NCBI GenBank assembly: GCA_009833045.1
Contig: WUUP01000011.1
Coordinates: 62,001-126,000 of the forward strand
Source: Saprospirales bacterium GYS_P2D
GTDB taxonomy: Bacteria; Bacteroidota; Bacteroidia; Chitinophagales; Saprospiraceae
Reading direction: 5' to 3'
Length of the DNA: 64,000 nucleotides
Each line of letters begins with the position of its first letter. Positions within the stretch are counted from its first letter, which is position 1. Of this stretch, positions 1 to 64,000 are shown piece after piece. The translations under genes were made by a program, and so were the position numbers. The notes under the pieces are model-generated. The model was given only the letters and a program-made list of their open reading frames with translations, did not search any database and was not told where the DNA came from.

Positions 1-391
1 CCACTGATACGTTTACATCAATATTGGAAGAGCCATCGAGTGGATCTATGAGGATGACATACTTCCCATTGCGACATTGAGGGCTATCAAATGCAATGAA
101 TGAATCCTCTTCTTCTGATGCTATACCACAGGTGATCTCTCGAGCTTCGACCGAGTCTATGAATTTTCGATTAGCGTATACATCGAGTTTTTGCTGATCT
201 TCACCTTGGATATTGGTATCACCAGCTTTGCCCAGTATGTCATCGACTAATCCTGCTTTGTTGATTTCAGCATTTACGATTTTAGCAGCGAGGCGCAGGC
301 TACTTATGAGTTTGCTGAGCTCGCCAGTGCTATATGAGACCTGTGATTGAGTCTTGATGATGAACTCTCCTAAAGTGGTTATTCGTGACAT
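1..391 (-). CDS. fbp: Fructose-1,6-bisphosphatase class I, N-terminal part (cut by window edge)
   Basis: Class I FBPases hydrolyse fructose-1,6-bisphosphate to fructose-6-phosphate, the committed step of gluconeogenesis in the cytoplasm. About 130 residues are visible, starting [15 protein letters not shown] and ending in the left edge. The Mg-binding and active-site motif [13 protein letters not shown] lies near the cut, after an acidic GIASEEED stretch, as expected for this class. The ATG at 389-391 follows a Bacteroidota -7 box and a palindromic operator-like site. The gene diverges from mnmE. With pckA at 7.3 kb it suggests an active gluconeogenic route. The identification is firm. The remaining part of the enzyme lies outside the window. 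Confidence 0.93.
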
Positions 392-402
392 AAGTTATTA
401 TT

Positions 403-429
403 GTAAACGTTTACGGCTCGTCAAATGTA
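403..429 (-). promoter_or_regulatory. fbp promoter with LacI-type palindromic operator
   Basis: On the minus strand TACATTTG (422-429) matches the Bacteroidota -7 consensus TAnnTTTG. Just downstream, where transcription should start, is the perfect 12-bp palindrome GTAAACGTTTAC (403-414), 11 bp before the fbp ATG. I see no good TTG -33 element at normal spacing. The palindrome has the look of LacI/CcpA-family operators with a central CG. The regulator assignment is inference. Confidence 0.5.
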
Positions 430-507
430 CGCCAATTATCTCCATATCCTTATTCCTATTCTTACAAATCCGTCGCAATTAAGGCCCGTCCTGCCTACCT
501 TTATCCC

Positions 508-1914
508 ATGATTCAAGATTTGACAGAAAACATAATAGCACTCTCTACTCCTCAAGGTGTAGGAGCCATAGGAGTCATTCGTCTCTCAGGACCAGGTATC
601 ATTGAGATCAGTGATCGTTTTTTTAAAGGGCGAAACTTGACTAAAGTCGAAGGTAATACTGTGCACTATGGTAAGATCGTAGATGAGTCAGACCGTATCA
701 TCGATGAGTGTGTTGCTACGGTATTTAGAGCACCGAGAAGCTACACAAAGGAAGATGTGATCGAATTTTCTTGTCATGGGTCGCCCTATATCTTGGATCA
801 GGTCATACAGCTATTCTTGCGTCACGGTGTGAGAATGGCACAGGCAGGTGAGTTTACGCTGAGGGCTTTTCTCAATGGGCAGATGGATCTATCCCAAGCA
901 GAAGCGGTAGCTGACCTTATTGCTTCTGACAATGCTGCCAGCCATGAGATAGCTATGCGGCAGATGCGTGGAGGATTCTCCGATGAGATCAAGCAGCTCC
1001 GCCAAGAACTGATCGAGTTTGCCAGTTTGATAGAGTTAGAATTGGACTTTGGAGAGGAGGATGTGGAGTTCGCAGATCGCTCTAAGCTGCAAGGGCTGGT
1101 AGAGAAGATTAAGTCTGTCATTAATCGCCTGCTCGAATCATTTCAGCTGGGCAATGTCATCAAAAATGGGGTCACCACTGTCATAGCGGGTCGACCTAAT
1201 GCAGGTAAATCCACTCTGCTCAATGCACTTCTCAATGAGGAGCGGGCCATCGTATCCGATATAGCAGGTACGACTCGAGATACGATCGAGGAATCTCTTA
1301 ATATCAAGGGTATACAATTTAGGCTGATTGACACGGCAGGTATCCGAAAAGCTCAGGACGAGATAGAGCGGATAGGAGTCGATCGCACTATCGAGAAGAT
1401 CGGTAGCTCAAGTATCGTCATATACGTATTTGATGTGATAGAGTCATCACCAGAGCAGCTTTGGTCCGATATTGATCGATTCCTCGAGGGGAGTAAGGTG
1501 CTCACAGCAGGTAGTAAGCGGATCTTCATTGCTAATAAGATGGATCTCAATCCGTATATCCGACCAGAAGACTACTATCGAGATGGTCTCATCTCCACGG
1601 ATAATCTTATCACCGCCAGTGCTAAGAACAAAATGAACATAGACTATATCAAAGATAAAATCTATGATACTGTCATAGGTGATCCTACGATGATGCAGCA
1701 GACCATAGTCACTAATAGTCGACACTATGATGCTCTACGCAAAAGTGATGAAGCGCTCGAGGCAGTACTCAGAGGACTCTCTGATGGTACTACAGGAGAC
1801 TTCATAGCCCTCGATATCCGCCAGTCATTGCACCATCTCGGAGAGATCACAGGAGATATATCTACCGATGATCTATTAGACTCGATTTTCAGTAATTTCT
1901 GTATTGGAAAGTAA
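508..1914 (+). CDS. mnmE: tRNA uridine-5-carboxymethylaminomethyl GTPase MnmE (TrmE)
   Basis: With MnmG, MnmE installs the cmnm5 group on wobble U34 of several tRNAs. The 468-residue length is typical. The N-terminal tetrahydrofolate-binding domain begins TENIIALSTPQGVGAIGVIR. The G domain inserted in the helical domain carries G1 GRPNAGKS (228-235), TTRD, DTAG (about 274) and NKMD (about 345). The protein ends CIGK, keeping the conserved C-terminal Cys and the position of the K-loop partner. It diverges from fbp across about 115 bp. No Shine-Dalgarno is visible, which is usual here. Its partner mnmG is not in the window. Confidence 0.97.
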   Translation: MIQDLTENIIALSTPQGVGAIGVIRLSGPGIIEISDRFFKGRNLTKVEGNTVHYGKIVDESDRIIDECVATVFRAPRSYTKEDVIEFSCHGSPYILDQVIQLFLRHGVRMAQAGEFTLRAFLNGQMDLSQAEAVADLIASDNAASHEIAMRQMRGGFSDEIKQLRQELIEFASLIELELDFGEEDVEFADRSKLQGLVEKIKSVINRLLESFQLGNVIKNGVTTVIAGRPNAGKSTLLNALLNEERAIVSDIAGTTRDTIEESLNIKGIQFRLIDTAGIRKAQDEIERIGVDRTIEKIGSSSIVIYVFDVIESSPEQLWSDIDRFLEGSKVLTAGSKRIFIANKMDLNPYIRPEDYYRDGLISTDNLITASAKNKMNIDYIKDKIYDTVIGDPTMMQQTIVTNSRHYDALRKSDEALEAVLRGLSDGTTGDFIALDIRQSLHHLGEITGDISTDDLLDSIFSNFCIGK

Positions 1915-1935
1915 GTGAGATAGGATTTTGGCGAC

Positions 1936-2028
1936 AAAATTCGTTTTCGAACTTATACCGACTCTGGAGGTATCTTGATAGGTTTAGCAAAAAATCGTTT
2001 TGAACTTATACCGACGATAGGAGGCTAT
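1936..2028. repeat. Two-copy imperfect direct repeat after mnmE
   Basis: Units at 1936-1973 and about 1989-2028 share cgtttt(c)gaacttataccgac, then a 3-4 nt variable gap, then ggagg(c)tat, at a period of about 53 bp. They lie in the 242-bp gap between mnmE and the Gfo/Idh/MocA gene. No gene is seen there. Function unknown. Confidence 0.6.
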
Positions 2029-2156
2029 AAGATTTAGGCATATCAACTCCTTTGATCATTTGTTATCATTATGCTTAATACCCTTCTTGAAATATTGACT
2101 TAATAGATTTGGTTACTTTAGTATCACAAGATTAATAGATCATCTTAATCGTCTGT

Positions 2157-3497
2157 ATGAAAAGAAGAACTTTTATCCAAGAAACAGCAGTAGCCGCTTC
2201 TTCTTTGGTAGTAGCACCCGCTATAATCAAGAATGCCAAATCTCTCAGCCCAAATGACAAAATAAACATTGGTGTCATAGGGTGTAAAGGAATGGGATGG
2301 GCAGATACCACCTCGCTACTTAAAATGCCCGACATACAGTTGATCGGCATCTGCGATGTTGATCAATCAGTGATAGATCAACGTCTTTCGGACTATGCTA
2401 AATTAAGAAATAATATACCTAAGACTTATACCGATCATAGAGAGCTATTGCAAGATGAATCCATAGATGCGGTGGTGATAGGCACACCGGATCATTGGCA
2501 CTGCAGTATGATGGTAGACGCCGTGATGGCCGGTAAGGATGTTTATATCGAAAAGCCAATCGCTAATTCAATCGAAGAATGTAATATCATGTTAGCTGCT
2601 CAGAAAAAGACAGGTCGTGTGGTGCAGGTGGGACAATGGCAGAGAAGCGGACCTCATTATAGAGAAGCGATCGATATAGTTCGTTCAGGAATCTTGGGCA
2701 ATATCAGATTGGTTAAAGTCTGGGCTTATCAAGGATGGATGAAACCTATGGAACCAATGGCTGATGTTCCGGTACCAAGAGGTGTGGATTATAAGCGATG
2801 GTTAGGTCCAGCTCCAATGAGGCCATTTAATCCTAACAGATTTCATTTTAATTTTAGATGGTTTTGGGATTATGCGGGTGGTTTGATGACTGATTGGGGT
2901 GTTCACGAAATAGATATTGCATTATATGCTATGAATGCGGTAGCTCCTAAGTCAGTGATGGCGTCAGGTGGTAAATTAGCCTATCCTAATGATCCAGCTG
3001 AGACTCCAGATACCCTCCAAGCCGTGTTTGACTATGGAGATTTCAGTATGCTGTGGGAACACGCTACAGGGATAGATGGAGGACCTTATGGTCGCACAGA
3101 GGGCATCGCATTCATTGGTAATAATGGCACCCTTGTGGTCAATAGAGGAGGCTATGAAGTCATCGCAGAAAGAGAATTTGTAGGCTGGGGGCGCAATGAT
3201 GGTAAACAGAAAATGGAACCTATACCTTTTGTGCAAAAAGATCCCAACGTAAACATACTGGACCTACATACCGAGAACTTTGTGGCAGCTATAAAGGCTA
3301 ATGACCCATCTATGCTCAATACACATATTAAGTCAGGAAGTGTAGCAGCAATCAATGCTCAAATGGGTAATATCGCATATAAAACTGGAGAGAAAATTTA
3401 CTGGGATGCTAATGAAAGTAATTTTGGAGATAATCAAAAAGCTAACGAGCTGATTCATGCTAAATACCATAATGGCTGGATGAAACCTAAAATTTAA
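2157..3497 (+). CDS. Gfo/Idh/MocA family oxidoreductase with Tat signal
   Basis: A NAD(P)-dependent sugar or cyclitol oxidoreductase of the Gfo/Idh/MocA superfamily, probably exported folded by the Tat pathway. The N-terminus MKRRTFIQETAVAASS has a twin-arginine followed by a hydrophobic segment. A Rossmann glycine motif GVIGCKGMG follows at about residue 39, and the family Lys motif DVYIEKPIA lies near residue 132. The Trp-rich C-terminal half (KRWLGPAPMRPFNPNRFH) is typical of secreted Bacteroidota and Planctomycetes members. The substrate cannot be read from the sequence. It stands alone between mnmE and a convergent nuclease gene, so context gives no pathway. Confidence 0.9.
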   Translation: MKRRTFIQETAVAASSLVVAPAIIKNAKSLSPNDKINIGVIGCKGMGWADTTSLLKMPDIQLIGICDVDQSVIDQRLSDYAKLRNNIPKTYTDHRELLQDESIDAVVIGTPDHWHCSMMVDAVMAGKDVYIEKPIANSIEECNIMLAAQKKTGRVVQVGQWQRSGPHYREAIDIVRSGILGNIRLVKVWAYQGWMKPMEPMADVPVPRGVDYKRWLGPAPMRPFNPNRFHFNFRWFWDYAGGLMTDWGVHEIDIALYAMNAVAPKSVMASGGKLAYPNDPAETPDTLQAVFDYGDFSMLWEHATGIDGGPYGRTEGIAFIGNNGTLVVNRGGYEVIAEREFVGWGRNDGKQKMEPIPFVQKDPNVNILDLHTENFVAAIKANDPSMLNTHIKSGSVAAINAQMGNIAYKTGEKIYWDANESNFGDNQKANELIHAKYHNGWMKPKI

Positions 3498-3550
3498 AGT
3501 GATATAGTCTCAGAAATCGGTATTATTATTTGAGATACTGATCTTTTCGA

Positions 3551-4414
3551 CTACAGATAGATATCCTCCAGTACACCAGCCAGTCTCACCCCGGCCTTGA
3601 GCAGGCGCTCCTTGACATGGACGATGTAGTCATGCTGATACTGCCATGAGAGCGAAGGCAGTCCTGTCTCACGGTCTACATAGTCATAGATGGTACGATA
3701 TATATCTTCTCGGAGAGTGATAGATTCTTGCGCCCACTGGTTGAGCGTAGACCGCTGCATAGAGCGTGCTTCTTCAGCTGTGCATTTATTGATGAATATG
3801 GCAAACTCTGTATAGCTAAGCTTCTCATGCTCGATGATCTTAGTATCCCAGACAGAATGAATATTAGTGCGCTCTGAGAAGAAGAGTACGTTGATATTAT
3901 TGCCTCCACGATCTTTGTTTTTACCTACGTGCATAGGCTGATGGATATCGCCGACGAGATGTACTAAGAAGGCTAATGCCGTTGCCTTAGTAGATCCTCT
4001 CAGAGGTTTGGCATCATGATCATTCATCATGTCCTTCAGCCATACTGAGGCTTCCTCATCTCCGCTAAGGATATTGATCATGAGCTCTATGGCTTCTGTG
4101 GCATCATCTATTTTATCATTTTGGCTGTACTTATCTCTTACATCTTGTACGGTCTGATCATCATGCACCGTAGTGTAGTGCCAGCTATCGGCAAACTTCC
4201 AGCCTTTTTCAGATTTGATATAGTCCGGCCAATTCGCTAATTCGGCAAGGTAGTCGGGTCCCATTATTTCTCTCAGCTCAGCTTTTACGTCTTCAGATAG
4301 ATACTGATTACAGATCTCTGCGACGATTCGGTGGCCATTTTGGCCCCAGGCGGATAGCTCCACTGAGGGAAATAATAATAGTATTCCGATGATAAGTTGT
4401 ACCAATAATTTCAT
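3551..4414 (-). CDS. Secreted S1/P1 family nuclease
   Basis: A zinc-dependent single-strand nuclease/3'-nucleotidase, probably periplasmic or secreted, for nucleic-acid scavenging. I start at the ATG at 4414 because it gives a clean signal peptide (MKLLVQLIIGILLLFPSVELSA) cleaved before WGQNGH. In this family the mature N-terminal Trp and the following His bind the tri-zinc cluster. Other ligand regions are visible: FADSWHYT, FLVHLVGDIHQPMHVG and NIHSVWDTKIIE. The 287-residue length fits. An upstream in-frame ATG at 4483 would add 23 residues and bury the signal, so I reject it. It converges on the Gfo/Idh/MocA gene. Confidence 0.93.
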   Translation of the reverse strand: MKLLVQLIIGILLLFPSVELSAWGQNGHRIVAEICNQYLSEDVKAELREIMGPDYLAELANWPDYIKSEKGWKFADSWHYTTVHDDQTVQDVRDKYSQNDKIDDATEAIELMINILSGDEEASVWLKDMMNDHDAKPLRGSTKATALAFLVHLVGDIHQPMHVGKNKDRGGNNINVLFFSERTNIHSVWDTKIIEHEKLSYTEFAIFINKCTAEEARSMQRSTLNQWAQESITLREDIYRTIYDYVDRETGLPSLSWQYQHDYIVHVKERLLKAGVRLAGVLEDIYL

Positions 4415-4511
4415 AGCGTATGCTTTTGCATATTTATGATGTGAATGTACTGGTATTCTTCCTATTGGAAAATAGTCGACCATTACTATTCGATTAACAG
4501 AGCATAGCAGG

Positions 4512-5936
4512 TCATAGCTCTTGTCTTAAAGAGAAGCGGGTAGCATAGTCTCCCACGATATAGCCCAGTCTCAGTCCCTCATCACAGTCCATACGAAAGT
4601 GTACTCCGAGTGGTATACGACTATATGCATTCTCACGAGCCATGATATGAAAATTAGTATAGGTCCGAGGTGTGCCAATGAATAATGTCTCATCCTCATG
4701 ACATCGATCCGTGAACTCTCGCACACCAAGGCTAAAGAATTCTTCGAAGATGGCCGCTCCAGCTGATGCAAATGTAGAGTGCCCAGAAGGGTAGGCCGGG
4801 AAGTTGGGATTTTGACTCGGGATACCCTCCGCATCTCCCAGTATCGTAGTGAAATCTGGATTAATCACTCTACGGATATAGTCAATAGGCCGTTCCAGAT
4901 TGTATTCATATTTTCCCTGCCAGCAAGTGACTGCTGCGTCATTAAGAGCTATACCGAGTCGCATATACATTTCTATTACTTCCTGGAGATCACTATTGGC
5001 TACTTTGATGAGTTGATTGGCAATGGCTATCTGACGAGCCGGAGGACTAAAAGTGATACCCACGATATCATCACTCCAAAACTCAGCTATCCACCGCCCC
5101 TCATGATCAAGATTAGCTACTACATCGTTCACCTCGAGTGCCTCCTGATAAAATCTCGAATCTGGCTCCTCGCTATAGACTGCTGGAGGTATGAATGATA
5201 CGGCTGTATCTGGTGTGACAAATTTTCTAACTCGGTACCAGTATGGATGGCAGGCATTTCGAAAATCTGGTTGGGTGGGCTGCCAGTATCCTACTCCTGA
5301 TGGTGGAGTATATCCTTCTGGCTCTACATCATGGACTTGGATCTCCGATTCGATATCTGATTGAGCATACTGGATCACAGATGATGCGATGAGATTTGCC
5401 CTGTCGAGGGCATCTTGATAGCCAGCTGTACTCATCTGAGAGTTAATCCTCTGAGCATGACTGAGGTATAGCTGCTCTACGTCAAATCGCTGAGCCTCAT
5501 TCATAGAATGGAGAAAATAGGTAAATGTTTCTCGGTAGACATGGTTGAGTACAGCCTCCCAGTATAGTGAAGACTCTACTCGCAAGGACCATATGGTCTT
5601 GTCAAGGGGGTCATCACCGACTGATGTATAGTCAGCGAGTACGGTAGAGATCGAGTGGAGATCATACATGCCCGGCACTACGGCTTCGTATGCAGCGATG
5701 CCGATATAGCCCAGTGCTCTGGCCGTTGGATTAGGTCTGAAGTCCTCCAAGTCTTTTTCTATATCTAAGTATAAATTGTACCAATCATGAGTTAAGTCAA
5801 TATCGCCTTCGCTGACTGCTGGTACGATCAGTTCACTGATGGGTTGGTCGATCACCGGATCATCGATCACGATCGGATCGTCTGTGCAGCTTGATAATAT
5901 AGAAACTAAAAAAATGACAAAAGCAAACAGTCTCAT
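4512..5936 (-). CDS. Vanadium-dependent haloperoxidase/PAP2-family lipoprotein
   Basis: This protein belongs to the vanadium haloperoxidase/type 2 phosphatidic acid phosphatase superfamily. All three vanadate/phosphate-binding motifs are intact: KX6RP (KYEYNLERP, from about residue 342), PSGH (about 383) and SRX5HX3D (SRIPLGVHFRMD, from about 439). The N-terminus MRLFAFVIFLVSILSSC gives a lipoprotein signal with the lipobox Cys, so it is probably anchored in the outer membrane. I chose the ATG at 5936 over one 18 nt upstream for that reason. Whether it oxidises halides or hydrolyses phosphate esters cannot be decided from these shared motifs. Confidence 0.9.
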   Translation of the reverse strand: MRLFAFVIFLVSILSSCTDDPIVIDDPVIDQPISELIVPAVSEGDIDLTHDWYNLYLDIEKDLEDFRPNPTARALGYIGIAAYEAVVPGMYDLHSISTVLADYTSVGDDPLDKTIWSLRVESSLYWEAVLNHVYRETFTYFLHSMNEAQRFDVEQLYLSHAQRINSQMSTAGYQDALDRANLIASSVIQYAQSDIESEIQVHDVEPEGYTPPSGVGYWQPTQPDFRNACHPYWYRVRKFVTPDTAVSFIPPAVYSEEPDSRFYQEALEVNDVVANLDHEGRWIAEFWSDDIVGITFSPPARQIAIANQLIKVANSDLQEVIEMYMRLGIALNDAAVTCWQGKYEYNLERPIDYIRRVINPDFTTILGDAEGIPSQNPNFPAYPSGHSTFASAGAAIFEEFFSLGVREFTDRCHEDETLFIGTPRTYTNFHIMARENAYSRIPLGVHFRMDCDEGLRLGYIVGDYATRFSLRQEL

Positions 5937-6106
5937 CGAATCTCTCTGGATCATGCGCAGCCAAATTTGTGTTGGATAATGGTCGATCTATGCGGTGTGA
6001 AAATAGAAGTCACTGTCAGATACTTCTGTAATACGCATCACAAAATTAGAGTTAAAATGAATCGGTAAAAATGAGAGATCTTATAGACGGATAAGCTTAA
6101 ATTATC

Positions 6107-6140
6107 ATGCAATAAGGAGAAGAGAAAGGAGCTATTGCAT
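6107..6140 (+). other. Inverted repeat in the gap before a small membrane protein
   Basis: Within the 273-bp gap between two divergent genes, atgcaata (6107-6114) and tattgcat (6133-6140) form a perfect 8-bp stem. It encloses a purine-rich 18-nt loop and is followed by cctttttgttttt. It looks like a terminator, but no plus-strand gene lies just upstream. It may act on an unseen RNA or on the leader of the next gene. Confidence 0.35.
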
Positions 6141-6209
6141 CCTTTTTGTTTTTAGAATGTTTATGACTGAATATCTGACTATATCACCTTTACTCATAAA
6201 TCAATTAAT

Positions 6210-6422
6210 ATGTCAACATCATTCAAAACAGCTGTAGTATTTATTGGGATATTACTATGTCTCGTCGTTGCAGGGACTTTTCCTACGCCCAATGTGCTGG
6301 GCATCGTACTTTTAATTGGGTCTGGTTTGATCTTATATCAGATGTACATGGTACTTACGGATGACTATGTGTCTCGAGGTGAGACGGATGGACCTGCACC
6401 CGGATATCGTAAGACAAAATAG
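6210..6422 (+). CDS. Small two-pass membrane protein, unknown function
   Basis: A 70-residue protein with two closely spaced hydrophobic segments (about residues 7-24 and 28-47), separated by a short PTPN turn. The polar C-terminal tail is rich in Gly, Asp and Pro (ETDGPAPGYRKTK). I do not recognise a named family. Small two-TM proteins of this shape are common in Bacteroidota. Its own upstream gap of about 270 bp and a downstream gap of 230 bp suggest a single-gene transcript. The reading frame is clean and starts at a well-placed ATG, but there is little beyond the hydrophobicity pattern to confirm it. Confidence 0.6.
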   Translation: MSTSFKTAVVFIGILLCLVVAGTFPTPNVLGIVLLIGSGLILYQMYMVLTDDYVSRGETDGPAPGYRKTK

Positions 6423-6650
6423 AGTATATGCCTACTCATAGGTGACCTCATCTTTCAAGATTTAATATAGGATAAACTTGTGTGTCTGTAGGCCTTATTA
6501 ATTCCTATTGACAGCTGTATCTATTGTACCCTATATATGTGTATTTTTTTTGGTGAAAATGCCCTTCTATTTCTCTCTACTCAGTGCTAAGCTCCTCTCT
6601 AAATCAAATCGTACCTTGCACCCTCATTATCAAATAGAATATTAATAGAA

Positions 6651-7190
6651 ATGGATAGTGCATTAATGGATAGGTCAGAAGGAAAATGTGAGCTCTGTGG
6701 TAGCTCAGATGGGCTGAGAGCATTCACAGTGATACCTCGTACAGATGAGATCGGGATCTGTGCGCACTGTGCTACTGATATAGAGGGTAGCGAGATCAAA
6801 GATCCTAATCACTGGCGCTGCCTCACTGAGAGTATGTGGAGCCAGGTGACTGCTGTACAGGTGATGGCCTATCGCATATTACGGAGGCTGAGTAGTCAGG
6901 GATGGGCCCAAGATTTACTCGGTATGATGTATCTCGATGAGGATATGCAGGACTGGGCGGATGCAGGTGGCTCAGCAGTCGTGCATCTCGATAGTAATGG
7001 TCATGTGCTCCAGCAAGGAGATAGCGTAGTCCTCATCAAGGATCTTAATGTCAAAGGTGCCAACTTCACTGCTAAGAGAGGTACAGCAGTCAGGCGTATC
7101 AATCTCGTAGCGGACAATCCTGAACACATAGAGGGCAGAGTCAATGATCAATATATCGTCATCCTGACAAAATACGTCAAGAAGTCATAA
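6651..7190 (+). CDS. PhnA/YjdM-family zinc-ribbon protein
   Basis: A 179-residue protein with an N-terminal zinc ribbon (CELCG at about residues 14-18, paired with CAHC at about 43-46). Its C-terminal PhnA/YjdM domain starts DSNGHVLQQGDSVVLIKDL and ends in a small beta-barrel. Despite the historical name, family members are not established phosphonate hydrolases and the cellular role is unclear. A second in-frame ATG five codons in could also be the start. A strong bidirectional hairpin terminator follows 5 bp after the stop codon and separates it from convergent pckA. Confidence 0.85.
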   Translation: MDSALMDRSEGKCELCGSSDGLRAFTVIPRTDEIGICAHCATDIEGSEIKDPNHWRCLTESMWSQVTAVQVMAYRILRRLSSQGWAQDLLGMMYLDEDMQDWADAGGSAVVHLDSNGHVLQQGDSVVLIKDLNVKGANFTAKRGTAVRRINLVADNPEHIEGRVNDQYIVILTKYVKKS

Positions 7191-7194
7191 TACA

Positions 7195-7222
7195 ACAAAG
7201 GAGGTCTTAAGACCTCCTTTGT
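7195..7222. terminator. Bidirectional terminator between the PhnA-like gene and pckA
   Basis: A perfect 28-bp palindrome has arms acaaaggaggtc and gacctcctttgt with a ttaa centre. It sits between the convergent stops at 7190 and 7256, so it can serve both genes. There is no long T tract on the plus strand (gtgaatttct follows). Confidence 0.75.
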
Positions 7223-7255
7223 GAATTTCTATAACACTGTTAAATCAAACGAAAA

Positions 7256-8824
7256 TCATACTATTGGAGCAGCACCGATGATTTCAGCAGATAGCTCGCT
7301 CTCATATTTTTTCATGTTATTGTTAAATAACTCTGCCAGCTTTTTGGCTTGCTCATCATACTTGTTTTCATTCCTCCAGTTTTCTCGAGGATTGAGGATG
7401 GCATTTGGCACATCTGGACATGATCGAGGCATCTCGAGACCAAATATTTCGTGAGTACTATACACTACATCTTTGAGCTCGCCATCAAGTGCTGCTTTGA
7501 TAAGGGCACGAGTATATGGTAGCTCGATACGACTGCCTTCTCCAAAAGCACCGCCGACCCAGCCCGTATTGACGAGCCATACCTGTATTGGATCGCCCTC
7601 TTCTGAGGATCCTTTGAGTTTCTCACCGAGGAGATTAGCATAGGTAGATGGGTGTAGTGGTAAAAAGGGAGCACCAAAACACGCCGAGAAAGTGGCCTGT
7701 GGCTCTGTGATACCTTCTTCTGTACCTGCAATTTTGGCAGTATAGCCACTGAGGAAGTGATACATCGCCTGTGCTGGATTGAGTCGAGAGATAGGAGGCA
7801 ATACTCCGAAGGCATCACAGGTCAGGAAGAAAATATTCTTAGGTACTCCTCCTCGAGAGTTATACATGATATTGTCTATATGATACATCGGGTAGCTCAC
7901 TCGAGTATTTTGTGTGATGCTACTATCTCGGTAATCTGGCTTCTTAGTATGCTCGTCATAGTTGATATTTTCGAGCATTGCGCCAAATCTTATGGCCTTG
8001 TATATCTGGGGCTCTTTACTTTCTGATAGATCGATGACTTTAGCGTAGCAACCTCCTTCGAGATTGAATACATTGGCCACTGACCATCCATGTTCATCAT
8101 CTCCGATCAGGCGTCGATTTGGATCATTGGAGAGGGTAGTCTTACCAGTGCCTGATAGTCCAAAGAAAAGAGCAGTGTCGCCCTTGGTGCCCACATTCGC
8201 ACTACAGTGCATAGAGAGCACATCTCTGCGAGTGGGTAGTACATAATTGAGCACTGAGAATATGCCTTTTTTGATCTCACCCGTATATCCGGTGCCTCCT
8301 ATGATGATCGTCTGCTCAGAGAAATTGATGATAGAGAAGTTTTCTTGTCGAGTGTGATGCTTAGTAGGATCCGCTTTTACACCTGGGAAAGAATAAATTG
8401 TCCATTCGTCAGTCTCCAGATTGCTCATCTGAGCACCGTCAGGACGGAGAAACATGTTATAAGCAAAAAGATTTTGCCAAGGATACTCTGTGTAAACCTT
8501 GATATTGATCCGATACTTGTGACTCGCACAGGCATAGGCGTCTCGCATATAGATCTCTGGGAGCGTCCCAGCATAGGACTTGATCTCGTTCAGTAGCGCA
8601 TCATAGCTGTCCTTGGAGATAGGGATATTGATATCTCCCCAGTCTACTGTCGAGCTGGTGAAGTCATCCTCTACGATATAGCGATCTTTAGGAGATCTAC
8701 CTGTAAACTGTCCAGTATTAATAGCCAATGCTCCATTGTCTACTAATGTACCCTGTCCTTGGCGAATGGTCTCTTCCACCAGCGTTGCTACTGGAAGATT
8801 TGCTTTAATATGTGGGTGAATCAT
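7256..8824 (-). CDS. pckA: Phosphoenolpyruvate carboxykinase (ATP)
   Basis: Converts oxaloacetate plus ATP to PEP, CO2 and ADP, the entry step of gluconeogenesis. The 522-residue protein carries the kinase-1a P-loop FGLSGTGKTTLSND (around residue 240) and the following DDEHGW kinase-2 segment. The N-terminal ALAINTGQFTGRSPKDRY is a family signature. The ATP-dependent rather than GTP-dependent form is indicated by this layout. It is monocistronic on the minus strand, with fbp nearby at the window start, so two gluconeogenic enzymes sit within 9 kb. The start at MIHPHIKAN has no competing upstream ATG that fits the family better. Confidence 0.97.
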   Translation of the reverse strand: MIHPHIKANLPVATLVEETIRQGQGTLVDNGALAINTGQFTGRSPKDRYIVEDDFTSSTVDWGDINIPISKDSYDALLNEIKSYAGTLPEIYMRDAYACASHKYRINIKVYTEYPWQNLFAYNMFLRPDGAQMSNLETDEWTIYSFPGVKADPTKHHTRQENFSIINFSEQTIIIGGTGYTGEIKKGIFSVLNYVLPTRRDVLSMHCSANVGTKGDTALFFGLSGTGKTTLSNDPNRRLIGDDEHGWSVANVFNLEGGCYAKVIDLSESKEPQIYKAIRFGAMLENINYDEHTKKPDYRDSSITQNTRVSYPMYHIDNIMYNSRGGVPKNIFFLTCDAFGVLPPISRLNPAQAMYHFLSGYTAKIAGTEEGITEPQATFSACFGAPFLPLHPSTYANLLGEKLKGSSEEGDPIQVWLVNTGWVGGAFGEGSRIELPYTRALIKAALDGELKDVVYSTHEIFGLEMPRSCPDVPNAILNPRENWRNENKYDEQAKKLAELFNNNMKKYESELSAEIIGAAPIV

Positions 8825-9014
8825 AAATAAGTGTACTATGTGAACTTGATATATAATTTATCTTTTCCCTGTACACGATGACGACTCAGTAAGTAACTGG
8901 GGCATAAAGGTATAGGCTTAAGAGTATTATTGCAGCCTTTATCCGAGAGAATATTTTAAAAAATTCAAGTGAAAAGCTTTCGGATGAGTCAAATTGAATA
9001 TCAATAGACTGATT

Positions 9015-9046
9015 TTGAGTGAATACTCCCTATTTGTGTACCTTTA
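9015..9046 (+). promoter_or_regulatory. Predicted pruA promoter
   Basis: TTG at 9015-9017 and TACCTTTA at 9039-9046 are separated by 21 nt. They fit the Bacteroidota housekeeping promoter (TTG, then 19-21 nt, then TAnnTTTG) with one mismatch in the -7 box, about 48 bp before the pruA ATG. Confidence 0.45.
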
Positions 9047-9093
9047 TAAATCAATTCGGTAAGAAAGATTGTTGATTAAAATAAATTGAATAA

Positions 9094-10722
9094 ATGTCCA
9101 ACGCCATATTTAAACTGCCCACTCCTCAGAATGAAAAAGTCCTCTCCTATGCACCCGGTAGCCCAGAGAGAGCGGAGCTCCAAGCGATGCTACAGCAGCT
9201 CAAAAGCGAATACTGGGAGGTCCCTATGACCATAGGTGGTCAAAAAGTAAAAACAGGTAATACAGTCACCATGCATCCTCCACACGAGCTCGCTCATACA
9301 CTGGGAGAGTATCATGTAGGTACAGCTGAGCATGTACAGCAGGCTATCGATGCTGCCTTGGCGGCGAAAGATGCTTGGGCGGCTATGCCATGGCAAGACA
9401 GAGCGTCGATATTTCTCAAAGCAGCGGATCTTATAGCAGGGCCATATCGTGCTAAGATGAATGCCGCTACTATGCTTTGTCAGTCAAAAAACATCTATCA
9501 AGCAGAGATTGACTGTGTGGCAGAATTAGCTGATTTCTTACGATTCAATGTGGAGTATATGGCTCAGATATATGCTGAGCAGCCACCCATCAGCCCTGAG
9601 GGCATCTGGAATCGCCTCGACTATCGCCCATTAGAAGGGTTTGTGTTTGCACTTACTCCGTTTAACTTCACCGCTATAGCGGGAAATCTCTCAGCTGCAC
9701 CAGCGATGATGGGCAACACTATCGTGTGGAAACCATCTGAGGCGCAAGTCTATTCTGCAGCACTGGTAATGGAGATATTTGAGTTAGCAGGACTACCAGA
9801 TGGAGTGATTAATATGATCTTAGTAGATGGTCCTGAGGCAGGAGAGGTGATATTCAGCCATCCTGATTTTGCAGGTCTTCACTTTACAGGTAGTACTGGT
9901 GTATTTCAGCATCTATGGCAGACTATTGGTAATAATATATCTAAATACAAGAGCTATCCGAGAATAGTCGGTGAGACTGGAGGAAAGGATTTCGTGGTAG
10001 CTCATCCATCATCAGATGCTAAGCAGGTTGCCACTGCATTAGTCAGAGGTGCTTTTGAGTTCCAAGGACAGAAGTGCTCTGCGGCATCGAGAGCCTATCT
10101 GCCAGAGAGTATGTGGTCAGATGTGAGGTCTTATATGGAGGCCGACTTGGCGTCAATGAAAATGGGCACGACTGAGGATCTTGGCAATTTTATTAATGCG
10201 GTGATCACAGAGAAGGCATTTGATAAAATCGCATCTTACATAGATCAAGCAAAAGCTGATAGTAATGTAGAAGTCATCATGGGAGGTGGATATGATAAGT
10301 CAAAGGGCTACTTCATAGAGCCAACTGTCATCCTTGCAAAAGATCCAAAATATCGTACGATGTGCGAGGAGATCTTTGGTCCAGTATTGACGATCTACGT
10401 CTATGCAGATGATCAGTATGAGGAGATCTTAGAGCTGGTAGATACCACGTCGCCATATGCATTGACCGGCGCCATCTTCGCTAAGGATAGAGAGGTTATC
10501 CAGTTCTCAGAGCAAAAGCTCAAAAATGCTGCTGGTAATTTCTATATCAATGATAAGCCGACAGGGGCAGTAGTCGGTCAGCAGCCATTTGGTGGAGCCA
10601 GAGCATCGGGGACTAACGATAAGGCTGGATCAATACTCAACCTCTACAGATGGATCTCTCCGCAGACTATTAAAGAAAACTTTAACCCACCTACAGACTA
10701 TAGATATCCATTTTTAGGGTAG
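9094..10722 (+). CDS. pruA: L-glutamate gamma-semialdehyde (P5C) dehydrogenase
   Basis: Oxidises glutamate-gamma-semialdehyde to glutamate with NAD+, the last step of proline catabolism. The 542 residues match the stand-alone type found in Bacteroidota. The aldehyde dehydrogenase core is clear: the catalytic base motif GETGGKDF near residue 291, the nucleophile Cys in GQKCSAASRAY near 327, and CEEIFGPVLTIYVY near 423. No proline dehydrogenase domain is fused and no putA-like gene is beside it. The gene has its own predicted promoter and an intrinsic terminator. proC (42 kb) runs the opposite, biosynthetic branch. Confidence 0.96.
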   Translation: MSNAIFKLPTPQNEKVLSYAPGSPERAELQAMLQQLKSEYWEVPMTIGGQKVKTGNTVTMHPPHELAHTLGEYHVGTAEHVQQAIDAALAAKDAWAAMPWQDRASIFLKAADLIAGPYRAKMNAATMLCQSKNIYQAEIDCVAELADFLRFNVEYMAQIYAEQPPISPEGIWNRLDYRPLEGFVFALTPFNFTAIAGNLSAAPAMMGNTIVWKPSEAQVYSAALVMEIFELAGLPDGVINMILVDGPEAGEVIFSHPDFAGLHFTGSTGVFQHLWQTIGNNISKYKSYPRIVGETGGKDFVVAHPSSDAKQVATALVRGAFEFQGQKCSAASRAYLPESMWSDVRSYMEADLASMKMGTTEDLGNFINAVITEKAFDKIASYIDQAKADSNVEVIMGGGYDKSKGYFIEPTVILAKDPKYRTMCEEIFGPVLTIYVYADDQYEEILELVDTTSPYALTGAIFAKDREVIQFSEQKLKNAAGNFYINDKPTGAVVGQQPFGGARASGTNDKAGSILNLYRWISPQTIKENFNPPTDYRYPFLG

Positions 10723-10756
10723 ACCGAGAGTTTGATCGGTAGGTATTTAAAAAAGT

Positions 10757-10796
10757 AGAAGCGCTCGATGTGTCCCTCGGGCGCTTCTTTTGTTTC
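10757..10796 (+). terminator. Intrinsic terminator after pruA
   Basis: Arms agaagcgctcga (10757-10768) and tcgggcgcttct (10777-10788) pair over 12 bp with one G:U around an 8-nt loop, followed by ttttgttt. It lies 35 bp after the pruA stop. Confidence 0.85.
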
Positions 10797-10954
10797 GTTC
10801 GTTATCGTTCTCCTCTTTAAAAGGTACAGTTGGGTGTTAAAGAGCGAATTATGCTGTATTCTCTTTTAAGACGATGAGGAATCCTTAGAGTAACATGTGA
10901 TTGGTGTCGGCTTGTAGTCAGTTTTGATATTGATCCAATGGTGAGAGAAGCAGA

Positions 10955-10989
10955 AACAAAAAAAGCTCCACAAGTTAATGTGAAGCTTT
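10955..10989 (-). terminator. Intrinsic terminator of tRNA-Asp
   Basis: Read on the minus strand, aaagcttcaca and tgtggagcttt pair over 11 bp with one G:U around a 6-nt loop. A run of seven T residues follows. It starts 4 nt after the mature tRNA end. Confidence 0.85.
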
Positions 10990-10992
10990 CTG

Positions 10993-11066
10993 CGGTCTGG
11001 ACGGGACTCGAACCCGCGACCCCCTGCGTGACAGGCAGGTATTCTAACCAACTGAACTACCAGACC
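10993..11066 (-). tRNA. tRNA-Asp (anticodon GTC)
   Basis: The 74-nt cloverleaf has acceptor arms GGTCTGG and CCAGACC and an anticodon stem-loop CCTGC-CTGTCAC-GCAGG with anticodon GTC. The T arm GCGGG-TTCGAGT-CCCGT carries the universal TTCGA. Discriminator G is correct for Asp. The 3' CCA is not encoded (GCA follows the acceptor stem), so it must be added by the CCA enzyme. It has its own promoter and terminator and is a single-gene transcript facing away from accA. Confidence 0.97.
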
Positions 11067-11146
11067 TTTATTCTTAATCAGAGATAATTCTCTGTGGTAG
11101 TTATTTTATTTCTGCTTTTCGTGATAGCCTTTGTATCAAAGCGGTG

Positions 11147-11177
11147 CAAAAGTAAGACGCCAAAATCAATGCTGCAA
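11147..11177 (-). promoter_or_regulatory. tRNA-Asp promoter, textbook Bacteroidota form
   Basis: On the minus strand TTG (11175-11177), a 20-nt spacer and TACTTTTG (11147-11154) match the Bacteroidota sigma-A consensus in sequence and spacing. The site lies about 80 bp before the mature tRNA 5' end, which implies a 5' leader removed by RNase P. Confidence 0.8.
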
Positions 11178-11268
11178 GAAAAATCTAAAAAAAATGATTT
11201 TTTTCTTTGGATACAGCACAGATAGGCTGAGTTTCTTAATTTCGCCACTGATCAATCGCCTGATTATT

Positions 11269-12222
11269 ATGGTCTTTTTAGATTTCGAACAACCATTAGA
11301 GAGCTTATATGAGCAACTGGAAACTCTCCAAAAGCTCGGAGCAGAAGGAGATATCGATATCACTGACAAAGTCAAAGAGCTCGAGTCGACTATAAAGAAG
11401 AAAAAGAAAGAGATCTACACGGAGCTCACGAGATGGCAAAAAGTACAGCTATCTCGCCACCCATCTCGTCCATATACACTTTACTATATCAATCAGATCT
11501 GTAAGAGATTTACCGAGCTTCATGGTGATCGCAAGTTTGGTGATGATAAGGCCATAGTGGGAGGTCTGGGTACTATAGATGGTACTACGGTCATGATCAT
11601 AGGACATCAAAAAGGCGTCAATACTAAGATGCGTCAGTATCGCAATTTTGGAATGGCGAATCCCGAAGGCTACCGAAAGGCTCAGCGATTGATGAAGATG
11701 GCCGAAAAATTTAATATCCCTGTGGTATGTCTTATTGACACTCCGGGGGCTTTCCCAGGTCTCGAGGCGGAGGAGCGAGGCCAGGCAGAAGCGATCGCTA
11801 CTAATCTTTTTGAGATGGCCCAGCTCAAGGTGCCTATCCTGTGCTACGTGATAGGAGAGGGAGCTTCAGGAGGAGCTTTAGGTATCGGTCTGGGTGATAG
11901 GACATATATGCTGGAGTTTACCTGGTATACGGTGATATCACCGGAGTCATGTTCGTCGATACTATGGAGGACATGGGACAATAAAGAACAAGCTGCTGAA
12001 GCGCTAAAACTAACTTCAGAAGATATGCTCTCTTTTGAGCTAATAGATGGGATAATACAAGAACCTATCGGTGGGGCGCATTCAGATCCTGAAAAAATGG
12101 CCAAAGCCCTCAAAAAACACATCAAAGCTACGCTCGCAGAGGTAGCTGATATGACTCCAGACGAACTCATCAATAATAGACTGGAGAAGTATGATGGTAT
12201 GGGTAGATTCGTAGAAGCATAA
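11269..12222 (+). CDS. accA: Acetyl-CoA carboxylase carboxyltransferase subunit alpha
   Basis: Forms the carboxyltransferase half of acetyl-CoA carboxylase with AccD, making malonyl-CoA for fatty-acid synthesis. I start at ATG 11269 ([18 protein letters not shown]), which matches the family N-terminus. The frame stays open for 46 codons upstream to 11131, but that part overlaps the tRNA promoter region and looks like non-coding Phe/Lys-rich translation. The 317-residue length is normal. Conserved segments include [17 protein letters not shown] and the [12 protein letters not shown] oxyanion region. It leads a plus-strand cluster with a DUF protein and dapA. accD and the biotin subunits are elsewhere. 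Confidence 0.96.
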
Positions 12223-12248
12223 GAGAGCTACCCAGAGTAGCAGCGTGT

Positions 12249-12794
12249 ATGATCGGATCTATTAAAAAACATTACTATAAGACTCATCTGAATAAAATAC
12301 CTGCTCGTGAATCGAGTAAGGGTCGAACTAATCAGCTCAGATCTGTGACTATTCTGTCTGATGATGATTTTTCGAATATCAGTGATATGCGAGATGCGAT
12401 GGGGGCATTTGAGCGAGCTGGTATTCAGGCAGACGGATTCTTAGTCAGTACTAAGGCTGATGACTCAGACGATACAATAGTCATCATCGGTCCGAAAGAC
12501 ATTCACTGGTATGATATACCTAAGCAGGAGACCATGATCTCATGGTTACAGCACAAAACCGATCTATTGATCGTGCTCAATCCCAATAGTTCGCCAGTGA
12601 TCAAATATCTTTGTGCTTCATCTAACAGTCTGCTGAAAACTGCGGTGGCTTTTTCAGGTGATTATGATGAATATGTAGATTTTTGTATTGAGGTAGCAGA
12701 TGATCGACAAAAGAATATAGGAGGCCTATGTCAGGCGATATATACAGAGTTACTGCGGATTAATCGGCTGGAGCCTAATAAAGTGAATACATGA
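12249..12794 (+). CDS. Conserved Bacteroidota protein upstream of dapA (DUF6913-like)
   Basis: A 181-residue soluble protein with no signal or membrane segment. The N-terminus is basic (MIGSIKKHYYKTHLNKIPAR). An alpha/beta core follows, with SVTILSDDDF near residue 32 and DLLIVLNPN near 106. Similar proteins sit immediately before dapA in many Bacteroidota. From memory they are grouped as DUF6913, and no activity is established. The stop overlaps the dapA start by 4 nt (ATGA), so the two are translationally coupled. A role linked to lysine or cell-wall precursor metabolism is suggested only by this coupling. Confidence 0.75.
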   Translation: MIGSIKKHYYKTHLNKIPARESSKGRTNQLRSVTILSDDDFSNISDMRDAMGAFERAGIQADGFLVSTKADDSDDTIVIIGPKDIHWYDIPKQETMISWLQHKTDLLIVLNPNSSPVIKYLCASSNSLLKTAVAFSGDYDEYVDFCIEVADDRQKNIGGLCQAIYTELLRINRLEPNKVNT

Positions 12795-13678
12795 AACATC
12801 AGAAATACGTCGGGACAGGAGTAGCATTGGTCACTCCTTTTAAAAATGGAGAGGTAGACTACAACACGCTGGGGCGTATCATCAACTATGTGATCGATGG
12901 AGGCGTCGACTATCTTGTAGCATTAGGATCTACCGGTGAGACAGCTACGCTCAATCACGAGGAGGCCAGAGATATACTCAACTATACCATAGAAATCAAT
13001 GATGGCCGCAAACCTATCGTGGCGGGTAATTTTGCTGGTAATAACACAAAAGAATTAGTCAAGTACATTGAGTCATTTGACTTTTCAGGGATAGATGCGA
13101 TCCTCTCGTCCAGTCCGGCGTATGTCAAGCCATCACAAGAAGGAATCTATCGTCACTATATGTCAATGGAGAAAGTCTCACCAGTGCCGATCATTCTCTA
13201 CAATGTCCCGGGTCGTACGATGTCTAATATGGACTGGACCACTACAGTAAGATTAGCAGAGGCGAGCGAAAAATTCATCGGGATCAAAGAGGCTACAGGT
13301 GATATGATCCAGACTACTCGTATCGTCAAGAATAAGCCAAAGGACTTTTTCGTCACATCAGGAGATGATGAGGTCACCTTGCCATTCATATCGGTAGGTG
13401 GTCATGGAGGCATCTCAGTAATCGCTAATGCACTGCCAAAGCAGTTTTCTACTTTGGTGAAATCCGCTTTGCAAGAGGATTTCGTCAAGGCTCGAGAGAT
13501 GAACAACAACATCTATGATCTGCATAAGTGGTTATACGTAGAGGGTAATCCTGTAGGTGTCAAAACAGCTATGGAAATACTTGGATACGGTACTAATGAG
13601 GTGCGACTCCCACTCAGTCCGATCAGTAGTGATAACTATAAGTATCTGGAGCGAGTACTTCGCAAGATTATTGATTAG
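12791..13678 (+). CDS. dapA: 4-hydroxy-tetrahydrodipicolinate synthase
   Basis: Condenses pyruvate with aspartate semialdehyde, the first step of the diaminopimelate/lysine branch. The TIM-barrel features are plain: LGSTGETATLNHEE near residue 43, the catalytic Tyr in LYNVPGRT near 136, and the Schiff-base Lys in FIGIKEATGD near 164. The 295-residue length is typical. It is coupled by a 4-nt overlap to the preceding gene. Its stop codon also overlaps the stop of a convergent hydrolase gene, leaving no room for a terminator between them. Confidence 0.97.
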   Translation: MKHQKYVGTGVALVTPFKNGEVDYNTLGRIINYVIDGGVDYLVALGSTGETATLNHEEARDILNYTIEINDGRKPIVAGNFAGNNTKELVKYIESFDFSGIDAILSSSPAYVKPSQEGIYRHYMSMEKVSPVPIILYNVPGRTMSNMDWTTTVRLAEASEKFIGIKEATGDMIQTTRIVKNKPKDFFVTSGDDEVTLPFISVGGHGGISVIANALPKQFSTLVKSALQEDFVKAREMNNNIYDLHKWLYVEGNPVGVKTAMEILGYGTNEVRLPLSPISSDNYKYLERVLRKIID

Positions 13679-14865
13679 ATACCCTTGATGCGCTCGAATA
13701 GCTCTCTGATTCTTCGCTCTCGGTCCTCAGGTTTAGGTCCGGCCTGGCTCTCAGAGAGCTCATAGTAGCCATCTGATTTTTCCTTTAGGGGAAATCTGAA
13801 TATGTAGCCCTTCGATCCATCAGGCTCATCATAGATGCCAAATCGCAGATCATTCATGATGAGCTGGCCTGCCTCTTCAGTTATATTGTAGTAGTCATTA
13901 GCAAACCAAGTTAAAGTGTTAATTGTGAAATCATCCTTCTTAGGATCGATCAGGTCCTTGTCATGTGGGATAAAGCTATACTGCACCCCACGCTCTGAGT
14001 CAAAATGTGAGTACAGCCCGTAGTAGTATCCTTCTTCTGTCTCGGCGAGGCAAAACCAAAGTATATTATTAAGAATCGTAGGACTGGTCATGTACCGCTG
14101 ATAGTTGATGCTATTTCGCTCCAGCGTCTCCGTCCAGATTGAGTTGATGATGGTTTTATTCACTACAGTGAAAAGAAGATAAGCCGAACTTATACCTATC
14201 CCTATCCAGGCTAATCTCCTACGAAGTGGATTAGCTCGATGATAGAAGCACAGAGCGATGATACAGAGTAAAAATGGTGTAGTGTATATCGGATCAGCTA
14301 CAGATATCGCATTGAAGGCTACTCTGTAGCTGCTAAAAGGCTGAAAGAGCTGCGTCCCGTAAGTAGTGAAGCAGTCCAAAATAGGATGCGTAAGCAGGCT
14401 CCAAAAAAATAGCCACTGCCAGTCCCTGACTGATGCCTCCGGAGGTGATAGCACTCTCATGAAATATCGTCTGTATAAAGCATATCCCATGATCCCCAAT
14501 ACTCCCATGAGAGGTAACCATGAGACTGTAGACACATCAAAAATCCGTGTCATAAATAAGCCAATCCCCATCGGGATGCCAAACCATCCTAAGAACGCAA
14601 ACCAACGATGGTAGCTCGATGCATACATCCGATGGATCAGGTAGCCAAAAAGAAAAGCTCCCAGTATAGAGAAGACTATGGAGTGAGAAAAGCCTCTGTG
14701 ATAGGCCAGCTCCTGTATCTCAGATACGAAAAAACCAGTGATCACATCCAGATCAGGTATAGTGCCACCCACAGCACCCCAGAGTATCGCTCTATTGCCG
14801 ACTTTTTTACCCAGAGTGATCTCTCCTACGGCAGCACCCAGGACGATCTGTGTTAATGAATCCAT
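13675..14865 (-). CDS. Membrane-bound metal-dependent hydrolase, YdjM/DUF457 family
   Basis: A multi-pass inner-membrane protein related to the YdjM/LexA-binding metal-dependent hydrolases. The N-terminus MDSLTQIVLGAAVGE and the conserved GGTIPDLD and HRGFSHSI segments (about residues 33-63) supply the Asp/His metal ligands. A second HPILDCFTTYG motif near residue 160 completes the family pattern. Several hydrophobic helices fill residues 60-250. The last 140 residues form a charged soluble tail with an acidic/basic C-terminus (RERRIRELFERIKGI). It is the fourth gene of the acpP-fabF-rnc cluster, 12 nt after rnc. The substrate is unknown. Confidence 0.85.
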   Translation of the reverse strand: MDSLTQIVLGAAVGEITLGKKVGNRAILWGAVGGTIPDLDVITGFFVSEIQELAYHRGFSHSIVFSILGAFLFGYLIHRMYASSYHRWFAFLGWFGIPMGIGLFMTRIFDVSTVSWLPLMGVLGIMGYALYRRYFMRVLSPPEASVRDWQWLFFWSLLTHPILDCFTTYGTQLFQPFSSYRVAFNAISVADPIYTTPFLLCIIALCFYHRANPLRRRLAWIGIGISSAYLLFTVVNKTIINSIWTETLERNSINYQRYMTSPTILNNILWFCLAETEEGYYYGLYSHFDSERGVQYSFIPHDKDLIDPKKDDFTINTLTWFANDYYNITEEAGQLIMNDLRFGIYDEPDGSKGYIFRFPLKEKSDGYYELSESQAGPKPEDRERRIRELFERIKGI

Positions 14866-14877
14866 GCTGGAAGATCT

Positions 14878-15588
14878 TTATATTTTCAGCTTAGAGATGG
14901 CAGATTTTGAGGCAGACTGCTCTGCAGATTTCTTGCTATAGTCATCAGCGATGGCCACTTCGTCTCCATCTATCATGACAGCGACCTTAAATCGGTCACG
15001 CTTATCCATTTTATATTTAGACAGTAGTCGATAGTCGATATTAACATTGTTCTTTTGGCCCCATTCGAGGAGTATACTCTTGTAGTTATCATCCTTATTC
15101 TCGAGAGTATGAATGTCGAGATGCTTGAGCAGGATCTCACCGATGACGTATTCTTTCGTATCGTCAAATCCTTTTTCGAGATAGATAGCACCTATCAAGG
15201 CTTCAAATGCATTACCCAGCATAGAGCTACTCAAGCGCCCCTGAGAGTAGTCGCTCAAGATGATATCAAGGCCCATCTGGCTGGCCAAGGTGTTGAGGGT
15301 CTTTCGCTTGACGATCTTAGATCGCATCTTGGTCAAAAAGCCCTCATCTTGACTTGGATATTTCTTAAAGAGGTATTCAGCTACTATAGTACTGAGGATG
15401 GCATCTCCCAGATATTCTAATCGCTCATTATGCTGATTATTTTGGGTGAATTCATCATTCATGGATTTATGATAAAAAGCTAACTTAAACAAGCCCAGAC
15501 GCCGTGGAGTGAAGCCCAGTACCTGTCGCAGTCGCTTGGCGAGCAACTTATCTTTGGATAGATAGTAATTGTAAGTTTCTCGTATCAA
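14878..15588 (-). CDS. rnc: Ribonuclease III
   Basis: Double-strand RNA endonuclease for rRNA and mRNA processing. The catalytic domain has the signature NERLEYLGDAIL (about residues 53-64), with the metal-binding Glu and Asp. The second acidic site is in GNAFEALIGAIYLEKG (near 125). A C-terminal dsRNA-binding domain covers about residues 160-235, shorter than in E. coli at its end. The 236-residue length is normal. The gene order acpP-fabF-rnc is the usual Bacteroidota arrangement. It is a plausible processing enzyme for the long inverted-repeat stems at 41.8-43.6 kb, which is inference. Confidence 0.96.
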   Translation of the reverse strand: MIRETYNYYLSKDKLLAKRLRQVLGFTPRRLGLFKLAFYHKSMNDEFTQNNQHNERLEYLGDAILSTIVAEYLFKKYPSQDEGFLTKMRSKIVKRKTLNTLASQMGLDIILSDYSQGRLSSSMLGNAFEALIGAIYLEKGFDDTKEYVIGEILLKHLDIHTLENKDDNYKSILLEWGQKNNVNIDYRLLSKYKMDKRDRFKVAVMIDGDEVAIADDYSKKSAEQSASKSAISKLKI

Positions 15589-15628
15589 GCTTTTTTTACT
15601 TTATCATTTTCTCGGTAGCTCAAGTTAA

Positions 15629-16876
15629 TTAGCCATTAAATCTTTTGAAAATAACAGATGCATTGTGGCCGCCAAATCCAAAAGTATTACTCAAAAAGGC
15701 ATCTACTTTCCGCTCTTGTGGTTGATTAAATGTGAAGTTCAGCTTATTATCTATTTCGGGATCATCAGTGAAGTGATTAATCGTCGGAGGTATCACACCA
15801 TCTGTGATAGTGAATAGTCCAGCGATAGCCTCTATCGCTCCTGCTGCACCGAGCAGGTGACCTGTCATCGACTTAGTAGAGCTGATATTGAGATTGTATG
15901 CGTGATCTTTAAATACATTTTTGATAGCTAATGACTCTGCTACATCACCGAGTGGAGTAGATGTACCATGCACATTGATATAGGCTATGTCTTCAGGATT
16001 AAGCTTGGCGTCAGCGAGTGCATCGATCATTACTTGTGTAGCTCCGAGTCCCTGAGGATGCGGTGCTGTCATGTGGTGTGCATCTGCCGTCATACCTGCA
16101 CCCACGAGCTCAGCGATGATGTTGGCTCCTCTTTTTTGAGCATGCTCGAGTGACTCAAGTACGAATCCTCCAGCACCTTCTCCCAGTACAAATCCATCTC
16201 TATCCTTGTCAAACGGACGAGAGGCCGTCTGTGGATCGTCATTGCGAGGGCTAAGTGCTTTCATAGAGCCAAATCCTCCAACACCTGTCTTAGTGATAGC
16301 GGCCTCTGATCCTCCAGTGACGATGAGATCAGCTCTACCGATACGGATAGTATCCATACTTACGGCAAGAGCATGCGTAGATGTCGCACATGCAGAGACG
16401 ATACCATAGTTGACCCCTCTGAGGCCGTACTCCATAGAGATGTGCCCTGCAGCTATGTCTATGATAAGTTTTGGGATCAGGTATGGATTGTATCGAGGTT
16501 TTTCTGGATTATTAGCAGCATAGCTGATCTCTGATTCTAATACTTCGAATCCGCCGATACCGCTACCCCAGATTACACCTGCACGAGTCAGATCTATCGA
16601 CTCAAAGTCTACTCCTGAGTTTTCGACAGCTTCTTTAGCTACGACCATGGCATACTGTGAAAAAGGATCCAGTTTACGCACTTGCTTTCTATCAAAGTGC
16701 TCTGATGGATCATACCCTTTAAGTTCACATGCGAATTGGGTTCTGAAATTGGTCGCATCAAAATGCGTGATCATATCTGCTCCACTGACTCCTTTGTATA
16801 GATTTTCTTTATACTCTTGGATGTTGTTTCCGATAGGCGTGAGTGCTCCGATACCTGTGACTACTACTCTATGCAT
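15629..16876 (-). CDS. fabF: Beta-ketoacyl-ACP synthase II
   Basis: Elongates acyl-ACP with malonyl-ACP in type II fatty-acid synthesis. The thiolase-fold triad is complete: nucleophilic Cys in VSACATSTHAL (near residue 163), His in NVHGTSTPLGD (near 303) and His in TKSMTGHLLGAAG (near 340). The protein starts MHRVVVTGIGALTPIG and ends GFGGHNASVIFKR, both standard. It lies directly downstream of acpP, its carrier-protein substrate gene, with a hairpin in between that may lower fabF expression relative to acpP. Confidence 0.97.
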   Translation of the reverse strand: MHRVVVTGIGALTPIGNNIQEYKENLYKGVSGADMITHFDATNFRTQFACELKGYDPSEHFDRKQVRKLDPFSQYAMVVAKEAVENSGVDFESIDLTRAGVIWGSGIGGFEVLESEISYAANNPEKPRYNPYLIPKLIIDIAAGHISMEYGLRGVNYGIVSACATSTHALAVSMDTIRIGRADLIVTGGSEAAITKTGVGGFGSMKALSPRNDDPQTASRPFDKDRDGFVLGEGAGGFVLESLEHAQKRGANIIAELVGAGMTADAHHMTAPHPQGLGATQVMIDALADAKLNPEDIAYINVHGTSTPLGDVAESLAIKNVFKDHAYNLNISSTKSMTGHLLGAAGAIEAIAGLFTITDGVIPPTINHFTDDPEIDNKLNFTFNQPQERKVDAFLSNTFGFGGHNASVIFKRFNG

Positions 16877-16904
16877 TCTTCAAAATTAGTAAAACGAAAA
16901 TACC

Positions 16905-16949
16905 ACAAATAAAAAATCCACAAACTTTATAGGCAAAGCTTGCGGATTT
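16905..16949 (-). terminator. Hairpin/attenuator between acpP and fabF
   Basis: Read on the minus strand, aaatccgcaa and ttgtggattt form a 10-bp stem with one G:U, followed by a T-rich tract (ttttttattt). It lies 27 bp after the acpP stop and 29 bp before the fabF start, so it probably terminates part of the acpP transcripts. Confidence 0.7.
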
Positions 16950-16976
16950 GGTTCTTAGTTTGGGTTAAAAAACCTA

Positions 16977-17213
16977 TTACGCCTTAGCGCTTGTCAGAAA
17001 GCTAACCGCATCACCTACGGTTTCGATTTTTTCAGCTTCTTCGTCTGGAATAGCTATATCAAATTCTTTTTCGAACTCCATGATAAGCTCTACCGTATCC
17101 AATGAATCAGCCCCAAGGTCGTTAGTGAAACTTGCTTCGTTAGTAACTTCTGCTTCGTCTACGCCAAGTTTGTCTACAATAATCTTCTTAACTTTTGCAG
17201 CAATCTCTGCCAT
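16977..17213 (-). CDS. acpP: Acyl carrier protein
   Basis: A 78-residue acidic carrier for fatty-acid intermediates. The phosphopantetheine attachment Ser is in [17 protein letters not shown] (Ser near residue 39). The length and the flanking acidic helices fit AcpP closely. It is preceded by a strong Bacteroidota-type promoter and followed by a hairpin before fabF. Because ACP is needed in far greater amount than the synthase, that hairpin makes sense as a partial terminator. It diverges from pyk. Confidence 0.97.
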
Positions 17214-17237
17214 GATATTGGTATTTTAAATGAATCG

Positions 17238-17269
17238 CAAAATTACATCATAAAAAGCGAACCTTACAA
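17238..17269 (-). promoter_or_regulatory. acpP promoter, strong Bacteroidota consensus
   Basis: On the minus strand TTG (17267-17269), a 21-nt spacer and TAATTTTG (17238-17245) match the TTG/TAnnTTTG consensus exactly. The -7 box ends 24 nt before the acpP ATG. Confidence 0.75.
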
Positions 17270-17326
17270 TTTAAAGTTCCAGTAATTTCCTTTTTTCTAT
17301 TTTTACCGAGTCATAAAAAAGGTACA

Positions 17327-18760
17327 ATGAAAGTAAATGATCATCAGAATACTAAGATAGTAGCCACCGTAGGGCCAGCTTGTAACTCACCTCAAAAGTT
17401 GAAAGCGTTAGCTGCTGCAGGAGTAGATGTCTTCCGACTCAATTTTTCTCACGGCTCTCACGAAGACCACCTCAAGGTCATCCAACATGTCAATAAAATC
17501 AATGAAGAATACGGGCTTCATTTGTCACTTTTAGCGGATCTACAAGGGCCAAAACTGCGTGTCGGCAAAGTGCAGGAAGGTGGTATCCCTCTGAAAAAAG
17601 GTGCCATTATAAGATTCACTAATGAAGAGTGTATAGGCAATGAGGAGAGGGTCTATATGAGTTATGATCAGTTTGCTCAAGATGTCAATGTAGGGGAGCG
17701 AGTACTATGTGATGATGGAAAGCTGGTCCTCGAAGTAGCAGCTACTGATGGTGAGGCTAATGTAGATCTCAAGGTCATACATGGAGGTATCCTCAAGGCA
17801 AATAAAGGCGTAAATCTCCCAGATACTAAGATATCTCTGCCATGTCTGACTGAAAAGGATCTCAGGGACCTGGAGTTTATCCTTACTCAGCCAGTTAACT
17901 GGATAGCATTATCATTTGTGAGAGAAGCGGCAGATGTATTAGAGCTCATCTCTAAGATAGAAGCAGCGGGGCATCCTGCTAAAGTGATCTCTAAGATCGA
18001 GAAGCCAGAAGCTGTCAAAAATATAAAGGAAATAGTCAAAGCCTCTAATGCTATCATGGTCGCCAGAGGTGATCTCGGAGTAGAAGTGCCGATGGAGAGG
18101 GTGCCATCTATCCAAAAGAAAATCATCAGTATGTGCATCCAGCGTGCTCGACCTGTGATAGTCGCTACTCAGATGATGGAGAGTATGATTACTAATCCGA
18201 GCCCTACACGTGCAGAAATCACCGATGTAGCGAACGCTGTACTTGATGGTACAGATGCCGTGATGCTTAGTGGAGAGACCTCTGTAGGAGAACATCCTGT
18301 TGAAGTAGTAAAGGCGATGAATAAGATCATCGGTGAAGCTGAAAAACACTACGAACTGACTAGCAAAAGACCAAAAGCTAATAGTAAAGCATCGACCTAT
18401 CTATCCGACGTGATCTGTATACGTGCCGCTAAGCTCGCAGAGGAGATCAGGGCAAAAGCCATTACAGGACTTACGGTTTCTGGATATACAGCATTCAAAG
18501 TATCGAGCTATCGTCCGAAGTCTAAGATCTGCATTTTCTCTAATAATCAGTCGATCCTCAAAACGCTCAATTTGCTCTGGGGAGTCCGTACCTATTATTA
18601 TGATGAGTTTACGACTACAGATGGAACCATCGAGGATAAAATAAACATTCTAAAAAATAAGAATGTACTCAAGACAGGAGACATCATCGTGAATACGGGT
18701 AGTATGCCTATCAAAAAGAGATTCCGTACTAACATGATGAAAATAACAGTCGTCGAATAA
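17327..18760 (+). CDS. pyk: Pyruvate kinase
   Basis: Transfers phosphate from PEP to ADP, giving pyruvate and ATP at the end of glycolysis. The 477 residues contain the N-terminal TKIVATVGPACNSP, LNFSHGSHEDH near residue 38, the active-site Lys signature AKVISKIEKPEAV near 222, and MVARGDLGVEVP near 244. The C-terminal allosteric domain is present and ends KITVVE. It diverges from acpP and is followed directly by a long hairpin that also covers the start codon of the next gene. Confidence 0.97.
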   Translation: MKVNDHQNTKIVATVGPACNSPQKLKALAAAGVDVFRLNFSHGSHEDHLKVIQHVNKINEEYGLHLSLLADLQGPKLRVGKVQEGGIPLKKGAIIRFTNEECIGNEERVYMSYDQFAQDVNVGERVLCDDGKLVLEVAATDGEANVDLKVIHGGILKANKGVNLPDTKISLPCLTEKDLRDLEFILTQPVNWIALSFVREAADVLELISKIEAAGHPAKVISKIEKPEAVKNIKEIVKASNAIMVARGDLGVEVPMERVPSIQKKIISMCIQRARPVIVATQMMESMITNPSPTRAEITDVANAVLDGTDAVMLSGETSVGEHPVEVVKAMNKIIGEAEKHYELTSKRPKANSKASTYLSDVICIRAAKLAEEIRAKAITGLTVSGYTAFKVSSYRPKSKICIFSNNQSILKTLNLLWGVRTYYYDEFTTTDGTIEDKINILKNKNVLKTGDIIVNTGSMPIKKRFRTNMMKITVVE

Positions 18761-18769
18761 GACGATGAC

Positions 18770-18834
18770 AATCTGCTCATGAGTAGATGCGTTTTGTGAT
18801 AATGAAAAGCTATTCATGAGCAGATTTTTACTTT
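18770..18834 (+). terminator. Terminator hairpin overlapping the next start codon
   Basis: aatctgctcatgagtag (18770-18786) and ctattcatgagcagatt (18810-18826) form a 17-bp stem with one G:U around a 23-nt loop, followed by ttttactttttatt. The 3' arm contains the ATG (18816-18818) of the following TPR gene. It can act both as the pyk terminator and as a structure that hides that start codon. Confidence 0.7.
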
Positions 18835-20273
18835 TTATTGGGCTGATCGGCCTTACGTTTTCAGGACTATTCGCACAGGAGAGATATACAGAAGAGCAGA
18901 TCGCTCTCCAAGACAGATTCATACAAGCTAATCAGTATAAGCTACTCGCTAAGTATGATCAAGCCCTCGAGATATATGAGAGTATCATAGAGGCGGATCC
19001 GGTCAATGCCTCCGTCCATCATGATATGGCGAGAGTTTACCTAGCTCAAGAGGAATATGCTAAGGCTGAATCTACAGCCAAAAAGGCCATAAAGTTTGAT
19101 CCACGAAATGTGTGGTATAAGATGACCCTCGCTGAAATCTACAACCTCACAGAACAATACGCTAAGGAAGCACAAACCTATAAAGACATCTATACTCTCC
19201 AGCCTAACATTGATGTAGCCAGAAGATTAGCCTTAGCATATGCGATGAGTGGCGACTATAGTGCTCTGGAGGAGGCAGTAGATATCTCTCTGGGAGAGTA
19301 TGGATATGATATGTCATGGATAGATATGGTCGTCGATCCTCTCATGGATAGCGAGCAGAACAATGCCGCAGAAAAAGCACTCAAGAAATATGCTATAAAC
19401 TATCCTACAGAGAGTGATATACAGGTCCGACTGGCAGAGTACTATCACTATACTGGACAAGCAAAAGAATCTAAAAAAGTAGTATCTCAGCTACTCGAAA
19501 GAGAGCCTGAGAATGATCAAGCTCAAAAGCTGATGGCACTCCTGCAGAGTGAGGATCAGTCGGATGACGCCATGCTCAGCTGGGTGTCTGATGAGCGACT
19601 CGATCTGGATATCAAGATCAAGAAGCTCCTCCCAATACTCAATGATCATAGTGCTGGTAAGAATGTAGGAGTAGATCTCTCGGAGGTAGCTACAGCCCTG
19701 AGAGAGGATCATCCAAATGAGGCTAAGGTCTGGTCCCTTAGTGGTGATATCGCATATGGAGATGGTGATCTCATGGCTGCGATAGATTACTATGAAAAAG
19801 CAATAGAGCTGGATAAAAGCGTCTATCCTATATGGCATCAGCTCATGCTATGTCAGCAGCTGACTGGAGATATTAAGGGCCTGGCCGAGTGGTCTGAAAA
19901 GGCACTCGACTACTATCCTAATCAGAGTGGCCCATACTACTTTCAGGCAGTAGTTTATCTCTTACAGGATGATGTCTCAGAGTCTGAGTACTACATCAGC
20001 GAGGCGGAGTTCATGGGTGTAAAGGATCCCTATCTCGCAGTAGGTCTTACAGAGCTAAAGGCGCAGATCAAGGCAAAGTCAGAACAATGGTCGGAGGCCA
20101 TCGCCCTGCTCAATACCATCCCTGATCAGGCAAAAAGTGCTGCTACATACGAACTTTTAGGAGACTATCACTACTCCGCAGGTGATAAATCAGCTGCGAC
20201 TGAAAACTATGGCAAGGCACTCAAAAAAGGCGGAGATAAAGCTCGGCTCAATCAAAAACTACAGTCCATATAG
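18816..20273 (+). CDS. Exported TPR-repeat protein
   Basis: A 485-residue protein with a signal peptide (MSRFLLFIGLIGLTFSGLFA, cleaved before QERYTEEQ). TPR motifs run through most of its length, for example KYDQALEIYESIIEADP near residue 48 and DLMAAIDYYEKAIELDKSVYPI near 315. Probably a periplasmic or outer-membrane scaffold. The set of TPR protein, DUF4292 lipoprotein and EnvC-like activator is recurrent in Bacteroidota and points to envelope biogenesis. Its ATG is buried in the hairpin that follows pyk. The next gene starts at the base right after its stop, so the two are tightly coupled. Confidence 0.88.
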   Translation: MSRFLLFIGLIGLTFSGLFAQERYTEEQIALQDRFIQANQYKLLAKYDQALEIYESIIEADPVNASVHHDMARVYLAQEEYAKAESTAKKAIKFDPRNVWYKMTLAEIYNLTEQYAKEAQTYKDIYTLQPNIDVARRLALAYAMSGDYSALEEAVDISLGEYGYDMSWIDMVVDPLMDSEQNNAAEKALKKYAINYPTESDIQVRLAEYYHYTGQAKESKKVVSQLLEREPENDQAQKLMALLQSEDQSDDAMLSWVSDERLDLDIKIKKLLPILNDHSAGKNVGVDLSEVATALREDHPNEAKVWSLSGDIAYGDGDLMAAIDYYEKAIELDKSVYPIWHQLMLCQQLTGDIKGLAEWSEKALDYYPNQSGPYYFQAVVYLLQDDVSESEYYISEAEFMGVKDPYLAVGLTELKAQIKAKSEQWSEAIALLNTIPDQAKSAATYELLGDYHYSAGDKSAATENYGKALKKGGDKARLNQKLQSI

Positions 20274-21017
20274 ATGCGAGGATATCTCATACTCTCTATA
20301 GTGGCGGTACTCGCCCTACTCTCGAGCTGTCGTACTAACAAAGAAATACCAAAAGCTAAGAAGCAATCTCTCAGTGAAGTACTTGCTGGAATGGAGAGTG
20401 CCCAGCGAGAGTATCAATTTTTTTCGGCCAAAGCCAATGTTAAATTTGAAGGAGAGGAGATGCGAGTAGGAGGTCGGGCTAATATCCGTATCATCAAGGA
20501 TAGTCTGATCTGGATGAACTTCAAAAAGCTGAGCATAGAGGGCTCTCGAGCACTCATCACGCAGGATAGCTTCTGGATAGTATATCGACTGGACAAGATG
20601 TATGAGTCAGGTACTTTTGAGGAGTTGATGGAGGCCTATGATTTGACGTTCAGTTTCTCTCAGCTACAAGACTATATCGTGGGTAATTATCCGGTGCCTA
20701 CAGCTGGTCAAGTCAAAGACTATAAAGCTAAGAAGCTCTACATGATGAGCTTTTCTGAGAATGCAAATGACTATATATATCAGGTAGATGGAGCGTATCA
20801 GCTGCGAGATTTCACGATCGTAGATGCCTATGGTAGGCAGGTGCAGGGGAGTTACTCTGACTATGGTAGTGACGGATATGCTTATCGCAAAAATTTTGAC
20901 GTCCAGATAGATAGTACTGCCAACGGGGGAATTTCTATAGATTTGATGGATGTAGAGTTTGATGTGCCAAAAAAGATATCATTTGATGTTCCGAGTCATT
21001 ATTATAAGTTGCCTTAG
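20274..21017 (+). CDS. DUF4292 family lipoprotein
   Basis: A 247-residue lipoprotein with the signal MRGYLILSIVAVLALLSSC, lipobox Cys near residue 19. The beta-rich body (FSAKANVKFEGEEMRVGG, then DSLIWMNFKKLSIEG) resembles the DUF4292 family, which has a LolA/LolB-like shape. A lipid- or lipoprotein-binding role at the outer membrane is therefore plausible but unproven. Its ATG follows the TPR-gene stop with no gap, and its 3' end overlaps the start of the EnvC-like gene by 32 nt, so three genes form one translational unit. Confidence 0.85.
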   Translation: MRGYLILSIVAVLALLSSCRTNKEIPKAKKQSLSEVLAGMESAQREYQFFSAKANVKFEGEEMRVGGRANIRIIKDSLIWMNFKKLSIEGSRALITQDSFWIVYRLDKMYESGTFEELMEAYDLTFSFSQLQDYIVGNYPVPTAGQVKDYKAKKLYMMSFSENANDYIYQVDGAYQLRDFTIVDAYGRQVQGSYSDYGSDGYAYRKNFDVQIDSTANGGISIDLMDVEFDVPKKISFDVPSHYYKLP

Positions 21018-22158
21018 TATATGCTGCGCTATATCTATGGTCACTGCTCAGGATATCAAAAACTATCAAAAGCAGCGACAGATCCTCAATGAGCATATCA
21101 ATATGCTCGATCAATCCCTCGATAGTAAACAGCGTGAAAAATATTCACTCACGAAAAATTATCAACTCCTCGAGAAAAAGATCGAAAAGCGAGAAGAGCT
21201 CCAGACCACTATACAAAATGAAATGCGACTCATAGATAGCTTAGTGCAGGTGGGCTCTACTGATCTCAGCAGGCTGGAGGATATGAGCCAAGTACGGGAA
21301 GAGCAGTACGCATACTATTTGCGAAAAGCATACTATCATCAGCTACAAAATAATACATGGCTCACCTGGCTGAGCTCATCATCCATCAGAGACTATCTGC
21401 TAAAGCGGCGATATCATCGACAGATCACAGACCATGTAGATGCGAGTATCCGAGAGCTGGATAGGCTGACACAGTCAATACAAGATACGATCTCCTACCT
21501 GTCTGATATCCGCCAAGAAAAATTGAAGCTGCTCTCTATCGAAGAGAAAAATCTGTACGCACTTAGCGCTGAGAAGAAAAGTAGTCAATCCCTTATAGAA
21601 GATATCTTCAAGGAGGAATCTCGTCTGCGAGCTGAGCTCCAAAAACAAAGACAAGAGGGCGAACGACTGAACAAAATCATCACCGAACTCATCAAGAAAG
21701 AGGAAGAGGCAGCGAAAGCAGAATTAGCAGTGGACAATGTGTCACTCACCGGAGGTTTTGTCAATAACAAAAACAGCCTCCCTTGGCCTGTCAAAGGGGG
21801 CGTGATCACGGACCGATTTGGTATAAAGCAACACCCTACGCTGAGGAATGTCAGGACTCAAAATCTCGGTATCGATATGCTATGTGATGCGGGAGCAAAG
21901 ATCACCTCGATATATGATGGGACAGTACTGATAGTGACACAGCAACATCCCTATGAGAATATTGTGATCGTCAATCATGGAGACTTCACTACGGCCTACT
22001 TTTATCTGGTGAAGCCCTATGTCAAAAAAGGGGATAGTGTCAAAGCTGGTGAAGTGCTGGGAGAGCTCGGTAGATCTACGTCTAATGCCGACTTCCATTT
22101 TGAGATATGGAGAGATCAGCAACAAGTGGATCCTGAGCTTTGGCTACGCCATAGGTAG
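20986..22158 (+). CDS. EnvC-like murein hydrolase activator, degenerate LytM (M23) domain
   Basis: Exported coiled-coil protein (about residues 25-230) with a C-terminal LytM/M23 domain (about 270-388). I start at ATG 20986 because MFRVIIISCLSICCAISMVTAQ is a good signal peptide. An ATG 27 nt upstream spoils it. In LytM enzymes zinc is held by HxxxD and HxH. Here the sites read NLGID and DFH, and the usual Y-x-HL is YFYL, so metal ligands are missing. That matches E. coli EnvC, which activates amidases rather than cutting murein. It probably works in septal cell-wall splitting. The stop lies inside a 12-bp palindrome ahead of hflX. Confidence 0.88.
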   Translation: MFRVIIISCLSICCAISMVTAQDIKNYQKQRQILNEHINMLDQSLDSKQREKYSLTKNYQLLEKKIEKREELQTTIQNEMRLIDSLVQVGSTDLSRLEDMSQVREEQYAYYLRKAYYHQLQNNTWLTWLSSSSIRDYLLKRRYHRQITDHVDASIRELDRLTQSIQDTISYLSDIRQEKLKLLSIEEKNLYALSAEKKSSQSLIEDIFKEESRLRAELQKQRQEGERLNKIITELIKKEEEAAKAELAVDNVSLTGGFVNNKNSLPWPVKGGVITDRFGIKQHPTLRNVRTQNLGIDMLCDAGAKITSIYDGTVLIVTQQHPYENIVIVNHGDFTTAYFYLVKPYVKKGDSVKAGEVLGELGRSTSNADFHFEIWRDQQQVDPELWLRHR

Positions 22159-22183
22159 CGCTACCGATCTATTCGTACATTTG
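22154..22183 (+). promoter_or_regulatory. Predicted hflX -7 box and adjacent palindrome
   Basis: TACATTTG (22176-22183) matches the Bacteroidota -7 consensus, 21 nt before the hflX ATG. Ten bases upstream is the perfect palindrome ggtagcgctacc (22154-22165), which includes the EnvC-like stop codon. No TTG -33 element is seen at normal spacing, so the palindrome may be an activator or repressor site. Confidence 0.45.
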
Positions 22184-22203
22184 TATCACACTAACCATCA
22201 TAT

Positions 22204-23418
22204 ATGTCAGATAGCTGGGAAATAGGAAAAAAGAAAACGTCGGGCCTCAAAAAAAGAGCAGAGAAAGCCGTGCTCGTCGGATTGGCCAGATCTTCTCAGT
22301 CAAAAGAAGAAATCAAAGAGTATCTGGACGAGTTAGAGTTTTTAGCGATGACTGCAGGTGCGGAGAATGATCGATTTTTCATCCAGTCACTCGATCATCC
22401 TGACTCGAGGACCTTCATCGGTAGTGGAAAGACTGAGGAGATAGCCGAGTATATCGAGGAAAATGATATTGATTTAGTCATATTTGACGATGATCTTACG
22501 GCAAAGCAGGCAGGTAATCTGGAGAAGATATTTAAGCGTAAAATCATAGATCGGAGCACGCTGATCCTGGACATATTTGCTAATAGAGCACAGACTGCAC
22601 AGGCTAAGACGCAGGTCGAGCTGGCGCAGATGCAATACTTACTCCCGAGACTCCGTGGACTCTGGACTCACCTGGAGAGACAGCGTGGTGGTATCGGTAT
22701 GAGAGGTCCTGGTGAGCAGGAGATAGAGACGGATAGACGTATAGTGCGTGATAAGATCTCTAAGCTCAAAAAGAGACTCGAAAAGATAGATCGCCAAAAT
22801 CAAACACAACGAAGCAATCGTGGAGAGCTCATCCGTGTAGCACTCGTAGGATATACTAATGTCGGCAAATCTACTCTGATGAATCTCCTGAGCAAGTCAG
22901 AAGTATTCGCAGAGGATAAGCTATTCGCCACTCTTGATACGACTGTTCGGAAGGTAGTATTTGATCGTATGCCATTCTTGCTATCTGATACGGTAGGATT
23001 CATCAGAAAGCTACCTCACCATCTCATAGAGAGCTTTAAGTCGACGCTGGATGAGGTCCGAGAAAGTGATGTGCTACTCCATGTGGTCGATATATCACAT
23101 CCACAGTACGAGGATCATATCAAGACTGTCCATGAGACCCTCAATTCGCTCAAGGTCGAAGGGAAACGACAGATCATCGTATTCAATAAAATAGATCTCT
23201 ATCGAGAGAAGTACTTTGATGAGCTACTCGACGACGAAGTCAAGCATGAGATCATGACAGAGCTAAAAGAAAAACTTCAAAATCAATATCACGACTCCGA
23301 AGTGATATTGATCTCTGCTATCCAAAAAGAGAATATTGAAGAGCTGAGGGCCCTCATGACGAAAGAGATCGAGGCAGAATACAAGATCCGATATCCATAT
23401 CGGACACACCATTTTTAA
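22204..23418 (+). CDS. hflX: Ribosome-associated GTPase HflX
   Basis: HflX binds the 50S subunit and splits stalled or stress-arrested ribosomes. The N-terminal HflX domain includes DSRTFIGSGKTEEIAEYI and the Gly-rich linker RGGIGMRGPGEQEIETDRR (near residues 161-179). The G domain has G1 GYTNVGKST (near 218), DTVGFIRKLPHHLIESF (near 261) and FNKIDLY (near 327). The 404-residue length is typical. A predicted promoter sits just upstream, after the envelope-gene unit, so it may be transcribed independently. Confidence 0.96.
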   Translation: MSDSWEIGKKKTSGLKKRAEKAVLVGLARSSQSKEEIKEYLDELEFLAMTAGAENDRFFIQSLDHPDSRTFIGSGKTEEIAEYIEENDIDLVIFDDDLTAKQAGNLEKIFKRKIIDRSTLILDIFANRAQTAQAKTQVELAQMQYLLPRLRGLWTHLERQRGGIGMRGPGEQEIETDRRIVRDKISKLKKRLEKIDRQNQTQRSNRGELIRVALVGYTNVGKSTLMNLLSKSEVFAEDKLFATLDTTVRKVVFDRMPFLLSDTVGFIRKLPHHLIESFKSTLDEVRESDVLLHVVDISHPQYEDHIKTVHETLNSLKVEGKRQIIVFNKIDLYREKYFDELLDDEVKHEIMTELKEKLQNQYHDSEVILISAIQKENIEELRALMTKEIEAEYKIRYPYRTHHF

Positions 23419-23447
23419 GAGAAATCGTATAAAGACAAAATAGAAAA

Positions 23448-24542
23448 GTGGATATACTAAAGAAATACGCTAAGTTGCTCGTAGAGTATTGTTTAGAGCT
23501 ACAGGCAGGGGATAAGGTGTTCATACAGTCGACTACGTTGGCAGAGGATCTTGTCAGAGAGGTATATAGAGAGGCGATCAAGGTCGGTGCCCATCCAGAG
23601 ATAGATCTGATGTTCAGAGGTAAGAGTAAGCTGTTTTTGGACAATGCTAATGAAGATCAGCTGGGATACGTATCACCGTTGAGAGAGTATGTTTTTAATC
23701 ATTTTGATAAATATCTCTACATCCGAGCTCCATTCAATCTCCGAGAAGATAGTAATGTAGACAGTGCCAAGCGTACTAAGCGATCACTGGCATCTAAGCA
23801 GCTCAATGCGATCTTCTCTAAGCGGACTGCCGAGGGATCCTTAGTCCGTAGTCTGTGTCAATATCCCACGCAGGCGTCAGCGCAGGAGGCAGGTATGTCA
23901 CTGGAGGAATATCAGGATTTTGTATTCGGTGCATGCCATCTCTATGATGCCGATCCTGCTTCCTCATGGAGAGAGATCAGAGCCGAGCAGCAGCGATTCG
24001 TCGACTATCTCAATCAGGCTAAGCATATCCAGTATAAGAATAAGAAGACTGACATCAGATTCAGCGTAGATGGTCGTACATGGATTAATTCTGATGGACG
24101 GGTCAATATGCCGAGTGGAGAGGTGTTCAGTGGTCCAGTAGAAGATAGTGTCGAGGGGACAGTATACTTTGACTATCCATCGATCTATATGGGACGAGAG
24201 GTGCAGGGCGTGACCTTTGAGGTGGAGCAAGGCAAGATCGTATCTTATAGCGCTGATAGAGGCGAGGAGATACTCGATGAGATCATGAAGATCAACGGAG
24301 CTCGATATTTTGGCGAGGTAGCTATAGGGACTAACTACAATATCCAGCAGCCTACTAAGAATATATTATTTGATGAGAAGATCGGAGGTACTATCCACAT
24401 GGCGATAGGACAGAGCTATATCCAGACAGGTGGTACAAATCAGTCTGTGGTTCACTGGGATCTGATCGCCGATATGAAAGATGGTGGAGAGATCTACGCT
24501 GATGGCGAAAAGATATATCAGGATGGTAAATTTTTGATCTAA
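23448..24542 (+). CDS. M29 family aminopeptidase
   Basis: A 364-residue metallo-aminopeptidase of the thermophilic-type M29 family (AmpS/AmpT), cytoplasmic. Start is GTG at 23448 (reads MDILKKYAKLLVEYCLELQ). The conserved C-terminal part has GEVAIGTNYNIQQ, a Glu-containing FDEKIGGTIHMAIGQSY (near 310) and the HWDLIADM signature near 338, which hold the metal ligands. It lies 29 nt after hflX. Its stop codon shares bases with the stop of the convergent OmpA/PD40 gene (overlap 24539-24542). Confidence 0.92.
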   Translation: MDILKKYAKLLVEYCLELQAGDKVFIQSTTLAEDLVREVYREAIKVGAHPEIDLMFRGKSKLFLDNANEDQLGYVSPLREYVFNHFDKYLYIRAPFNLREDSNVDSAKRTKRSLASKQLNAIFSKRTAEGSLVRSLCQYPTQASAQEAGMSLEEYQDFVFGACHLYDADPASSWREIRAEQQRFVDYLNQAKHIQYKNKKTDIRFSVDGRTWINSDGRVNMPSGEVFSGPVEDSVEGTVYFDYPSIYMGREVQGVTFEVEQGKIVSYSADRGEEILDEIMKINGARYFGEVAIGTNYNIQQPTKNILFDEKIGGTIHMAIGQSYIQTGGTNQSVVHWDLIADMKDGGEIYADGEKIYQDGKFLI

Positions 24543-26329
24543 TCGAAATACACCCGGACTTCTGTACGACGATTGTATTCATGTTCTTTTTCGGTGCAGT
24601 AGACGCCGCTTGAGCAGTGATTTCGTAGTTCTGTTTCACCCTTGCCCAAGGCTTTTACTCTGAAGTCGGACACTCCTTTTGATACCAGGTATAGCTTGGC
24701 AGACATCGCTCGCTCGACAGATAGCTTTAGATTGTAGTCTTGATTGCCACGAGAGTCGGTATGAGCGATGAGCTCTACATTGGCATTTTCATATTTGAGT
24801 AAGAAGTCAGCTAAGGTATCAAGCTGTCCCAGCGATGATTTACTGATATCGGTGCTCCCATAGTCATAGTAGAGTTGGTCAAAGACTAAGGTTTCTGCAT
24901 TGAGTATTTTTTCTTCGACAGGATTGCGTGGAGTAGGAGTCGCCACTGGTGCAGTCGTTTCGATGACAGGATTGGGAGCTACTATTTCTGGTTCTTCTTT
25001 TTCTTCTACTGGTGTTGTTGTTATCACTTCTGCGGGAGTGGGAAGCGTTTCGTCCTGACGGATGCGGATGGTGACTTCTGGCGTCATCTCAGCACCATCT
25101 ATGAATGAGGTAAAAGGTTGAAATCCCTCTCTCTGTACAGAGATGAAGTATTCATCCTGATTATTGATTTCAAAGATACTTCGACCTTGATCATCACTCA
25201 GCTTAGTGATATTTCCACCTTGAGCTTTAGGTACTATATTGAGCAGGATACTCTGATCCTCACTCACATCGAGCGCCTCTATGTCAAATGACGACTTCAT
25301 ATCTCCAGAAAATGGAATGAGGGATACAAATGCATCAGAGATCTTCTCCCCTTCATGATCTTCGACGATGACCTCGAGATCGTACAGTGCCCGCTGCGTC
25401 TGTATAGTGATGAGCTCACTGTCAGCTATAGAGATCTCAGTGATGATCTCTGTATCAAACTGTGCGAAGTATATGTCATCCTTGCCCTGACCTCCAGCAC
25501 GATTACTACTGAAGTAGGCAGACAGGGCATCCTTGGCCACGATCATTCCGATATCATCTGCTGAGCTATTGATGGCTGATCCGAGATTGATCGCCTGTTG
25601 CCAGCTACCATCTCGATAGGTGCTCACATAGATGTCGTAGCCTCCATAGCCACCTCTGCCGAGAGAAGAAAAGAAAAGTACACTATCTTGATACAAGAAT
25701 GGGAATGCTTCATTGTCTGGAGAATTAATATTGGGACCGAGATTTTTAGGCGTATTCCAGCTACCATTTTCACCTCGAGTGGCATACATCAGATCATAGG
25801 CTCCGATACTCGGAGTAGCATCTGTCGAAAAAATAATCATGTCCCCATCAGCTGATAGAGTAGGGTGTTGAGCTGAGTATTGCTCTGGTACGATGACCTC
25901 TTCGAGATAGCTCATTCCAGACTCACTCATGGTCGCAGAATAAATACGATTGGCTGCTTTTTTTCTTCCTTTTACTTTTCGCTTAGATTGTGTGTAGTAT
26001 AGTTTTTTAGCTGTAGCTAAATAATAAGCTGGTCCAAGGTGCTCATCTACATCATTGATAGCTGATAGCGATTGATTGATCTCAGGATCAGTAGAGCTTA
26101 GATCAAAATATCGTTCATTAATCTCCTTATCTTTTTTACCGCCTTCAGCATTCGTCACATAGAGTATAGATCCCTCATAGTAGCATGGAGAAAATTCCAT
26201 ATCTGGACTATTGATGCTGCCTATAGGAGATATCGCCACATCGCTGATGGCCTCATAGTTGATCTGTAGCTGAGCTATCGCAGAGTGTAGTGCAAAAAAG
26301 GATAATATGACTGCTAAGCACTCTCTCAT
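24539..26329 (-). CDS. PD40/OmpA-family outer-membrane protein of a T9SS adhesin module
   Basis: An envelope protein with a signal peptide (MRECLAVILSFFALHSAIA), WD40-like PD40 repeats (about residues 120-300), a regulatory-like beta domain, a Pro/Thr/Glu linker (about 425-470) and a C-terminal OmpA peptidoglycan-binding domain (about 480-596) with AHTDSRGNQDYNLKLSVERA. I start at ATG 26329, one base after the PorP/SprF stop. A longer frame to 26365 would overlap that gene and lose the signal. This layout matches the PorE/SprE-associated OmpA proteins that accompany T9SS surface adhesins. It is the last gene of the adhesin module. Confidence 0.9.
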   Translation of the reverse strand: MRECLAVILSFFALHSAIAQLQINYEAISDVAISPIGSINSPDMEFSPCYYEGSILYVTNAEGGKKDKEINERYFDLSSTDPEINQSLSAINDVDEHLGPAYYLATAKKLYYTQSKRKVKGRKKAANRIYSATMSESGMSYLEEVIVPEQYSAQHPTLSADGDMIIFSTDATPSIGAYDLMYATRGENGSWNTPKNLGPNINSPDNEAFPFLYQDSVLFFSSLGRGGYGGYDIYVSTYRDGSWQQAINLGSAINSSADDIGMIVAKDALSAYFSSNRAGGQGKDDIYFAQFDTEIITEISIADSELITIQTQRALYDLEVIVEDHEGEKISDAFVSLIPFSGDMKSSFDIEALDVSEDQSILLNIVPKAQGGNITKLSDDQGRSIFEINNQDEYFISVQREGFQPFTSFIDGAEMTPEVTIRIRQDETLPTPAEVITTTPVEEKEEPEIVAPNPVIETTAPVATPTPRNPVEEKILNAETLVFDQLYYDYGSTDISKSSLGQLDTLADFLLKYENANVELIAHTDSRGNQDYNLKLSVERAMSAKLYLVSKGVSDFRVKALGKGETELRNHCSSGVYCTEKEHEYNRRTEVRVYFD

Positions 26330-26330
26330 A

Positions 26331-27287
26331 TCAGAAGAATCGGGGATTGATCTCTCGGGATGCATGGTCAGTCTGACCGATAGTATAGTGGACTACTGCC
26401 TCGATACTACCGCTGGATGCTCGACGGATATTTGAGAGGGTGATATCATATGCCGCTGCTATGAGCAGGCCAGAGTTGACCTGTAGACCTGCTAATACAG
26501 CAATGGATTCTCCAGCACTCTCACGATCTCCTCCGAGGCGATAGTTGATCCCACCGGTCAGTCTGTCGGCATACATGACGCTGAGATTGACATCGAGATC
26601 GACAGGGGCATTCTCTGTGTATTTGATGAGTGCCTGCGGGACAAATTTCACCATAGAGCTCATCTCTATCTCACCACCTCCCATCGCATAGAATATTCGT
26701 TGCTCACGGCCAAATCCTTCTTGATTTTCTATATCGAGCAGCGCCTCAGATAGCCTCGGTGAGGATAGCCCGAGGTAAAAGCTCTCTGTACTGTAGTAGA
26801 GACCTCCACCAAAGTTGAATACATTTTGATTGTAGTCTTGCGCATTCAGCGAAGGATCGAAAGCTATGCCATCTATCGCTAATAGACTCGGATCGGTAAA
26901 ATTAACCGAGTATCGTCTCAGCGAGGTCTGTAGCCCGATACTGAGAGTCTGCGATTCGCTGATCCTGATGCGGTAGGTATAGGCTCCTTCTATAGTTTGC
27001 TTTTCAGAGACACCGATCGTATTTCGATTGGCTGTGATGCCGAGTCCCGCATTTTGGGCGAAGAGTGGAATATTCACACTCAGCGCCTGCGTCTGAGGAG
27101 CACCCGGAAATCCGATCCACTGATTTCTGACGATACCAGTAAAGCTCACTCCCTCATAGTGTCCTGCATAGGCGGGATTGAGCGCCAGCTTATTATACAT
27201 GAACTGTGTATAGAGCTGATCCTGCTGTGTCCATGCTGTGAGACTACAGATGAGTAGTAGGGATGATATGACTATCGATCTTATCAT
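26331..27287 (-). CDS. PorP/SprF family type IX secretion outer-membrane protein
   Basis: A 318-residue protein with signal MIRSIVISSLLLICSLTAWTQ followed by the family hallmark QDQLYTQFMYNKLALNPAYAG. The rest is an outer-membrane beta-barrel pattern. In Flavobacterium johnsoniae SprF is needed for secretion and attachment of the adhesin SprB. Type B (CHU_C) T9SS cargo is generally paired with such a protein. Here it overlaps the adhesin stop by 4 nt and is followed at 1 nt by the PD40/OmpA gene, so the three form a dedicated secretion/attachment module. Confidence 0.93.
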   Translation of the reverse strand: MIRSIVISSLLLICSLTAWTQQDQLYTQFMYNKLALNPAYAGHYEGVSFTGIVRNQWIGFPGAPQTQALSVNIPLFAQNAGLGITANRNTIGVSEKQTIEGAYTYRIRISESQTLSIGLQTSLRRYSVNFTDPSLLAIDGIAFDPSLNAQDYNQNVFNFGGGLYYSTESFYLGLSSPRLSEALLDIENQEGFGREQRIFYAMGGGEIEMSSMVKFVPQALIKYTENAPVDLDVNLSVMYADRLTGGINYRLGGDRESAGESIAVLAGLQVNSGLLIAAAYDITLSNIRRASSGSIEAVVHYTIGQTDHASREINPRFF

Positions 27288-30200
27288 CTCTCTATGACTA
27301 TAAATCCTTTAATAATAGGACTATCAGGGGTCAGCTGAAAGACCGTAAAGTATGTACCTGCTGGCAGTGCCGCTCCATCGTATGTCCCATCCCAATCATT
27401 CTCATAGGGCTGCGCATAGTACACTTCGTCACCCCATTGATTGTAGATGTATAGTTCGTTTTGTGTTTGATCTCCTGATGCGATACATGGTATAGTCAGC
27501 AGATCATTTATACCGTCATTATTAGGAGTGATGACCGATGGGACGAAGCAGTCATTTTCATCACCGACTATGATTGATATTTGTCCCTCAGCACAGTTGT
27601 CATCACAGATAGGTGAGCATGCCTCATAGCGGATGATGACCTCTCCAGCAAATCTACTGCCAGCTTCATAAGTGAGCTCTCGAGTGATGTCATCCAGAGT
27701 AGCGACACCAAAAGCGGGTTCCTGGATGATGGATATTATAGTCTCATCATTGAGATCATCATTAGCCGTGATATCAAATGATGAGCTAGTATTGTAATCT
27801 ACTTCATATTGATCATCGATGACTGCATTAGCCGTCTCGACAGTAATGATCAGATCATCGGTCGAGAAGTCTGCGCATGGGCCATTACTCAAGGTCCATG
27901 ATAGCTCGTTCTGCCCGAGAGACAGACCGAATACCTCTGTCTCAAAATCAGTGGCATCTGCGAAGCTGATCGCCGGATCAGAGGAAGACCAGCGACCTTG
28001 GCCTCTCAGTGGTTCAGTAGCAGCGATTGATACTCCGTCAATCTCACATGCGATCATGTCATCCCCCGCTCGAGCGGAGACATCAGGTATACTCGAGATC
28101 TCGACGATGACAGGCACTGACTGTGGTGATCTACAGCCATCGATGATTCTTTCAGCGATGATATTATTCACACCCGGATTAAATCCTGCGGTACTCTCGA
28201 GGCGTAGACACACATCATTGGTCTGCCCGATGGTGACACCATTAGTGGTATTGATCCATGTGACGAGTACTCCCGCTGCAAAATCATCTCGGTCAATACA
28301 GAGCTCTATCGGTGTAGGATCATCCTCACAGACCTCGTAGTCAGGACTGTCGACTCTCGGTGCTGATGGTATGTCATTATATTCTATAGCATCAAATAGG
28401 GCAAAGTCGGAAGGACATCCATTTTTGATGATGCGAGCTTCATATGGCCCCTGAGTTTCTATTGTGGTATTAGCGATAACGATCCTATTTTGATCGCTGC
28501 TATAGCCGTCGGGACCTCGCCATTCATATTCGGTATCATTTTCTTGAGCGACTTCGAGCACGAGATCTTCTCCGAGGCAGACGGGGACATTACTGCTGAT
28601 AGTCGGAGGATTAGGTGTGCGAAATATCGATAACATCAGCGTATCAGAAGGATCTGACTGGCAGGTCTGATTAACAGCTCTTACGATATATAGGCCTGCG
28701 TCCTCTTGAGTGATATTGTCGATAGTCAGACTTGGTATATCAGTATTAAAATTGCCTGTAGGTGTAGTCCAGCGATACTGATAGCTGCTATCTATGATCG
28801 ATGGGGTAGTGATGATGACGCTATCTCCCACACAGCCAAAGTCAGTCCCTCCGAGCTGCAGCTTTGAGGGTATGTCATTGATTTCAAAGTAAGCGCTATC
28901 TGGTATAGATGGACAGCCATTACGAGTAGCCACTAAAGTATAGTACCCTTCGTTAGCCGAAGTATAATTTAATAGTTGTGGTCGATTTTCATCGGAAGTG
29001 AAGCCATCAGGCCCCGTCCAAGCATATTCGACACCATCATCTGGAAACACAGACTGATTGAGTATTGCTGACTTGCTACCATCTGTACACTCGTCTATAT
29101 CGGAGAATATTGAGAGTATCAGCGGTCGCTGAGTGACTGATATGCTCGTGCTAAACTGATGCTCGCAACCTGTGGCTGTAGTCACGATGACAGAGTATGT
29201 ACCGGCTATCGATGGAGCTGCAGGATTTTGATCAGTCGAGCTGAATCTGCCTGGACCTCTCCATTCATAGGTAGCTCCAGCTATCGTGTCTATACTCAGT
29301 CGGATAGAGTCACCCTCACAGATGAGACTATCATGACCGATAGTCAGATCGAGCTGATCGATGATGTCAATATTCACCAGTGTGGAGGTGTCAGATCTAC
29401 AGATGCTGTCGAGCACGATCACGCCCCACTCACCACGGTGAGTGCTATCTGTCTCATTGATCACCAAGCTATCGACATTAGTCAATTGATAAAACTGATT
29501 ATTCAGAATCCATCGATAGACGAACTGGTCAGCCGTATCATAGTTGCTGATATGAAATACAAATGGTTCTCCCTCACAGGCATTAGGAGCACTCTCGATA
29601 ACAGGAGTAGTCAGTAGCTCTATCACCTCCACCTCGATGTGTATACTATCTCTACATCCCTGACGACTACTGATGAGCGTATAGGTGCCGGCATCAGCGG
29701 CTGTGATATCTCTGATCGCATCAGGGATGAGCTGATCACTACTGAATCCATTTGGTCCGATCCATCTATGGGTCAAACTCGTGTCGTCACTGATGGCATC
29801 AAATCGTATGCTCTCACCAGCACAGAGAGAGTAGAAAGTATCGGCTACCATGACCTCCACCTTTTCTAATATCTCTATCATGACTGGCGTCGAAGGGGCA
29901 AAATCCGAATCACAAACATCGGACTCTATGATGAGGTAGTACTCATGCGTCCCAAGTGATGGGCGGATAGTGATAGCGGCCGTATCTGTAGCAGCGAGGA
30001 GACTTCCATCAGGGAATGTGCCCTCATACCAGTTGTATTGTACTTCGCTCTGATAGTTGAAAGTGCTGAGCTCTACGACATCTCCATCACAAAATGTGCT
30101 GGCATCGAGCAAGATGTCTGGTGAAGTAAAGTCTTGGATAAAGACCTCCGTGCTACCAGTCGATCTACAGCCACCAAAGCCTGTCAGCTCCAAGCTATAT

Positions 30201-33148
30201 ACTCCAGAGAGTGCGGCTGAGGCATTTGGGATGACTGGATTTTCAGCGGTCGATACATATCCATTAGGGCCCGTCCAGCGGAATGAATAGACATTCGGAT
30301 CAGGAGACATTGGTACATTAGCGAATAGTCTGATCGTATCTCCGAAACATAATACTGGATCTGCAGTCGGCTCGAGATCATATGGGATAAGTCGAGCATT
30401 AGTTTGGCACTGTGTGATATTACCAGCCAAGTCTGACACCGCCAGAGTAACTGTAGTCTGAGTGCCTATATCACTACAGTCGAGTGCTATACTATCGATA
30501 CTGATAGAGCCGATCTCACAATTGTCCATAGCTGACGTCAGTATGGCCATGGTATCAATGATCGGAGGCAGTAGTCCACTCGGATGTACTTGTAGATTGA
30601 TATTGGACACACAGCTGATCACTGGAAACTCTTCATCTCTCACCGTCACTGTATAGTCACAGGTGCTTGTATTATTTTGATCGTCAGTATAAGTATAGCT
30701 GATGATATTATTGCCCACATTGAGTGGTATGATGATAGGTGTAGACGCACTATTGATCTGATCGGCACTGATCGCAGTAGCTCCACTCACACTGATGCCC
30801 GATAGCTCCATGTCTCCAGAGCAGGGATCGCTGATCATAGGTAGCGAGTCTATCTGATAGTCATAGCTGCAGGTAGCTGGTAGGAGTGTGACTATTTCAT
30901 CATCTGGACAGACTAATGCTTCGCTTGGTCCTCCAGATATAATGATGCTTTGTGTAGTACTGTCAGCATTGTTAGCGCAGTCATAGAGATAGTAATTGAT
31001 CTCATATTCGCCAGCAGCGAGCACTGTATCTATATCTGCTGTTATTGGTTTTTGGTCGCTGTCATTGATAGAGTAGAATGCTCTCAATCCTCCAGTAGCA
31101 TTGCTCTCCAGGGATAAGGTAGCGGAGACCGCTGTATTAGGACAGACCGTATTGATTGATAGCGAGGGTACTCCGTTGATAATATTCGGCTCCAGCCTAA
31201 AATCAACAAATCCATCATCTATCCATGCACTCAGCTGCGAACCAGTGAGAGTGATGGTAGTAGTACCAGCACCACACTGTGCCAAGGTATTATCTGTACG
31301 ACCTATATTCTGCCCATTTTCGTCAATGATGTTAAAGTATTCTGTTGGGTTATTCGCATCGATATTGGAGATGCGAATGGACAGTGTGATATCGTCATCA
31401 AAATTAATAGCTCCTGTGATCGGCCCTAATCTAATATCGACAGGATCTACAGGTGCTTCATCATCAGGTGCAGTGACCATGATCTGACCAGTGCTATACT
31501 GACTGTTACTTTCTGACAGACAGTTGTCCGTACCCATAGGTGGCATGATCGTGATCGCTGCGGCGCAGTCTCCGGCCGTCGGATCTACTGTGATATCAAG
31601 ATCTTCGTACATAGTAGTAATAGTAGGGGCTTCATCATCAGATATGCCATAGGTAGCCGTATAGCGTAGCGCATTGCCACATACATCGATGAAGACAAAA
31701 TCAACCTCCTCATATCGGATCAATCCATCTCTGCTGGATGGACACTGAGCCGCATCAAAATCCCCTGGAGGAGTGCCTGGCCATGTCGTAGGATCACTGA
31801 GATCATATGATCCAGGTACCGCAGCGAATGATTCTGATATCTCGTTGATGTCGTCATTGATGATCGCATTTGCTCTGCCATTGACCCAGTCGCTGAATCC
31901 ACTCTGGATATCGATCGGGCTGTCACAAGGTAGTATGATGTCTATTGCCGGGCTGACGAGGACAGGAGCCATGCTATCGATCACGGTGATACGCTGTGGT
32001 AGGACTAATGCACTACCACAGAGATCCTGGATGCTCCATCTACGAGTGATGATGAGCTGACAGCCGTCAGTTTCTATATTGTCATCATAGTCAATGATGA
32101 CCTCCGAGCTACAGTTGTCTATGACATCGATCGGCATACCTGTGATCGCAGGATCAGGATTTGGATCATTAAGTATAGTAGTATCGGCAGGAGCAACGAA
32201 TCTTGGCTCCAATGTATCGGTGACGAAAATCACTTGAGAAATACGAGCCTCATTGCCACAAGCATCTGTAGCCACATAGGTACGCTCTACTCGATAGTTA
32301 AAGTGTTCGCAGGTATTATCATTTGGATCTTGAGTCGAGATATCTATGATCTCAGGTACGATGGAGCCTACACATTCGTCGGTGACATTGATACTACGAG
32401 CCGAGGGTACGTTATCACAGTTGACCACTAATGTGTCTGGCAGCTCCGACTCAAATATCGGTCGCATCGTATCAATAAGGCTGAAGATCGCTGTGGCGCT
32501 TGATTCGTTGCCACATTCGTCCTGAGCTACGAAGGTCACAGTCAGCTCATAGTCACAGCTCTGTGCCGAGCTTATCAGATTAGGTGCTGTATTGAATGTG
32601 CCGCTGCCATTATTGCCATCGGTATCAGAGTACTCGTATCGAAGGAAGCTCTCCATCACGGAGCAGGCATCATTGATCGTTGCTCCTCCGAATGTAGCGA
32701 TCCAGTTATTGAGACTATCGTTGCGTCCCGGTTGGCAGATGATACTGTAATCAGAAGGCAGCACTGTGAATACCGGTCCAGACGTATCGATCACCTCAAA
32801 CACCGCAAAACTGGTATCACTATGATTGGCACAGCTATCAATAGCGTAAAATCCTACCTCGACCATACCTGTGGTGCCACACTGTATCGATCTGTCCAGA
32901 TCGAGCTGCTCCAGAGCCTGAGGGGCTGTGAGCGTAGTCATCAGCGTGACTAATGAGCTATCATCCATCGCCTCGAGATCTGCAAAGCGATCATACCATG
33001 CCTGTAGACTATCCTCGATGGCCAGATCACAGCTCACCACCAGATCCATCGCAGGTGTGAGTATCACGGGTGATATTGTGTCAGTTGCTGCATGAGTAGA
33101 TGAGACGCTGGTATACAAAGCCATGAGTCCTATCATGACGATACGCAT
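27284..33148 (-). CDS. Giant multidomain T9SS adhesin with CHU_C sorting domain
   Basis: A 1954-residue secreted protein with signal MRIVMIGLMALYTSVSSTHA. Residues of about 25-900 carry HYR-like modules that each begin with D(T/S)xxP followed by a Cys-containing strand (e.g. DTMRPIFESELPDTLVVNCD). About 925-1600 contain six Ig/PKD-like repeats with a W-x-GPxGF core (near 962, 1131, 1296, 1378, 1464, 1546). The last 90 residues are a type B CHU_C domain (CFVPSVITPNNDGIND at 1865), the T9SS sorting signal. It probably acts in surface adhesion or gliding. It follows a small ORF and gltX on the same strand. Confidence 0.93.
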   Translation of the reverse strand: MRIVMIGLMALYTSVSSTHAATDTISPVILTPAMDLVVSCDLAIEDSLQAWYDRFADLEAMDDSSLVTLMTTLTAPQALEQLDLDRSIQCGTTGMVEVGFYAIDSCANHSDTSFAVFEVIDTSGPVFTVLPSDYSIICQPGRNDSLNNWIATFGGATINDACSVMESFLRYEYSDTDGNNGSGTFNTAPNLISSAQSCDYELTVTFVAQDECGNESSATAIFSLIDTMRPIFESELPDTLVVNCDNVPSARSINVTDECVGSIVPEIIDISTQDPNDNTCEHFNYRVERTYVATDACGNEARISQVIFVTDTLEPRFVAPADTTILNDPNPDPAITGMPIDVIDNCSSEVIIDYDDNIETDGCQLIITRRWSIQDLCGSALVLPQRITVIDSMAPVLVSPAIDIILPCDSPIDIQSGFSDWVNGRANAIINDDINEISESFAAVPGSYDLSDPTTWPGTPPGDFDAAQCPSSRDGLIRYEEVDFVFIDVCGNALRYTATYGISDDEAPTITTMYEDLDITVDPTAGDCAAAITIMPPMGTDNCLSESNSQYSTGQIMVTAPDDEAPVDPVDIRLGPITGAINFDDDITLSIRISNIDANNPTEYFNIIDENGQNIGRTDNTLAQCGAGTTTITLTGSQLSAWIDDGFVDFRLEPNIINGVPSLSINTVCPNTAVSATLSLESNATGGLRAFYSINDSDQKPITADIDTVLAAGEYEINYYLYDCANNADSTTQSIIISGGPSEALVCPDDEIVTLLPATCSYDYQIDSLPMISDPCSGDMELSGISVSGATAISADQINSASTPIIIPLNVGNNIISYTYTDDQNNTSTCDYTVTVRDEEFPVISCVSNINLQVHPSGLLPPIIDTMAILTSAMDNCEIGSISIDSIALDCSDIGTQTTVTLAVSDLAGNITQCQTNARLIPYDLEPTADPVLCFGDTIRLFANVPMSPDPNVYSFRWTGPNGYVSTAENPVIPNASAALSGVYSLELTGFGGCRSTGSTEVFIQDFTSPDILLDASTFCDGDVVELSTFNYQSEVQYNWYEGTFPDGSLLAATDTAAITIRPSLGTHEYYLIIESDVCDSDFAPSTPVMIEILEKVEVMVADTFYSLCAGESIRFDAISDDTSLTHRWIGPNGFSSDQLIPDAIRDITAADAGTYTLISSRQGCRDSIHIEVEVIELLTTPVIESAPNACEGEPFVFHISNYDTADQFVYRWILNNQFYQLTNVDSLVINETDSTHRGEWGVIVLDSICRSDTSTLVNIDIIDQLDLTIGHDSLICEGDSIRLSIDTIAGATYEWRGPGRFSSTDQNPAAPSIAGTYSVIVTTATGCEHQFSTSISVTQRPLILSIFSDIDECTDGSKSAILNQSVFPDDGVEYAWTGPDGFTSDENRPQLLNYTSANEGYYTLVATRNGCPSIPDSAYFEINDIPSKLQLGGTDFGCVGDSVIITTPSIIDSSYQYRWTTPTGNFNTDIPSLTIDNITQEDAGLYIVRAVNQTCQSDPSDTLMLSIFRTPNPPTISSNVPVCLGEDLVLEVAQENDTEYEWRGPDGYSSDQNRIVIANTTIETQGPYEARIIKNGCPSDFALFDAIEYNDIPSAPRVDSPDYEVCEDDPTPIELCIDRDDFAAGVLVTWINTTNGVTIGQTNDVCLRLESTAGFNPGVNNIIAERIIDGCRSPQSVPVIVEISSIPDVSARAGDDMIACEIDGVSIAATEPLRGQGRWSSSDPAISFADATDFETEVFGLSLGQNELSWTLSNGPCADFSTDDLIITVETANAVIDDQYEVDYNTSSSFDITANDDLNDETIISIIQEPAFGVATLDDITRELTYEAGSRFAGEVIIRYEACSPICDDNCAEGQISIIVGDENDCFVPSVITPNNDGINDLLTIPCIASGDQTQNELYIYNQWGDEVYYAQPYENDWDGTYDGAALPAGTYFTVFQLTPDSPIIKGFIVIER

Positions 33149-33180
33149 GGAGTAGAGGATATGATATGTAGGCTGCTCTT

Positions 33181-33345
33181 TTATTCTTCCTCTTTTTTTG
33201 AGTTAAGTCTTTTGTCTTCCACGTTTTCATTGAGGAAGGCATTGAGATCATCGATAGAGATATTCGTCTCCATCTGACCAAATGGATCGACTTTGATGTC
33301 AAATCCTTTTAGCTCCTCATGTGTTTTTTTGTTCTTATTATCCAT
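33181..33345 (-). CDS. Small 54-residue acidic/basic protein between gltX and the adhesin
   Basis: This short frame begins MDNKNKKTHEELKGFDIKVD, continues through FGQMETNISIDDLNAFLNEN and ends KKEEE. It is highly charged, soluble, and has no signal. The start lies 3 nt after the gltX stop and its end is 32 nt before the adhesin start, so it fills the gap exactly. Codon choice matches its neighbours. Similar small GFDIKVxxFG proteins occur in Bacteroidota as far as I recall, but I cannot name a function. Supported by position, coding character and lack of overlap. Confidence 0.65.
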   Translation of the reverse strand: MDNKNKKTHEELKGFDIKVDPFGQMETNISIDDLNAFLNENVEDKRLNSKKEEE

Positions 33346-33348
33346 TGT

Positions 33349-34893
33349 TTATGAGGCAGTTTTTATTGCTATTGCTTCTTTGAGTCCTTGCTGTAGACGA
33401 GATACGGTCTCCTCTTTACCCAATAGTGCTATCATCTCAAATAAGTCAGGCCCTGCCATCGAGCCTGTCATACATATACGTAGCACAGGGAGTATCTCTC
33501 CAAATTTCAAGCCATTGTCGTTGATGAAGCCTTTTACTAATGCGCTCAGAGATTCAGCGTCCCATGCATCACTCGCCTGTAGGGCTGATATGATCTCCTC
33601 AAAGTGAGCTTGATTATCCAGTTTAAATTTCTTCTTGAGTGGCTTCTCCTCATATGCTGTAGGTGCTGACCAAAAGTAGGTGCCCTCTGTCACAAATTCG
33701 CCGATGCTCTCGACTCTTGGCTTGAGCATGTCGATCACACCACTGATAAATTCATCGGAGAGATCACCTCCTACAGCCTTGATGTCATCAGCTACCAAGG
33801 CCAATAGTTCACTGGTAGGCGAGGCAATGATATACTGCTGGTTAAACCACTTTGCTTTATCATAGTTAAACTGAGCTCCCGATTTGATGATCTTAGCTAT
33901 TGAAAATTCTTGTGCCAATTCATCTCTGGTGAACATCTCTTGGTCAGTACCAGGACTCCATCCAAGTAGCGATAGGAAGTTAATCAATGCATCTGGCAAA
34001 AATCCCTCTTCTCTGAATCCTGCATAGATGGCTCCTTCTTTTTCATCATTCCACTCCAGTGGGAATACCGGGAATCCAAACTTAGCGCCATCTCTTTTGC
34101 TGAGTTTACCCTTACCACTTGGCTTCATGATCAAAGGGAGATGAGTGAATACCGGCATCTCCGCCTCCCAGCCAAAAAATCTATAAAGTAATACATGATG
34201 AGCAGTGCTGCTGAGCCACTCCTCGCCACGGATCACATGAGATATCTCCATGAGACGATCATCGACGACATTCGCCAGATGATAGGTAGGTAGTCCGTCA
34301 GCCTTGAGTATGACCTTGTCATCGAGCTCTGATGTGTCAAACTGTACTCTACCTCGCACCTCATCGCTGAATCCGATGACCTCGCCCTCTGGTACTTTCA
34401 TCCGGACGGTGACATTTTCACCTTTTTCGATTAGGTCTTGTACTTCGGCATCAGAGAGAGTCAGGCTATTGCGCATCGTCATACGGATGCTGGCATCATA
34501 TTTAGGGCTGTGCTTGCCATTAGCTTTCTCTCGCTCCCTCATCTCCTCGAGCTCCACAGGAGTATCAAAAGCATAATAGGCATGTCCTGCCTCGATCAGC
34601 TGCTCTACATGAGCAGTGTATATATCTCGACGCTCTGACTGTCGGTAGGGCCCATAGTCTCCACCATGATCCACACTCTCGGCAGGTATCAACCCCAGCC
34701 AATTGAGCGACTCGATGATGTAGGCCTCTGCGCCTGAGACATATCTGGTCTGATCAGTATCCTCGATACGGAGGATGAATGTCCCATTATGTTTTTGTGC
34801 GAATAGATAATTGTAGAGAGCAGTCCTAACTCCACCTATATGCAATGGCCCCGTCGGAGAGGGCGCAAATCTTACTCTTACTCCTTTGCTCAT
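33349..34893 (-). CDS. gltX: Glutamyl-tRNA synthetase
   Basis: Charges tRNA-Glu with glutamate. Class I features: N-terminal RFAPSPTGPLHIGGVRTALY with the HIGH-type HIGG (near residue 18), and the KMSKS loop as KLSKRDG (near 262). The 514-residue length is standard. The C-terminal anticodon-binding domain is intact. It has a Bacteroidota -7 box (TATTTTTG, 34926-34933) upstream and diverges from a polysaccharide deacetylase. Downstream genes on the same strand are the 54-residue ORF and then the giant adhesin, an unusual housekeeping-to-surface run. Confidence 0.97.
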   Translation of the reverse strand: MSKGVRVRFAPSPTGPLHIGGVRTALYNYLFAQKHNGTFILRIEDTDQTRYVSGAEAYIIESLNWLGLIPAESVDHGGDYGPYRQSERRDIYTAHVEQLIEAGHAYYAFDTPVELEEMREREKANGKHSPKYDASIRMTMRNSLTLSDAEVQDLIEKGENVTVRMKVPEGEVIGFSDEVRGRVQFDTSELDDKVILKADGLPTYHLANVVDDRLMEISHVIRGEEWLSSTAHHVLLYRFFGWEAEMPVFTHLPLIMKPSGKGKLSKRDGAKFGFPVFPLEWNDEKEGAIYAGFREEGFLPDALINFLSLLGWSPGTDQEMFTRDELAQEFSIAKIIKSGAQFNYDKAKWFNQQYIIASPTSELLALVADDIKAVGGDLSDEFISGVIDMLKPRVESIGEFVTEGTYFWSAPTAYEEKPLKKKFKLDNQAHFEEIISALQASDAWDAESLSALVKGFINDNGLKFGEILPVLRICMTGSMAGPDLFEMIALLGKEETVSRLQQGLKEAIAIKTAS

Positions 34894-34925
34894 GGATTCT
34901 ATTGTTTCTTACTATTATAGCTGTG

Positions 34926-34960
34926 CAAAAATATTACCATTGTATCAGGTTCGCCTGATA
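34926..34960 (-). promoter_or_regulatory. gltX -7 box and adjacent TTCG hairpin
   Basis: TATTTTTG on the minus strand (34926-34933) matches the -7 consensus, 33 nt before the gltX ATG. tatcagg-ttcg-cctgata (34943-34960) is a perfect 7-bp inverted repeat with a TTCG centre. It lies where the -33 region should be, in the gap shared with the divergent deacetylase gene. Confidence 0.4.
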
Positions 34961-34983
34961 AATCAGAATAAGCTTTTATTAAA

Positions 34984-35562
34984 ATGAATAAACAGCTCTA
35001 TTTCACGAGAGTTCCCCGATGGATACAGGGCTGTTGTCGTGGATTAGTCTGGCGGCGAGCGGATGGTGATAGACCGCTATTGACATTTGACGATGGCCCG
35101 CATCCAGATACTACTCCGTGGATCCTCGATGAGCTGGATAGGATGGATCAGGGAGCCATATTCTTTCTGATAGGGGAGCAGGCTGAGCGGTACCCCGAGC
35201 TGATGGACGAGATCCGACAGCGAGGTCATCAAGTGGCTAATCATGGCTATCAGCATCTCAGAGGATGGCAGCTATCAGTAGATCACTTTCGTGAAAATGT
35301 AGAGCGAGGTGCAGAGATCACAGGGTCTACTCTCTATCGACCAGCCTATGGCCAGATAGGCTTTCGCCAATATCGAGCTATAAAAAACGATCACCAAGTC
35401 ATGATGTGGTCTGTGATGCCCGGAGACTTCATAGAGGATATAGATGTCAAGCGGCGGATGGAGAAAATCAAAAAAGTTCTACGTCCAGATGACATCATCG
35501 TGCTTCATGATAACGTGGAGCATTTTGAGCGTATGAGGCAGATGCTTGTGATGTTGGGGTGA
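34984..35562 (+). CDS. Polysaccharide deacetylase (NodB domain)
   Basis: A 192-residue carbohydrate esterase family 4 protein. The NodB motifs are visible: TFDDGPHPDT (near residue 37, with the catalytic base and metal Asp), NHGYQH (near 90, the two metal His), RPAYGQ (near 119, Ala replacing the usual second Pro) and IIVLHDN near 173. No signal peptide is present, so it may act in the cytoplasm or at the inner membrane face. The substrate could be peptidoglycan, chitin oligomers or another N-acetylated glycan. It is a single gene, divergent from gltX. Confidence 0.9.
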   Translation: MNKQLYFTRVPRWIQGCCRGLVWRRADGDRPLLTFDDGPHPDTTPWILDELDRMDQGAIFFLIGEQAERYPELMDEIRQRGHQVANHGYQHLRGWQLSVDHFRENVERGAEITGSTLYRPAYGQIGFRQYRAIKNDHQVMMWSVMPGDFIEDIDVKRRMEKIKKVLRPDDIIVLHDNVEHFERMRQMLVMLG

Positions 35563-35601
35563 GAGTATTGTGTATATTAAGAATCGAATATTTCTTCAAA
35601 C

Positions 35602-35778
35602 ATGAGCCAACAGCAAGTTATAACTTTATTAGTCTTAATCTTTTGTATAGCAAATTGGATCTATGGTTATAAATCAAAACGGTAGGATAACTATGACATA
35701 TACTCTAAAGGCAGCAGGCATATGGCTTTATTCATGATATCACTTATTTGTATCTATATTTTGCTAAAAGGTCAATAG
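35602..35778 (+). pseudogene. Possible small two-TM protein gene broken by an in-frame TAG
   Basis: From ATG 35602 a hydrophobic peptide MSQQQVITLLVLIFCIANWI reads to TAG at 35683-35685 (27 codons). The same frame then stays open for 30 more codons with a second hydrophobic helix (MALFMISLICIYILLKGQ) to TAG at 35776-35778. It looks like a 58-codon two-TM protein split by one stop, or else a 27-residue single-TM protein followed by chance sequence. Nothing else confirms it. Confidence 0.3.
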
Positions 35779-36160
35779 TTGCCAATCACTCAATAATCAT
35801 TTACTGTCAAATCGACCACGGCACGAGGGAGATATACTTTGACTTCGGAGGTGAACAAACCAGAATACCAACACAATAGCAAGAAGTCCCCACTACCTTT
35901 TCATCTCGATGGCACAGAGAGATCTTTGTTATCAATATGATGTGACTTCAATAATCAACATAGATTTTTCCCTACGGTCAAAATGAAAAAGTATTTGATT
36001 CATTGCACAAACTACTTCGCATGAAACCGTAGAGTGCCATCCTTCTTTTTCAAGAGAAGGACAGGAGGATGAGTTCGATGGCCGAATAGAAGCATCTTCG
36101 ACTTTTGAACTTGCTCACTTGCTACCTAAAATTACTTTCATCGATAAAATTCAAGCATTC
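35779..36160. other. Gene-poor stretch before the PadR gene
   Basis: I see no convincing gene on either strand. One plus-strand frame is open for about 50 codons up to the TAG near 36166 but has no start codon or recognisable motif. The region is AT-rich and may hold decayed coding sequence or the regulatory leader of the PadR operon. Confidence 0.4.
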
Positions 36161-36162
36161 AT

Positions 36163-36210
36163 ATAGTACTTTGCGTAGTTAAGCTACCTTGTATTGCATA
36201 GTACTTGCTT
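36163..36210 (+). promoter_or_regulatory. Iterated TAC(T/C)TTG motif upstream of the PadR gene
   Basis: TACTTTG (36167-36173), TACCTTG (36185-36191) and TACTTG (36202-36207) recur at 18- and 17-bp spacing. The outer two lie in a near-identical atagtactt(t)gc context. The block ends 40 bp before the PadR ATG. PadR repressors commonly control their own operon, so this is the likely operator/promoter zone. Confidence 0.4.
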
Positions 36211-36249
36211 TTGCATGTATATTTGAATCGTATTCATAAATGAAATGAT

Positions 36250-36603
36250 ATGACCATTGAAAATACAAAAGCACAAATGCGAAAAGGAATCCTCGAGCTA
36301 TGCGTGCTATCGATAATATCTCAAGAAGAGGCCTACCCCTCAGACATCATCAATAAGCTGAAGGCGGCCAAACTCATCGTCGTAGAAGGAACTCTCTACC
36401 CACTGCTGTCTCGACTGAAGAATGCTCATCTGCTCAACTATGAGTGGAAAGAATCTACCAGTGGACCTCCACGTAAGTACTATAGCTTGACAGATGAAGG
36501 ACAAAGCTTTCTCGATGGACTGATGGCGACCTGGAAAGAGCTGAACTCAGCAGTAAATAATGCGACCAAGAAATCAACTACTAACGAAAAATCCGAAGAA
36601 TGA
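36250..36603 (+). CDS. PadR family transcriptional regulator
   Basis: A 117-residue winged-helix regulator. The PadR core is clear: MRKGILELCVLSIISQEEAY (helix 1), then GTLYPLLSRLKNAHLL (recognition helix, near residues 47-62) and a wing with SGPPRKYYSLTDEG. The C-terminal helix is rich in Lys and Asn. It is followed at 43 nt by a PspC-family gene. The PadR-PspC pair is widespread in Bacteroidota, and the regulator probably represses this operon through the repeated motif just upstream. Confidence 0.92.
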   Translation: MTIENTKAQMRKGILELCVLSIISQEEAYPSDIINKLKAAKLIVVEGTLYPLLSRLKNAHLLNYEWKESTSGPPRKYYSLTDEGQSFLDGLMATWKELNSAVNNATKKSTTNEKSEE

Positions 36604-36646
36604 GTGACGCCCGAGGGGGAATTGCTTAACTTATAACTGAATCAAA

Positions 36647-37306
36647 ATGAACAAAATATTCAATATTAATTTAGGGGGATATCCTTTCACGATCGATGAT
36701 GATGCGTTCTTCACGCTGGATAAATATCTCACTACTATAAAAAATCACTTCGCTCAGTCGGAGGGCTGCGATGATATCATCGCTGATATCGAGGCACGAA
36801 TAGCAGAGCTATTCAATGAAGAGCTCAAAGGCCAGCCTATCGTAGGTATGCGAGAGGTGGAGCGAGTGATCGCTATCATGGGTCGACCTGAGGAGTTTGG
36901 CGCATCGTCAGAGGACATCTTTGAGGATGAGGAGCCCGCTACATCAACTACAGGGAGCAAGCAAAAAAGTACCTACAAGACTGGTAAGCGCTTATTCAGA
37001 AATACCGATGAAAAAGTAGTCGGTGGAGTCAGCTCAGGTCTCGCAGCTTACTTTGGCATACCAGATCCGGTATGGGTGCGGATAGCTTTTGTGCTTGGCT
37101 TGATCGGTGGCGGTGTGTCTCTACCCCTCTATCTCATTCTCTGGGCGGCGATCCCAGAGGCGAAGACCGCCGGAGATAAGCTCTCGATGAAAGGAGAGAA
37201 AATTAACGTCTCCAATATCGCTAAGAAAGTAGAAGAAGAACTCAATAATCTGAGTGAAACAATCAATGAGTTCACTCGAGAGTTCAACTCGAAAAAAAAA
37301 AGGTAG
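36647..37306 (+). CDS. PspC-domain protein, N-terminal part of a split gene
   Basis: The N-terminal segment (MNKIFNINLGGYPFTIDDDA) is the usual opening of long Bacteroidota PspC proteins. A PspC domain with one or two membrane helices follows at about residues 115-175 (KRLFRNTDEKVVGGVSSGLA, then IAFVLGLIGGGVSLPLYLIL). The frame stops at TAG 37304-37306, directly after an A10 run (37292-37301). A -1 shift there, or one extra A, joins it to the next frame and gives a 530-residue protein, the size expected for this family. So this may be the short product of a frameshifting gene, half of a pseudogene, or a base-call error. Confidence 0.85.
   Translation: MNKIFNINLGGYPFTIDDDAFFTLDKYLTTIKNHFAQSEGCDDIIADIEARIAELFNEELKGQPIVGMREVERVIAIMGRPEEFGASSEDIFEDEEPATSTTGSKQKSTYKTGKRLFRNTDEKVVGGVSSGLAAYFGIPDPVWVRIAFVLGLIGGGVSLPLYLILWAAIPEAKTAGDKLSMKGEKINVSNIAKKVEEELNNLSETINEFTREFNSKKKR
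37292..37301 (+). other. A10 homopolymer at the PspC frame break
   Basis: Ten consecutive A residues occupy three AAA codons plus the first base of AGG, two codons before the TAG stop. Such a run permits -1 ribosomal slippage or transcriptional slippage. The -1 frame is open through the junction and continues into the downstream coding region. Confidence 0.6.
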
Positions 37307-37350
37307 ACCCTCATCTGCAGAGCTCTAAGTCGCTCATCTCCAAAGCTGTT

Positions 37351-38238
37351 TTGGGGATCGGGACTCTCTTTGGAGCAGTTATAGGATTATTCAAAAAATT
37401 ACTATTCCCCATTATAAAGTTGGTGGCGATCATTGTGATCGCCGCTTTTTTAGTTAGTTGGATAGGCATGGCATTCGGAGGGTTTTTCTTGACGCCACTG
37501 ATTCCAGCAGTCTCACCAGAGCCCTTGGTGAGTGGATATTTAGGAGTGTTTTCAGGTATTGTGAGTCTGGGGATTATTCCTTTTATCATTTTGATTTGGT
37601 TATTGTTTAGGATCTTATTTGGCTATCGAGTCAGTAAGAGAGTGCGAAGATTTACATTTGGAATTTGGATAGTGACCATTTTATGTTGTGGATTGACGGT
37701 TTTATTCGGTGCGAGAAATTTTATCCATGAGTTTTCGGACTCTCAGATCGTCATGGAGCAAGAGTTGACCGCTGGAGATTCGTTGACCTTTTCGATAGCT
37801 AATACCTATGATGACGTGATCAATCGTGATAAGCTTCAAGTGACATTTGATGGCCTACTCATCAATAAAGGTGAAATCTACTTGAAGAATGTCAATGTCC
37901 ATATGGTGCCGAGTAGCTCCTCTACCTATTCTGTCGTAAAAACATCGAGGGCCTCTGGAGCGTATCGATCAAGCGCCGAACGATATATGCATACGCCGAT
38001 ACATGAGGCTGAGTGGAGTGACGATAGAGCTATGATCCCTACCCATACCAGATTACCAAAAGGTAAAAAATACAGAAATCAATGCTATGACTATACTGTC
38101 AAAATACCAGTGGGCACAGTAGTCAATTTTGACGGAAAGAAAAACCTCTTTCGCCACAGAGATGTCAATAATGAGATGATAGATTTCTCAATGACCTATG
38201 TGATGAAAGAGGCTGGACTCGCAGTGGTAGAGTCTTGA
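37351..38238 (+). CDS. C-terminal part of the split PspC protein
   Basis: This frame has no ATG near its start. The earliest plausible initiator is TTG at 37351, while the frame itself is open back through the A10 run. It encodes two or three membrane helices (FPIIKLVAIIVIAAFLVSWI near residue 19, a second pair near 66-115), then a soluble beta-rich domain of about 170 residues (DSLTFSIANTYDDVINRD onward). This is what normally follows the PspC domain in one polypeptide. It ends 5 bp from the convergent antiporter stop. Independent translation is doubtful, and fusion by frameshift is the likely state. Confidence 0.7.
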   Translation: MGIGTLFGAVIGLFKKLLFPIIKLVAIIVIAAFLVSWIGMAFGGFFLTPLIPAVSPEPLVSGYLGVFSGIVSLGIIPFIILIWLLFRILFGYRVSKRVRRFTFGIWIVTILCCGLTVLFGARNFIHEFSDSQIVMEQELTAGDSLTFSIANTYDDVINRDKLQVTFDGLLINKGEIYLKNVNVHMVPSSSSTYSVVKTSRASGAYRSSAERYMHTPIHEAEWSDDRAMIPTHTRLPKGKKYRNQCYDYTVKIPVGTVVNFDGKKNLFRHRDVNNEMIDFSMTYVMKEAGLAVVES

Positions 38239-38243
38239 TCAGA

Positions 38244-40115
38244 TTATTCTTGCTCAGCGGCAGGGGCTTCCTCAGTAGGAGCTATTTCCTCGAGCGTGAG
38301 TTCTTGACCCATGTATACGATGGTGTCGCCCTCGACTGCTGCAAGAGATGTATCCGTAGCTAAAATCATATTGACTTTGCCATCCGCTTTCTTGACGAAA
38401 AGTGGGACTGATTCTGTAGTCTCATTGAGTAGGGTGTAAAACTCTGCTACTCGGGATTCGTCTGTCACTACATGCTCTCTGACATGTGGGTGATCTCTAG
38501 CTACCTCGCTGATATTGATATAGTCATCATGTGCTGAGAATAAGCCATGACTATCGATATTCGCTGGATTTCGTAGCTCCTCTGGCGTGATCAGACGATA
38601 AGCTCCTGTCTCCCCAAAGAATTTCTTGAGATTAGTGATAGCATAGTTATTCACCTCATTACTACCAGTCATAGACATGATGATACCTACATCATTCAGA
38701 TCGAGGTTAGTCGATAGGTCATCGTTGTAGATATTCGCATTGATAGCCTTGAGGCCCATGGCGTCAGCTCTATTGATATTGTTTTTATTACTATCGACGA
38801 GCACCACATTGATGCCACAGCTCTGTAGATAGTCAGCGATGAGTCGAGAAGGCTTAGTAGCACCCACGATGAGGATGCCATTGCTGCTCTCAAGGGATAC
38901 GCCGAGAAGTTTAGCCACGAGCTTAGCAGTAGTAGCATTGAGGAGGACTGTGCCGAGTACCACCATGAAGACTAATGGCGTAATGTACTCTGCCTGAGGA
39001 AATCCATCTTTCAGGAGCTTCAGTCCAAATAGGGATGCGATACCAGCAGCTACGATACCTCTTGGGCCCATCCAGCTGATGAATAATTTTTCTTTAGTGG
39101 TCAGCGTAGACTTGCTGGTACTCAGGAAGACGGAGAGTGGCCTCACCACCAGTATGACCAGGGCAAACAATGTCAATGGTCTCCAATCCTGCAGCAACAT
39201 GAGATCTTCAAGGTCAATATTAGCGCTAAGCAAAATGAACAGTATCGAGATCAAAAGAATCGCCAATGACTCCTTGAAATAGGTAATCTCATCCATATAT
39301 GGTACATCGATATTGCCAAGTACCATACCAGCGACTACTACTGTGAGTAGTCCGCTATCATGCACAACATAGCTGGAGCCAATGAATAAAGCTAAAACGA
39401 ATGCTAATGAAAATATAGTCAGTAGATAATGTGGGATCATGTGTCGCTTGAGCATCTCACGAAGTGCAAGAGCGGCTATCGTACCGAGCGATAGACCGAT
39501 GAGCACGATCTGCGTAAACTGGAGAATAGCCTCCGAGGTGAAACTCCCTTCATGGTGCCCTGCAGCACTGATGAACTCATAGACTAATACGGCAGCCAAT
39601 GCGCCAATAGGATCGATAAGTATCCCCTCCCACTTGAGGACTGTCGCTACGTTACGATTGAGTGGGACATTCCGAAGGATCGGTGCGATCACTGTCGGTC
39701 CTGTCACGATGATCAGCGCAGCGAATAGGAAAGATATTGACCAATTAAGATTGACCACATAGTGTGCAGCCAGCGTAGATAGGGCAAAAGTCACTAAAGC
39801 CCCGACACTGATCAGCTTACCGATGGTATCGCCGACTCCTTTGACTTCTTCTCGCTTGAGGGTCATCCCTCCCTCAAAGAGGATGATCCCAATGGCCAGC
39901 TCCACGAAGTGAAAGAGGCTCTCACCTGGGAAGAGACCATGATGTCCATTCCAGATAGGAGAGATCCATTTTTCGCCACCTGCAGACCACAGAGTCGAGA
40001 GTGGACCTACGATCAGACCTGTGATGATCAGTGGTAAGATAGCTGGTACTTTGAGCTTCCAAGCGATCCACTGAGCCAAGATTCCTAAAATGACAATACC
40101 TCCTAATTCTAACAT
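38244..40115 (-). CDS. CPA1/NhaP-type cation:proton antiporter with TrkA-N domain
   Basis: An inner-membrane Na+(K+)/H+ antiporter. About 12 hydrophobic helices occupy residues 1-390. Typical segments are IILFEGGMTLKREE near 93 and GPTVIAPILRNVP near 139. A cytoplasmic nucleotide-binding TrkA-N domain follows (GILIVGATKPSRLIADYLQS near 410), then a TrkA-C-like tail. I start at ATG 40115 (MLELGGIVILG). The frame is open to 40181, but those 22 residues are polar and would run into the divergent prfC leader. The acidic tail EEAPAAEQE is unremarkable. It probably serves pH or salt homeostasis. Confidence 0.9.
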   Translation of the reverse strand: MLELGGIVILGILAQWIAWKLKVPAILPLIITGLIVGPLSTLWSAGGEKWISPIWNGHHGLFPGESLFHFVELAIGIILFEGGMTLKREEVKGVGDTIGKLISVGALVTFALSTLAAHYVVNLNWSISFLFAALIIVTGPTVIAPILRNVPLNRNVATVLKWEGILIDPIGALAAVLVYEFISAAGHHEGSFTSEAILQFTQIVLIGLSLGTIAALALREMLKRHMIPHYLLTIFSLAFVLALFIGSSYVVHDSGLLTVVVAGMVLGNIDVPYMDEITYFKESLAILLISILFILLSANIDLEDLMLLQDWRPLTLFALVILVVRPLSVFLSTSKSTLTTKEKLFISWMGPRGIVAAGIASLFGLKLLKDGFPQAEYITPLVFMVVLGTVLLNATTAKLVAKLLGVSLESSNGILIVGATKPSRLIADYLQSCGINVVLVDSNKNNINRADAMGLKAINANIYNDDLSTNLDLNDVGIIMSMTGSNEVNNYAITNLKKFFGETGAYRLITPEELRNPANIDSHGLFSAHDDYINISEVARDHPHVREHVVTDESRVAEFYTLLNETTESVPLFVKKADGKVNMILATDTSLAAVEGDTIVYMGQELTLEEIAPTEEAPAAEQE

Positions 40116-40209
40116 TCTTTTGCTTTTTGAATATCCTTGATGGTCTATCAGACCCAATCTGTCGAGCCTAAGTGCCTGCAAAATAAAGAATCACATGGAT
40201 TAAAAACCA

Positions 40210-40217
40210 TACTTTTG
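40210..40217 (+). promoter_or_regulatory. prfC -7 promoter box
   Basis: TACTTTTG matches the Bacteroidota -7 consensus exactly and lies 33 nt before the chosen prfC ATG at 40251. A TTG -33 element is not obvious. The position argues against the longer prfC frame that starts upstream of it at 40137. Confidence 0.6.
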
Positions 40218-40250
40218 CAGTCCGTTTTTTTAGACGAAGATTTTATCCAA

Positions 40251-41831
40251 ATGGGTCGAAAAGAAGAGATAGAAAAAAGAAGAACATTTGGCATCATATC
40301 ACACCCTGATGCTGGTAAGACGACTTTGACAGAAAAATTACTCCTATTCGGTGGGGCGATACAGGTCGCTGGAGCGGTCAAGTCAAATAAGATAAAGAAG
40401 GGCGCCACGTCTGATTTTATGGATATCGAGCGTCAGAGAGGGATCTCAGTAGCGACCTCGGTCATGGCTTTTGACTATCGAGATCGAAAGATCAATATCC
40501 TCGATACGCCAGGTCACAAAGACTTCGCTGAAGATACCTATCGTACGCTCACGGCTGTGGATAGCGTCATTGTGGTGATCGATGTGGCAAAAGGGGTCGA
40601 GGAGCAGACAGAAAATCTCGTCAAGGTCTGTAAAATGCGGAAGACACCTATCATCGTATTCATCAATAAGTTGGATAGAGAAGGTAAAGATGGATTTGAC
40701 TTATTAGACGAAGTCGAGCAAAAGCTGGGGATAAATGTAGTACCTCAGTCCTGGCCGATTGGTATGGGGCAGCGATTTCAGGGAGTGTACAATCTCTATG
40801 AGAAAAAGCTCTGCATATTCAGCGCCCATGGTAAGCAGACAGAAGAGGAGACCATGACATTCACCGATCTCAGTGATCCACAGCTGGATGAGATCGTCGG
40901 AGAGCGAGCAGCCGATACCCTCCGTGAAGAGGTCGAGATGATCTCAGAGGTCTATCCTGATCTGGATGTATCCGAATATCTGAAAGGAGAAATATCGCCC
41001 GTATTCTTTGGTAGTGCGATTAATAATTTTGGAGTGAAGGAGCTTTTGGATTGCTTCGTAGAGATTGCTCCGTCGCCACTGCCGAGAGATACCGAGGAGC
41101 GTACAGTCGATCCGTATGAGGATGGTTTTACGGGTTTTGTATTTAAGATACATGCTAATATCGATCCTAAGCACCGAGATCGAATTGCTTTCCTCAGAGT
41201 GTGCTCTGGGACTTTTGAGCGAAATACTAACTATCAGCATCAGCGCTTGGAGCGAAAGTTAAAATTCTCGAATCCGACATCCTTCATGGCAGCCCGAAAG
41301 GAAGTCGTAGATGAGGCATTTCCTGGAGATATCGTCGGCCTTTATGATAGTGGCAACTTCAAAATCGGAGATACCCTCACTGATGGAGAGTCGCTCAACT
41401 ATAAAGGAATACCAAGCTTTTCTCCAGAGCAATTTAGATTTGTCAATAATGCCAATCCACTGAAGACTAAGCAGCTCAATAAGGGATTGGCACAGCTGAT
41501 GGATGAAGGGGTAGCGCAGCTATTCACTATGGAGCAGAGTCAGCGTAAGATTATTGGTACAGTGGGTGCTCTACAGTTTGATGTGATCCAGTACCGCCTC
41601 GAGCATGAGTACGGAGCCAGCTGCACGTACGAGCCTCTCCGTATCCACAAAGCCTGCTGGGTGAGCTGCGATGATCCTAAGGTGCTCAAAGAGTTCATAG
41701 ATCGACGAAAGAAGGATATCGCCCATGATAAAGATGGCAAGCTGGTCTATATGGCAGAGTCACAGTGGGGACTGAAGACGGTACAGGAGAATCACCCCGA
41801 AGTGGAGTTCCATTTTACAAGTGAATTCTGA
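40251..41831 (+). CDS. prfC: Peptide chain release factor 3
   Basis: GTPase that recycles RF1/RF2 after peptide release. I start at ATG 40251 (MGRKEEIEKRRTFGIISHPD), giving 526 residues, the usual RF3 length. The frame is open back to 40137 but that part crosses the promoter. G motifs: HPDAGKTTL (near residue 18), the switch segment RQRGISVATSVMAF (near 65), DTPGHKDFAED (near 87) and FINKLDREG (near 141). EF-G-like domains II and III follow and the protein ends VEFHFTSEF. It is the first gene of the run prfC, S23-like, proC, S23-like, glyS. Confidence 0.96.
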   Translation: MGRKEEIEKRRTFGIISHPDAGKTTLTEKLLLFGGAIQVAGAVKSNKIKKGATSDFMDIERQRGISVATSVMAFDYRDRKINILDTPGHKDFAEDTYRTLTAVDSVIVVIDVAKGVEEQTENLVKVCKMRKTPIIVFINKLDREGKDGFDLLDEVEQKLGINVVPQSWPIGMGQRFQGVYNLYEKKLCIFSAHGKQTEEETMTFTDLSDPQLDEIVGERAADTLREEVEMISEVYPDLDVSEYLKGEISPVFFGSAINNFGVKELLDCFVEIAPSPLPRDTEERTVDPYEDGFTGFVFKIHANIDPKHRDRIAFLRVCSGTFERNTNYQHQRLERKLKFSNPTSFMAARKEVVDEAFPGDIVGLYDSGNFKIGDTLTDGESLNYKGIPSFSPEQFRFVNNANPLKTKQLNKGLAQLMDEGVAQLFTMEQSQRKIIGTVGALQFDVIQYRLEHEYGASCTYEPLRIHKACWVSCDDPKVLKEFIDRRKKDIAHDKDGKLVYMAESQWGLKTVQENHPEVEFHFTSEF

Positions 41832-41838
41832 TGGATGG

Positions 41839-41857
41839 AGATTTTAGTCGTTAGACT
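41839..41857 (+). repeat. Left arm of the inverted repeat flanking S23-like gene 1
   Basis: agattttagtcgttagact pairs with the arm at 42297-42315 with 17 of 19 positions complementary. It begins 8 nt after the prfC stop. Confidence 0.75.
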
Positions 41858-41940
41858 GTAGTCTATAGATTTGAGCTAATATACTTTAAATGATAGTTTT
41901 TAGCTTCGTCTACTGATTATCTCATTTTATATCGGGATTG

Positions 41941-42303
41941 ATGGCGTTTAAGTTTGAACAGTTAAAGTTTTGGCAGCGTGGAATAGATTTGAATATTAGT
42001 ATAAATGAATTAGTGAAATCTTGGCCTCGAGAGGAACTATATTCATTAACTAATCAAATAAAACGGGCTGCTGATTCAGTAATATTGAATATAGCAGAAG
42101 GATCTACGGGGCAATCAAATAAAGAGTTTTTGCGATTTTTATCCTATTCACTCCGATCAGCTGTTGAAGTAGAAGCTTGCTTACATATAGCTAAGTCACG
42201 GCATTACGTAAATGAAGAGACTTTCTCAATAATGTATGTCGAGATAGAAGAGATCATTAAAATGATACAGGGCCTGAAAAGATCAATAAAAACTAAAGTC
42301 TAA
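41941..42303 (+). CDS. Four-helix-bundle protein, S23/23S-rRNA-IVS family (copy 1)
   Basis: A 120-residue all-helical protein of the family first seen as ORFs inside 23S rRNA intervening sequences (S23/bIVP, related to the Avd accessory protein of diversity-generating retroelements). The hallmarks are FEQLKFWQRGIDLNISI near the start, LTNQIKRAADSVILNIAEGS (near residues 37-56) and KEFLRFLSYSLRSAVEVEACL. ATG 41941 is preferred over TTG 41938. It sits between prfC and proC, bracketed by an inverted repeat whose right arm covers its stop codon. The four-helix bundle binds nucleic acid in characterised relatives. Its role here is unknown. Confidence 0.9.
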   Translation: MAFKFEQLKFWQRGIDLNISINELVKSWPREELYSLTNQIKRAADSVILNIAEGSTGQSNKEFLRFLSYSLRSAVEVEACLHIAKSRHYVNEETFSIMYVEIEEIIKMIQGLKRSIKTKV

Positions 42304-42315
42304 TCACTAAAATCT
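42297..42315 (+). repeat. Right arm of the inverted repeat flanking S23-like gene 1
   Basis: agtctaatcactaaaatct is the inverse complement of the arm at 41839-41857 with two mismatches. It overlaps the stop codon of the S23-like gene and ends 13 nt before the proC start. Confidence 0.75.
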
Positions 42316-42328
42316 AATAAACTTAACG

Positions 42329-43129
42329 GTGAAAATACTAATAATAGGAGGAGGAAATATGGGCTTGACCTATGCACGAGGATTCTTGAAATCCCACATC
42401 GTAGAGCTCGGTAATATGTATATCCTCGAGAAATCTCCTGAAAAAGCAGAAGAATTACGCTCATATGAGATTGGCCAAGTATATGGTAATCCCGGCGAAT
42501 ACATCCGGCAGATGGACCTCATCGTATTAGCGGTGAAGCCACAGGATGTCAATATCGTATTTGACTCGATCAAAGACTACATGGATCCGCAGCAACTCGT
42601 GCTATCGATCATGGCAGGAGTCACTATCCATACGATCTCTCAGGGGCTCAATGCTCAGAAAGTCATCCGAGCGATGCCAAATCTACCCGCACAGATCGGA
42701 TCAGGGATGACCGTATACACTTCATCAGATGATGTCACTCGTGTCGAGCTCGTCACCGTACAGAATCTACTCGCCGCATCCGGTAAGACGATCTATGTCG
42801 AGCGAGAAGAAATGCTTAATGCTGCTACGGCTGTGTCAGGATCAGGTCCGGCCTATGTGTTCTATTTCATGCAGTCCCTTATCGAGTCCGCTAAGGATAT
42901 GGGATTCACCCAGTCGGAAGCTGAGCTACTGACTTATCAGACTTTCAAAGGGGCCGTAGATTTATTCAATAAACATGATTTTTCATGCGAGGAATGGATC
43001 AAAAAAGTCAGCTCCAAAGGAGGTACTACCGAAGCAGCCATCAAAGGATTCAATACGAAAGAAGTACAGCGAGGATTCAAAGAAGGAGTACAAGCTGCGC
43101 TGAGAAGAGCAGAAGAGTTGGGGGGATAA
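42329..43129 (+). CDS. proC: Pyrroline-5-carboxylate reductase
   Basis: Reduces pyrroline-5-carboxylate to proline with NAD(P)H, the last step of proline synthesis. Start is GTG at 42329 (reads MKILIIGGGNMGLTYARG), with the Rossmann GxGxMG at residues 7-12. Further signatures are VLAVKPQDV near 70 and the C-terminal helix motif ATAVSGSGPAYVFYFMQSL near 167, followed by SKGGTTEAAIKGF near 230. The 266-residue length is normal. It is flanked on both sides by S23-like genes with their own inverted repeats, and the first repeat arm ends 13 nt before its GTG. Confidence 0.96.
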   Translation: MKILIIGGGNMGLTYARGFLKSHIVELGNMYILEKSPEKAEELRSYEIGQVYGNPGEYIRQMDLIVLAVKPQDVNIVFDSIKDYMDPQQLVLSIMAGVTIHTISQGLNAQKVIRAMPNLPAQIGSGMTVYTSSDDVTRVELVTVQNLLAASGKTIYVEREEMLNAATAVSGSGPAYVFYFMQSLIESAKDMGFTQSEAELLTYQTFKGAVDLFNKHDFSCEEWIKKVSSKGGTTEAAIKGFNTKEVQRGFKEGVQAALRRAEELGG

Positions 43130-43154
43130 AAACTAAGTTTAGATGGTTTTAATA

Positions 43155-43175
43155 GTTTTGATAGTTGAATTGTTT
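43155..43175 (+). repeat. Left arm of the inverted repeat flanking S23-like gene 2
   Basis: gttttgatagttgaattgttt is complementary to the arm at 43597-43617 at 18 of 21 positions, including a perfect 12-bp core (43164-43175). It lies 25 nt after the proC stop. Confidence 0.75.
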
Positions 43176-43194
43176 GTACATAGGTATCAATAAT

Positions 43195-43569
43195 ATGGCA
43201 CGAATATCAAAGTTTGAAGAGTTGGATTGTTGGAAGTCGGCGCATGATTTGTTAATTATGATTTATAATGTCTTGGGTAACGATACATTTAGAAGGGAGT
43301 ATTCACTACAAGATCAACTCAAGCGGGCCACATTATCTATTTCAAACAATATTGCTGAAGGTTTTGAACGAACCTCTACAAAAGAAACTATCAGATTCTT
43401 GGTGATAGCAAATAGCTCAACCTCTGAGGTCAAGAATATGCTGATAGCCTGTAAAAGCTTAGGTTTTATGACTCTCAATGATTATGAACAACTAATGACG
43501 CAAACACAGAAAACTCAAAACTTGACTAAAGGATTTATCAGATATCTCAATACTTTAGCGGCTCAATAA
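43195..43569 (+). CDS. Four-helix-bundle protein, S23/23S-rRNA-IVS family (copy 2)
   Basis: A 124-residue helical protein of the same family as copy 1 but strongly diverged from it. It has FEELDCWKSAHDLLIMIYNV near the start, LQDQLKRATLSISNNIAEGF (about residues 39-58) and TIRFLVIANSSTSEVKNMLI. I start at ATG 43195 (MARISKFEELD). An upstream ATG at 43165 lies inside the left repeat arm and adds ten unrelated residues. It lies between proC and glyS, bracketed by an inverted repeat different in sequence from that of copy 1. The divergence argues against a recent local duplication. Confidence 0.9.
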   Translation: MARISKFEELDCWKSAHDLLIMIYNVLGNDTFRREYSLQDQLKRATLSISNNIAEGFERTSTKETIRFLVIANSSTSEVKNMLIACKSLGFMTLNDYEQLMTQTQKTQNLTKGFIRYLNTLAAQ

Positions 43570-43596
43570 TGGTAGTTGAAACGATTTAACTATTTA

Positions 43597-43617
43597 AAAC
43601 AATTCAACAATCCTAAC
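43597..43617 (+). repeat. Right arm of the inverted repeat flanking S23-like gene 2
   Basis: aaacaattcaacaatcctaac mirrors 43155-43175 (18 of 21). It lies 27 nt after the S23-like stop and ends 12 nt before the glyS ATG. A further gttgaa/ttcaac pair in the same gap could form a competing local hairpin. Confidence 0.75.
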
Positions 43618-43629
43618 ATAAAGTAGAAA

Positions 43630-45162
43630 ATGGACTTTAAAAATATAATATCACACTGTAAGGAATACGGATACATCTATCAGTCGAGCGAAATCTATGA
43701 TGGTTTGGCGGCGGTATATGATTATGGACCTTATGGTGTCGAGCTCAAAAATAATATCAAGCAGTACTGGTGGAAGTCGATGGTGCAGATGCACGAAAAC
43801 ATCGTAGGTATTGACGCCGCTATATTCATGCATCCTAAGACATGGAAGGCATCGGGACACGTAGATGCATTCAATGATCCACTCGTGGATAATAAGGATA
43901 GTAAAAAGCGCTACCGAGCTGATCAGCTCGTAGAGGGGTACTGTGAGAAGATCGAGAATAAGATCAAGAAAGATGTGGTCAAGGCGCAGAAGAGATTTGG
44001 TGACAGCTTTGATGAGGCGCAGTTCAGATCGACTAATCAGCGTATCCTCGATCGTCAGGCAGAGATAGATCGTGTGATGGGCCTACTCGGCACACACATG
44101 AAGAATGAAGACATGGCAGGGCTCAAGCAGCTCATCGAGGACCTCGAAATAGCATGTCCGGAGAGTGGTAGCAGAAATTGGACCGATGTGCGTCAGTTCA
44201 ATCTAATGTTCAACACACAGCTGGGGAATATCGCTGGTGAAGAAGGAAAGCTATATCTGAGACCAGAGACAGCTCAGGGGATTTTTGTCAATTTTCTAAA
44301 TGTCCAAAAGACGACTCGTCAGAAGATTCCATTTGGTATAGCGCAAATCGGTAAGGCATTCCGAAATGAGATCGTAGCTCGTCAGTTCATCTTTAGAATG
44401 CGAGAATTTGAGCAGATGGAGATGCAGTTTTTCGTGAAGCCAGGAACTGAGATGGAGTGGTACAAGCACTGGAAAGAAACCAGACTACAGTGGCACAAGA
44501 ATCTGGGCGTACCAGCCGATAAGCTACGATATCATGATCATGACAATCTCGCACACTATGCAAATGCTGCTGTCGATATCGAGTTTGAGTTCCCATTTGG
44601 TTTCAGAGAGTTGGAGGGGATACACTCTCGTACGGACTTTGACCTCAGCAGCCATCAGGAGTTATCAGGTAAAAAGCTACAGTACTTTGATGTGGAGGAG
44701 AATAAAAACTATGTGCCATATGTAGTGGAAACCTCTATAGGCTGTGACCGTATGTTCTTAGCACAGGTGAGCTTAGCACTTCAGGAGGAGACGGTGCCAG
44801 ATGCTGATGGTAAGGAGTCGACTCGTACAGTGATGAAGCTACATCCTGCGGTAGCTCCCGTCAAATGTGCAGTCCTGCCACTCTTGAAAAATAAAGAAGA
44901 GCTCACTAATGTGGCGGAAGACATCACTCGTCAGCTCCGCAAGACGATGAATGTGCAGTATGACGAGAAGGATACTATCGGACGTCGCTATCGACGACAG
45001 GATGCGATCGGTACGCCATACTGTGTGACAGTAGACTTTGATACTTTAGAAGACAATGCCGTGACGATCCGAGATCGAGATACCTTGAGTCAGGAGAGAG
45101 TGAAAATCTCTGACCTGTCTAGGATCATCGGGGAGAAGGTATCGATGGATGATATCCTGTAG
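43630..45162 (+). CDS. glyS: Glycyl-tRNA synthetase, alpha2 (class II) type
   Basis: Charges tRNA-Gly. The single-chain GlyQS type is shown by the N-terminus MDFKNIISHCKEYGYIYQSS, motif 1 region IYDGLAAVYDYGPYGVELKN (near residue 22), and motif 2 with FRNEIVARQFIFRMREFEQM (near 242). Motif 3 is in ETSIGCDRMFLAQV (near 370). A C-terminal anticodon-binding domain ends at residue 510. The length is typical of bacterial alpha2 enzymes. The gene is the last of the prfC-proC-glyS run interrupted by the two S23-like elements. Confidence 0.96.
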   Translation: MDFKNIISHCKEYGYIYQSSEIYDGLAAVYDYGPYGVELKNNIKQYWWKSMVQMHENIVGIDAAIFMHPKTWKASGHVDAFNDPLVDNKDSKKRYRADQLVEGYCEKIENKIKKDVVKAQKRFGDSFDEAQFRSTNQRILDRQAEIDRVMGLLGTHMKNEDMAGLKQLIEDLEIACPESGSRNWTDVRQFNLMFNTQLGNIAGEEGKLYLRPETAQGIFVNFLNVQKTTRQKIPFGIAQIGKAFRNEIVARQFIFRMREFEQMEMQFFVKPGTEMEWYKHWKETRLQWHKNLGVPADKLRYHDHDNLAHYANAAVDIEFEFPFGFRELEGIHSRTDFDLSSHQELSGKKLQYFDVEENKNYVPYVVETSIGCDRMFLAQVSLALQEETVPDADGKESTRTVMKLHPAVAPVKCAVLPLLKNKEELTNVAEDITRQLRKTMNVQYDEKDTIGRRYRRQDAIGTPYCVTVDFDTLEDNAVTIRDRDTLSQERVKISDLSRIIGEKVSMDDIL

Positions 45163-45350
45163 TAATCGATCATTGGCTATTTTCTTTACACTTTTGTTCA
45201 ATCACCCTTTGAAGGTGACTGAATAGAGGTCATTTCTTTAGGCTCGATTGCTGATGTCCTGTGCATGGTCGCAGTAGGAAATTTCATTCAACTTAGACTA
45301 TATCTATTTCCAGTTCATAAGGAGTGCTGATATTTCTGTAAATTGATGAA

Positions 45351-47489
45351 ATGAACAGCACAACCAATATTGACAGAGCCCTTATGATAATCATTTTGTG
45401 CTGCTATTCTATCAATTATTTAGCTGGTCAGGACAATCTGCAGGAGGCATTAAGGATTGCACCACCGAACAGTATTGAGAAGGTAGATATTTTAAATGCA
45501 CTTGCCGAAATCAATACTTGGGTAGACAATGACCAGGCTCTGAGATATACCAATGAAGCACTGTCTATAAGTCAAGAGATTAAATATACTCTCGGAGAAG
45601 CTCATAGCAACTGCAACATCTGTCAAATCAAACAAGCACAAGGCAACTATGATTCTTCCACTGTGAATGCAAGAATTAGCCTTTCTATGTATCAATCCGC
45701 TAATGATAAAGAAGGAGAAACCGACGCTCTTACATGTCTGGGGATGGCCCATTACAGAATCGGTAATATAGATAGTGCCCAGATCTACTACGATCGAGCG
45801 TATGTCATAGGCAGAGAGGTGAAATATGTCAAAGGCTTAGCGATGGCTTCAAAAGGTCAAGGAGATATCCATGAAAGAAGTAGTGAGTATGACCTTGCTA
45901 TGGAGAAATACCAAGAGAGTTATGACTTTAGCTTAGCGATTGGATATGATGAAGGTGTAGTGAGAGGTCTAAATGATATCGGAATCATATCAGAATATAC
46001 TGGCAAAATAGATCAAGCTTTAGAAAAGTATTTGGAAGGTCTACAATATGCAGAGAATAAGAAAATTCCATATCTATCGGGTGTGTCGGCAAGTAATATT
46101 GGGACTCTATACTTTATCCAGAAGAAGTATGACAAAGCAATAGAATATGCACAGATAGCTTTGAAGTACTATCAAGAGATTGGAAATTATCGAGGAGTAG
46201 GTTTTGTCCATCAGGATATGGGGCAAATTCTCAAAGCTCAAAATAGACTCGACGAAGCCTTGATTCAATATCGAAATGCAGAGGAAATCAGGCTTGATCA
46301 GAATGATAAAAGGGGTCTTTCATTTACCTATTTCGGGATGGCGTGGACTTACAAAAGAATGGGCGATATGGCTCGTGCGAGAGAATATATGGAAAAGAGT
46401 CTTCAGCTGAGAGAGGAATTAGGATTTGAAAAAATGGTTATGGCATGTATCAGAGCACTGGCTCAATTTAACATGGCAGAAAAGAGATATAATGAAGCCT
46501 ATCCTTACTTAAAAAGATCCTATGATTGGGCTATGAACGCTAATAGCGCCGAATCATTGTACGAGTCTTCTCAAGCAATGGTAGATTACTATGAGGCTAT
46601 AGGTGATTTCAAAGGAGCGTATCAATATCAAAAGATTCTCCTGGCTGCTAAAGACAGCTTATTCAATGTCAGCCAAAATGAGAGTTTTGCAGAAATGCAA
46701 ACTCTATATGAGACCGAGAAAAAAGAAAGAGAGATTCTCCAATTAGAAAAAGATAATACCAAAGTTACCACCCAAAGAAACTACCTCATGGGCGGATCTC
46801 TGACATTGGGTTTATTAGGTCTTTTTGGATTCCAGTGGTATAAAGTACGAAAAGAGAGAAATGATAAAAAGGAGTTTGCGGAAGCACTGCTTCTTACACA
46901 AGAAGAAGAAAGAAAACGATTGGCACGTGACCTGCACGACGGTATCGGACAATCACTTCTGTTAGTCAAAAAGCAATTGGAGAAGAATACTGCAGTGACT
47001 CTCGAAAATCAGAATCTCATATCTGACACGATAGAAGAAGTCAGAAGCATATCACAAGCTCTCCATCCCTATCAGATCGAAAAATTTGGAATCACTGCGG
47101 CCATTGAAGATATCATGTCCAAGGTTGAGAAATCAACAGATTTATTTGTCACCAGTGAGATAGATGATATCAATGATCTATTATCTGATAAGGCAGAAAT
47201 CAACGTCTATCGCATCATACAAGAGGCTATGAGCAATATAGTAAAGCATGCCCAGGCAACGGCAGCTAAGGTCGAATTGAAGAATACTGTCCGGAATATT
47301 CAAATATCAATTCAGGATAATGGGAAGGGATTTAATCATGAGATTGCCATGGCTCAATCAAAAAGCCTGGGTCTCAAAACGATGTATGAAAGGGTTAATA
47401 CTTTAGGAGGTAGTATTCGATATTCTGATAATGATGGAGTGGGCACTCGTCTGAATATCGTGATACCTCATAGGAGCAAAGGGATGTAG
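45351..47489 (+). CDS. TPR-sensor histidine kinase (HisKA_3/NarL type), copy 1
   Basis: A 712-residue membrane-linked kinase. An N-terminal hydrophobic signal or anchor (about residues 11-27) leads to periplasmic TPR repeats (about 50-420). A coiled segment and one TM helix follow (GGSLTLGLLGLFGFQWY, about 481-497). The dimerisation domain with the phospho-acceptor His529 (RLARDLHDGIGQSL) and a HATPase domain (N-box QEAMSNIVKHA, G1 DNGKGF) complete it. It is the first of two tandem paralogues. From the TM helix on the two differ at only about 34 of 230 residues, while the TPR parts are far less alike. The cognate regulator is probably the REC-LuxR protein at 49.7 kb. Confidence 0.93.
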   Translation: MNSTTNIDRALMIIILCCYSINYLAGQDNLQEALRIAPPNSIEKVDILNALAEINTWVDNDQALRYTNEALSISQEIKYTLGEAHSNCNICQIKQAQGNYDSSTVNARISLSMYQSANDKEGETDALTCLGMAHYRIGNIDSAQIYYDRAYVIGREVKYVKGLAMASKGQGDIHERSSEYDLAMEKYQESYDFSLAIGYDEGVVRGLNDIGIISEYTGKIDQALEKYLEGLQYAENKKIPYLSGVSASNIGTLYFIQKKYDKAIEYAQIALKYYQEIGNYRGVGFVHQDMGQILKAQNRLDEALIQYRNAEEIRLDQNDKRGLSFTYFGMAWTYKRMGDMARAREYMEKSLQLREELGFEKMVMACIRALAQFNMAEKRYNEAYPYLKRSYDWAMNANSAESLYESSQAMVDYYEAIGDFKGAYQYQKILLAAKDSLFNVSQNESFAEMQTLYETEKKEREILQLEKDNTKVTTQRNYLMGGSLTLGLLGLFGFQWYKVRKERNDKKEFAEALLLTQEEERKRLARDLHDGIGQSLLLVKKQLEKNTAVTLENQNLISDTIEEVRSISQALHPYQIEKFGITAAIEDIMSKVEKSTDLFVTSEIDDINDLLSDKAEINVYRIIQEAMSNIVKHAQATAAKVELKNTVRNIQISIQDNGKGFNHEIAMAQSKSLGLKTMYERVNTLGGSIRYSDNDGVGTRLNIVIPHRSKGM

Positions 47490-47518
47490 TAGAATGATAG
47501 TTGGAGTAAATCAGTGTA

Positions 47519-49681
47519 ATGAATAAGAGCTTAATCAAGAATCGCCTTATGCAAATGCCCTTCTACAAGATATTACTATTTTGCCTCATAGCATCATCCC
47601 ATTCTTTTGCCAATATCGATAGTCTTACCAATTTACTGAGTGTGTATCGGAATGATACAAGCCGAGTCAGAGTCTTGAATACATTAGCTGATAAAATTCA
47701 AAGTTCCGACGGAGAGCAAGCTCTGGCCTATGCTATAGAAGCAAGAGAATTAGCACAATCACTAGATGATCAACGAGGAGAAGGTGAAAGCTTTTATCAG
47801 TTGGCATATATTTATCATAGTTTAGGAAAGTATGAACTATCTCTGGAAGCTGCGCAAAATGCAGTTAATATAGCTCATTCATTAGGGGCTGTTAAGAAAG
47901 AAGCCTCATCTTATTACATATTGGGAGCGATAAGGGTGCACAATGGTGACAATACGGAGGGAATGCAAGCGTACAAAAGATGTTATGAATTAAGCGATAG
48001 TATCAATTATCAAAGAGGCATACGTAATGCGGCTAAAGGAATGGGTGATGTAACCTTCTTGCAGGCAAGACATGTGGAGGCCGAACAACATTTCAACACT
48101 CAACTTAGGATCAGCATGGAAACATATGATCAAAGAGGAATAAGTATATCTTATCTGGATCTAGCAAGGGTGATGAAAGCTAAAGGAAATTTTGCAGCGG
48201 CAGTTGAATATTACCTAAAAGGAATAAAAATCGCCAAGTCCATAAATGATATTAGATTGCAAGCAATCATTGTTCATAATCTGGGTATAATTTATTTTAA
48301 TATGGGCGATTATAGAAATGCCCTTCATTACCATGAGCAATGCATTTCCTTGTCCGATTCAATCTCATATTCTGCTGGATTGGCAGGAGGGTATCAAGAA
48401 GTTGGAAGAATAAAATATAAACAGGAGGAGTATGATGAGGCCATATCCTTGTTTGAAACATCCTTAAAAATAAGACAAACCGCAAATGATGTCAGAGGCG
48501 AATCCTACAGCTATGAAAACCTAGCTAAAGCATATGCCAAAAAGAAAGACTTTGAGACTGCCATGGATTACCACCAAAAAAGCCTCTCCATACGTGAAGA
48601 ATTAAGATATCTGGGTGATATGGCCCGATCCAATCTTGAAATTGGCAAGCTAATGATGGAAGCTAACAGAAATAACACTGCTTTACCTTTACTGATTAAT
48701 GCTTTAACCCTAATGGAAGAGGTTGAAGATTTGGAATTGTTATCACAAATTCAACTATCTCTTTCGCAGTGCTATGAAACCTCAAAGGACTATAAGGACG
48801 CTCTGAAAGCGAAAAACGACTACATTCAATTAAGAGACAGTATAATGAGTCGAGAGAGTCGACAACAAGTATCGGAACTAAGATTGTTATATGAAACTGA
48901 AATCAAAGAGAAAATACTTTTAGCTCAAGAGATCTCAATTCTACAATTAGAAAAAGATCACACTAAAATCACATCCCAAAGAAACTACCTCATGGGAGGA
49001 TCTCTGACATTAGGTTTGTTAGGACTTTTTGGCTTTCAATGGTATAAAGTGCGCAAAGAAAGAAACGACAAAAAAGAGTTTGCTGAAGCACTGCTTATTA
49101 CACAGGAAGAAGAAAGAAAACGACTGGCAAGAGACCTTCACGATGGTATCGGACAGTCACTCCTGTTAGTCAAAAAGCAATTGGAGAAGAATACTGCAAT
49201 TACCCTTGATAATCAGAATCTTATCACTGATACGATAGAAGAAGTCAGAAGCATATCGCAAGATCTCCACCCTTATCAAATCGAAAAATTTGGAATCACT
49301 GCCGCTATAGAGGAAATCCTATTCAAAGTTGAAAAATCAACCGGTCTATTCATCACCAGTGAGATAGAAGATATCAATAATCTATTATCCGATACAGCAG
49401 AAATCAACATCTATCGCATCATACAAGAGGCCATGAGCAATATTGTAAAGCATGCTAAGGCAACTGCAGCTAAGGTCGAATTAAAAAATACTACCAAGAA
49501 TATTCAAATATCAATTCAAGATAATGGGGAAGGCTTTAATCATGATATGGTAATAGCTCAATCAAAAAGCTTGGGTCTCAAAACTATGTACGAGAGGATA
49601 AGTACGATAGGGGGGAAATTGAGATTTTCTAATAATCAGGGTGGAGGCACACATGTCAACATCATAATTCCTATCAATTAG
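47519..49681 (+). CDS. TPR-sensor histidine kinase (HisKA_3/NarL type), copy 2
   Basis: A 720-residue paralogue 29 nt after copy 1. It has a cleaner signal (FYKILLFCLIASSHSFA, near residues 15-31), a TPR region to about 440, a TM helix near 493-509, phospho-acceptor His541 and an intact HATPase domain (DNGEGF). The kinase half is about 85% identical to copy 1 by eye. The TPR half keeps the layout but not the sequence. It ends 7 nt before the response-regulator gene, so this copy and the regulator are almost certainly co-transcribed. Confidence 0.93.
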   Translation: MNKSLIKNRLMQMPFYKILLFCLIASSHSFANIDSLTNLLSVYRNDTSRVRVLNTLADKIQSSDGEQALAYAIEARELAQSLDDQRGEGESFYQLAYIYHSLGKYELSLEAAQNAVNIAHSLGAVKKEASSYYILGAIRVHNGDNTEGMQAYKRCYELSDSINYQRGIRNAAKGMGDVTFLQARHVEAEQHFNTQLRISMETYDQRGISISYLDLARVMKAKGNFAAAVEYYLKGIKIAKSINDIRLQAIIVHNLGIIYFNMGDYRNALHYHEQCISLSDSISYSAGLAGGYQEVGRIKYKQEEYDEAISLFETSLKIRQTANDVRGESYSYENLAKAYAKKKDFETAMDYHQKSLSIREELRYLGDMARSNLEIGKLMMEANRNNTALPLLINALTLMEEVEDLELLSQIQLSLSQCYETSKDYKDALKAKNDYIQLRDSIMSRESRQQVSELRLLYETEIKEKILLAQEISILQLEKDHTKITSQRNYLMGGSLTLGLLGLFGFQWYKVRKERNDKKEFAEALLITQEEERKRLARDLHDGIGQSLLLVKKQLEKNTAITLDNQNLITDTIEEVRSISQDLHPYQIEKFGITAAIEEILFKVEKSTGLFITSEIEDINNLLSDTAEINIYRIIQEAMSNIVKHAKATAAKVELKNTTKNIQISIQDNGEGFNHDMVIAQSKSLGLKTMYERISTIGGKLRFSNNQGGGTHVNIIIPIN

Positions 49682-49688
49682 TGTAGCT

Positions 49689-50321
49689 ATGATTACAGTA
49701 CTCAATGCCGACGATCACCCTATACTCAAAAAAGGTATCAGTGATCTAATCAGATCCACATCCGATATGCAGTGGATAGGATCGGCATCAGACGGCCAAG
49801 AAGCATTGACAAAGATCAGAGATATGCAACCTGATATTGCTTTACTTGACATAGAAATGCCACATCTAAGTGGCTTACAGGTAGCAGAGAAGCTAATGAG
49901 TGAAGGCATTCATACCAGATTCATACTTTTCACACTTTTTAAGGATGAATCATTTTTTCAAAATGCTATGAAAGTTGGTGTGATGGGATATTTATTAAAA
50001 GAGAGTTCTGAGGCCGAAATCATAACATGTATCAAGTCGGTAGCTGCTGGCAGAGCATATGTCAATCCATCGTTGACGCACATGTTGATACAAAACTCCA
50101 ATCAAGGACCCCAAGAATTGGATAATCTGACCAAACATGAAAGGAATATTCTCAAGTTGATAGCTCGTAATAAAACAACTGTAGAAATAGCAGATATGCT
50201 TTTCATCAGCCCAAAGACTGTATCTAATCATCGGACTGCCATCAGTAAGAAACTCAATCTCGATGGCAAACAGAATGCTCTAATGAAATGGGCCATGAAT
50301 AATGCGCAGTGGTTGAAGTGA
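49689..50321 (+). CDS. LuxR/NarL-family response regulator
   Basis: A 210-residue REC-HTH protein. The receiver domain has DDHP (acidic pair near residue 7), the phospho-acceptor Asp in ALLDIEMPHLSG (near 57), the Thr in ILFTLF and the Lys in YLLKESS (near 107). The C-terminal LuxR HTH has LTKHERNILKLIARNKTTVE and MLFISPKTVSNHRTAISKKL (about 149-190). It follows the second kinase by 7 nt. It is expected to receive phosphate from one or both kinases and to regulate nearby targets, possibly the orphan HTH gene and the large secreted protein downstream. Confidence 0.94.
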   Translation: MITVLNADDHPILKKGISDLIRSTSDMQWIGSASDGQEALTKIRDMQPDIALLDIEMPHLSGLQVAEKLMSEGIHTRFILFTLFKDESFFQNAMKVGVMGYLLKESSEAEIITCIKSVAAGRAYVNPSLTHMLIQNSNQGPQELDNLTKHERNILKLIARNKTTVEIADMLFISPKTVSNHRTAISKKLNLDGKQNALMKWAMNNAQWLK

Positions 50322-50360
50322 TCTGATCCTTCTCCTTTTTTTCAACTCTGAATTATGATT

Positions 50361-50378
50361 ATAGGGTCTGGACCCTAT
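50361..50378 (+). promoter_or_regulatory. Palindrome upstream of the orphan LuxR gene
   Basis: atagggtc-tg-gaccctat is a perfect 8-bp inverted repeat with a 2-bp centre. A related sequence, gggtatctgggcctat, follows at 50386-50401. Both lie between the response-regulator stop and the orphan HTH start, where a LuxR-type dimer could bind. Confidence 0.5.
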
Positions 50379-50453
50379 GCAAATTGGGTATCTGGGCCTA
50401 TTTCAGTAGGCACCGCTCTGCTATACTTTTATACCATATCAAATCAAGAAGTC

Positions 50454-50657
50454 ATGGATATCACCAGAAGAGAACAAGAAGTGCTACAATTGATTGCTTT
50501 CGAAAATACTACTCAAGAAATAGCGAGTAAACTATTCATCAGTCCTCATACAGCGATCACTCATCGCAAAAATCTCATGTATAAGTTAGAAGTCCGTAAT
50601 ACGGCAGGACTGGTCAGAAGAGCTTTTGAGATAGGACTATTAACTATTGTGAATTGA
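50454..50657 (+). CDS. Orphan LuxR-type HTH protein
   Basis: A 67-residue stand-alone LuxR DNA-binding domain, MDITRREQEVLQLIAFENTT followed by LFISPHTAITHRKNLMYKLE, with no receiver domain. The frame is open back to ATG 50355, but those 33 residues include the palindrome at 50361-50378 and do not resemble a domain, so I prefer ATG 50454. Single-domain LuxR proteins can act as constitutive regulators or as competitors of a full-length regulator. It lies between the two-component genes and the secreted protein, which suggests a relay or modulator role. Confidence 0.75.
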   Translation: MDITRREQEVLQLIAFENTTQEIASKLFISPHTAITHRKNLMYKLEVRNTAGLVRRAFEIGLLTIVN

Positions 50658-50688
50658 AAAACCACTTTTATTTAGAAAGTGGAAATCT

Positions 50689-50874
50689 ATGAAGTCTACA
50701 GCCTCAAATGAGTTAGATTATTATGATCTATCCAATAAAATCAAGGATGAGATTTACCAAATAGTAGAACAACTGAAGCTCAGTAATGCCCAAGCAGAAA
50801 TGAATAAAGTAGACTTGGAAAATCTCAGAATGTCTATTACAGAGCTAAAGATTGATCTCGAGGCATTTATTTGA
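50689..50874 (+). CDS. Small coiled-coil protein, unknown
   Basis: A 61-residue protein, polar and almost fully helical by composition, with heptad-like Leu/Ile spacing (DLSNKIKDEIYQIVEQLKLS, then VDLENLRMSITELKIDLEAF). No signal, Cys or recognised domain. It starts 31 nt after the orphan HTH gene, beyond a ccacttt/aaagtgg hairpin (50661-50683), and ends 61 nt before the secreted-protein start. The spacing fits a real gene in a shared transcript. A role as an oligomerisation partner or anti-regulator is only a guess. Confidence 0.55.
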   Translation: MKSTASNELDYYDLSNKIKDEIYQIVEQLKLSNAQAEMNKVDLENLRMSITELKIDLEAFI

Positions 50875-50935
50875 CCAGTAGATCGTCGAGATATATTGAT
50901 AAATGAATAACTACTTTTTACCATCAACACCCACT

Positions 50936-53900
50936 ATGAAATCTATACTACCCTTTTTACTATTACTGACATTGATATTTGCTTCAGAGATATACCAGCC
51001 TAGTATCTACGCTCAGGTAATCAATGATCAGATCAACGTACATACGACTACAAGATCATTTAAAAGAAATGAATACTGGTCGAATAGCAATGATGGCACT
51101 ATGGAACCAAGATGGCTGCTTAATTGGCAAAACGGATCTCCATATACCATCACAGGAAATGAGAGATTTTATGATACAGAGGCATATTGCTTTTGGAGTA
51201 CACATTATGATACTGCCTATCATAACTTTACTATGTCTACGGCTCAGAATTTGCCATTTGATGCTTTGCAGAATGTCATATATATGGCCTGGGAAGATGA
51301 TGATGCAGGAACTTTATATAATGGGCAAAATACAGCAGACAGAACCGCCCCCTGCTACCCTTTAAATCATGAGGATGAAATTAATTCGAATCGATTGGGC
51401 ACCTATTCATTTCCTATCCGTGAGGAAGGTGATCTGCCGGGCATCTGGCGTATAAGGAAACCTAATCAAGCTCTTTTGTCTCATCCTCCGACTACATTGG
51501 TCATTCCGACTTCGATTACATTTAACACTATATGGCGCTATCATTATGGATATGATGTTTTTAATCCTCTTGATTTTGGAGAATTATCTAATGGTATGAA
51601 GACGCATGTTAATCGCACTCAGAGCGTTCCTGATGCGGTATCATCCATCAATTATAATCATTCCAATGCATGGTTTGGATCCGGAGCACAACCATCTACG
51701 GACGTGACCTATAAGTTTGTAGTAACTGGATCGATGAAACGAGTGACGATCTCAACCGATGATAATTTGACCGATTTTGATACTTATTTACATTTATTTT
51801 GGTGGCCAGGATCAGGGTCCATTAGAAAGATAGCAAGCAACGATGATATCAGTACTTCTCCTATTAATCGCAAATCCTCCATCACCAAAGATCTGTGTCC
51901 AGGGACCTATTATGTTATTGTCGAAGGATACCTTAACACTACAGGTACATTCAAACTGTCAGTAACATCCAATAATTCTCCATCGGAGGCATTAGCAGCA
52001 GGAGAGATTACCAGCCTCAACGCTCAAGTCTGTGAAGGTCAAACCAACCCTACTTTGAATAATGAAACTGCCGCTTTTGTGATAAATGGAGATATCGGTG
52101 ATGCTTCTAATCCGGCAATCAGCTATATATGGCAAAAGAAAGTCGGCAATAATTCTTTTGAGAATCTTTTAGAAGAAAATTCTTCAAGTTTGAGCACCAC
52201 GGGTACCATGGGCACAGAAGATATTGTTTTTCGCAGACAGGCTATGTACTGTGGAGTTACATCAGGATGGGCGTATGATACGATTCATTATCTGGTTGGT
52301 AGTGCTGATGGAGGAGAGATTGCTTTATCTGATGGTAATACCATCCCTGAGGGATTTGATCCGGGATCATTTAGCTCTGTAGTCGATGCTACGACCGATC
52401 CAGCACCTGCTATGTATGAATGGTATAGCAGTATTAATAATGGAGCAAGCTTTATTAAAATCGAGGGTGCTACTGATGCTTCTTATGATTCCGGCAATTT
52501 AGATCAGACCACGATTTTTAAACGGAGAGCATCCAATGCTTGTGGTTCACAATATGATGATAGTAATGAAATTAAGGTAACCGTAATACCTGCTAATGGA
52601 GCAGTACGGGGGAAAGTAGTGGCTCCAGCACTACCAGGTCAGACAGAAGTGGGGATAGAAAATGTCGAAGTCTGTGCTATTCCTTTAGATACAGCCACGA
52701 TTGTTCATTTATATGGCAAGTGTGATACTACAGATATGAGTGGGTCTTATTTTATTCGAGATTTGTATTACGGTAGTAGTTCTGCACTATTTAAGATTAC
52801 AGCCCAATATGAAGATCATGATATCAGAATCAACAATATTCCTACCTCTGATAGCACGCAAGAGGTGATATTGTCCTCAAGTACGCCTCAAATAGCCAAT
52901 TTCGTAGACCATACCGTATATAGTATTTCAGGAAATGTATATCAAGAATTTACTCAAAATGCTACTACATCGACACATGGATTAAATGGAGTTGTGGTCA
53001 AAGTATATGCTCAGGGAGATCTGAATACTGTCATAGGAATGGATACCACAAAACATATTCCCGGTGGGAATAACTATGGAGATTATGGGATCATAGTGCC
53101 TACAGCAGGCAACTACACTATCATAGCAGAATATATTGATGATGATACAGGTGCTGCACATACGTTTGACCCTCCTATGCGCACAGTCAATGTAACTCAA
53201 AATGTTATGGACATCGATTTTAAGGATACAAGTACAGAGCATCTCGTGGGATATTTGGGGGCAAGCTGCAATCGACCATTAGGAGGAGCTGTACAGATTA
53301 GAGTATATCAAAATGCTGATATAGGTGGTTTCTCAGCCTTTTTTGATGTTCAAGAATCATTTAATCTCACCTTGCCAGCTAGAGAATACTTAGTTGAAGT
53401 AACAGAAGATCTGTATATAGATCTGAGTTCTGAATATGAATCCTCACGGGTCAAGGATCAATTGGGTAAGTTTAGTTATTCTACCGACATAAGTTTTGAT
53501 TCGGATTCTTCACTGTATATCTATTATCACCCTGCAGTTATAGTCGAATTAGAGGGGATTCCAGCGCTAACAAGTTGCGAAGCATATCCATTCAGTTTAT
53601 TAGAGCAAGGGAAAGAGTATCCTGATTTTAAAATAAAAGTATGGGAGGGACCTAAAGCCAACAATTGTCAACTTGATGAGGGAGAAGTAGTCATATCAAC
53701 GGATGGATTTCAAAAGACGATCCCAGTTTTGAACGGAAAAGTGGACTATCTATTGATCGGAGGACAACCGATTATACAAGCTCCACATACTGCGAGACTA
53801 ATGGTTCTGGCGAAAGATTTTAGATCAAATGATTCAGACAGTAAATATTTCGATTTCTTAGTACAGGGTGAGAAAGCCATTGGAGAGAAAAAGATTACTG

Positions 53901-56173
53901 TTTCACCACAGATTCCTTTTTTGGTTCTACATGATCCACCAGGAGATCTGAGTTATAGCTACATGATCCAAGATTCCTCCTATCAGACTACTATGCGCTC
54001 ATCGATCAAAAGCGCAAACGAAAAAGGGACATGGGAGTATACACAACTAGGAGCAGCTTATTCACTGGGGATAAGTGCTGGGCCAATATCTGAGAGTATT
54101 GACCTGATAGGCATCATGTCAGAAGATGAAAGTATCAGTAGAACGGACAACACGGCTAAAATCACCGAGTCAGTGATTGAAATCAAATCATCTACCGAAT
54201 ACATGACATCAAATCTGCCGGATGCATCTGTGATAGGGGATGCCGGTGATATGTTCGTTGGTTTTGCTATGAATTTTTTGTACTCAGATACTGATAAATT
54301 GCAATTTGACAACGCTAACTGCCGAGTCGATTTAAACAAAGGCATAGTTTGGTCTCCAGATTCTATCAAAACTAAATTTGCTCTATATGGGTATGCAGTT
54401 GAAAGTGAAATCGTAACTCTAAGAGAAAAGGCAAACCAGATTCCTGATTCTGCAGGCTACTTTTTGAACCAGGCCAAAGTATGGGAAGATATGTTAAAAG
54501 ATAATGAGCTTACTAAGGCTAGAGTCATTGCCAATGCTGCTTATCAGAAAAAGGGCAATATAACTTTTCCAACAGGAGGAGGTACAGTAAAATATAGTGA
54601 AACGAGTATTCAATCTTCGACCAGCACAGTAGAGTTTTTGGTAGAGCTGGATACGATTGTTAATAAAGGTGGACAATGGGAAATCGCAGGCAGTGGAGAA
54701 TCCAATTCGAAGCTGACTCGTGTAAAGGTAGAAACAGGACGATCCAGAGACACAATTAGGCAAACAGAGGTGACAATAGGATATGCATTAGGAGATGATG
54801 ACTCTGTTGACCGATTTACTGTAGATATCTACGAGGATCCTAGATATGGCACACCGATATTCGTATCAAGAGGGTCGGAGACCAGCTGCCCATACGAAAA
54901 AGGATCAGTACCAATTGACCTATTTGAGTTATCATATGATACAGATTATCCTGCCAGTGCTACTGATATACCATCTGATCAAGGTGTAGCATTTGGATTC
55001 AAGATCAGAAATAACGGTAGATATTCGAGAACATATTTGATATCTAACGATATCCGATATAGTACAGGGGCTAAAGTAGAAATTGGTGATGGAAATGATA
55101 ATATCAGTCAAATCACTATTGCGCCTGGGGTAAGTGAGACAGTACAAGTAGTAGTAAGAAGAGAGACTGCGATCAATTCTAATATTTATAGTTTCCCTAA
55201 GATTAGAATAGTAGTCGAACCAGAGTGTACAGGACAGTTCTATGATCCTATTTTGACAGAAGAAATATTCTTCAGCGTTGACTTTAGGAGCACCTGTAGT
55301 ACTATCTCTTTAGTAGAGCCGTTTGATGGAGCTGTCGTGAATATTGAAAGTAACAATCTGCTACCTGTAGAAATGCGAGATTATGATATCACTAAGATAG
55401 ATGTTGTGACTCTACAGTATGCTAAAGCAGGTACAGGAGAATGGCTTTCATCTGGCACTATGGTATTTCCTGTAGCAGATCTACCTACAGGCGAAACAGG
55501 AAAGAGGCAAAATTGGAATCTCAATGAGATTATGACAGATGGTATATATGAAGTCAGACTAAAGGTAGTATGTCCATTAGGAGCTATAAAATATTCTGAA
55601 ATACGGACTATCATCATAGATCGTACTAAACCTATGGTGTTTGGTATTCCAGAACCTGTAGATGATATCTATGATCAAAGTGAGAATGATCAAATATCTA
55701 TAGATTTTGTTGAAAGCATCGTCTGCGGGGTCAATACATCTGCAGTCATAGTAGATCTGATCACAGGTGATACACTACAGACTAACACAACCTGTCAAAA
55801 TAGTAGGATCATCGTCACTCCATCAGCGATTTTAGCTAATCGGACTCCATCTGTTTATCGGGTGATTTTATCTGGATATACAGATAGTCATGATAATATG
55901 GGAGACGCAAAAAGCTGGGTATTTATAGTCGGTGATTTTAATGTGGAATTAGCTACTTGTTTACCAGACCTTGAGATTACCAATAATAATGATAATCAGG
56001 ATGCGATCAATGTATCTGTATATAAGGCGCTCTCGATTAAGTCCAATGGTACTATACCTGGATATGGTATAACGAGCTATAAAGCTCAGTCGGAAGTAGA
56101 ATTAGATGGAGGCTTTGAGGTCACTTCGGGTGGGCAATTTGAAGCGCTGATAGAAGCCTGTGAAGATAATTGA
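50936..56173 (+). CDS. Very large secreted multidomain protein with coathanger-like C-terminus
   Basis: About 1745 residues from ATG 50936, chosen because MKSILPFLLLLTLIFASE starts a signal peptide. An ATG 33 nt upstream is possible. Visible parts: a unique N-terminal domain with Trp/Tyr-rich sequence (30-240), a PPC-like beta domain (about 255-345, ending CPGTYYVIVEGYLNTTGTFK), Ig-like segments (350-540), two carboxypeptidase-regulatory-like domains (about 555-760), a long middle region I do not recognise (760-1560), and a C-terminal repeat KAQSEVELDGGFEVTSGGQF. That repeat resembles the Bacteroidota 3-coathanger stack. No CHU_C domain is present. Probably surface-located. It ends at a strong terminator. 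Confidence 0.85.
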   Translation: MKSILPFLLLLTLIFASEIYQPSIYAQVINDQINVHTTTRSFKRNEYWSNSNDGTMEPRWLLNWQNGSPYTITGNERFYDTEAYCFWSTHYDTAYHNFTMSTAQNLPFDALQNVIYMAWEDDDAGTLYNGQNTADRTAPCYPLNHEDEINSNRLGTYSFPIREEGDLPGIWRIRKPNQALLSHPPTTLVIPTSITFNTIWRYHYGYDVFNPLDFGELSNGMKTHVNRTQSVPDAVSSINYNHSNAWFGSGAQPSTDVTYKFVVTGSMKRVTISTDDNLTDFDTYLHLFWWPGSGSIRKIASNDDISTSPINRKSSITKDLCPGTYYVIVEGYLNTTGTFKLSVTSNNSPSEALAAGEITSLNAQVCEGQTNPTLNNETAAFVINGDIGDASNPAISYIWQKKVGNNSFENLLEENSSSLSTTGTMGTEDIVFRRQAMYCGVTSGWAYDTIHYLVGSADGGEIALSDGNTIPEGFDPGSFSSVVDATTDPAPAMYEWYSSINNGASFIKIEGATDASYDSGNLDQTTIFKRRASNACGSQYDDSNEIKVTVIPANGAVRGKVVAPALPGQTEVGIENVEVCAIPLDTATIVHLYGKCDTTDMSGSYFIRDLYYGSSSALFKITAQYEDHDIRINNIPTSDSTQEVILSSSTPQIANFVDHTVYSISGNVYQEFTQNATTSTHGLNGVVVKVYAQGDLNTVIGMDTTKHIPGGNNYGDYGIIVPTAGNYTIIAEYIDDDTGAAHTFDPPMRTVNVTQNVMDIDFKDTSTEHLVGYLGASCNRPLGGAVQIRVYQNADIGGFSAFFDVQESFNLTLPAREYLVEVTEDLYIDLSSEYESSRVKDQLGKFSYSTDISFDSDSSLYIYYHPAVIVELEGIPALTSCEAYPFSLLEQGKEYPDFKIKVWEGPKANNCQLDEGEVVISTDGFQKTIPVLNGKVDYLLIGGQPIIQAPHTARLMVLAKDFRSNDSDSKYFDFLVQGEKAIGEKKITVSPQIPFLVLHDPPGDLSYSYMIQDSSYQTTMRSSIKSANEKGTWEYTQLGAAYSLGISAGPISESIDLIGIMSEDESISRTDNTAKITESVIEIKSSTEYMTSNLPDASVIGDAGDMFVGFAMNFLYSDTDKLQFDNANCRVDLNKGIVWSPDSIKTKFALYGYAVESEIVTLREKANQIPDSAGYFLNQAKVWEDMLKDNELTKARVIANAAYQKKGNITFPTGGGTVKYSETSIQSSTSTVEFLVELDTIVNKGGQWEIAGSGESNSKLTRVKVETGRSRDTIRQTEVTIGYALGDDDSVDRFTVDIYEDPRYGTPIFVSRGSETSCPYEKGSVPIDLFELSYDTDYPASATDIPSDQGVAFGFKIRNNGRYSRTYLISNDIRYSTGAKVEIGDGNDNISQITIAPGVSETVQVVVRRETAINSNIYSFPKIRIVVEPECTGQFYDPILTEEIFFSVDFRSTCSTISLVEPFDGAVVNIESNNLLPVEMRDYDITKIDVVTLQYAKAGTGEWLSSGTMVFPVADLPTGETGKRQNWNLNEIMTDGIYEVRLKVVCPLGAIKYSEIRTIIIDRTKPMVFGIPEPVDDIYDQSENDQISIDFVESIVCGVNTSAVIVDLITGDTLQTNTTCQNSRIIVTPSAILANRTPSVYRVILSGYTDSHDNMGDAKSWVFIVGDFNVELATCLPDLEITNNNDNQDAINVSVYKALSIKSNGTIPGYGITSYKAQSEVELDGGFEVTSGGQFEALIEACEDN

Positions 56174-56178
56174 GAAAT

Positions 56179-56215
56179 AAAAAGGAGATTGTGAAGTGAT
56201 CACAATCTCCTTTTT
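56179..56215. terminator. Bidirectional terminator after the large secreted protein
   Basis: aaaaaggagattgtga and tcacaatctccttttt form a perfect 16-bp stem around agtga. The A5/T5 ends let it work in both directions, between convergent stops at 56173 and 56243. Confidence 0.9.
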
Positions 56216-56242
56216 AGAATTTATTCTGATTCCTTATTTCAA

Positions 56243-56677
56243 TTAAAACCAACTACCTCCAAGCTCAGCTCTGAATGGCCAAGGAATCGCTGCCAAAATG
56301 ATAATTAGAGCTATCAGATTGAATATGAACAGTGTCTTATATCGCTGTGGTGCAGGCTGTCTCTTTCCTTTGGAGTAGCCGATCGTCACGAGCACAGCAG
56401 CGATGATCATCATCAGGATGTGCTCCATCCCATAAAATCGAAGAACAGCTGACTGCATCATGCCCTCGACATGCTGCACCTTTGGACTGATGAAATAGAG
56501 TACTAATCCTATCAATGTCTGGACATGGACAGCGATCAGATTAAACAAGAATGGTTGCTTTGCTTCTGTGGTGTCTTTCTTTGACATTTTTTGATAGGCA
56601 GCGACGATCGCTGCGATCAATAGGGCTAACACGATCCATCTAAGACCGGAGTGTGAGTGCTTTAGCATGCTATACAT
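56243..56677 (-). CDS. Four-TM membrane protein with conserved His, cytochrome b-like
   Basis: A 144-residue protein with four hydrophobic helices (about residues 12-28, 44-62, 80-98 and 112-132). Histidines sit at or in the helices: LKHSHSGLRW, IAVHVQTLIG and GMEHILMM. This pattern suggests haem binding. Related small Bacteroidota proteins are often labelled cytochrome B-like without proof. It could start at Met4 instead. It lies downstream of kynU on the same strand with a 40-bp gap, so the two may be co-transcribed, though no functional link is known. Confidence 0.7.
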   Translation of the reverse strand: MYSMLKHSHSGLRWIVLALLIAAIVAAYQKMSKKDTTEAKQPFLFNLIAVHVQTLIGLVLYFISPKVQHVEGMMQSAVLRFYGMEHILMMIIAAVLVTIGYSKGKRQPAPQRYKTLFIFNLIALIIILAAIPWPFRAELGGSWF

Positions 56678-56717
56678 AGACTGTTGTTTTTGTTGTATTT
56701 GAGTGTGAAAATAGACT

Positions 56718-57974
56718 TTATTCTTGGATCAGCTTTCGCAGTATATCAGCGAAGCGTACGATCTCTTCATAAGTATTGTATAGAGGAACAGGCGATATCC
56801 TGATTATGTTGGGCTCTCGCCAGTCACAGATGACATTCGCTTGGATCAGCTGTGAGAATAGTGCTTTGTCAGCTCCCTTAATAGCAAGCGATGTCTGACA
56901 TCCTCGCTGATCAAAGTCACCGGGAGTGATCACGGTGATCTGATCACCGATCTGGTCGGCGATACTATCCAGCAGGAGTGCCGTCATCTGCTCACTCTTA
57001 GCTCTCAGCTGTGCGATAGATGTACTATCAAATAGTGCTAATGACGCTTTGATGGCTGCTATAGAGAGTAGAGGTGGTGTGCTCATCACCCATGCCTCTG
57101 CGCCTATACTCGGGTCAAAATGATCTCGCATGAGGAATCTCGTAGACTTCTTATTGCCCCACCAACCTTCTAATCGGTGGATGCTTTCATCATGATGATA
57201 TCGCTCATGTACATAGAGCCCACCGATGGCTCCAGGCCCTGAGTTGAGATACTTATAGTTGCACCACGCTGCGAAGTCTACTCCCCATTCATGTAGAGAG
57301 AGAGGAGCATTACCCACAGCATGAGCCAGGTCAAATCCCACTCGACAGCCCTGTGCATGTCCCCACTGAGTGATCTGCTGCGTGGGGAGGAGTTGCCCAG
57401 AGATATAGTTGACCCCACCGAGTAGGATCACTGCTGTCGTCTGTCCGTGCTCAGCTATCGTCTCTTTGATAGAGGCCACAGAGAGGATGTGATGGTCATC
57501 ATTATCGATCTCGATGATAGCATCAGCAGGATCGTAGCCATGGAGGCGTACCTGCGACTGGATGATATATTGATCTGAGGGAAAGGCATCTTTCTCCATG
57601 ATGATTTTATATCGATCAGGTGTCGGTTGATAAAACGAGCTGAGGAGTAGCTGTAAATTGACCGAGAGAGTATTAGCGATGGCCACTTCCGTGGAATGTG
57701 CTCCTATGATGCGACCTATGGAGTCTTTCAGGCGATCGGTATAGTCGATCCATGGCGTCTTTCCCTCAAACCATGCCTCCACTCCCAGCGTACTCCACTG
57801 TGTGAGTATCGCCTGGATCTCTTGCTGTGCTGTTTTTGGCTGCAGACCGAGAGAGTTGCCACAGAAATATATCTGTGGATTTCCGTCTTTATCTTTTGGG
57901 AGTAGAAACTGCTCTCGATATGATCGAAGTGGGTCGTTATTATCGAGCTGAAGGGCTTTTTCGAGATTTTTCAT
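56718..57974 (-). CDS. kynU: Kynureninase
   Basis: PLP-dependent hydrolase that cleaves kynurenine to anthranilate and alanine, or 3-hydroxykynurenine to 3-hydroxyanthranilate. The 418 residues include the family's YFCGNSLGLQPKTAQ near residue 31, SVNLQLLLSSFYQPT near 104, VGFDLAHAVGNAPL (PLP-ring Asp and His, near 212), and the PLP Lys in WCNYKYLNSGPGAIGG (near 240). No other kynurenine-pathway genes are in the window, so it cannot be told whether it serves tryptophan breakdown or NAD synthesis. Confidence 0.95.
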   Translation of the reverse strand: MKNLEKALQLDNNDPLRSYREQFLLPKDKDGNPQIYFCGNSLGLQPKTAQQEIQAILTQWSTLGVEAWFEGKTPWIDYTDRLKDSIGRIIGAHSTEVAIANTLSVNLQLLLSSFYQPTPDRYKIIMEKDAFPSDQYIIQSQVRLHGYDPADAIIEIDNDDHHILSVASIKETIAEHGQTTAVILLGGVNYISGQLLPTQQITQWGHAQGCRVGFDLAHAVGNAPLSLHEWGVDFAAWCNYKYLNSGPGAIGGLYVHERYHHDESIHRLEGWWGNKKSTRFLMRDHFDPSIGAEAWVMSTPPLLSIAAIKASLALFDSTSIAQLRAKSEQMTALLLDSIADQIGDQITVITPGDFDQRGCQTSLAIKGADKALFSQLIQANVICDWREPNIIRISPVPLYNTYEEIVRFADILRKLIQE

Positions 57975-58046
57975 TCTTTATCTATCTACGGATGGCCAAA
58001 AATGTTGCGAAAAATTGGAAGATTATAATTAATCTCATATTATAGC

Positions 58047-58070
58047 AGTGTATTAGTATGATAGTACACT
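58047..58070. promoter_or_regulatory. YtrA-like operator of the ABC/GntR operon
   Basis: agtgta (58047-58052) and tacact (58065-58070) form a perfect inverted repeat with a 12-nt spacer, ending 11 bp before the ATG of the ABC gene. From memory, Bacillus YtrA binds AGTGTA-N13-TACACT. The operon encodes its own YtrA-type GntR protein, which supports autoregulation. Confidence 0.65.
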
Positions 58071-58081
58071 AAAACATAGTT

Positions 58082-58942
58082 ATGATTGAGATTACAGATT
58101 TAGGATTTCATTATACTCCTCGGGCTCCTATCCTGCGGGGAGTGACTACTCAGCTGCGAGGTGGTATGATATATGGTCTTTTAGGCAAGAATGGAGCTGG
58201 AAAGACCACCTTCCTCAAGATTATTATGGGCCTACTCAGACCTAATTCAGGAGAGATAAGGGTGAAGGGATATAATCCAACACGTCGGCAGACGGCCTTT
58301 TTGAGCTCTATTTTTTATGTGCCAGAGGATCCTTTTTTTCCTTCGGGATCATTGAGACGATTTGTGCAGAGTTATGGCCCATTTTATCCATCATTCAGCA
58401 AGGCTTTATTTTTTGAGCTCTTAGAGATATTTGAGGTAGATAGATCTGTATCATTTTCTTCGATCTCTTTTGGCCAGCGCAAGAAAGCTTTTATCGCCTT
58501 TGCGATCGCCTGTCAGACGAACATCATCGTCATGGATGAGCCGACTAATGGTCTCGATATCCCCTCTAAGCGTCAATTCAGAAAAGTCATCAATCATGTC
58601 ATCAATGATAGTCGGCTGATGATCATCTCCTCTCACCAGATACGTGATCTGCACAGTCTTATAGATGCCGTGATCATGGTAGATGAGGGTGAGATATTGA
58701 TAGATCATAGCTTGCCAGAGATTGAGGAGTGTCTACGCTTTGAGGTATTTCGCTCGGAGCCAGGGGATGAGGATCTGCTCTACTATGAGCGAGTACCAGG
58801 AGGGTATCTCGGGGTGAGAGCCGGGAGATATGATCACAGCTCGCTGGAGATCGATCTCGAGATATTATTCAATGCTACACTGGATCGAAGAGATCATATG
58901 AAAGTATTACTTCACAAAACTCAAGACTATGCTCAGGCTTAA
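58082..58942 (+). CDS. ABC transporter ATP-binding protein
   Basis: A 286-residue ATPase with Walker A GLLGKNGAGKTTFLKI (near residue 33), a signature motif in divergent form SFGQRKKAFIAFA (near 127) and Walker B NIIVMDEPTNGLD (near 146). The H-loop is in MIISSHQIRDL. The C-terminal 70 residues form an extra domain as in YtrB/antibiotic-type exporters. It overlaps the permease gene by 14 nt. With the GntR regulator and matching operator it forms a YtrA-type operon, a class that responds to cell-envelope antibiotics in Firmicutes. The substrate here is unknown. Confidence 0.93.
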   Translation: MIEITDLGFHYTPRAPILRGVTTQLRGGMIYGLLGKNGAGKTTFLKIIMGLLRPNSGEIRVKGYNPTRRQTAFLSSIFYVPEDPFFPSGSLRRFVQSYGPFYPSFSKALFFELLEIFEVDRSVSFSSISFGQRKKAFIAFAIACQTNIIVMDEPTNGLDIPSKRQFRKVINHVINDSRLMIISSHQIRDLHSLIDAVIMVDEGEILIDHSLPEIEECLRFEVFRSEPGDEDLLYYERVPGGYLGVRAGRYDHSSLEIDLEILFNATLDRRDHMKVLLHKTQDYAQA

Positions 58943-59822
58943 TACTCATATGCGCAGAGTAGGGTGGCTGATGACTACTGAGATGCTGTATAAGTGGCGG
59001 CAGCTCCTATTAGTTTTTGGGATCGGTTTTGCACTGCTGATGTTATACTATTTAGTGCCAGCATTTAGTATCTCCGACTTGATCAGAGGCCTGACTAATC
59101 CTAATACTACCTTTAATTTTTCCAGCAGTCGGACTATTTATTCTGTAGGTAGAGCATTTATTAATGTGCCAGACTCCTATGGACTGCTAAAATATCATAT
59201 CACCTACTTCCCATTGGCTTTATATGGCATTGGACTATTGTTTAATAGTATCTTATTCAGCGAGTATGGAGACACAATGTCCCGTCGCTTTCATTTGAGT
59301 TTACCTGCTTCCATCCCTGAGAAGTGGGGAGCGAAGGTCATATTATCCTTAGTCGTATTTCCCCTCGCTTTTTTATTGCTTTATCAGTTGTATGCATTGA
59401 TTACTTATCAGTGGGGGGCTTTGAGGGGGATGAATTATGTGAGACTATCGCTGCTGGATCCTCTGCTGTGGCATCATGTGGGATACTACTTGCTGTATGG
59501 AGGCATCTTCTTTGGGTTAGCATCCTGCTTTAAGAAGTATGGAATTGTCAAAGTTGTACTATTTTTCATCGGTATTCGCTTAGCGACGAGCATTCTCATG
59601 AGTATCATCATGATCATATTATTGCCTGATTTTGATACAGATCAGTTGAGCGATTTTTTCTCCTTATCAGGGTATCGCTCCTTTGTCTTTGACAATGAGC
59701 ATAGCTTTAAAGAAGGATTTATTTCGCACAATTTACTCCTATCTAATCCTTGGATACTTGGCGTAGTTGCGATACTCAGTTTGATATTGAGCTATCTGAA
59801 GTATCAAGAATTAGAGGCATAA
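58929..59822 (+). CDS. ABC transporter permease
   Basis: A 297-residue membrane protein with about six hydrophobic helices (near residues 20-40, 95-112, 135-155, 180-200, 210-232 and 270-290). This is the layout of ABC-2-type permeases paired with single ATPases. No sequence signature identifies the substrate. It overlaps the ATPase gene by 14 nt and is followed at 13 nt by the GntR regulator, so the three are co-transcribed and the permease most likely works with that ATPase as an exporter. Confidence 0.85.
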   Translation: MLRLNTHMRRVGWLMTTEMLYKWRQLLLVFGIGFALLMLYYLVPAFSISDLIRGLTNPNTTFNFSSSRTIYSVGRAFINVPDSYGLLKYHITYFPLALYGIGLLFNSILFSEYGDTMSRRFHLSLPASIPEKWGAKVILSLVVFPLAFLLLYQLYALITYQWGALRGMNYVRLSLLDPLLWHHVGYYLLYGGIFFGLASCFKKYGIVKVVLFFIGIRLATSILMSIIMIILLPDFDTDQLSDFFSLSGYRSFVFDNEHSFKEGFISHNLLLSNPWILGVVAILSLILSYLKYQELEA

Positions 59823-59835
59823 CGAAATATATTTA

Positions 59836-60192
59836 ATGGATTTTTTTGAGAGTAAGTCAATATATCTGCAGATAGCTGATCATCTGATCGATCAGATCCT
59901 ATCGGGTGAGCGGGTAGCGGGAGATCGGATGGCATCTGTGAGGGAGCTGGCAGCTGCACTCGAGGTGAATGCTAATACGGTAGTAAAGACTTATTCATTT
60001 TTGACAGATCTCTCGTTGATAAAAATGCAACGGGGAGTAGGCTATTTCGTGACGGACGAAGCTCCAGAGAAAGCGAAGCTATACCGCAAGGAAGAATTAT
60101 TGAATGAGGATGTACCGAGACTCCTGCAAAAACTCAAACCACTCGGCCTATCTATCGATGACTTATTAAAGGAATATCATGCTAAAAACTAA
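59836..60192 (+). CDS. GntR family regulator, YtrA subfamily
   Basis: A 118-residue protein with a winged-helix GntR domain: SIYLQIADHLIDQILSGERV, then SVRELAAALEVNANTVVKTY (recognition helix near residues 37-56) and RGVGYFVTD. The short helical tail (about 75-118) without a large effector domain places it in the YtrA subfamily. It is encoded within the ABC operon and overlaps the next gene by 14 nt. The AGTGTA-N12-TACACT repeat ahead of the operon is its probable target, so it should repress its own operon until an envelope signal appears. Confidence 0.92.
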   Translation: MDFFESKSIYLQIADHLIDQILSGERVAGDRMASVRELAAALEVNANTVVKTYSFLTDLSLIKMQRGVGYFVTDEAPEKAKLYRKEELLNEDVPRLLQKLKPLGLSIDDLLKEYHAKN

Positions 60193-61093
60193 AAGCTCTA
60201 TACTCATAGCTATCTGCACGGTGATGTTTTTTCTATCTATTGCCGCTTTTGGGATTCATGTCAAAAATCATGTAGTACCTAAAGAACCAGCTTTGATAAA
60301 ACGAGGGGTAGACATACTCAAAGGAGAGGCTGTTAAGGATTCAATGTCATTTGAGTATTCTCATCTTCATGTGACCTTCCCAGAGGTGATGATCGATGGG
60401 AGGATGTCAGGAGTAGTGCATATGGAGGGTATCGATACAGCGTATTCTGCAGTCCAGATAGAGAGTCGTAATGATACACTCTATGTCAGCTATAAAAATG
60501 ACATGGTCAATAAACCAATAGGTGGCAATGCCGAAGTCGCTATAGATATACATGTCGGAGGTAAGGGGCTACAATCCATCACAGTGACAGATGAGGGTAG
60601 TATCAAAACTCCTCTCCGTGCTAAAGGCGCCGATAAGGAAGGGAATATCATCTACCCTCAGGAAAAGCTCGATCGATATACATTGTATTTTGAAAAGTTA
60701 GATCTGATGCTGAGTGGATTTGCTGGGGGCTATCAGACGGCACCAGAAAATGGAAATGTACACCTGCTGTTAGACGGACGAGAGCTAAATGTAAAAGTGG
60801 AAGATCAAAAAGGTATGGGAGGTAGCGTACTGAGAGGCAAGGTAGATGAGATCAATGTCGTACACACTGATGGCTCTATGAACCTGGATGCTCAGCATGT
60901 AGAAGCCAAGGTAGTCCGGATCAATCAGGACAAAAACAAAAGTAGAGGAGTGTATGGACATGCATTTTTCAATGTGTCAGACTCTCTTTATTGCAATCTC
61001 TATAGTACTTTGGACGTATACTACAGCGGTGATCCTGTAGTCAAAAAAGTAGAAACTAAAGAAGGTAGAGTAGTCCATGTCTCCAAAGATTAA
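60179..61093 (+). CDS. Anchored beta-rich protein, DUF2807 (GIN)-like
   Basis: A 304-residue protein with an N-terminal membrane segment (ILIAICTVMFFLSIAAFGIH, about residues 8-27) and a beta-rich body. The body has alternating short hydrophobic strands such as DTLYVSYKNDM and VAIDIHVGGKGLQSITVTDE, which resemble the right-handed beta-helix GIN/DUF2807 domain of Bacteroidota envelope proteins. Its start lies inside the GntR gene (14-nt overlap) and its end overlaps the GNAT gene by 17 nt. The coupling suggests it belongs to the ABC/GntR envelope-response operon. The activity is unknown. Confidence 0.75.
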   Translation: MLKTKSSILIAICTVMFFLSIAAFGIHVKNHVVPKEPALIKRGVDILKGEAVKDSMSFEYSHLHVTFPEVMIDGRMSGVVHMEGIDTAYSAVQIESRNDTLYVSYKNDMVNKPIGGNAEVAIDIHVGGKGLQSITVTDEGSIKTPLRAKGADKEGNIIYPQEKLDRYTLYFEKLDLMLSGFAGGYQTAPENGNVHLLLDGRELNVKVEDQKGMGGSVLRGKVDEINVVHTDGSMNLDAQHVEAKVVRINQDKNKSRGVYGHAFFNVSDSLYCNLYSTLDVYYSGDPVVKKVETKEGRVVHVSKD

Positions 61094-61637
61094 TATTCGC
61101 CAAAGCAAGGACATAAGCGATATCAAAGGTATCAGCAGACTGCAGCAAGCTAATCTCGCTAAGCATATCTCGGCAGATGAGGCACGAGAGCAGGGATTCG
61201 TCACCTGTGACCATACTGTCGAAATGCTCGATCGGATGAGTCGTCCACATCCGCATATCATAGCTGTGGACGAGGACAGAGTGGTGGGATACGCATTGAC
61301 GATGATGGAGTCGCTGCGAGACGAGGTGCCAGAGATAGTGCCTATGTTTGCTCAGATCGATGTAGAGATGGAGCGTAGAGAGTGGCATGATCGGAGCTAT
61401 TTAGTCATGGGTCAGGTATGCGTAGCTAAGAGTCATAGAGGTCAGGGAGTATTCTATCAGCTATATGATGAGATGAAGACGCAGATGGCTGGTCACTTTG
61501 ATCTGATCATCACTGAGATCTCAGCACATAATACTCGCTCCCTAAGGGCCCATGAGAAGCAGGGATTCAAAGTAATGAAAGAGTATGTAGCTCCCGACGG
61601 ACACCCTTGGGTGATCGTTTCTTGGGATTGGTCGTAA
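61077..61637 (+). CDS. GNAT family N-acetyltransferase
   Basis: A 186-residue acetyltransferase. The acetyl-CoA-binding motif A is in LVMGQVCVAKSHRGQGVFYQ (about residues 104-123), with the R/Q-x-x-G-x-G/A pattern as HRGQGV. The following EISAHNTRSLRAHEKQGFKV is the typical motif B region. The substrate is unknown. It overlaps the previous gene by 17 nt, so it is translationally coupled to the end of the ABC/GntR operon, although a functional link is not established. It converges on the alanine symporter gene with a 10-bp gap. Confidence 0.9.
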   Translation: MSPKINIRQSKDISDIKGISRLQQANLAKHISADEAREQGFVTCDHTVEMLDRMSRPHPHIIAVDEDRVVGYALTMMESLRDEVPEIVPMFAQIDVEMERREWHDRSYLVMGQVCVAKSHRGQGVFYQLYDEMKTQMAGHFDLIITEISAHNTRSLRAHEKQGFKVMKEYVAPDGHPWVIVSWDWS

Positions 61638-61647
61638 TCTGGCAAGA

Positions 61648-63015
61648 TTAGATCTTAGCAAAATATCGTTTCGCCTCAGCGATTACTTTTGGAGCTAAAA
61701 TGAGGGTGGCTATCATCGTAGGGATTGCCATCAAGGCATAAAATCCATCTATTAGATTGATCATCATATCCAATGTGGTAGCAGCTCCCATCAATATGCT
61801 CAAAAGGTAGAAATAATTATACCAATGAGCTCTTTCTGCTCCGAGGAGGAAGTTCATACACTTTGTCCCATAGTATGAAAATGAGAAAAGAGACGAAATG
61901 CTGAAAACTGCTATGCAGAGCAGTAAAACATATTTTCCTACACCTGGGATACTATGCCCAAATGCCTGAGCGGTCAATGAGACACCATTGGACTCACTGG
62001 TCTGCCACGTATCGGTGACCAAAATCGCTAATGCAGTCAAGGTACACACTACCAATGTGTCGATAAGTGGCCCCATCATCGCTACGAGACCTTCCTTGGT
62101 CGGTTCATTCGTCTTGGAGGCGCCATGAGCCATGGGAGCAGTACCGATACCTGCTTCATTGCTGAATGCTCCTCTACGGATACCCAGTAGGATCAGCCCA
62201 CCGAGCATGCCTCCCATAAAAGAATCTCCAGTATAGTATGTAGCATGAAAAGCATCTGTCACGATCAGCCCAAGATAGTAGGGTAGCTTGTCAAAATTGG
62301 CTATCAGAATAAATCCTACTGCTAAAAAATAGAGTAATACCATGAATGGCACGAGTCGCTCTGCTGTCTTGCTGATGCGCTTGATACCTCCGAGTACGAC
62401 GACTGATGTCAATAGTACGAGCAATACACCAACGATGATATCTGAACTCATGCCACTGTACAATCCATGCGGCTTGAGCAGGATGTCTCGTATGGCTTGA
62501 GTGAGCTGATTAGCGTTGAATACGGGTAAGGCACCTACCAGTCCGGCTAAAGAGAAAAATACTGCTAATGGTCGCCACTTATCGCCAAGGCCTTCAGTGA
62601 TAAAATACATAGGGCCACCCTGTATCTGACCTCGAGAGTCGTGTCCTCGGTACATGATCGATAGACTACCTGTGAAAAACTTAGTACACATACCTATGAT
62701 GCCACTGACCCACATCCAAAATATGGCACCAGGCCCACCGATGCTGATAGCTACCGCTACACCAGCGATATTGCCCATACCAATAGTGGAGGATAGTGCT
62801 GTAGATAGGGACTGTAGGTGATTGATTTCTCCCTTAGCATCTGACTCTGCATGCTGGCCTCTGAGTAATTGTATAGCATGACGAAGGTATCCATAGGGTT
62901 TTAGACGTGACAAAAGTGTCAAGTAAAGACCACCTCCTATTAACAGTAGAAGCAGTGGTAAACCCCAAGCATAGCTGGCAAATTGGCTAATAAGTGCATC
63001 TATCTTTTCGAACAT
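61648..63015 (-). CDS. Alanine/glycine:cation symporter (AGCS family)
   Basis: A 455-residue inner-membrane transporter with about 10-11 hydrophobic helices. The family signature region is present: TALSSTIGMGNIAGVAVAIS near residue 72, GGPGAIFWMWVSGIIGM, and GAFSNEAGIGTAPMAHGAS (near 285), which is highly conserved in AGCS proteins. It takes up alanine or glycine with Na+. The gene stands alone, with its own gap upstream before a divergent lipoprotein gene. Confidence 0.94.
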   Translation of the reverse strand: MFEKIDALISQFASYAWGLPLLLLLIGGGLYLTLLSRLKPYGYLRHAIQLLRGQHAESDAKGEINHLQSLSTALSSTIGMGNIAGVAVAISIGGPGAIFWMWVSGIIGMCTKFFTGSLSIMYRGHDSRGQIQGGPMYFITEGLGDKWRPLAVFFSLAGLVGALPVFNANQLTQAIRDILLKPHGLYSGMSSDIIVGVLLVLLTSVVVLGGIKRISKTAERLVPFMVLLYFLAVGFILIANFDKLPYYLGLIVTDAFHATYYTGDSFMGGMLGGLILLGIRRGAFSNEAGIGTAPMAHGASKTNEPTKEGLVAMMGPLIDTLVVCTLTALAILVTDTWQTSESNGVSLTAQAFGHSIPGVGKYVLLLCIAVFSISSLFSFSYYGTKCMNFLLGAERAHWYNYFYLLSILMGAATTLDMMINLIDGFYALMAIPTMIATLILAPKVIAEAKRYFAKI

Positions 63016-63156
63016 AGGGTAATCTTGGTGATGTTGAGCAAGATAGTTAAATAAAAGCTAATTCCATTTTCGGGGAATTACCTGTTGACATTGTGCGTAT
63101 AAAATGTAGATGTTTGCGCCTTTTTAGAAATTCAAATATTAATCACAAGACCTCTT

Positions 63157-63693
63157 ATGGCACGTACTTTCAAAATTGCATTTTTCGCTGTGATGACCAG
63201 CCTCATCTTGATCTCATGTGGTGGCTCTGATAGCACGACTGCTAATAAAGTGACTACTATCGAAGATCTGCCGTTTGCTCAGGCTCCTGATGCTAAGGCA
63301 TATGCTGATCTGATCCTCAAAGCGATCAAGACGAATAGGGAAAAACCAATCAAAGAAGAGTTTGTGCCTCAGACACCAGTCAATATCGTACAGCTCAATA
63401 GAATAGTAGGTATGTATAGCACCGCTATTGGTGGCAAGGATTGGGAGTTTCACGATTTTCATATACTTAGTGAGTCCGATGACCTGACTAAGGGATTTGA
63501 CTATGCATGGTTAGATAAAAAAGGTCGCCTTGGTCTACAGATTTATGTCCTGCCCAAAGAGGTAGATGGTAGATTCTACATTGAGAAATTAGACTTTCAG
63601 AGTAGACTCGATGTGATCGATAGTGTGACCTTCCCAGCGGGGACAGGTATCGAAGACTATAAGAAGATAGATTACGACTGGGCGGCTAACTAA
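63157..63693 (+). CDS. Putative lipoprotein, unknown function
   Basis: A 178-residue lipoprotein. The signal MARTFKIAFFAVMTSLILIS is followed by the lipobox Cys (ISCGG, Cys near residue 21). The mature part is a soluble alpha/beta protein of about 155 residues with no family I recognise (FHDFHILSESDDLTKGFDYA, GLQIYVLPKEVDGRFYIEKL). Its stop region overlaps the convergent hemB stop by 8 nt (63686-63693). A weak promoter (TTG at 63085, 21-nt spacer, GATGTTTG at 63109-63116) lies upstream. Confidence 0.7.
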   Translation: MARTFKIAFFAVMTSLILISCGGSDSTTANKVTTIEDLPFAQAPDAKAYADLILKAIKTNREKPIKEEFVPQTPVNIVQLNRIVGMYSTAIGGKDWEFHDFHILSESDDLTKGFDYAWLDKKGRLGLQIYVLPKEVDGRFYIEKLDFQSRLDVIDSVTFPAGTGIEDYKKIDYDWAAN

Positions 63694-64000
63694 GCCAACC
63701 CTCCTTTTTCATTTTAGCAAAATCCTTAGCAAAGTAGGTGATGATCACATCTGTACCTGCTCGCTTCAGAGATAGTAGGGTCTCTGGCATAGCTGTATTA
63801 TAGTCGAGCCACCCATTTTGGCAGGCGGCTATGAGCATAGCACACTCACCGCTGACGTGATAGGCAGCGATCGGTTGTGCATAGTTTTCTTTCAGCTGCT
63901 GGATGATGTCCATATAGTGTAGTGCTGGCTTGACCATGAGGAAGTCCGCCCCTTCTGCAGCATCCAGATCTGCCTCTATCAGTGCCTCCCTTTTATTAGC
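63686..64000 (-). CDS. hemB: Delta-aminolevulinic acid dehydratase, C-terminal part (cut by window edge)
   Basis: HemB condenses two 5-aminolevulinate molecules to porphobilinogen in haem synthesis. About 104 C-terminal residues are in the window, beginning ANKREALIEADLDAAEGADF and continuing FLMVKPALHYMDII, which includes the second active-site Lys of the family. PIAAYHVSGECAMLIAAC follows, and the C-terminus is KKEGWLS. The start lies beyond the right edge. The stop overlaps the convergent lipoprotein gene by 8 nt. Confidence 0.95.
   Translation of the reverse strand, partial: ANKREALIEADLDAAEGADFLMVKPALHYMDIIQQLKENYAQPIAAYHVSGECAMLIAACQNGWLDYNTAMPETLLSLKRAGTDVIITYFAKDFAKMKKEGWLS

Follow-up and report, generated by a model that had tools for sequence, protein, structure and literature searches.

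Genes of the S23 family (PF05635, 23S_rRNA_IVP) lie inside the terminal inverted repeats of intervening sequences (IVSs) in 23S and 16S rRNA, the closest described counterparts of the elements reported here. We know of no enzyme activity of S23 proteins and of no function assigned to the genes annotated as "four helix bundle protein". The Coxiella IVS, as described in the part of the source available to us, is 428 nt long, forms a 28-bp stem and is cut in vitro by RNase III (PMC4990558); IVP ORFs also occur within rRNA insertions of CPR bacteria, according to the accessible part of a further report (PMC11270868). In REPIN/RAYT and TIRYT systems, again following the available portion of the source, inverted repeats flank a gene and gene-less hairpins are dispersed (PMC3733652), a likeness to the arrays of the unit AGATNTG described below for one genus, g83. 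The RAYT gene, however, encodes a Y1 transposase, whereas the elements described here carry an S23 gene, vary in their units and show no link between the number of Y1_Tnp genes and the number of arrays.

Cyanobacterial STRRs are heptanucleotide repeats. The available parts of two sources hold no STRR unit sequences for comparison (PMC2408588, PMC5088731). Tandem 7-nt units, as in the S23 arms, are described between genes of Bacteroidetes, Cyanobacteria and other bacteria in the texts accessible to us, among them the TAACTGA arrays (MacGregor 2015, PMC4679880) and, in Geobacter metallireducens, a class of sites made of five tandem heptanucleotides and drawn as a loop over both strands (PMC2700814). 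Unlike the reading developed here, this literature, as far as its text was available, treats such arrays as regulators (translational, IHF/HU). The available text of PMC4679880 contains none of the terms "four helix", "S23" and "23S", and that of PMC2700814 neither "four helix" nor "S23". In the open-access literature, searched mostly at the level of titles and abstracts and with bioRxiv excluded, we found no work that connects S23 genes with mirrored heptamer arms and with hairpins lacking a gene.

The window, that is, the whole 64,000-nt stretch of the Saprospirales bacterium GYS_P2D genome analysed here, contains two S23 genes, each in the loop of a terminal inverted repeat (Table 1). They occupy the prfC-proC and proC-synthetase spacers and not a 23S rRNA gene, in which they differ from the 23S rRNA IVS; the initial annotation was thus right to describe IVS-like features outside rRNA. 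Both genes are members of the S23/23S_rRNA_IVP family, with scores far above the cut-offs (PF05635, 118.2 bits for gene 1 and 98.2 for gene 2, cut-off 33.8; TIGR02436, 113.5 and 95.4, cut-off 24). PF05635 is the sole Pfam match in each, and no Y1 (HUH) transposase lies within the repeats. The prfC ORF is listed from a TTG, the true start probably lying further inside. A simple scan of the coding strand from 41600 to 43900 found no terminator-like sites. The host genome has four S23 genes in total.

Table 1. Features of the two S23 elements and their surroundings (positions in the window)
Feature	Position	Strand	Basis
S23/PF05635 gene 1	41941..42303	+	120 aa; profile matches, structure model
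S23/PF05635 gene 2	43195..43569	+	124 aa; profile matches
Element 1, 5' arm, decayed period-7 array	41839..41867		Inverted repeat I1; lag-7 p=0.026 (41832-41940)
Element 1, 3' arm, decayed period-7 array	42287..42315		Inverted repeat I1; lag-7 p=0.018 (42281-42328)
Element 2, 5' arm, no significant period	43155..43175		Inverted repeat I2; pairing 40, 0/300 shuffles
Element 2, 3' arm, period 8	43597..43617		Inverted repeat I2; lag-8 p=0.004 (43567-43629)
prfC (release factor 3), 5' of element 1	40137..41831	+	RF3_C match
proC, between elements 1 and 2	42329..43129	+	TIGR00112, 232.7 bits vs 196.75 cut-off
Class II tRNA synthetase gene (glyS in the initial annotation), 3' of element 2	43630..45162	+	tRNA-synt_2b, HGTP_anticodon
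RNase III gene	14878..15588	-	PF00636, PF14622, dsrm matches

The structure model of protein 1 is a four-helix bundle (pLDDT 95.2), whose nearest structures are 2gsc (Z 20.7) and 2rld (Z 17.9; Xcc0516 and BT_0352, respectively). Avd of diversity-generating retroelements follows with a Z of 15.3 for both 4dwl and 8ub7, the first unrelated bundle scoring 13.3, and the Foldseek E-value for 4dwl is 0.055. The fold is common to Avd and protein 1 at about 10% sequence identity, and a fold alone shows no function; a likeness between PF05635 and Avd is already in print, as seen in the available part of that source (PMC10053308). Avd of diversity-generating retroelements has a reverse transcriptase and a template repeat alongside, whereas the neighbors of the window S23 genes are prfC, proC and the tRNA synthetase gene, with no reverse transcriptase among them. 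It is nonetheless reasonable to infer that S23 proteins act on nucleic acid.

The arms of element 1 span 29 nt and are 83% complementary, those of element 2 span 21 nt and are 86% complementary. Their pairing scores of 41 and 40 exceed the maxima of 37 and 36 reached in 300 dinucleotide shuffles each, so that no shuffle matched the real pairing of either element. Across elements, the arms reach scores of only 24 and 21; they pair inside their own element, which bears out the earlier observation of a shared architecture with different repeat sequences. S23 gene 1, with its stop codon at 42301-42303, ends within the 3' arm of element 1. The lag-7 match is 0.61 and 0.64 in the two arm regions of element 1, and the lag-8 match is 0.64 downstream of element 2, the upstream arm of which has no significant period at lags 6-8 (Table 1). 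The window arrays are decayed, with a period of 7 in both arms of element 1 and of 8 on one side of element 2.

S23 genes are present in 52 of 60 related genomes, with at least one in each, and the arms around them are mirrored arrays of one short unit of 7 nt, sometimes 8 or 9, which varies between elements and matches across both arms within one element. The units quoted throughout are mostly by-eye readings; they include AGGTTAG, GATGGTC, TTTCAGG, AGTATCA and AGATNTG (7 nt), GAGGAATT and TTCATTGG (8 nt), and TTGATTGGG (9 nt). In a set of 118 loci, the median pairing score was 41 for an element's own arms versus 25 for arms swapped between loci, and 52 loci scored at least 45 versus 1.2% of swapped pairs. 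The own arm pair was the best of its row in 42 loci and in the top 5% in 74, leaving a good third of the loci without a clear own-arm excess. The mean lag-7 match was 0.607 upstream and 0.586 downstream versus 0.416 in control stretches 1.15-1.3 kb away; values of at least 0.7 were reached by 28 upstream and 27 downstream regions, as opposed to 11 of 224 controls. The corresponding lag-8 counts were 9 and 8 loci versus 0 controls, lag 14 was raised as well, and the 5' arm was C-poor (9.6%). The 118 loci contain four near-identical IMG/VR contigs (L120, L121, L122, L130), three of which were dropped from later counts. One locus sample comprised the best 80 of the matches listed for a query built on four fadB-fadA elements, and it therefore leans to the fadB-fadA S23 clade.

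The unit tracks the S23 protein. Starting from 167 loci (L121, L122, L130, L166, L168, L169 and L172 were left out, as were loci whose flanks were short or whose protein had an odd length) and removing 11 more as redundant, we compared the opposite arms of different elements for 156 elements and 11,689 pairs of non-orthologous sites; as opposite arms were compared, homology of the flanks cannot contribute to unit likeness. Like arm units were found in 5 of 1,680 pairs with less than 30% S23 protein identity, 25 of 270 with 55-60%, 9 of 50 with 60-65% and 7 of 20 with more than 65%, the flank controls giving 0 in each identity bin. The Mantel r was 0.165 against a permutation maximum of 0.091 (2,000 permutations; p=0.0005). 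At an unrelated site in a Mucilaginibacter MAG (L075), for instance, an element has AGATNTG in common with the g83 element, and its protein is 71% identical. A unit specific to the genome was ruled out by genome G470, where 14 loci (of 19 S23 matches; L164 is a 15th locus) were read by eye and had differing units. The presence of many units within one genome indicates that the unit belongs to the element.

Sites with and without the element can be compared among close relatives. The gene order is the same in another genome of the host's genus (G002), which lacks S23 genes; its proC-synthetase spacer measures 73 bp, and its prfC-proC spacer is filled by two other ORFs, so that it offers a clean empty counterpart for element 2 only. 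Among 36 genomes of genus g83, 10 have an S23 element of unit AGATNTG, with a protein 77-88% identical to the query, between fadB and a thiolase gene; both flanks were seen in eight and one side in two (L166, L168). On L165, the HMM match to the FadB profile was below the curated cut-off, that to acyl-CoA thiolase above the TIGR01930 cut-off. Among the 26 g83 genomes without the element, 23 (all except G456, G468 and G471) were queried at fadB-fadA, two of them (G451, G457) gave no match, and 21 junctions were read. Six are empty, with a spacer of 5-8 bp (G466, G467, G473, G474, G475, G477). Two hold a scar that keeps the S23 end and one arm (G463, G476), and two a small remnant of the AGATNTG unit (G277, G469). 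Heptamer-like hairpins of different units without S23 (G303, G453, G455), other palindromes or repeats (G458, G464, G472), ORF-bearing insertions (G191, G460) and plain longer spacers (G158, G221, G461) make up the rest. The fadB-fadA site is thus a hot spot for hairpin elements. By eye, these g83 junctions show no clear target-site duplication. Elements are also found in the operons purC-purF (L097; L108 and L119 by alignment), sucB-lpd (L153) and nrdB-nrdA (L155). Orthologs of a Chryseobacterium protein, searched in 101 genomes of the genus of G159, gave no match.

Arrays of the same unit occur away from the gene. Twenty places in seven g83 genomes were retrieved by their match to an AGATNTG arm, and none of them had an S23 match (tblastn with ten S23 proteins). 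By eye, facing inverted pairs are seen at L204, L209, L212, L215, L220, L221 and L222, several others are one-sided arrays, and L205 is the fadB-fadA scar itself. Arrays were also counted genome-wide as matches to AGATNTGAGATNTGAGA outside the locus of the element itself, which gave 0, 5, 5, 6, 20, 23, 41, 44, 44 and 104 in the ten genomes that carry the element. The median was 21.5 in these ten versus 0 in the 26 others, ten of which had non-zero counts up to a maximum of 24 (p=3.6e-4, not corrected for relatedness); the reversed pattern gave five matches over all 36 genomes. The correspondence is not strict in either direction: G250 carries the element but not a single other array, while G277 (24 arrays) and G458 (19) have arrays without a matching element, the single S23 gene of G458 (L297) having, by eye, arms of another unit. 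Array number did not correlate with total S23 number across the 36 genomes (rho 0.11).

In relatives, we thus observe the architecture itself, its presence and absence at sister sites, scars, the association of gene and unit at unrelated sites and an enrichment of gene-less arrays in genomes with the matching S23 element. On balance, we lean towards regarding the window features as decayed members of a family of heptamer-armed S23 mobile elements, kin of the rRNA IVSs in gene and layout. Counterpoints to this reading are the weakness of the window arrays, with a one-sided period in element 2, the lack of a clear target-site duplication, and the existence of hairpins with another ORF or none; in addition, the host genome has one such array in 400 kb, the unit of which resembles, by eye, the arms of its own S23 element L001.

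In the initial annotation, the arms had instead been proposed to act as conserved RNA stems by which each small gene is looped out of an mRNA and which RNase III could cut, the protein possibly binding its own stem. Orientation lends this idea some support. The S23 element lies in sense between two co-directional genes at 127 of 146 loci and antisense at 7, in a count that relies on crude gene calling and holds duplicates (L141/L167, L155/L172, L160/L169) as well as orthologs. Without 26 fadB-fadA-like loci, the fraction is 101 of 120, and in the less biased set L001-L033, without fadB-fadA-like sites, 17 of 25 are in sense and 1 is antisense. Where the flanks are co-directional, 127 of 134 elements (94.8%) are in sense versus 74.1% of ordinary genes of the host genome. 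This bias suggests that the elements are expressed with the host operon or that their insertion or selection is coupled to transcription and, strong as it is, agrees with a role linked to RNA or transcription no less well than with a plain DNA element. RNase III cutting requires little sequence conservation. The enzyme is encoded in the window at 14.9 kb, as noted initially (Table 1), an observation that bears on the RNA reading alone. S23 genes in rRNA IVSs have the same layout, and the Coxiella IVS, in the part of the source available, is an RNase III substrate in vitro (PMC4990558). Folded as whole-element RNA, element 1 (z -2.23) was equaled by just 4 of 100 shuffles; element 2 (z 0.05), however, folded no better than its shuffles.

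The arms themselves speak against selection for RNA pairing. Eight orthologous elements showed no compensatory change, with scores of 54.4 for own pairing and 53.9 for pairing across species. In three Chryseobacterium elements, own pairing scored 54, 55 and 47 and cross pairing 39-57, with no clear excess. With 17 loci set aside as redundant or partial, clear arms were present in 104 of 162 elements, and among their mismatches G-U was not preferred over A-C (114 versus 100.2 expected and 136 versus 104.7 expected, respectively; p=0.31), and in L162 one arm has expanded alone. Different arms with conserved pairing had been taken to indicate a structural RNA; in relatives, however, both arms of an element are built from that element's own short unit and so match without compensation. 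Uncompensated mutation of the arms had been set out initially as a refuting outcome, and by that measure the covariation argument does not hold for the loci examined here. Inheritance of an inserted array, or homogenization at the DNA level, explains the arm pattern better than selection on a sense-strand RNA helix. Of the IVS-like RNA element proposed initially, the IVS layout and the mostly sense placement in operons stand, while the step from arm sequences to a structural RNA does not, and we consider it unlikely that conserved RNA stems account for the window features.

Alternatively, the hairpins could be made or moved by replication slippage, by a Y1/RAYT-type enzyme or by another transposase acting in trans, with S23 as one of several passengers. 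Hairpins without a gene or with other cargo do exist: in G454, one inverted pair encloses a different ORF (L296) and another no S23 (L295), and the other-unit hairpins at fadB-fadA lack S23 as well. Y1_Tnp genes occur in 29 of the 36 g83 genomes. Yet the likeness of units increases with that of the S23 proteins, and the number of arrays goes with the presence of the matching S23 element and not with the candidate spreading factors, as it is unrelated to the numbers of Y1 transposase (rho 0.24, p=0.16) and reverse transcriptase (rho -0.01) across the 36 genomes; a reverse transcriptase match is absent in 8 of the 10 g83 genomes with the AGATNTG element. We therefore assign a low probability to S23 being a mere passenger. 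Finally, S23 genes are common, and A+T-rich spacers often contain short inverted repeats, but the swapped-arm and shuffle controls, together with the excess of period 7 over control stretches, already contradict the idea of ordinary small genes with accidental inverted repeats, which we regard as highly improbable.

S23 elements with paired arms are not confined to Bacteroidota. Judged by record titles, which may err for MAGs, own-arm scores of at least 45 (99th percentile of swapped pairs, 46) were found in Chlorobiota (L055), Nitrospirae (L114), Omnitrophica (L084), Syntrophobacterales (L069), Neomarinimicrobiota (L068) and Clostridiaceae (L116); the best score in CPR bacteria was 42 (L113). 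A search of 72,556 plasmid records with one S23 query gave 25 matches, of which at least 18 are cyanobacterial. Ten plasmid loci were read, with own-arm scores of at least 67 in six and of 40, 31, 28 and 13 in the others. Among the units read by eye are AGGGAGT, AGGGAAC, AGGGTGT and AGGGAAA; one locus, from Gemmatirosa, has a period of 8. Because several of these units are alike, swapped plasmid arms at times outscore the own arms (L298, L299, L300, L302, L305). On plasmids of Anabaena sp. 90 and Pseudanabaena galeata, the S23 gene lies between cas6 and cas4, and on a Nostoc edaphicum plasmid it lies antisense between two ribonucleotide reductase genes. One query protein had no match in 50,697 annotated phage records, and IMG/VR yielded 11 S23 loci, some with arms. 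In a weak test, six rRNA motifs had no match in the S23 loci scanned.

For the mobile S23 elements that we favor, we infer the following mode of movement. The S23 gene would be the loop of a small insertion element, the ends of which are mirrored arrays of 7-9-nt units. Such an element would insert, mostly in sense, where two operon genes are separated by a short spacer, and would bring its own arms along. The S23 protein, related in fold to Avd, may act on DNA or RNA hairpins built from its own unit and may thereby promote the spread of copies with and without the gene. Labor would then be divided much as it is between RAYT genes and REPINs, with no known transposase involved. RNase III may, moreover, cleave the stem in the mRNA as it does in 23S rRNA IVSs, and such cleavage would render insertion into an operon tolerable.

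More tentatively, S23 elements may represent an overlooked mobile class, in which an Avd-like protein recognizes and spreads hairpins of its own 7-9-nt unit and no known type of transposase or reverse transcriptase takes part; rRNA IVSs could then be members that landed in rRNA, and the intergenic heptamer arrays of Bacteroidota, Cyanobacteria and other bacteria could, in part or more, be gene-less offspring. Bacteroidota commonly have "four helix bundle protein" genes, found in 52 of 60 relatives, and these could be read as the gene-bearing members of a family of heptamer-hairpin elements. If correct, this reading would explain the positions of S23 genes inside operons and would tie these genes both to rRNA intervening sequences and to the widely noticed heptamer repeats. 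Two old puzzles, the function of S23 proteins and the origin of heptamer arrays, would then become directly testable.

The two arms of the S23 elements, in which a gene of the 23S rRNA IVP family lies between mirrored arrays of a 7-9 nt unit, differ in composition: across 104 elements the C content of the 5' arm was low (9.6%), and the 3' arm is consequently G-poor. In this strand asymmetry the arms resemble telomere repeats. S23 genes with inverted arms were also present in four IMG/VR contigs classed as viral (L126, L127, L128 and L129), with own-arm scores, which measure the pairing of one element's two arms (99th percentile of swapped pairs, 46), of 95, 95, 51 and 40, respectively.

In the very short fadB-thiolase operon spacer of a genus of 36 genomes (g83; L173-L193), the insertions were many and varied among sister species. 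Besides an S23 element and scars, the site contained hairpins with other heptamer units, as well as GC-rich palindromes and unrelated ORFs. The unit of this S23 element, AGATNTG, also forms arrays at locus L296, where the two members of an inverted heptamer pair are 577 bp apart and an ORF with a hydrophobic N-terminus lies between them in place of S23. In G002, a genome of the same genus as the window, two other ORFs (199 aa and 291 aa) occupy the position of the window's element 1 in the prfC-proC spacer (L039 2547-4104).

Two cyanobacterial plasmids carry an S23 gene flanked by cas6 and cas4.

S23 genes at the cyanobacterial plasmid loci
Feature	Locus	Coordinates	Position
S23 gene	L300	695-1063	between cas6 and cas4
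S23 gene	L302	704-1063	between cas6 and cas4

At L302, long, near-perfect 7-nt arrays occur both upstream and downstream of the S23 gene (704-1063); their mutual orientation appears direct rather than inverted (own pairing 13), and this locus looks like an exception to the mirrored layout. A figure legend in PMC10910872 places a 23S rRNA IVP domain among CRISPR-linked entries, a listing that might stem from S23 insertions such as those between cas6 and cas4 in L300 and L302.
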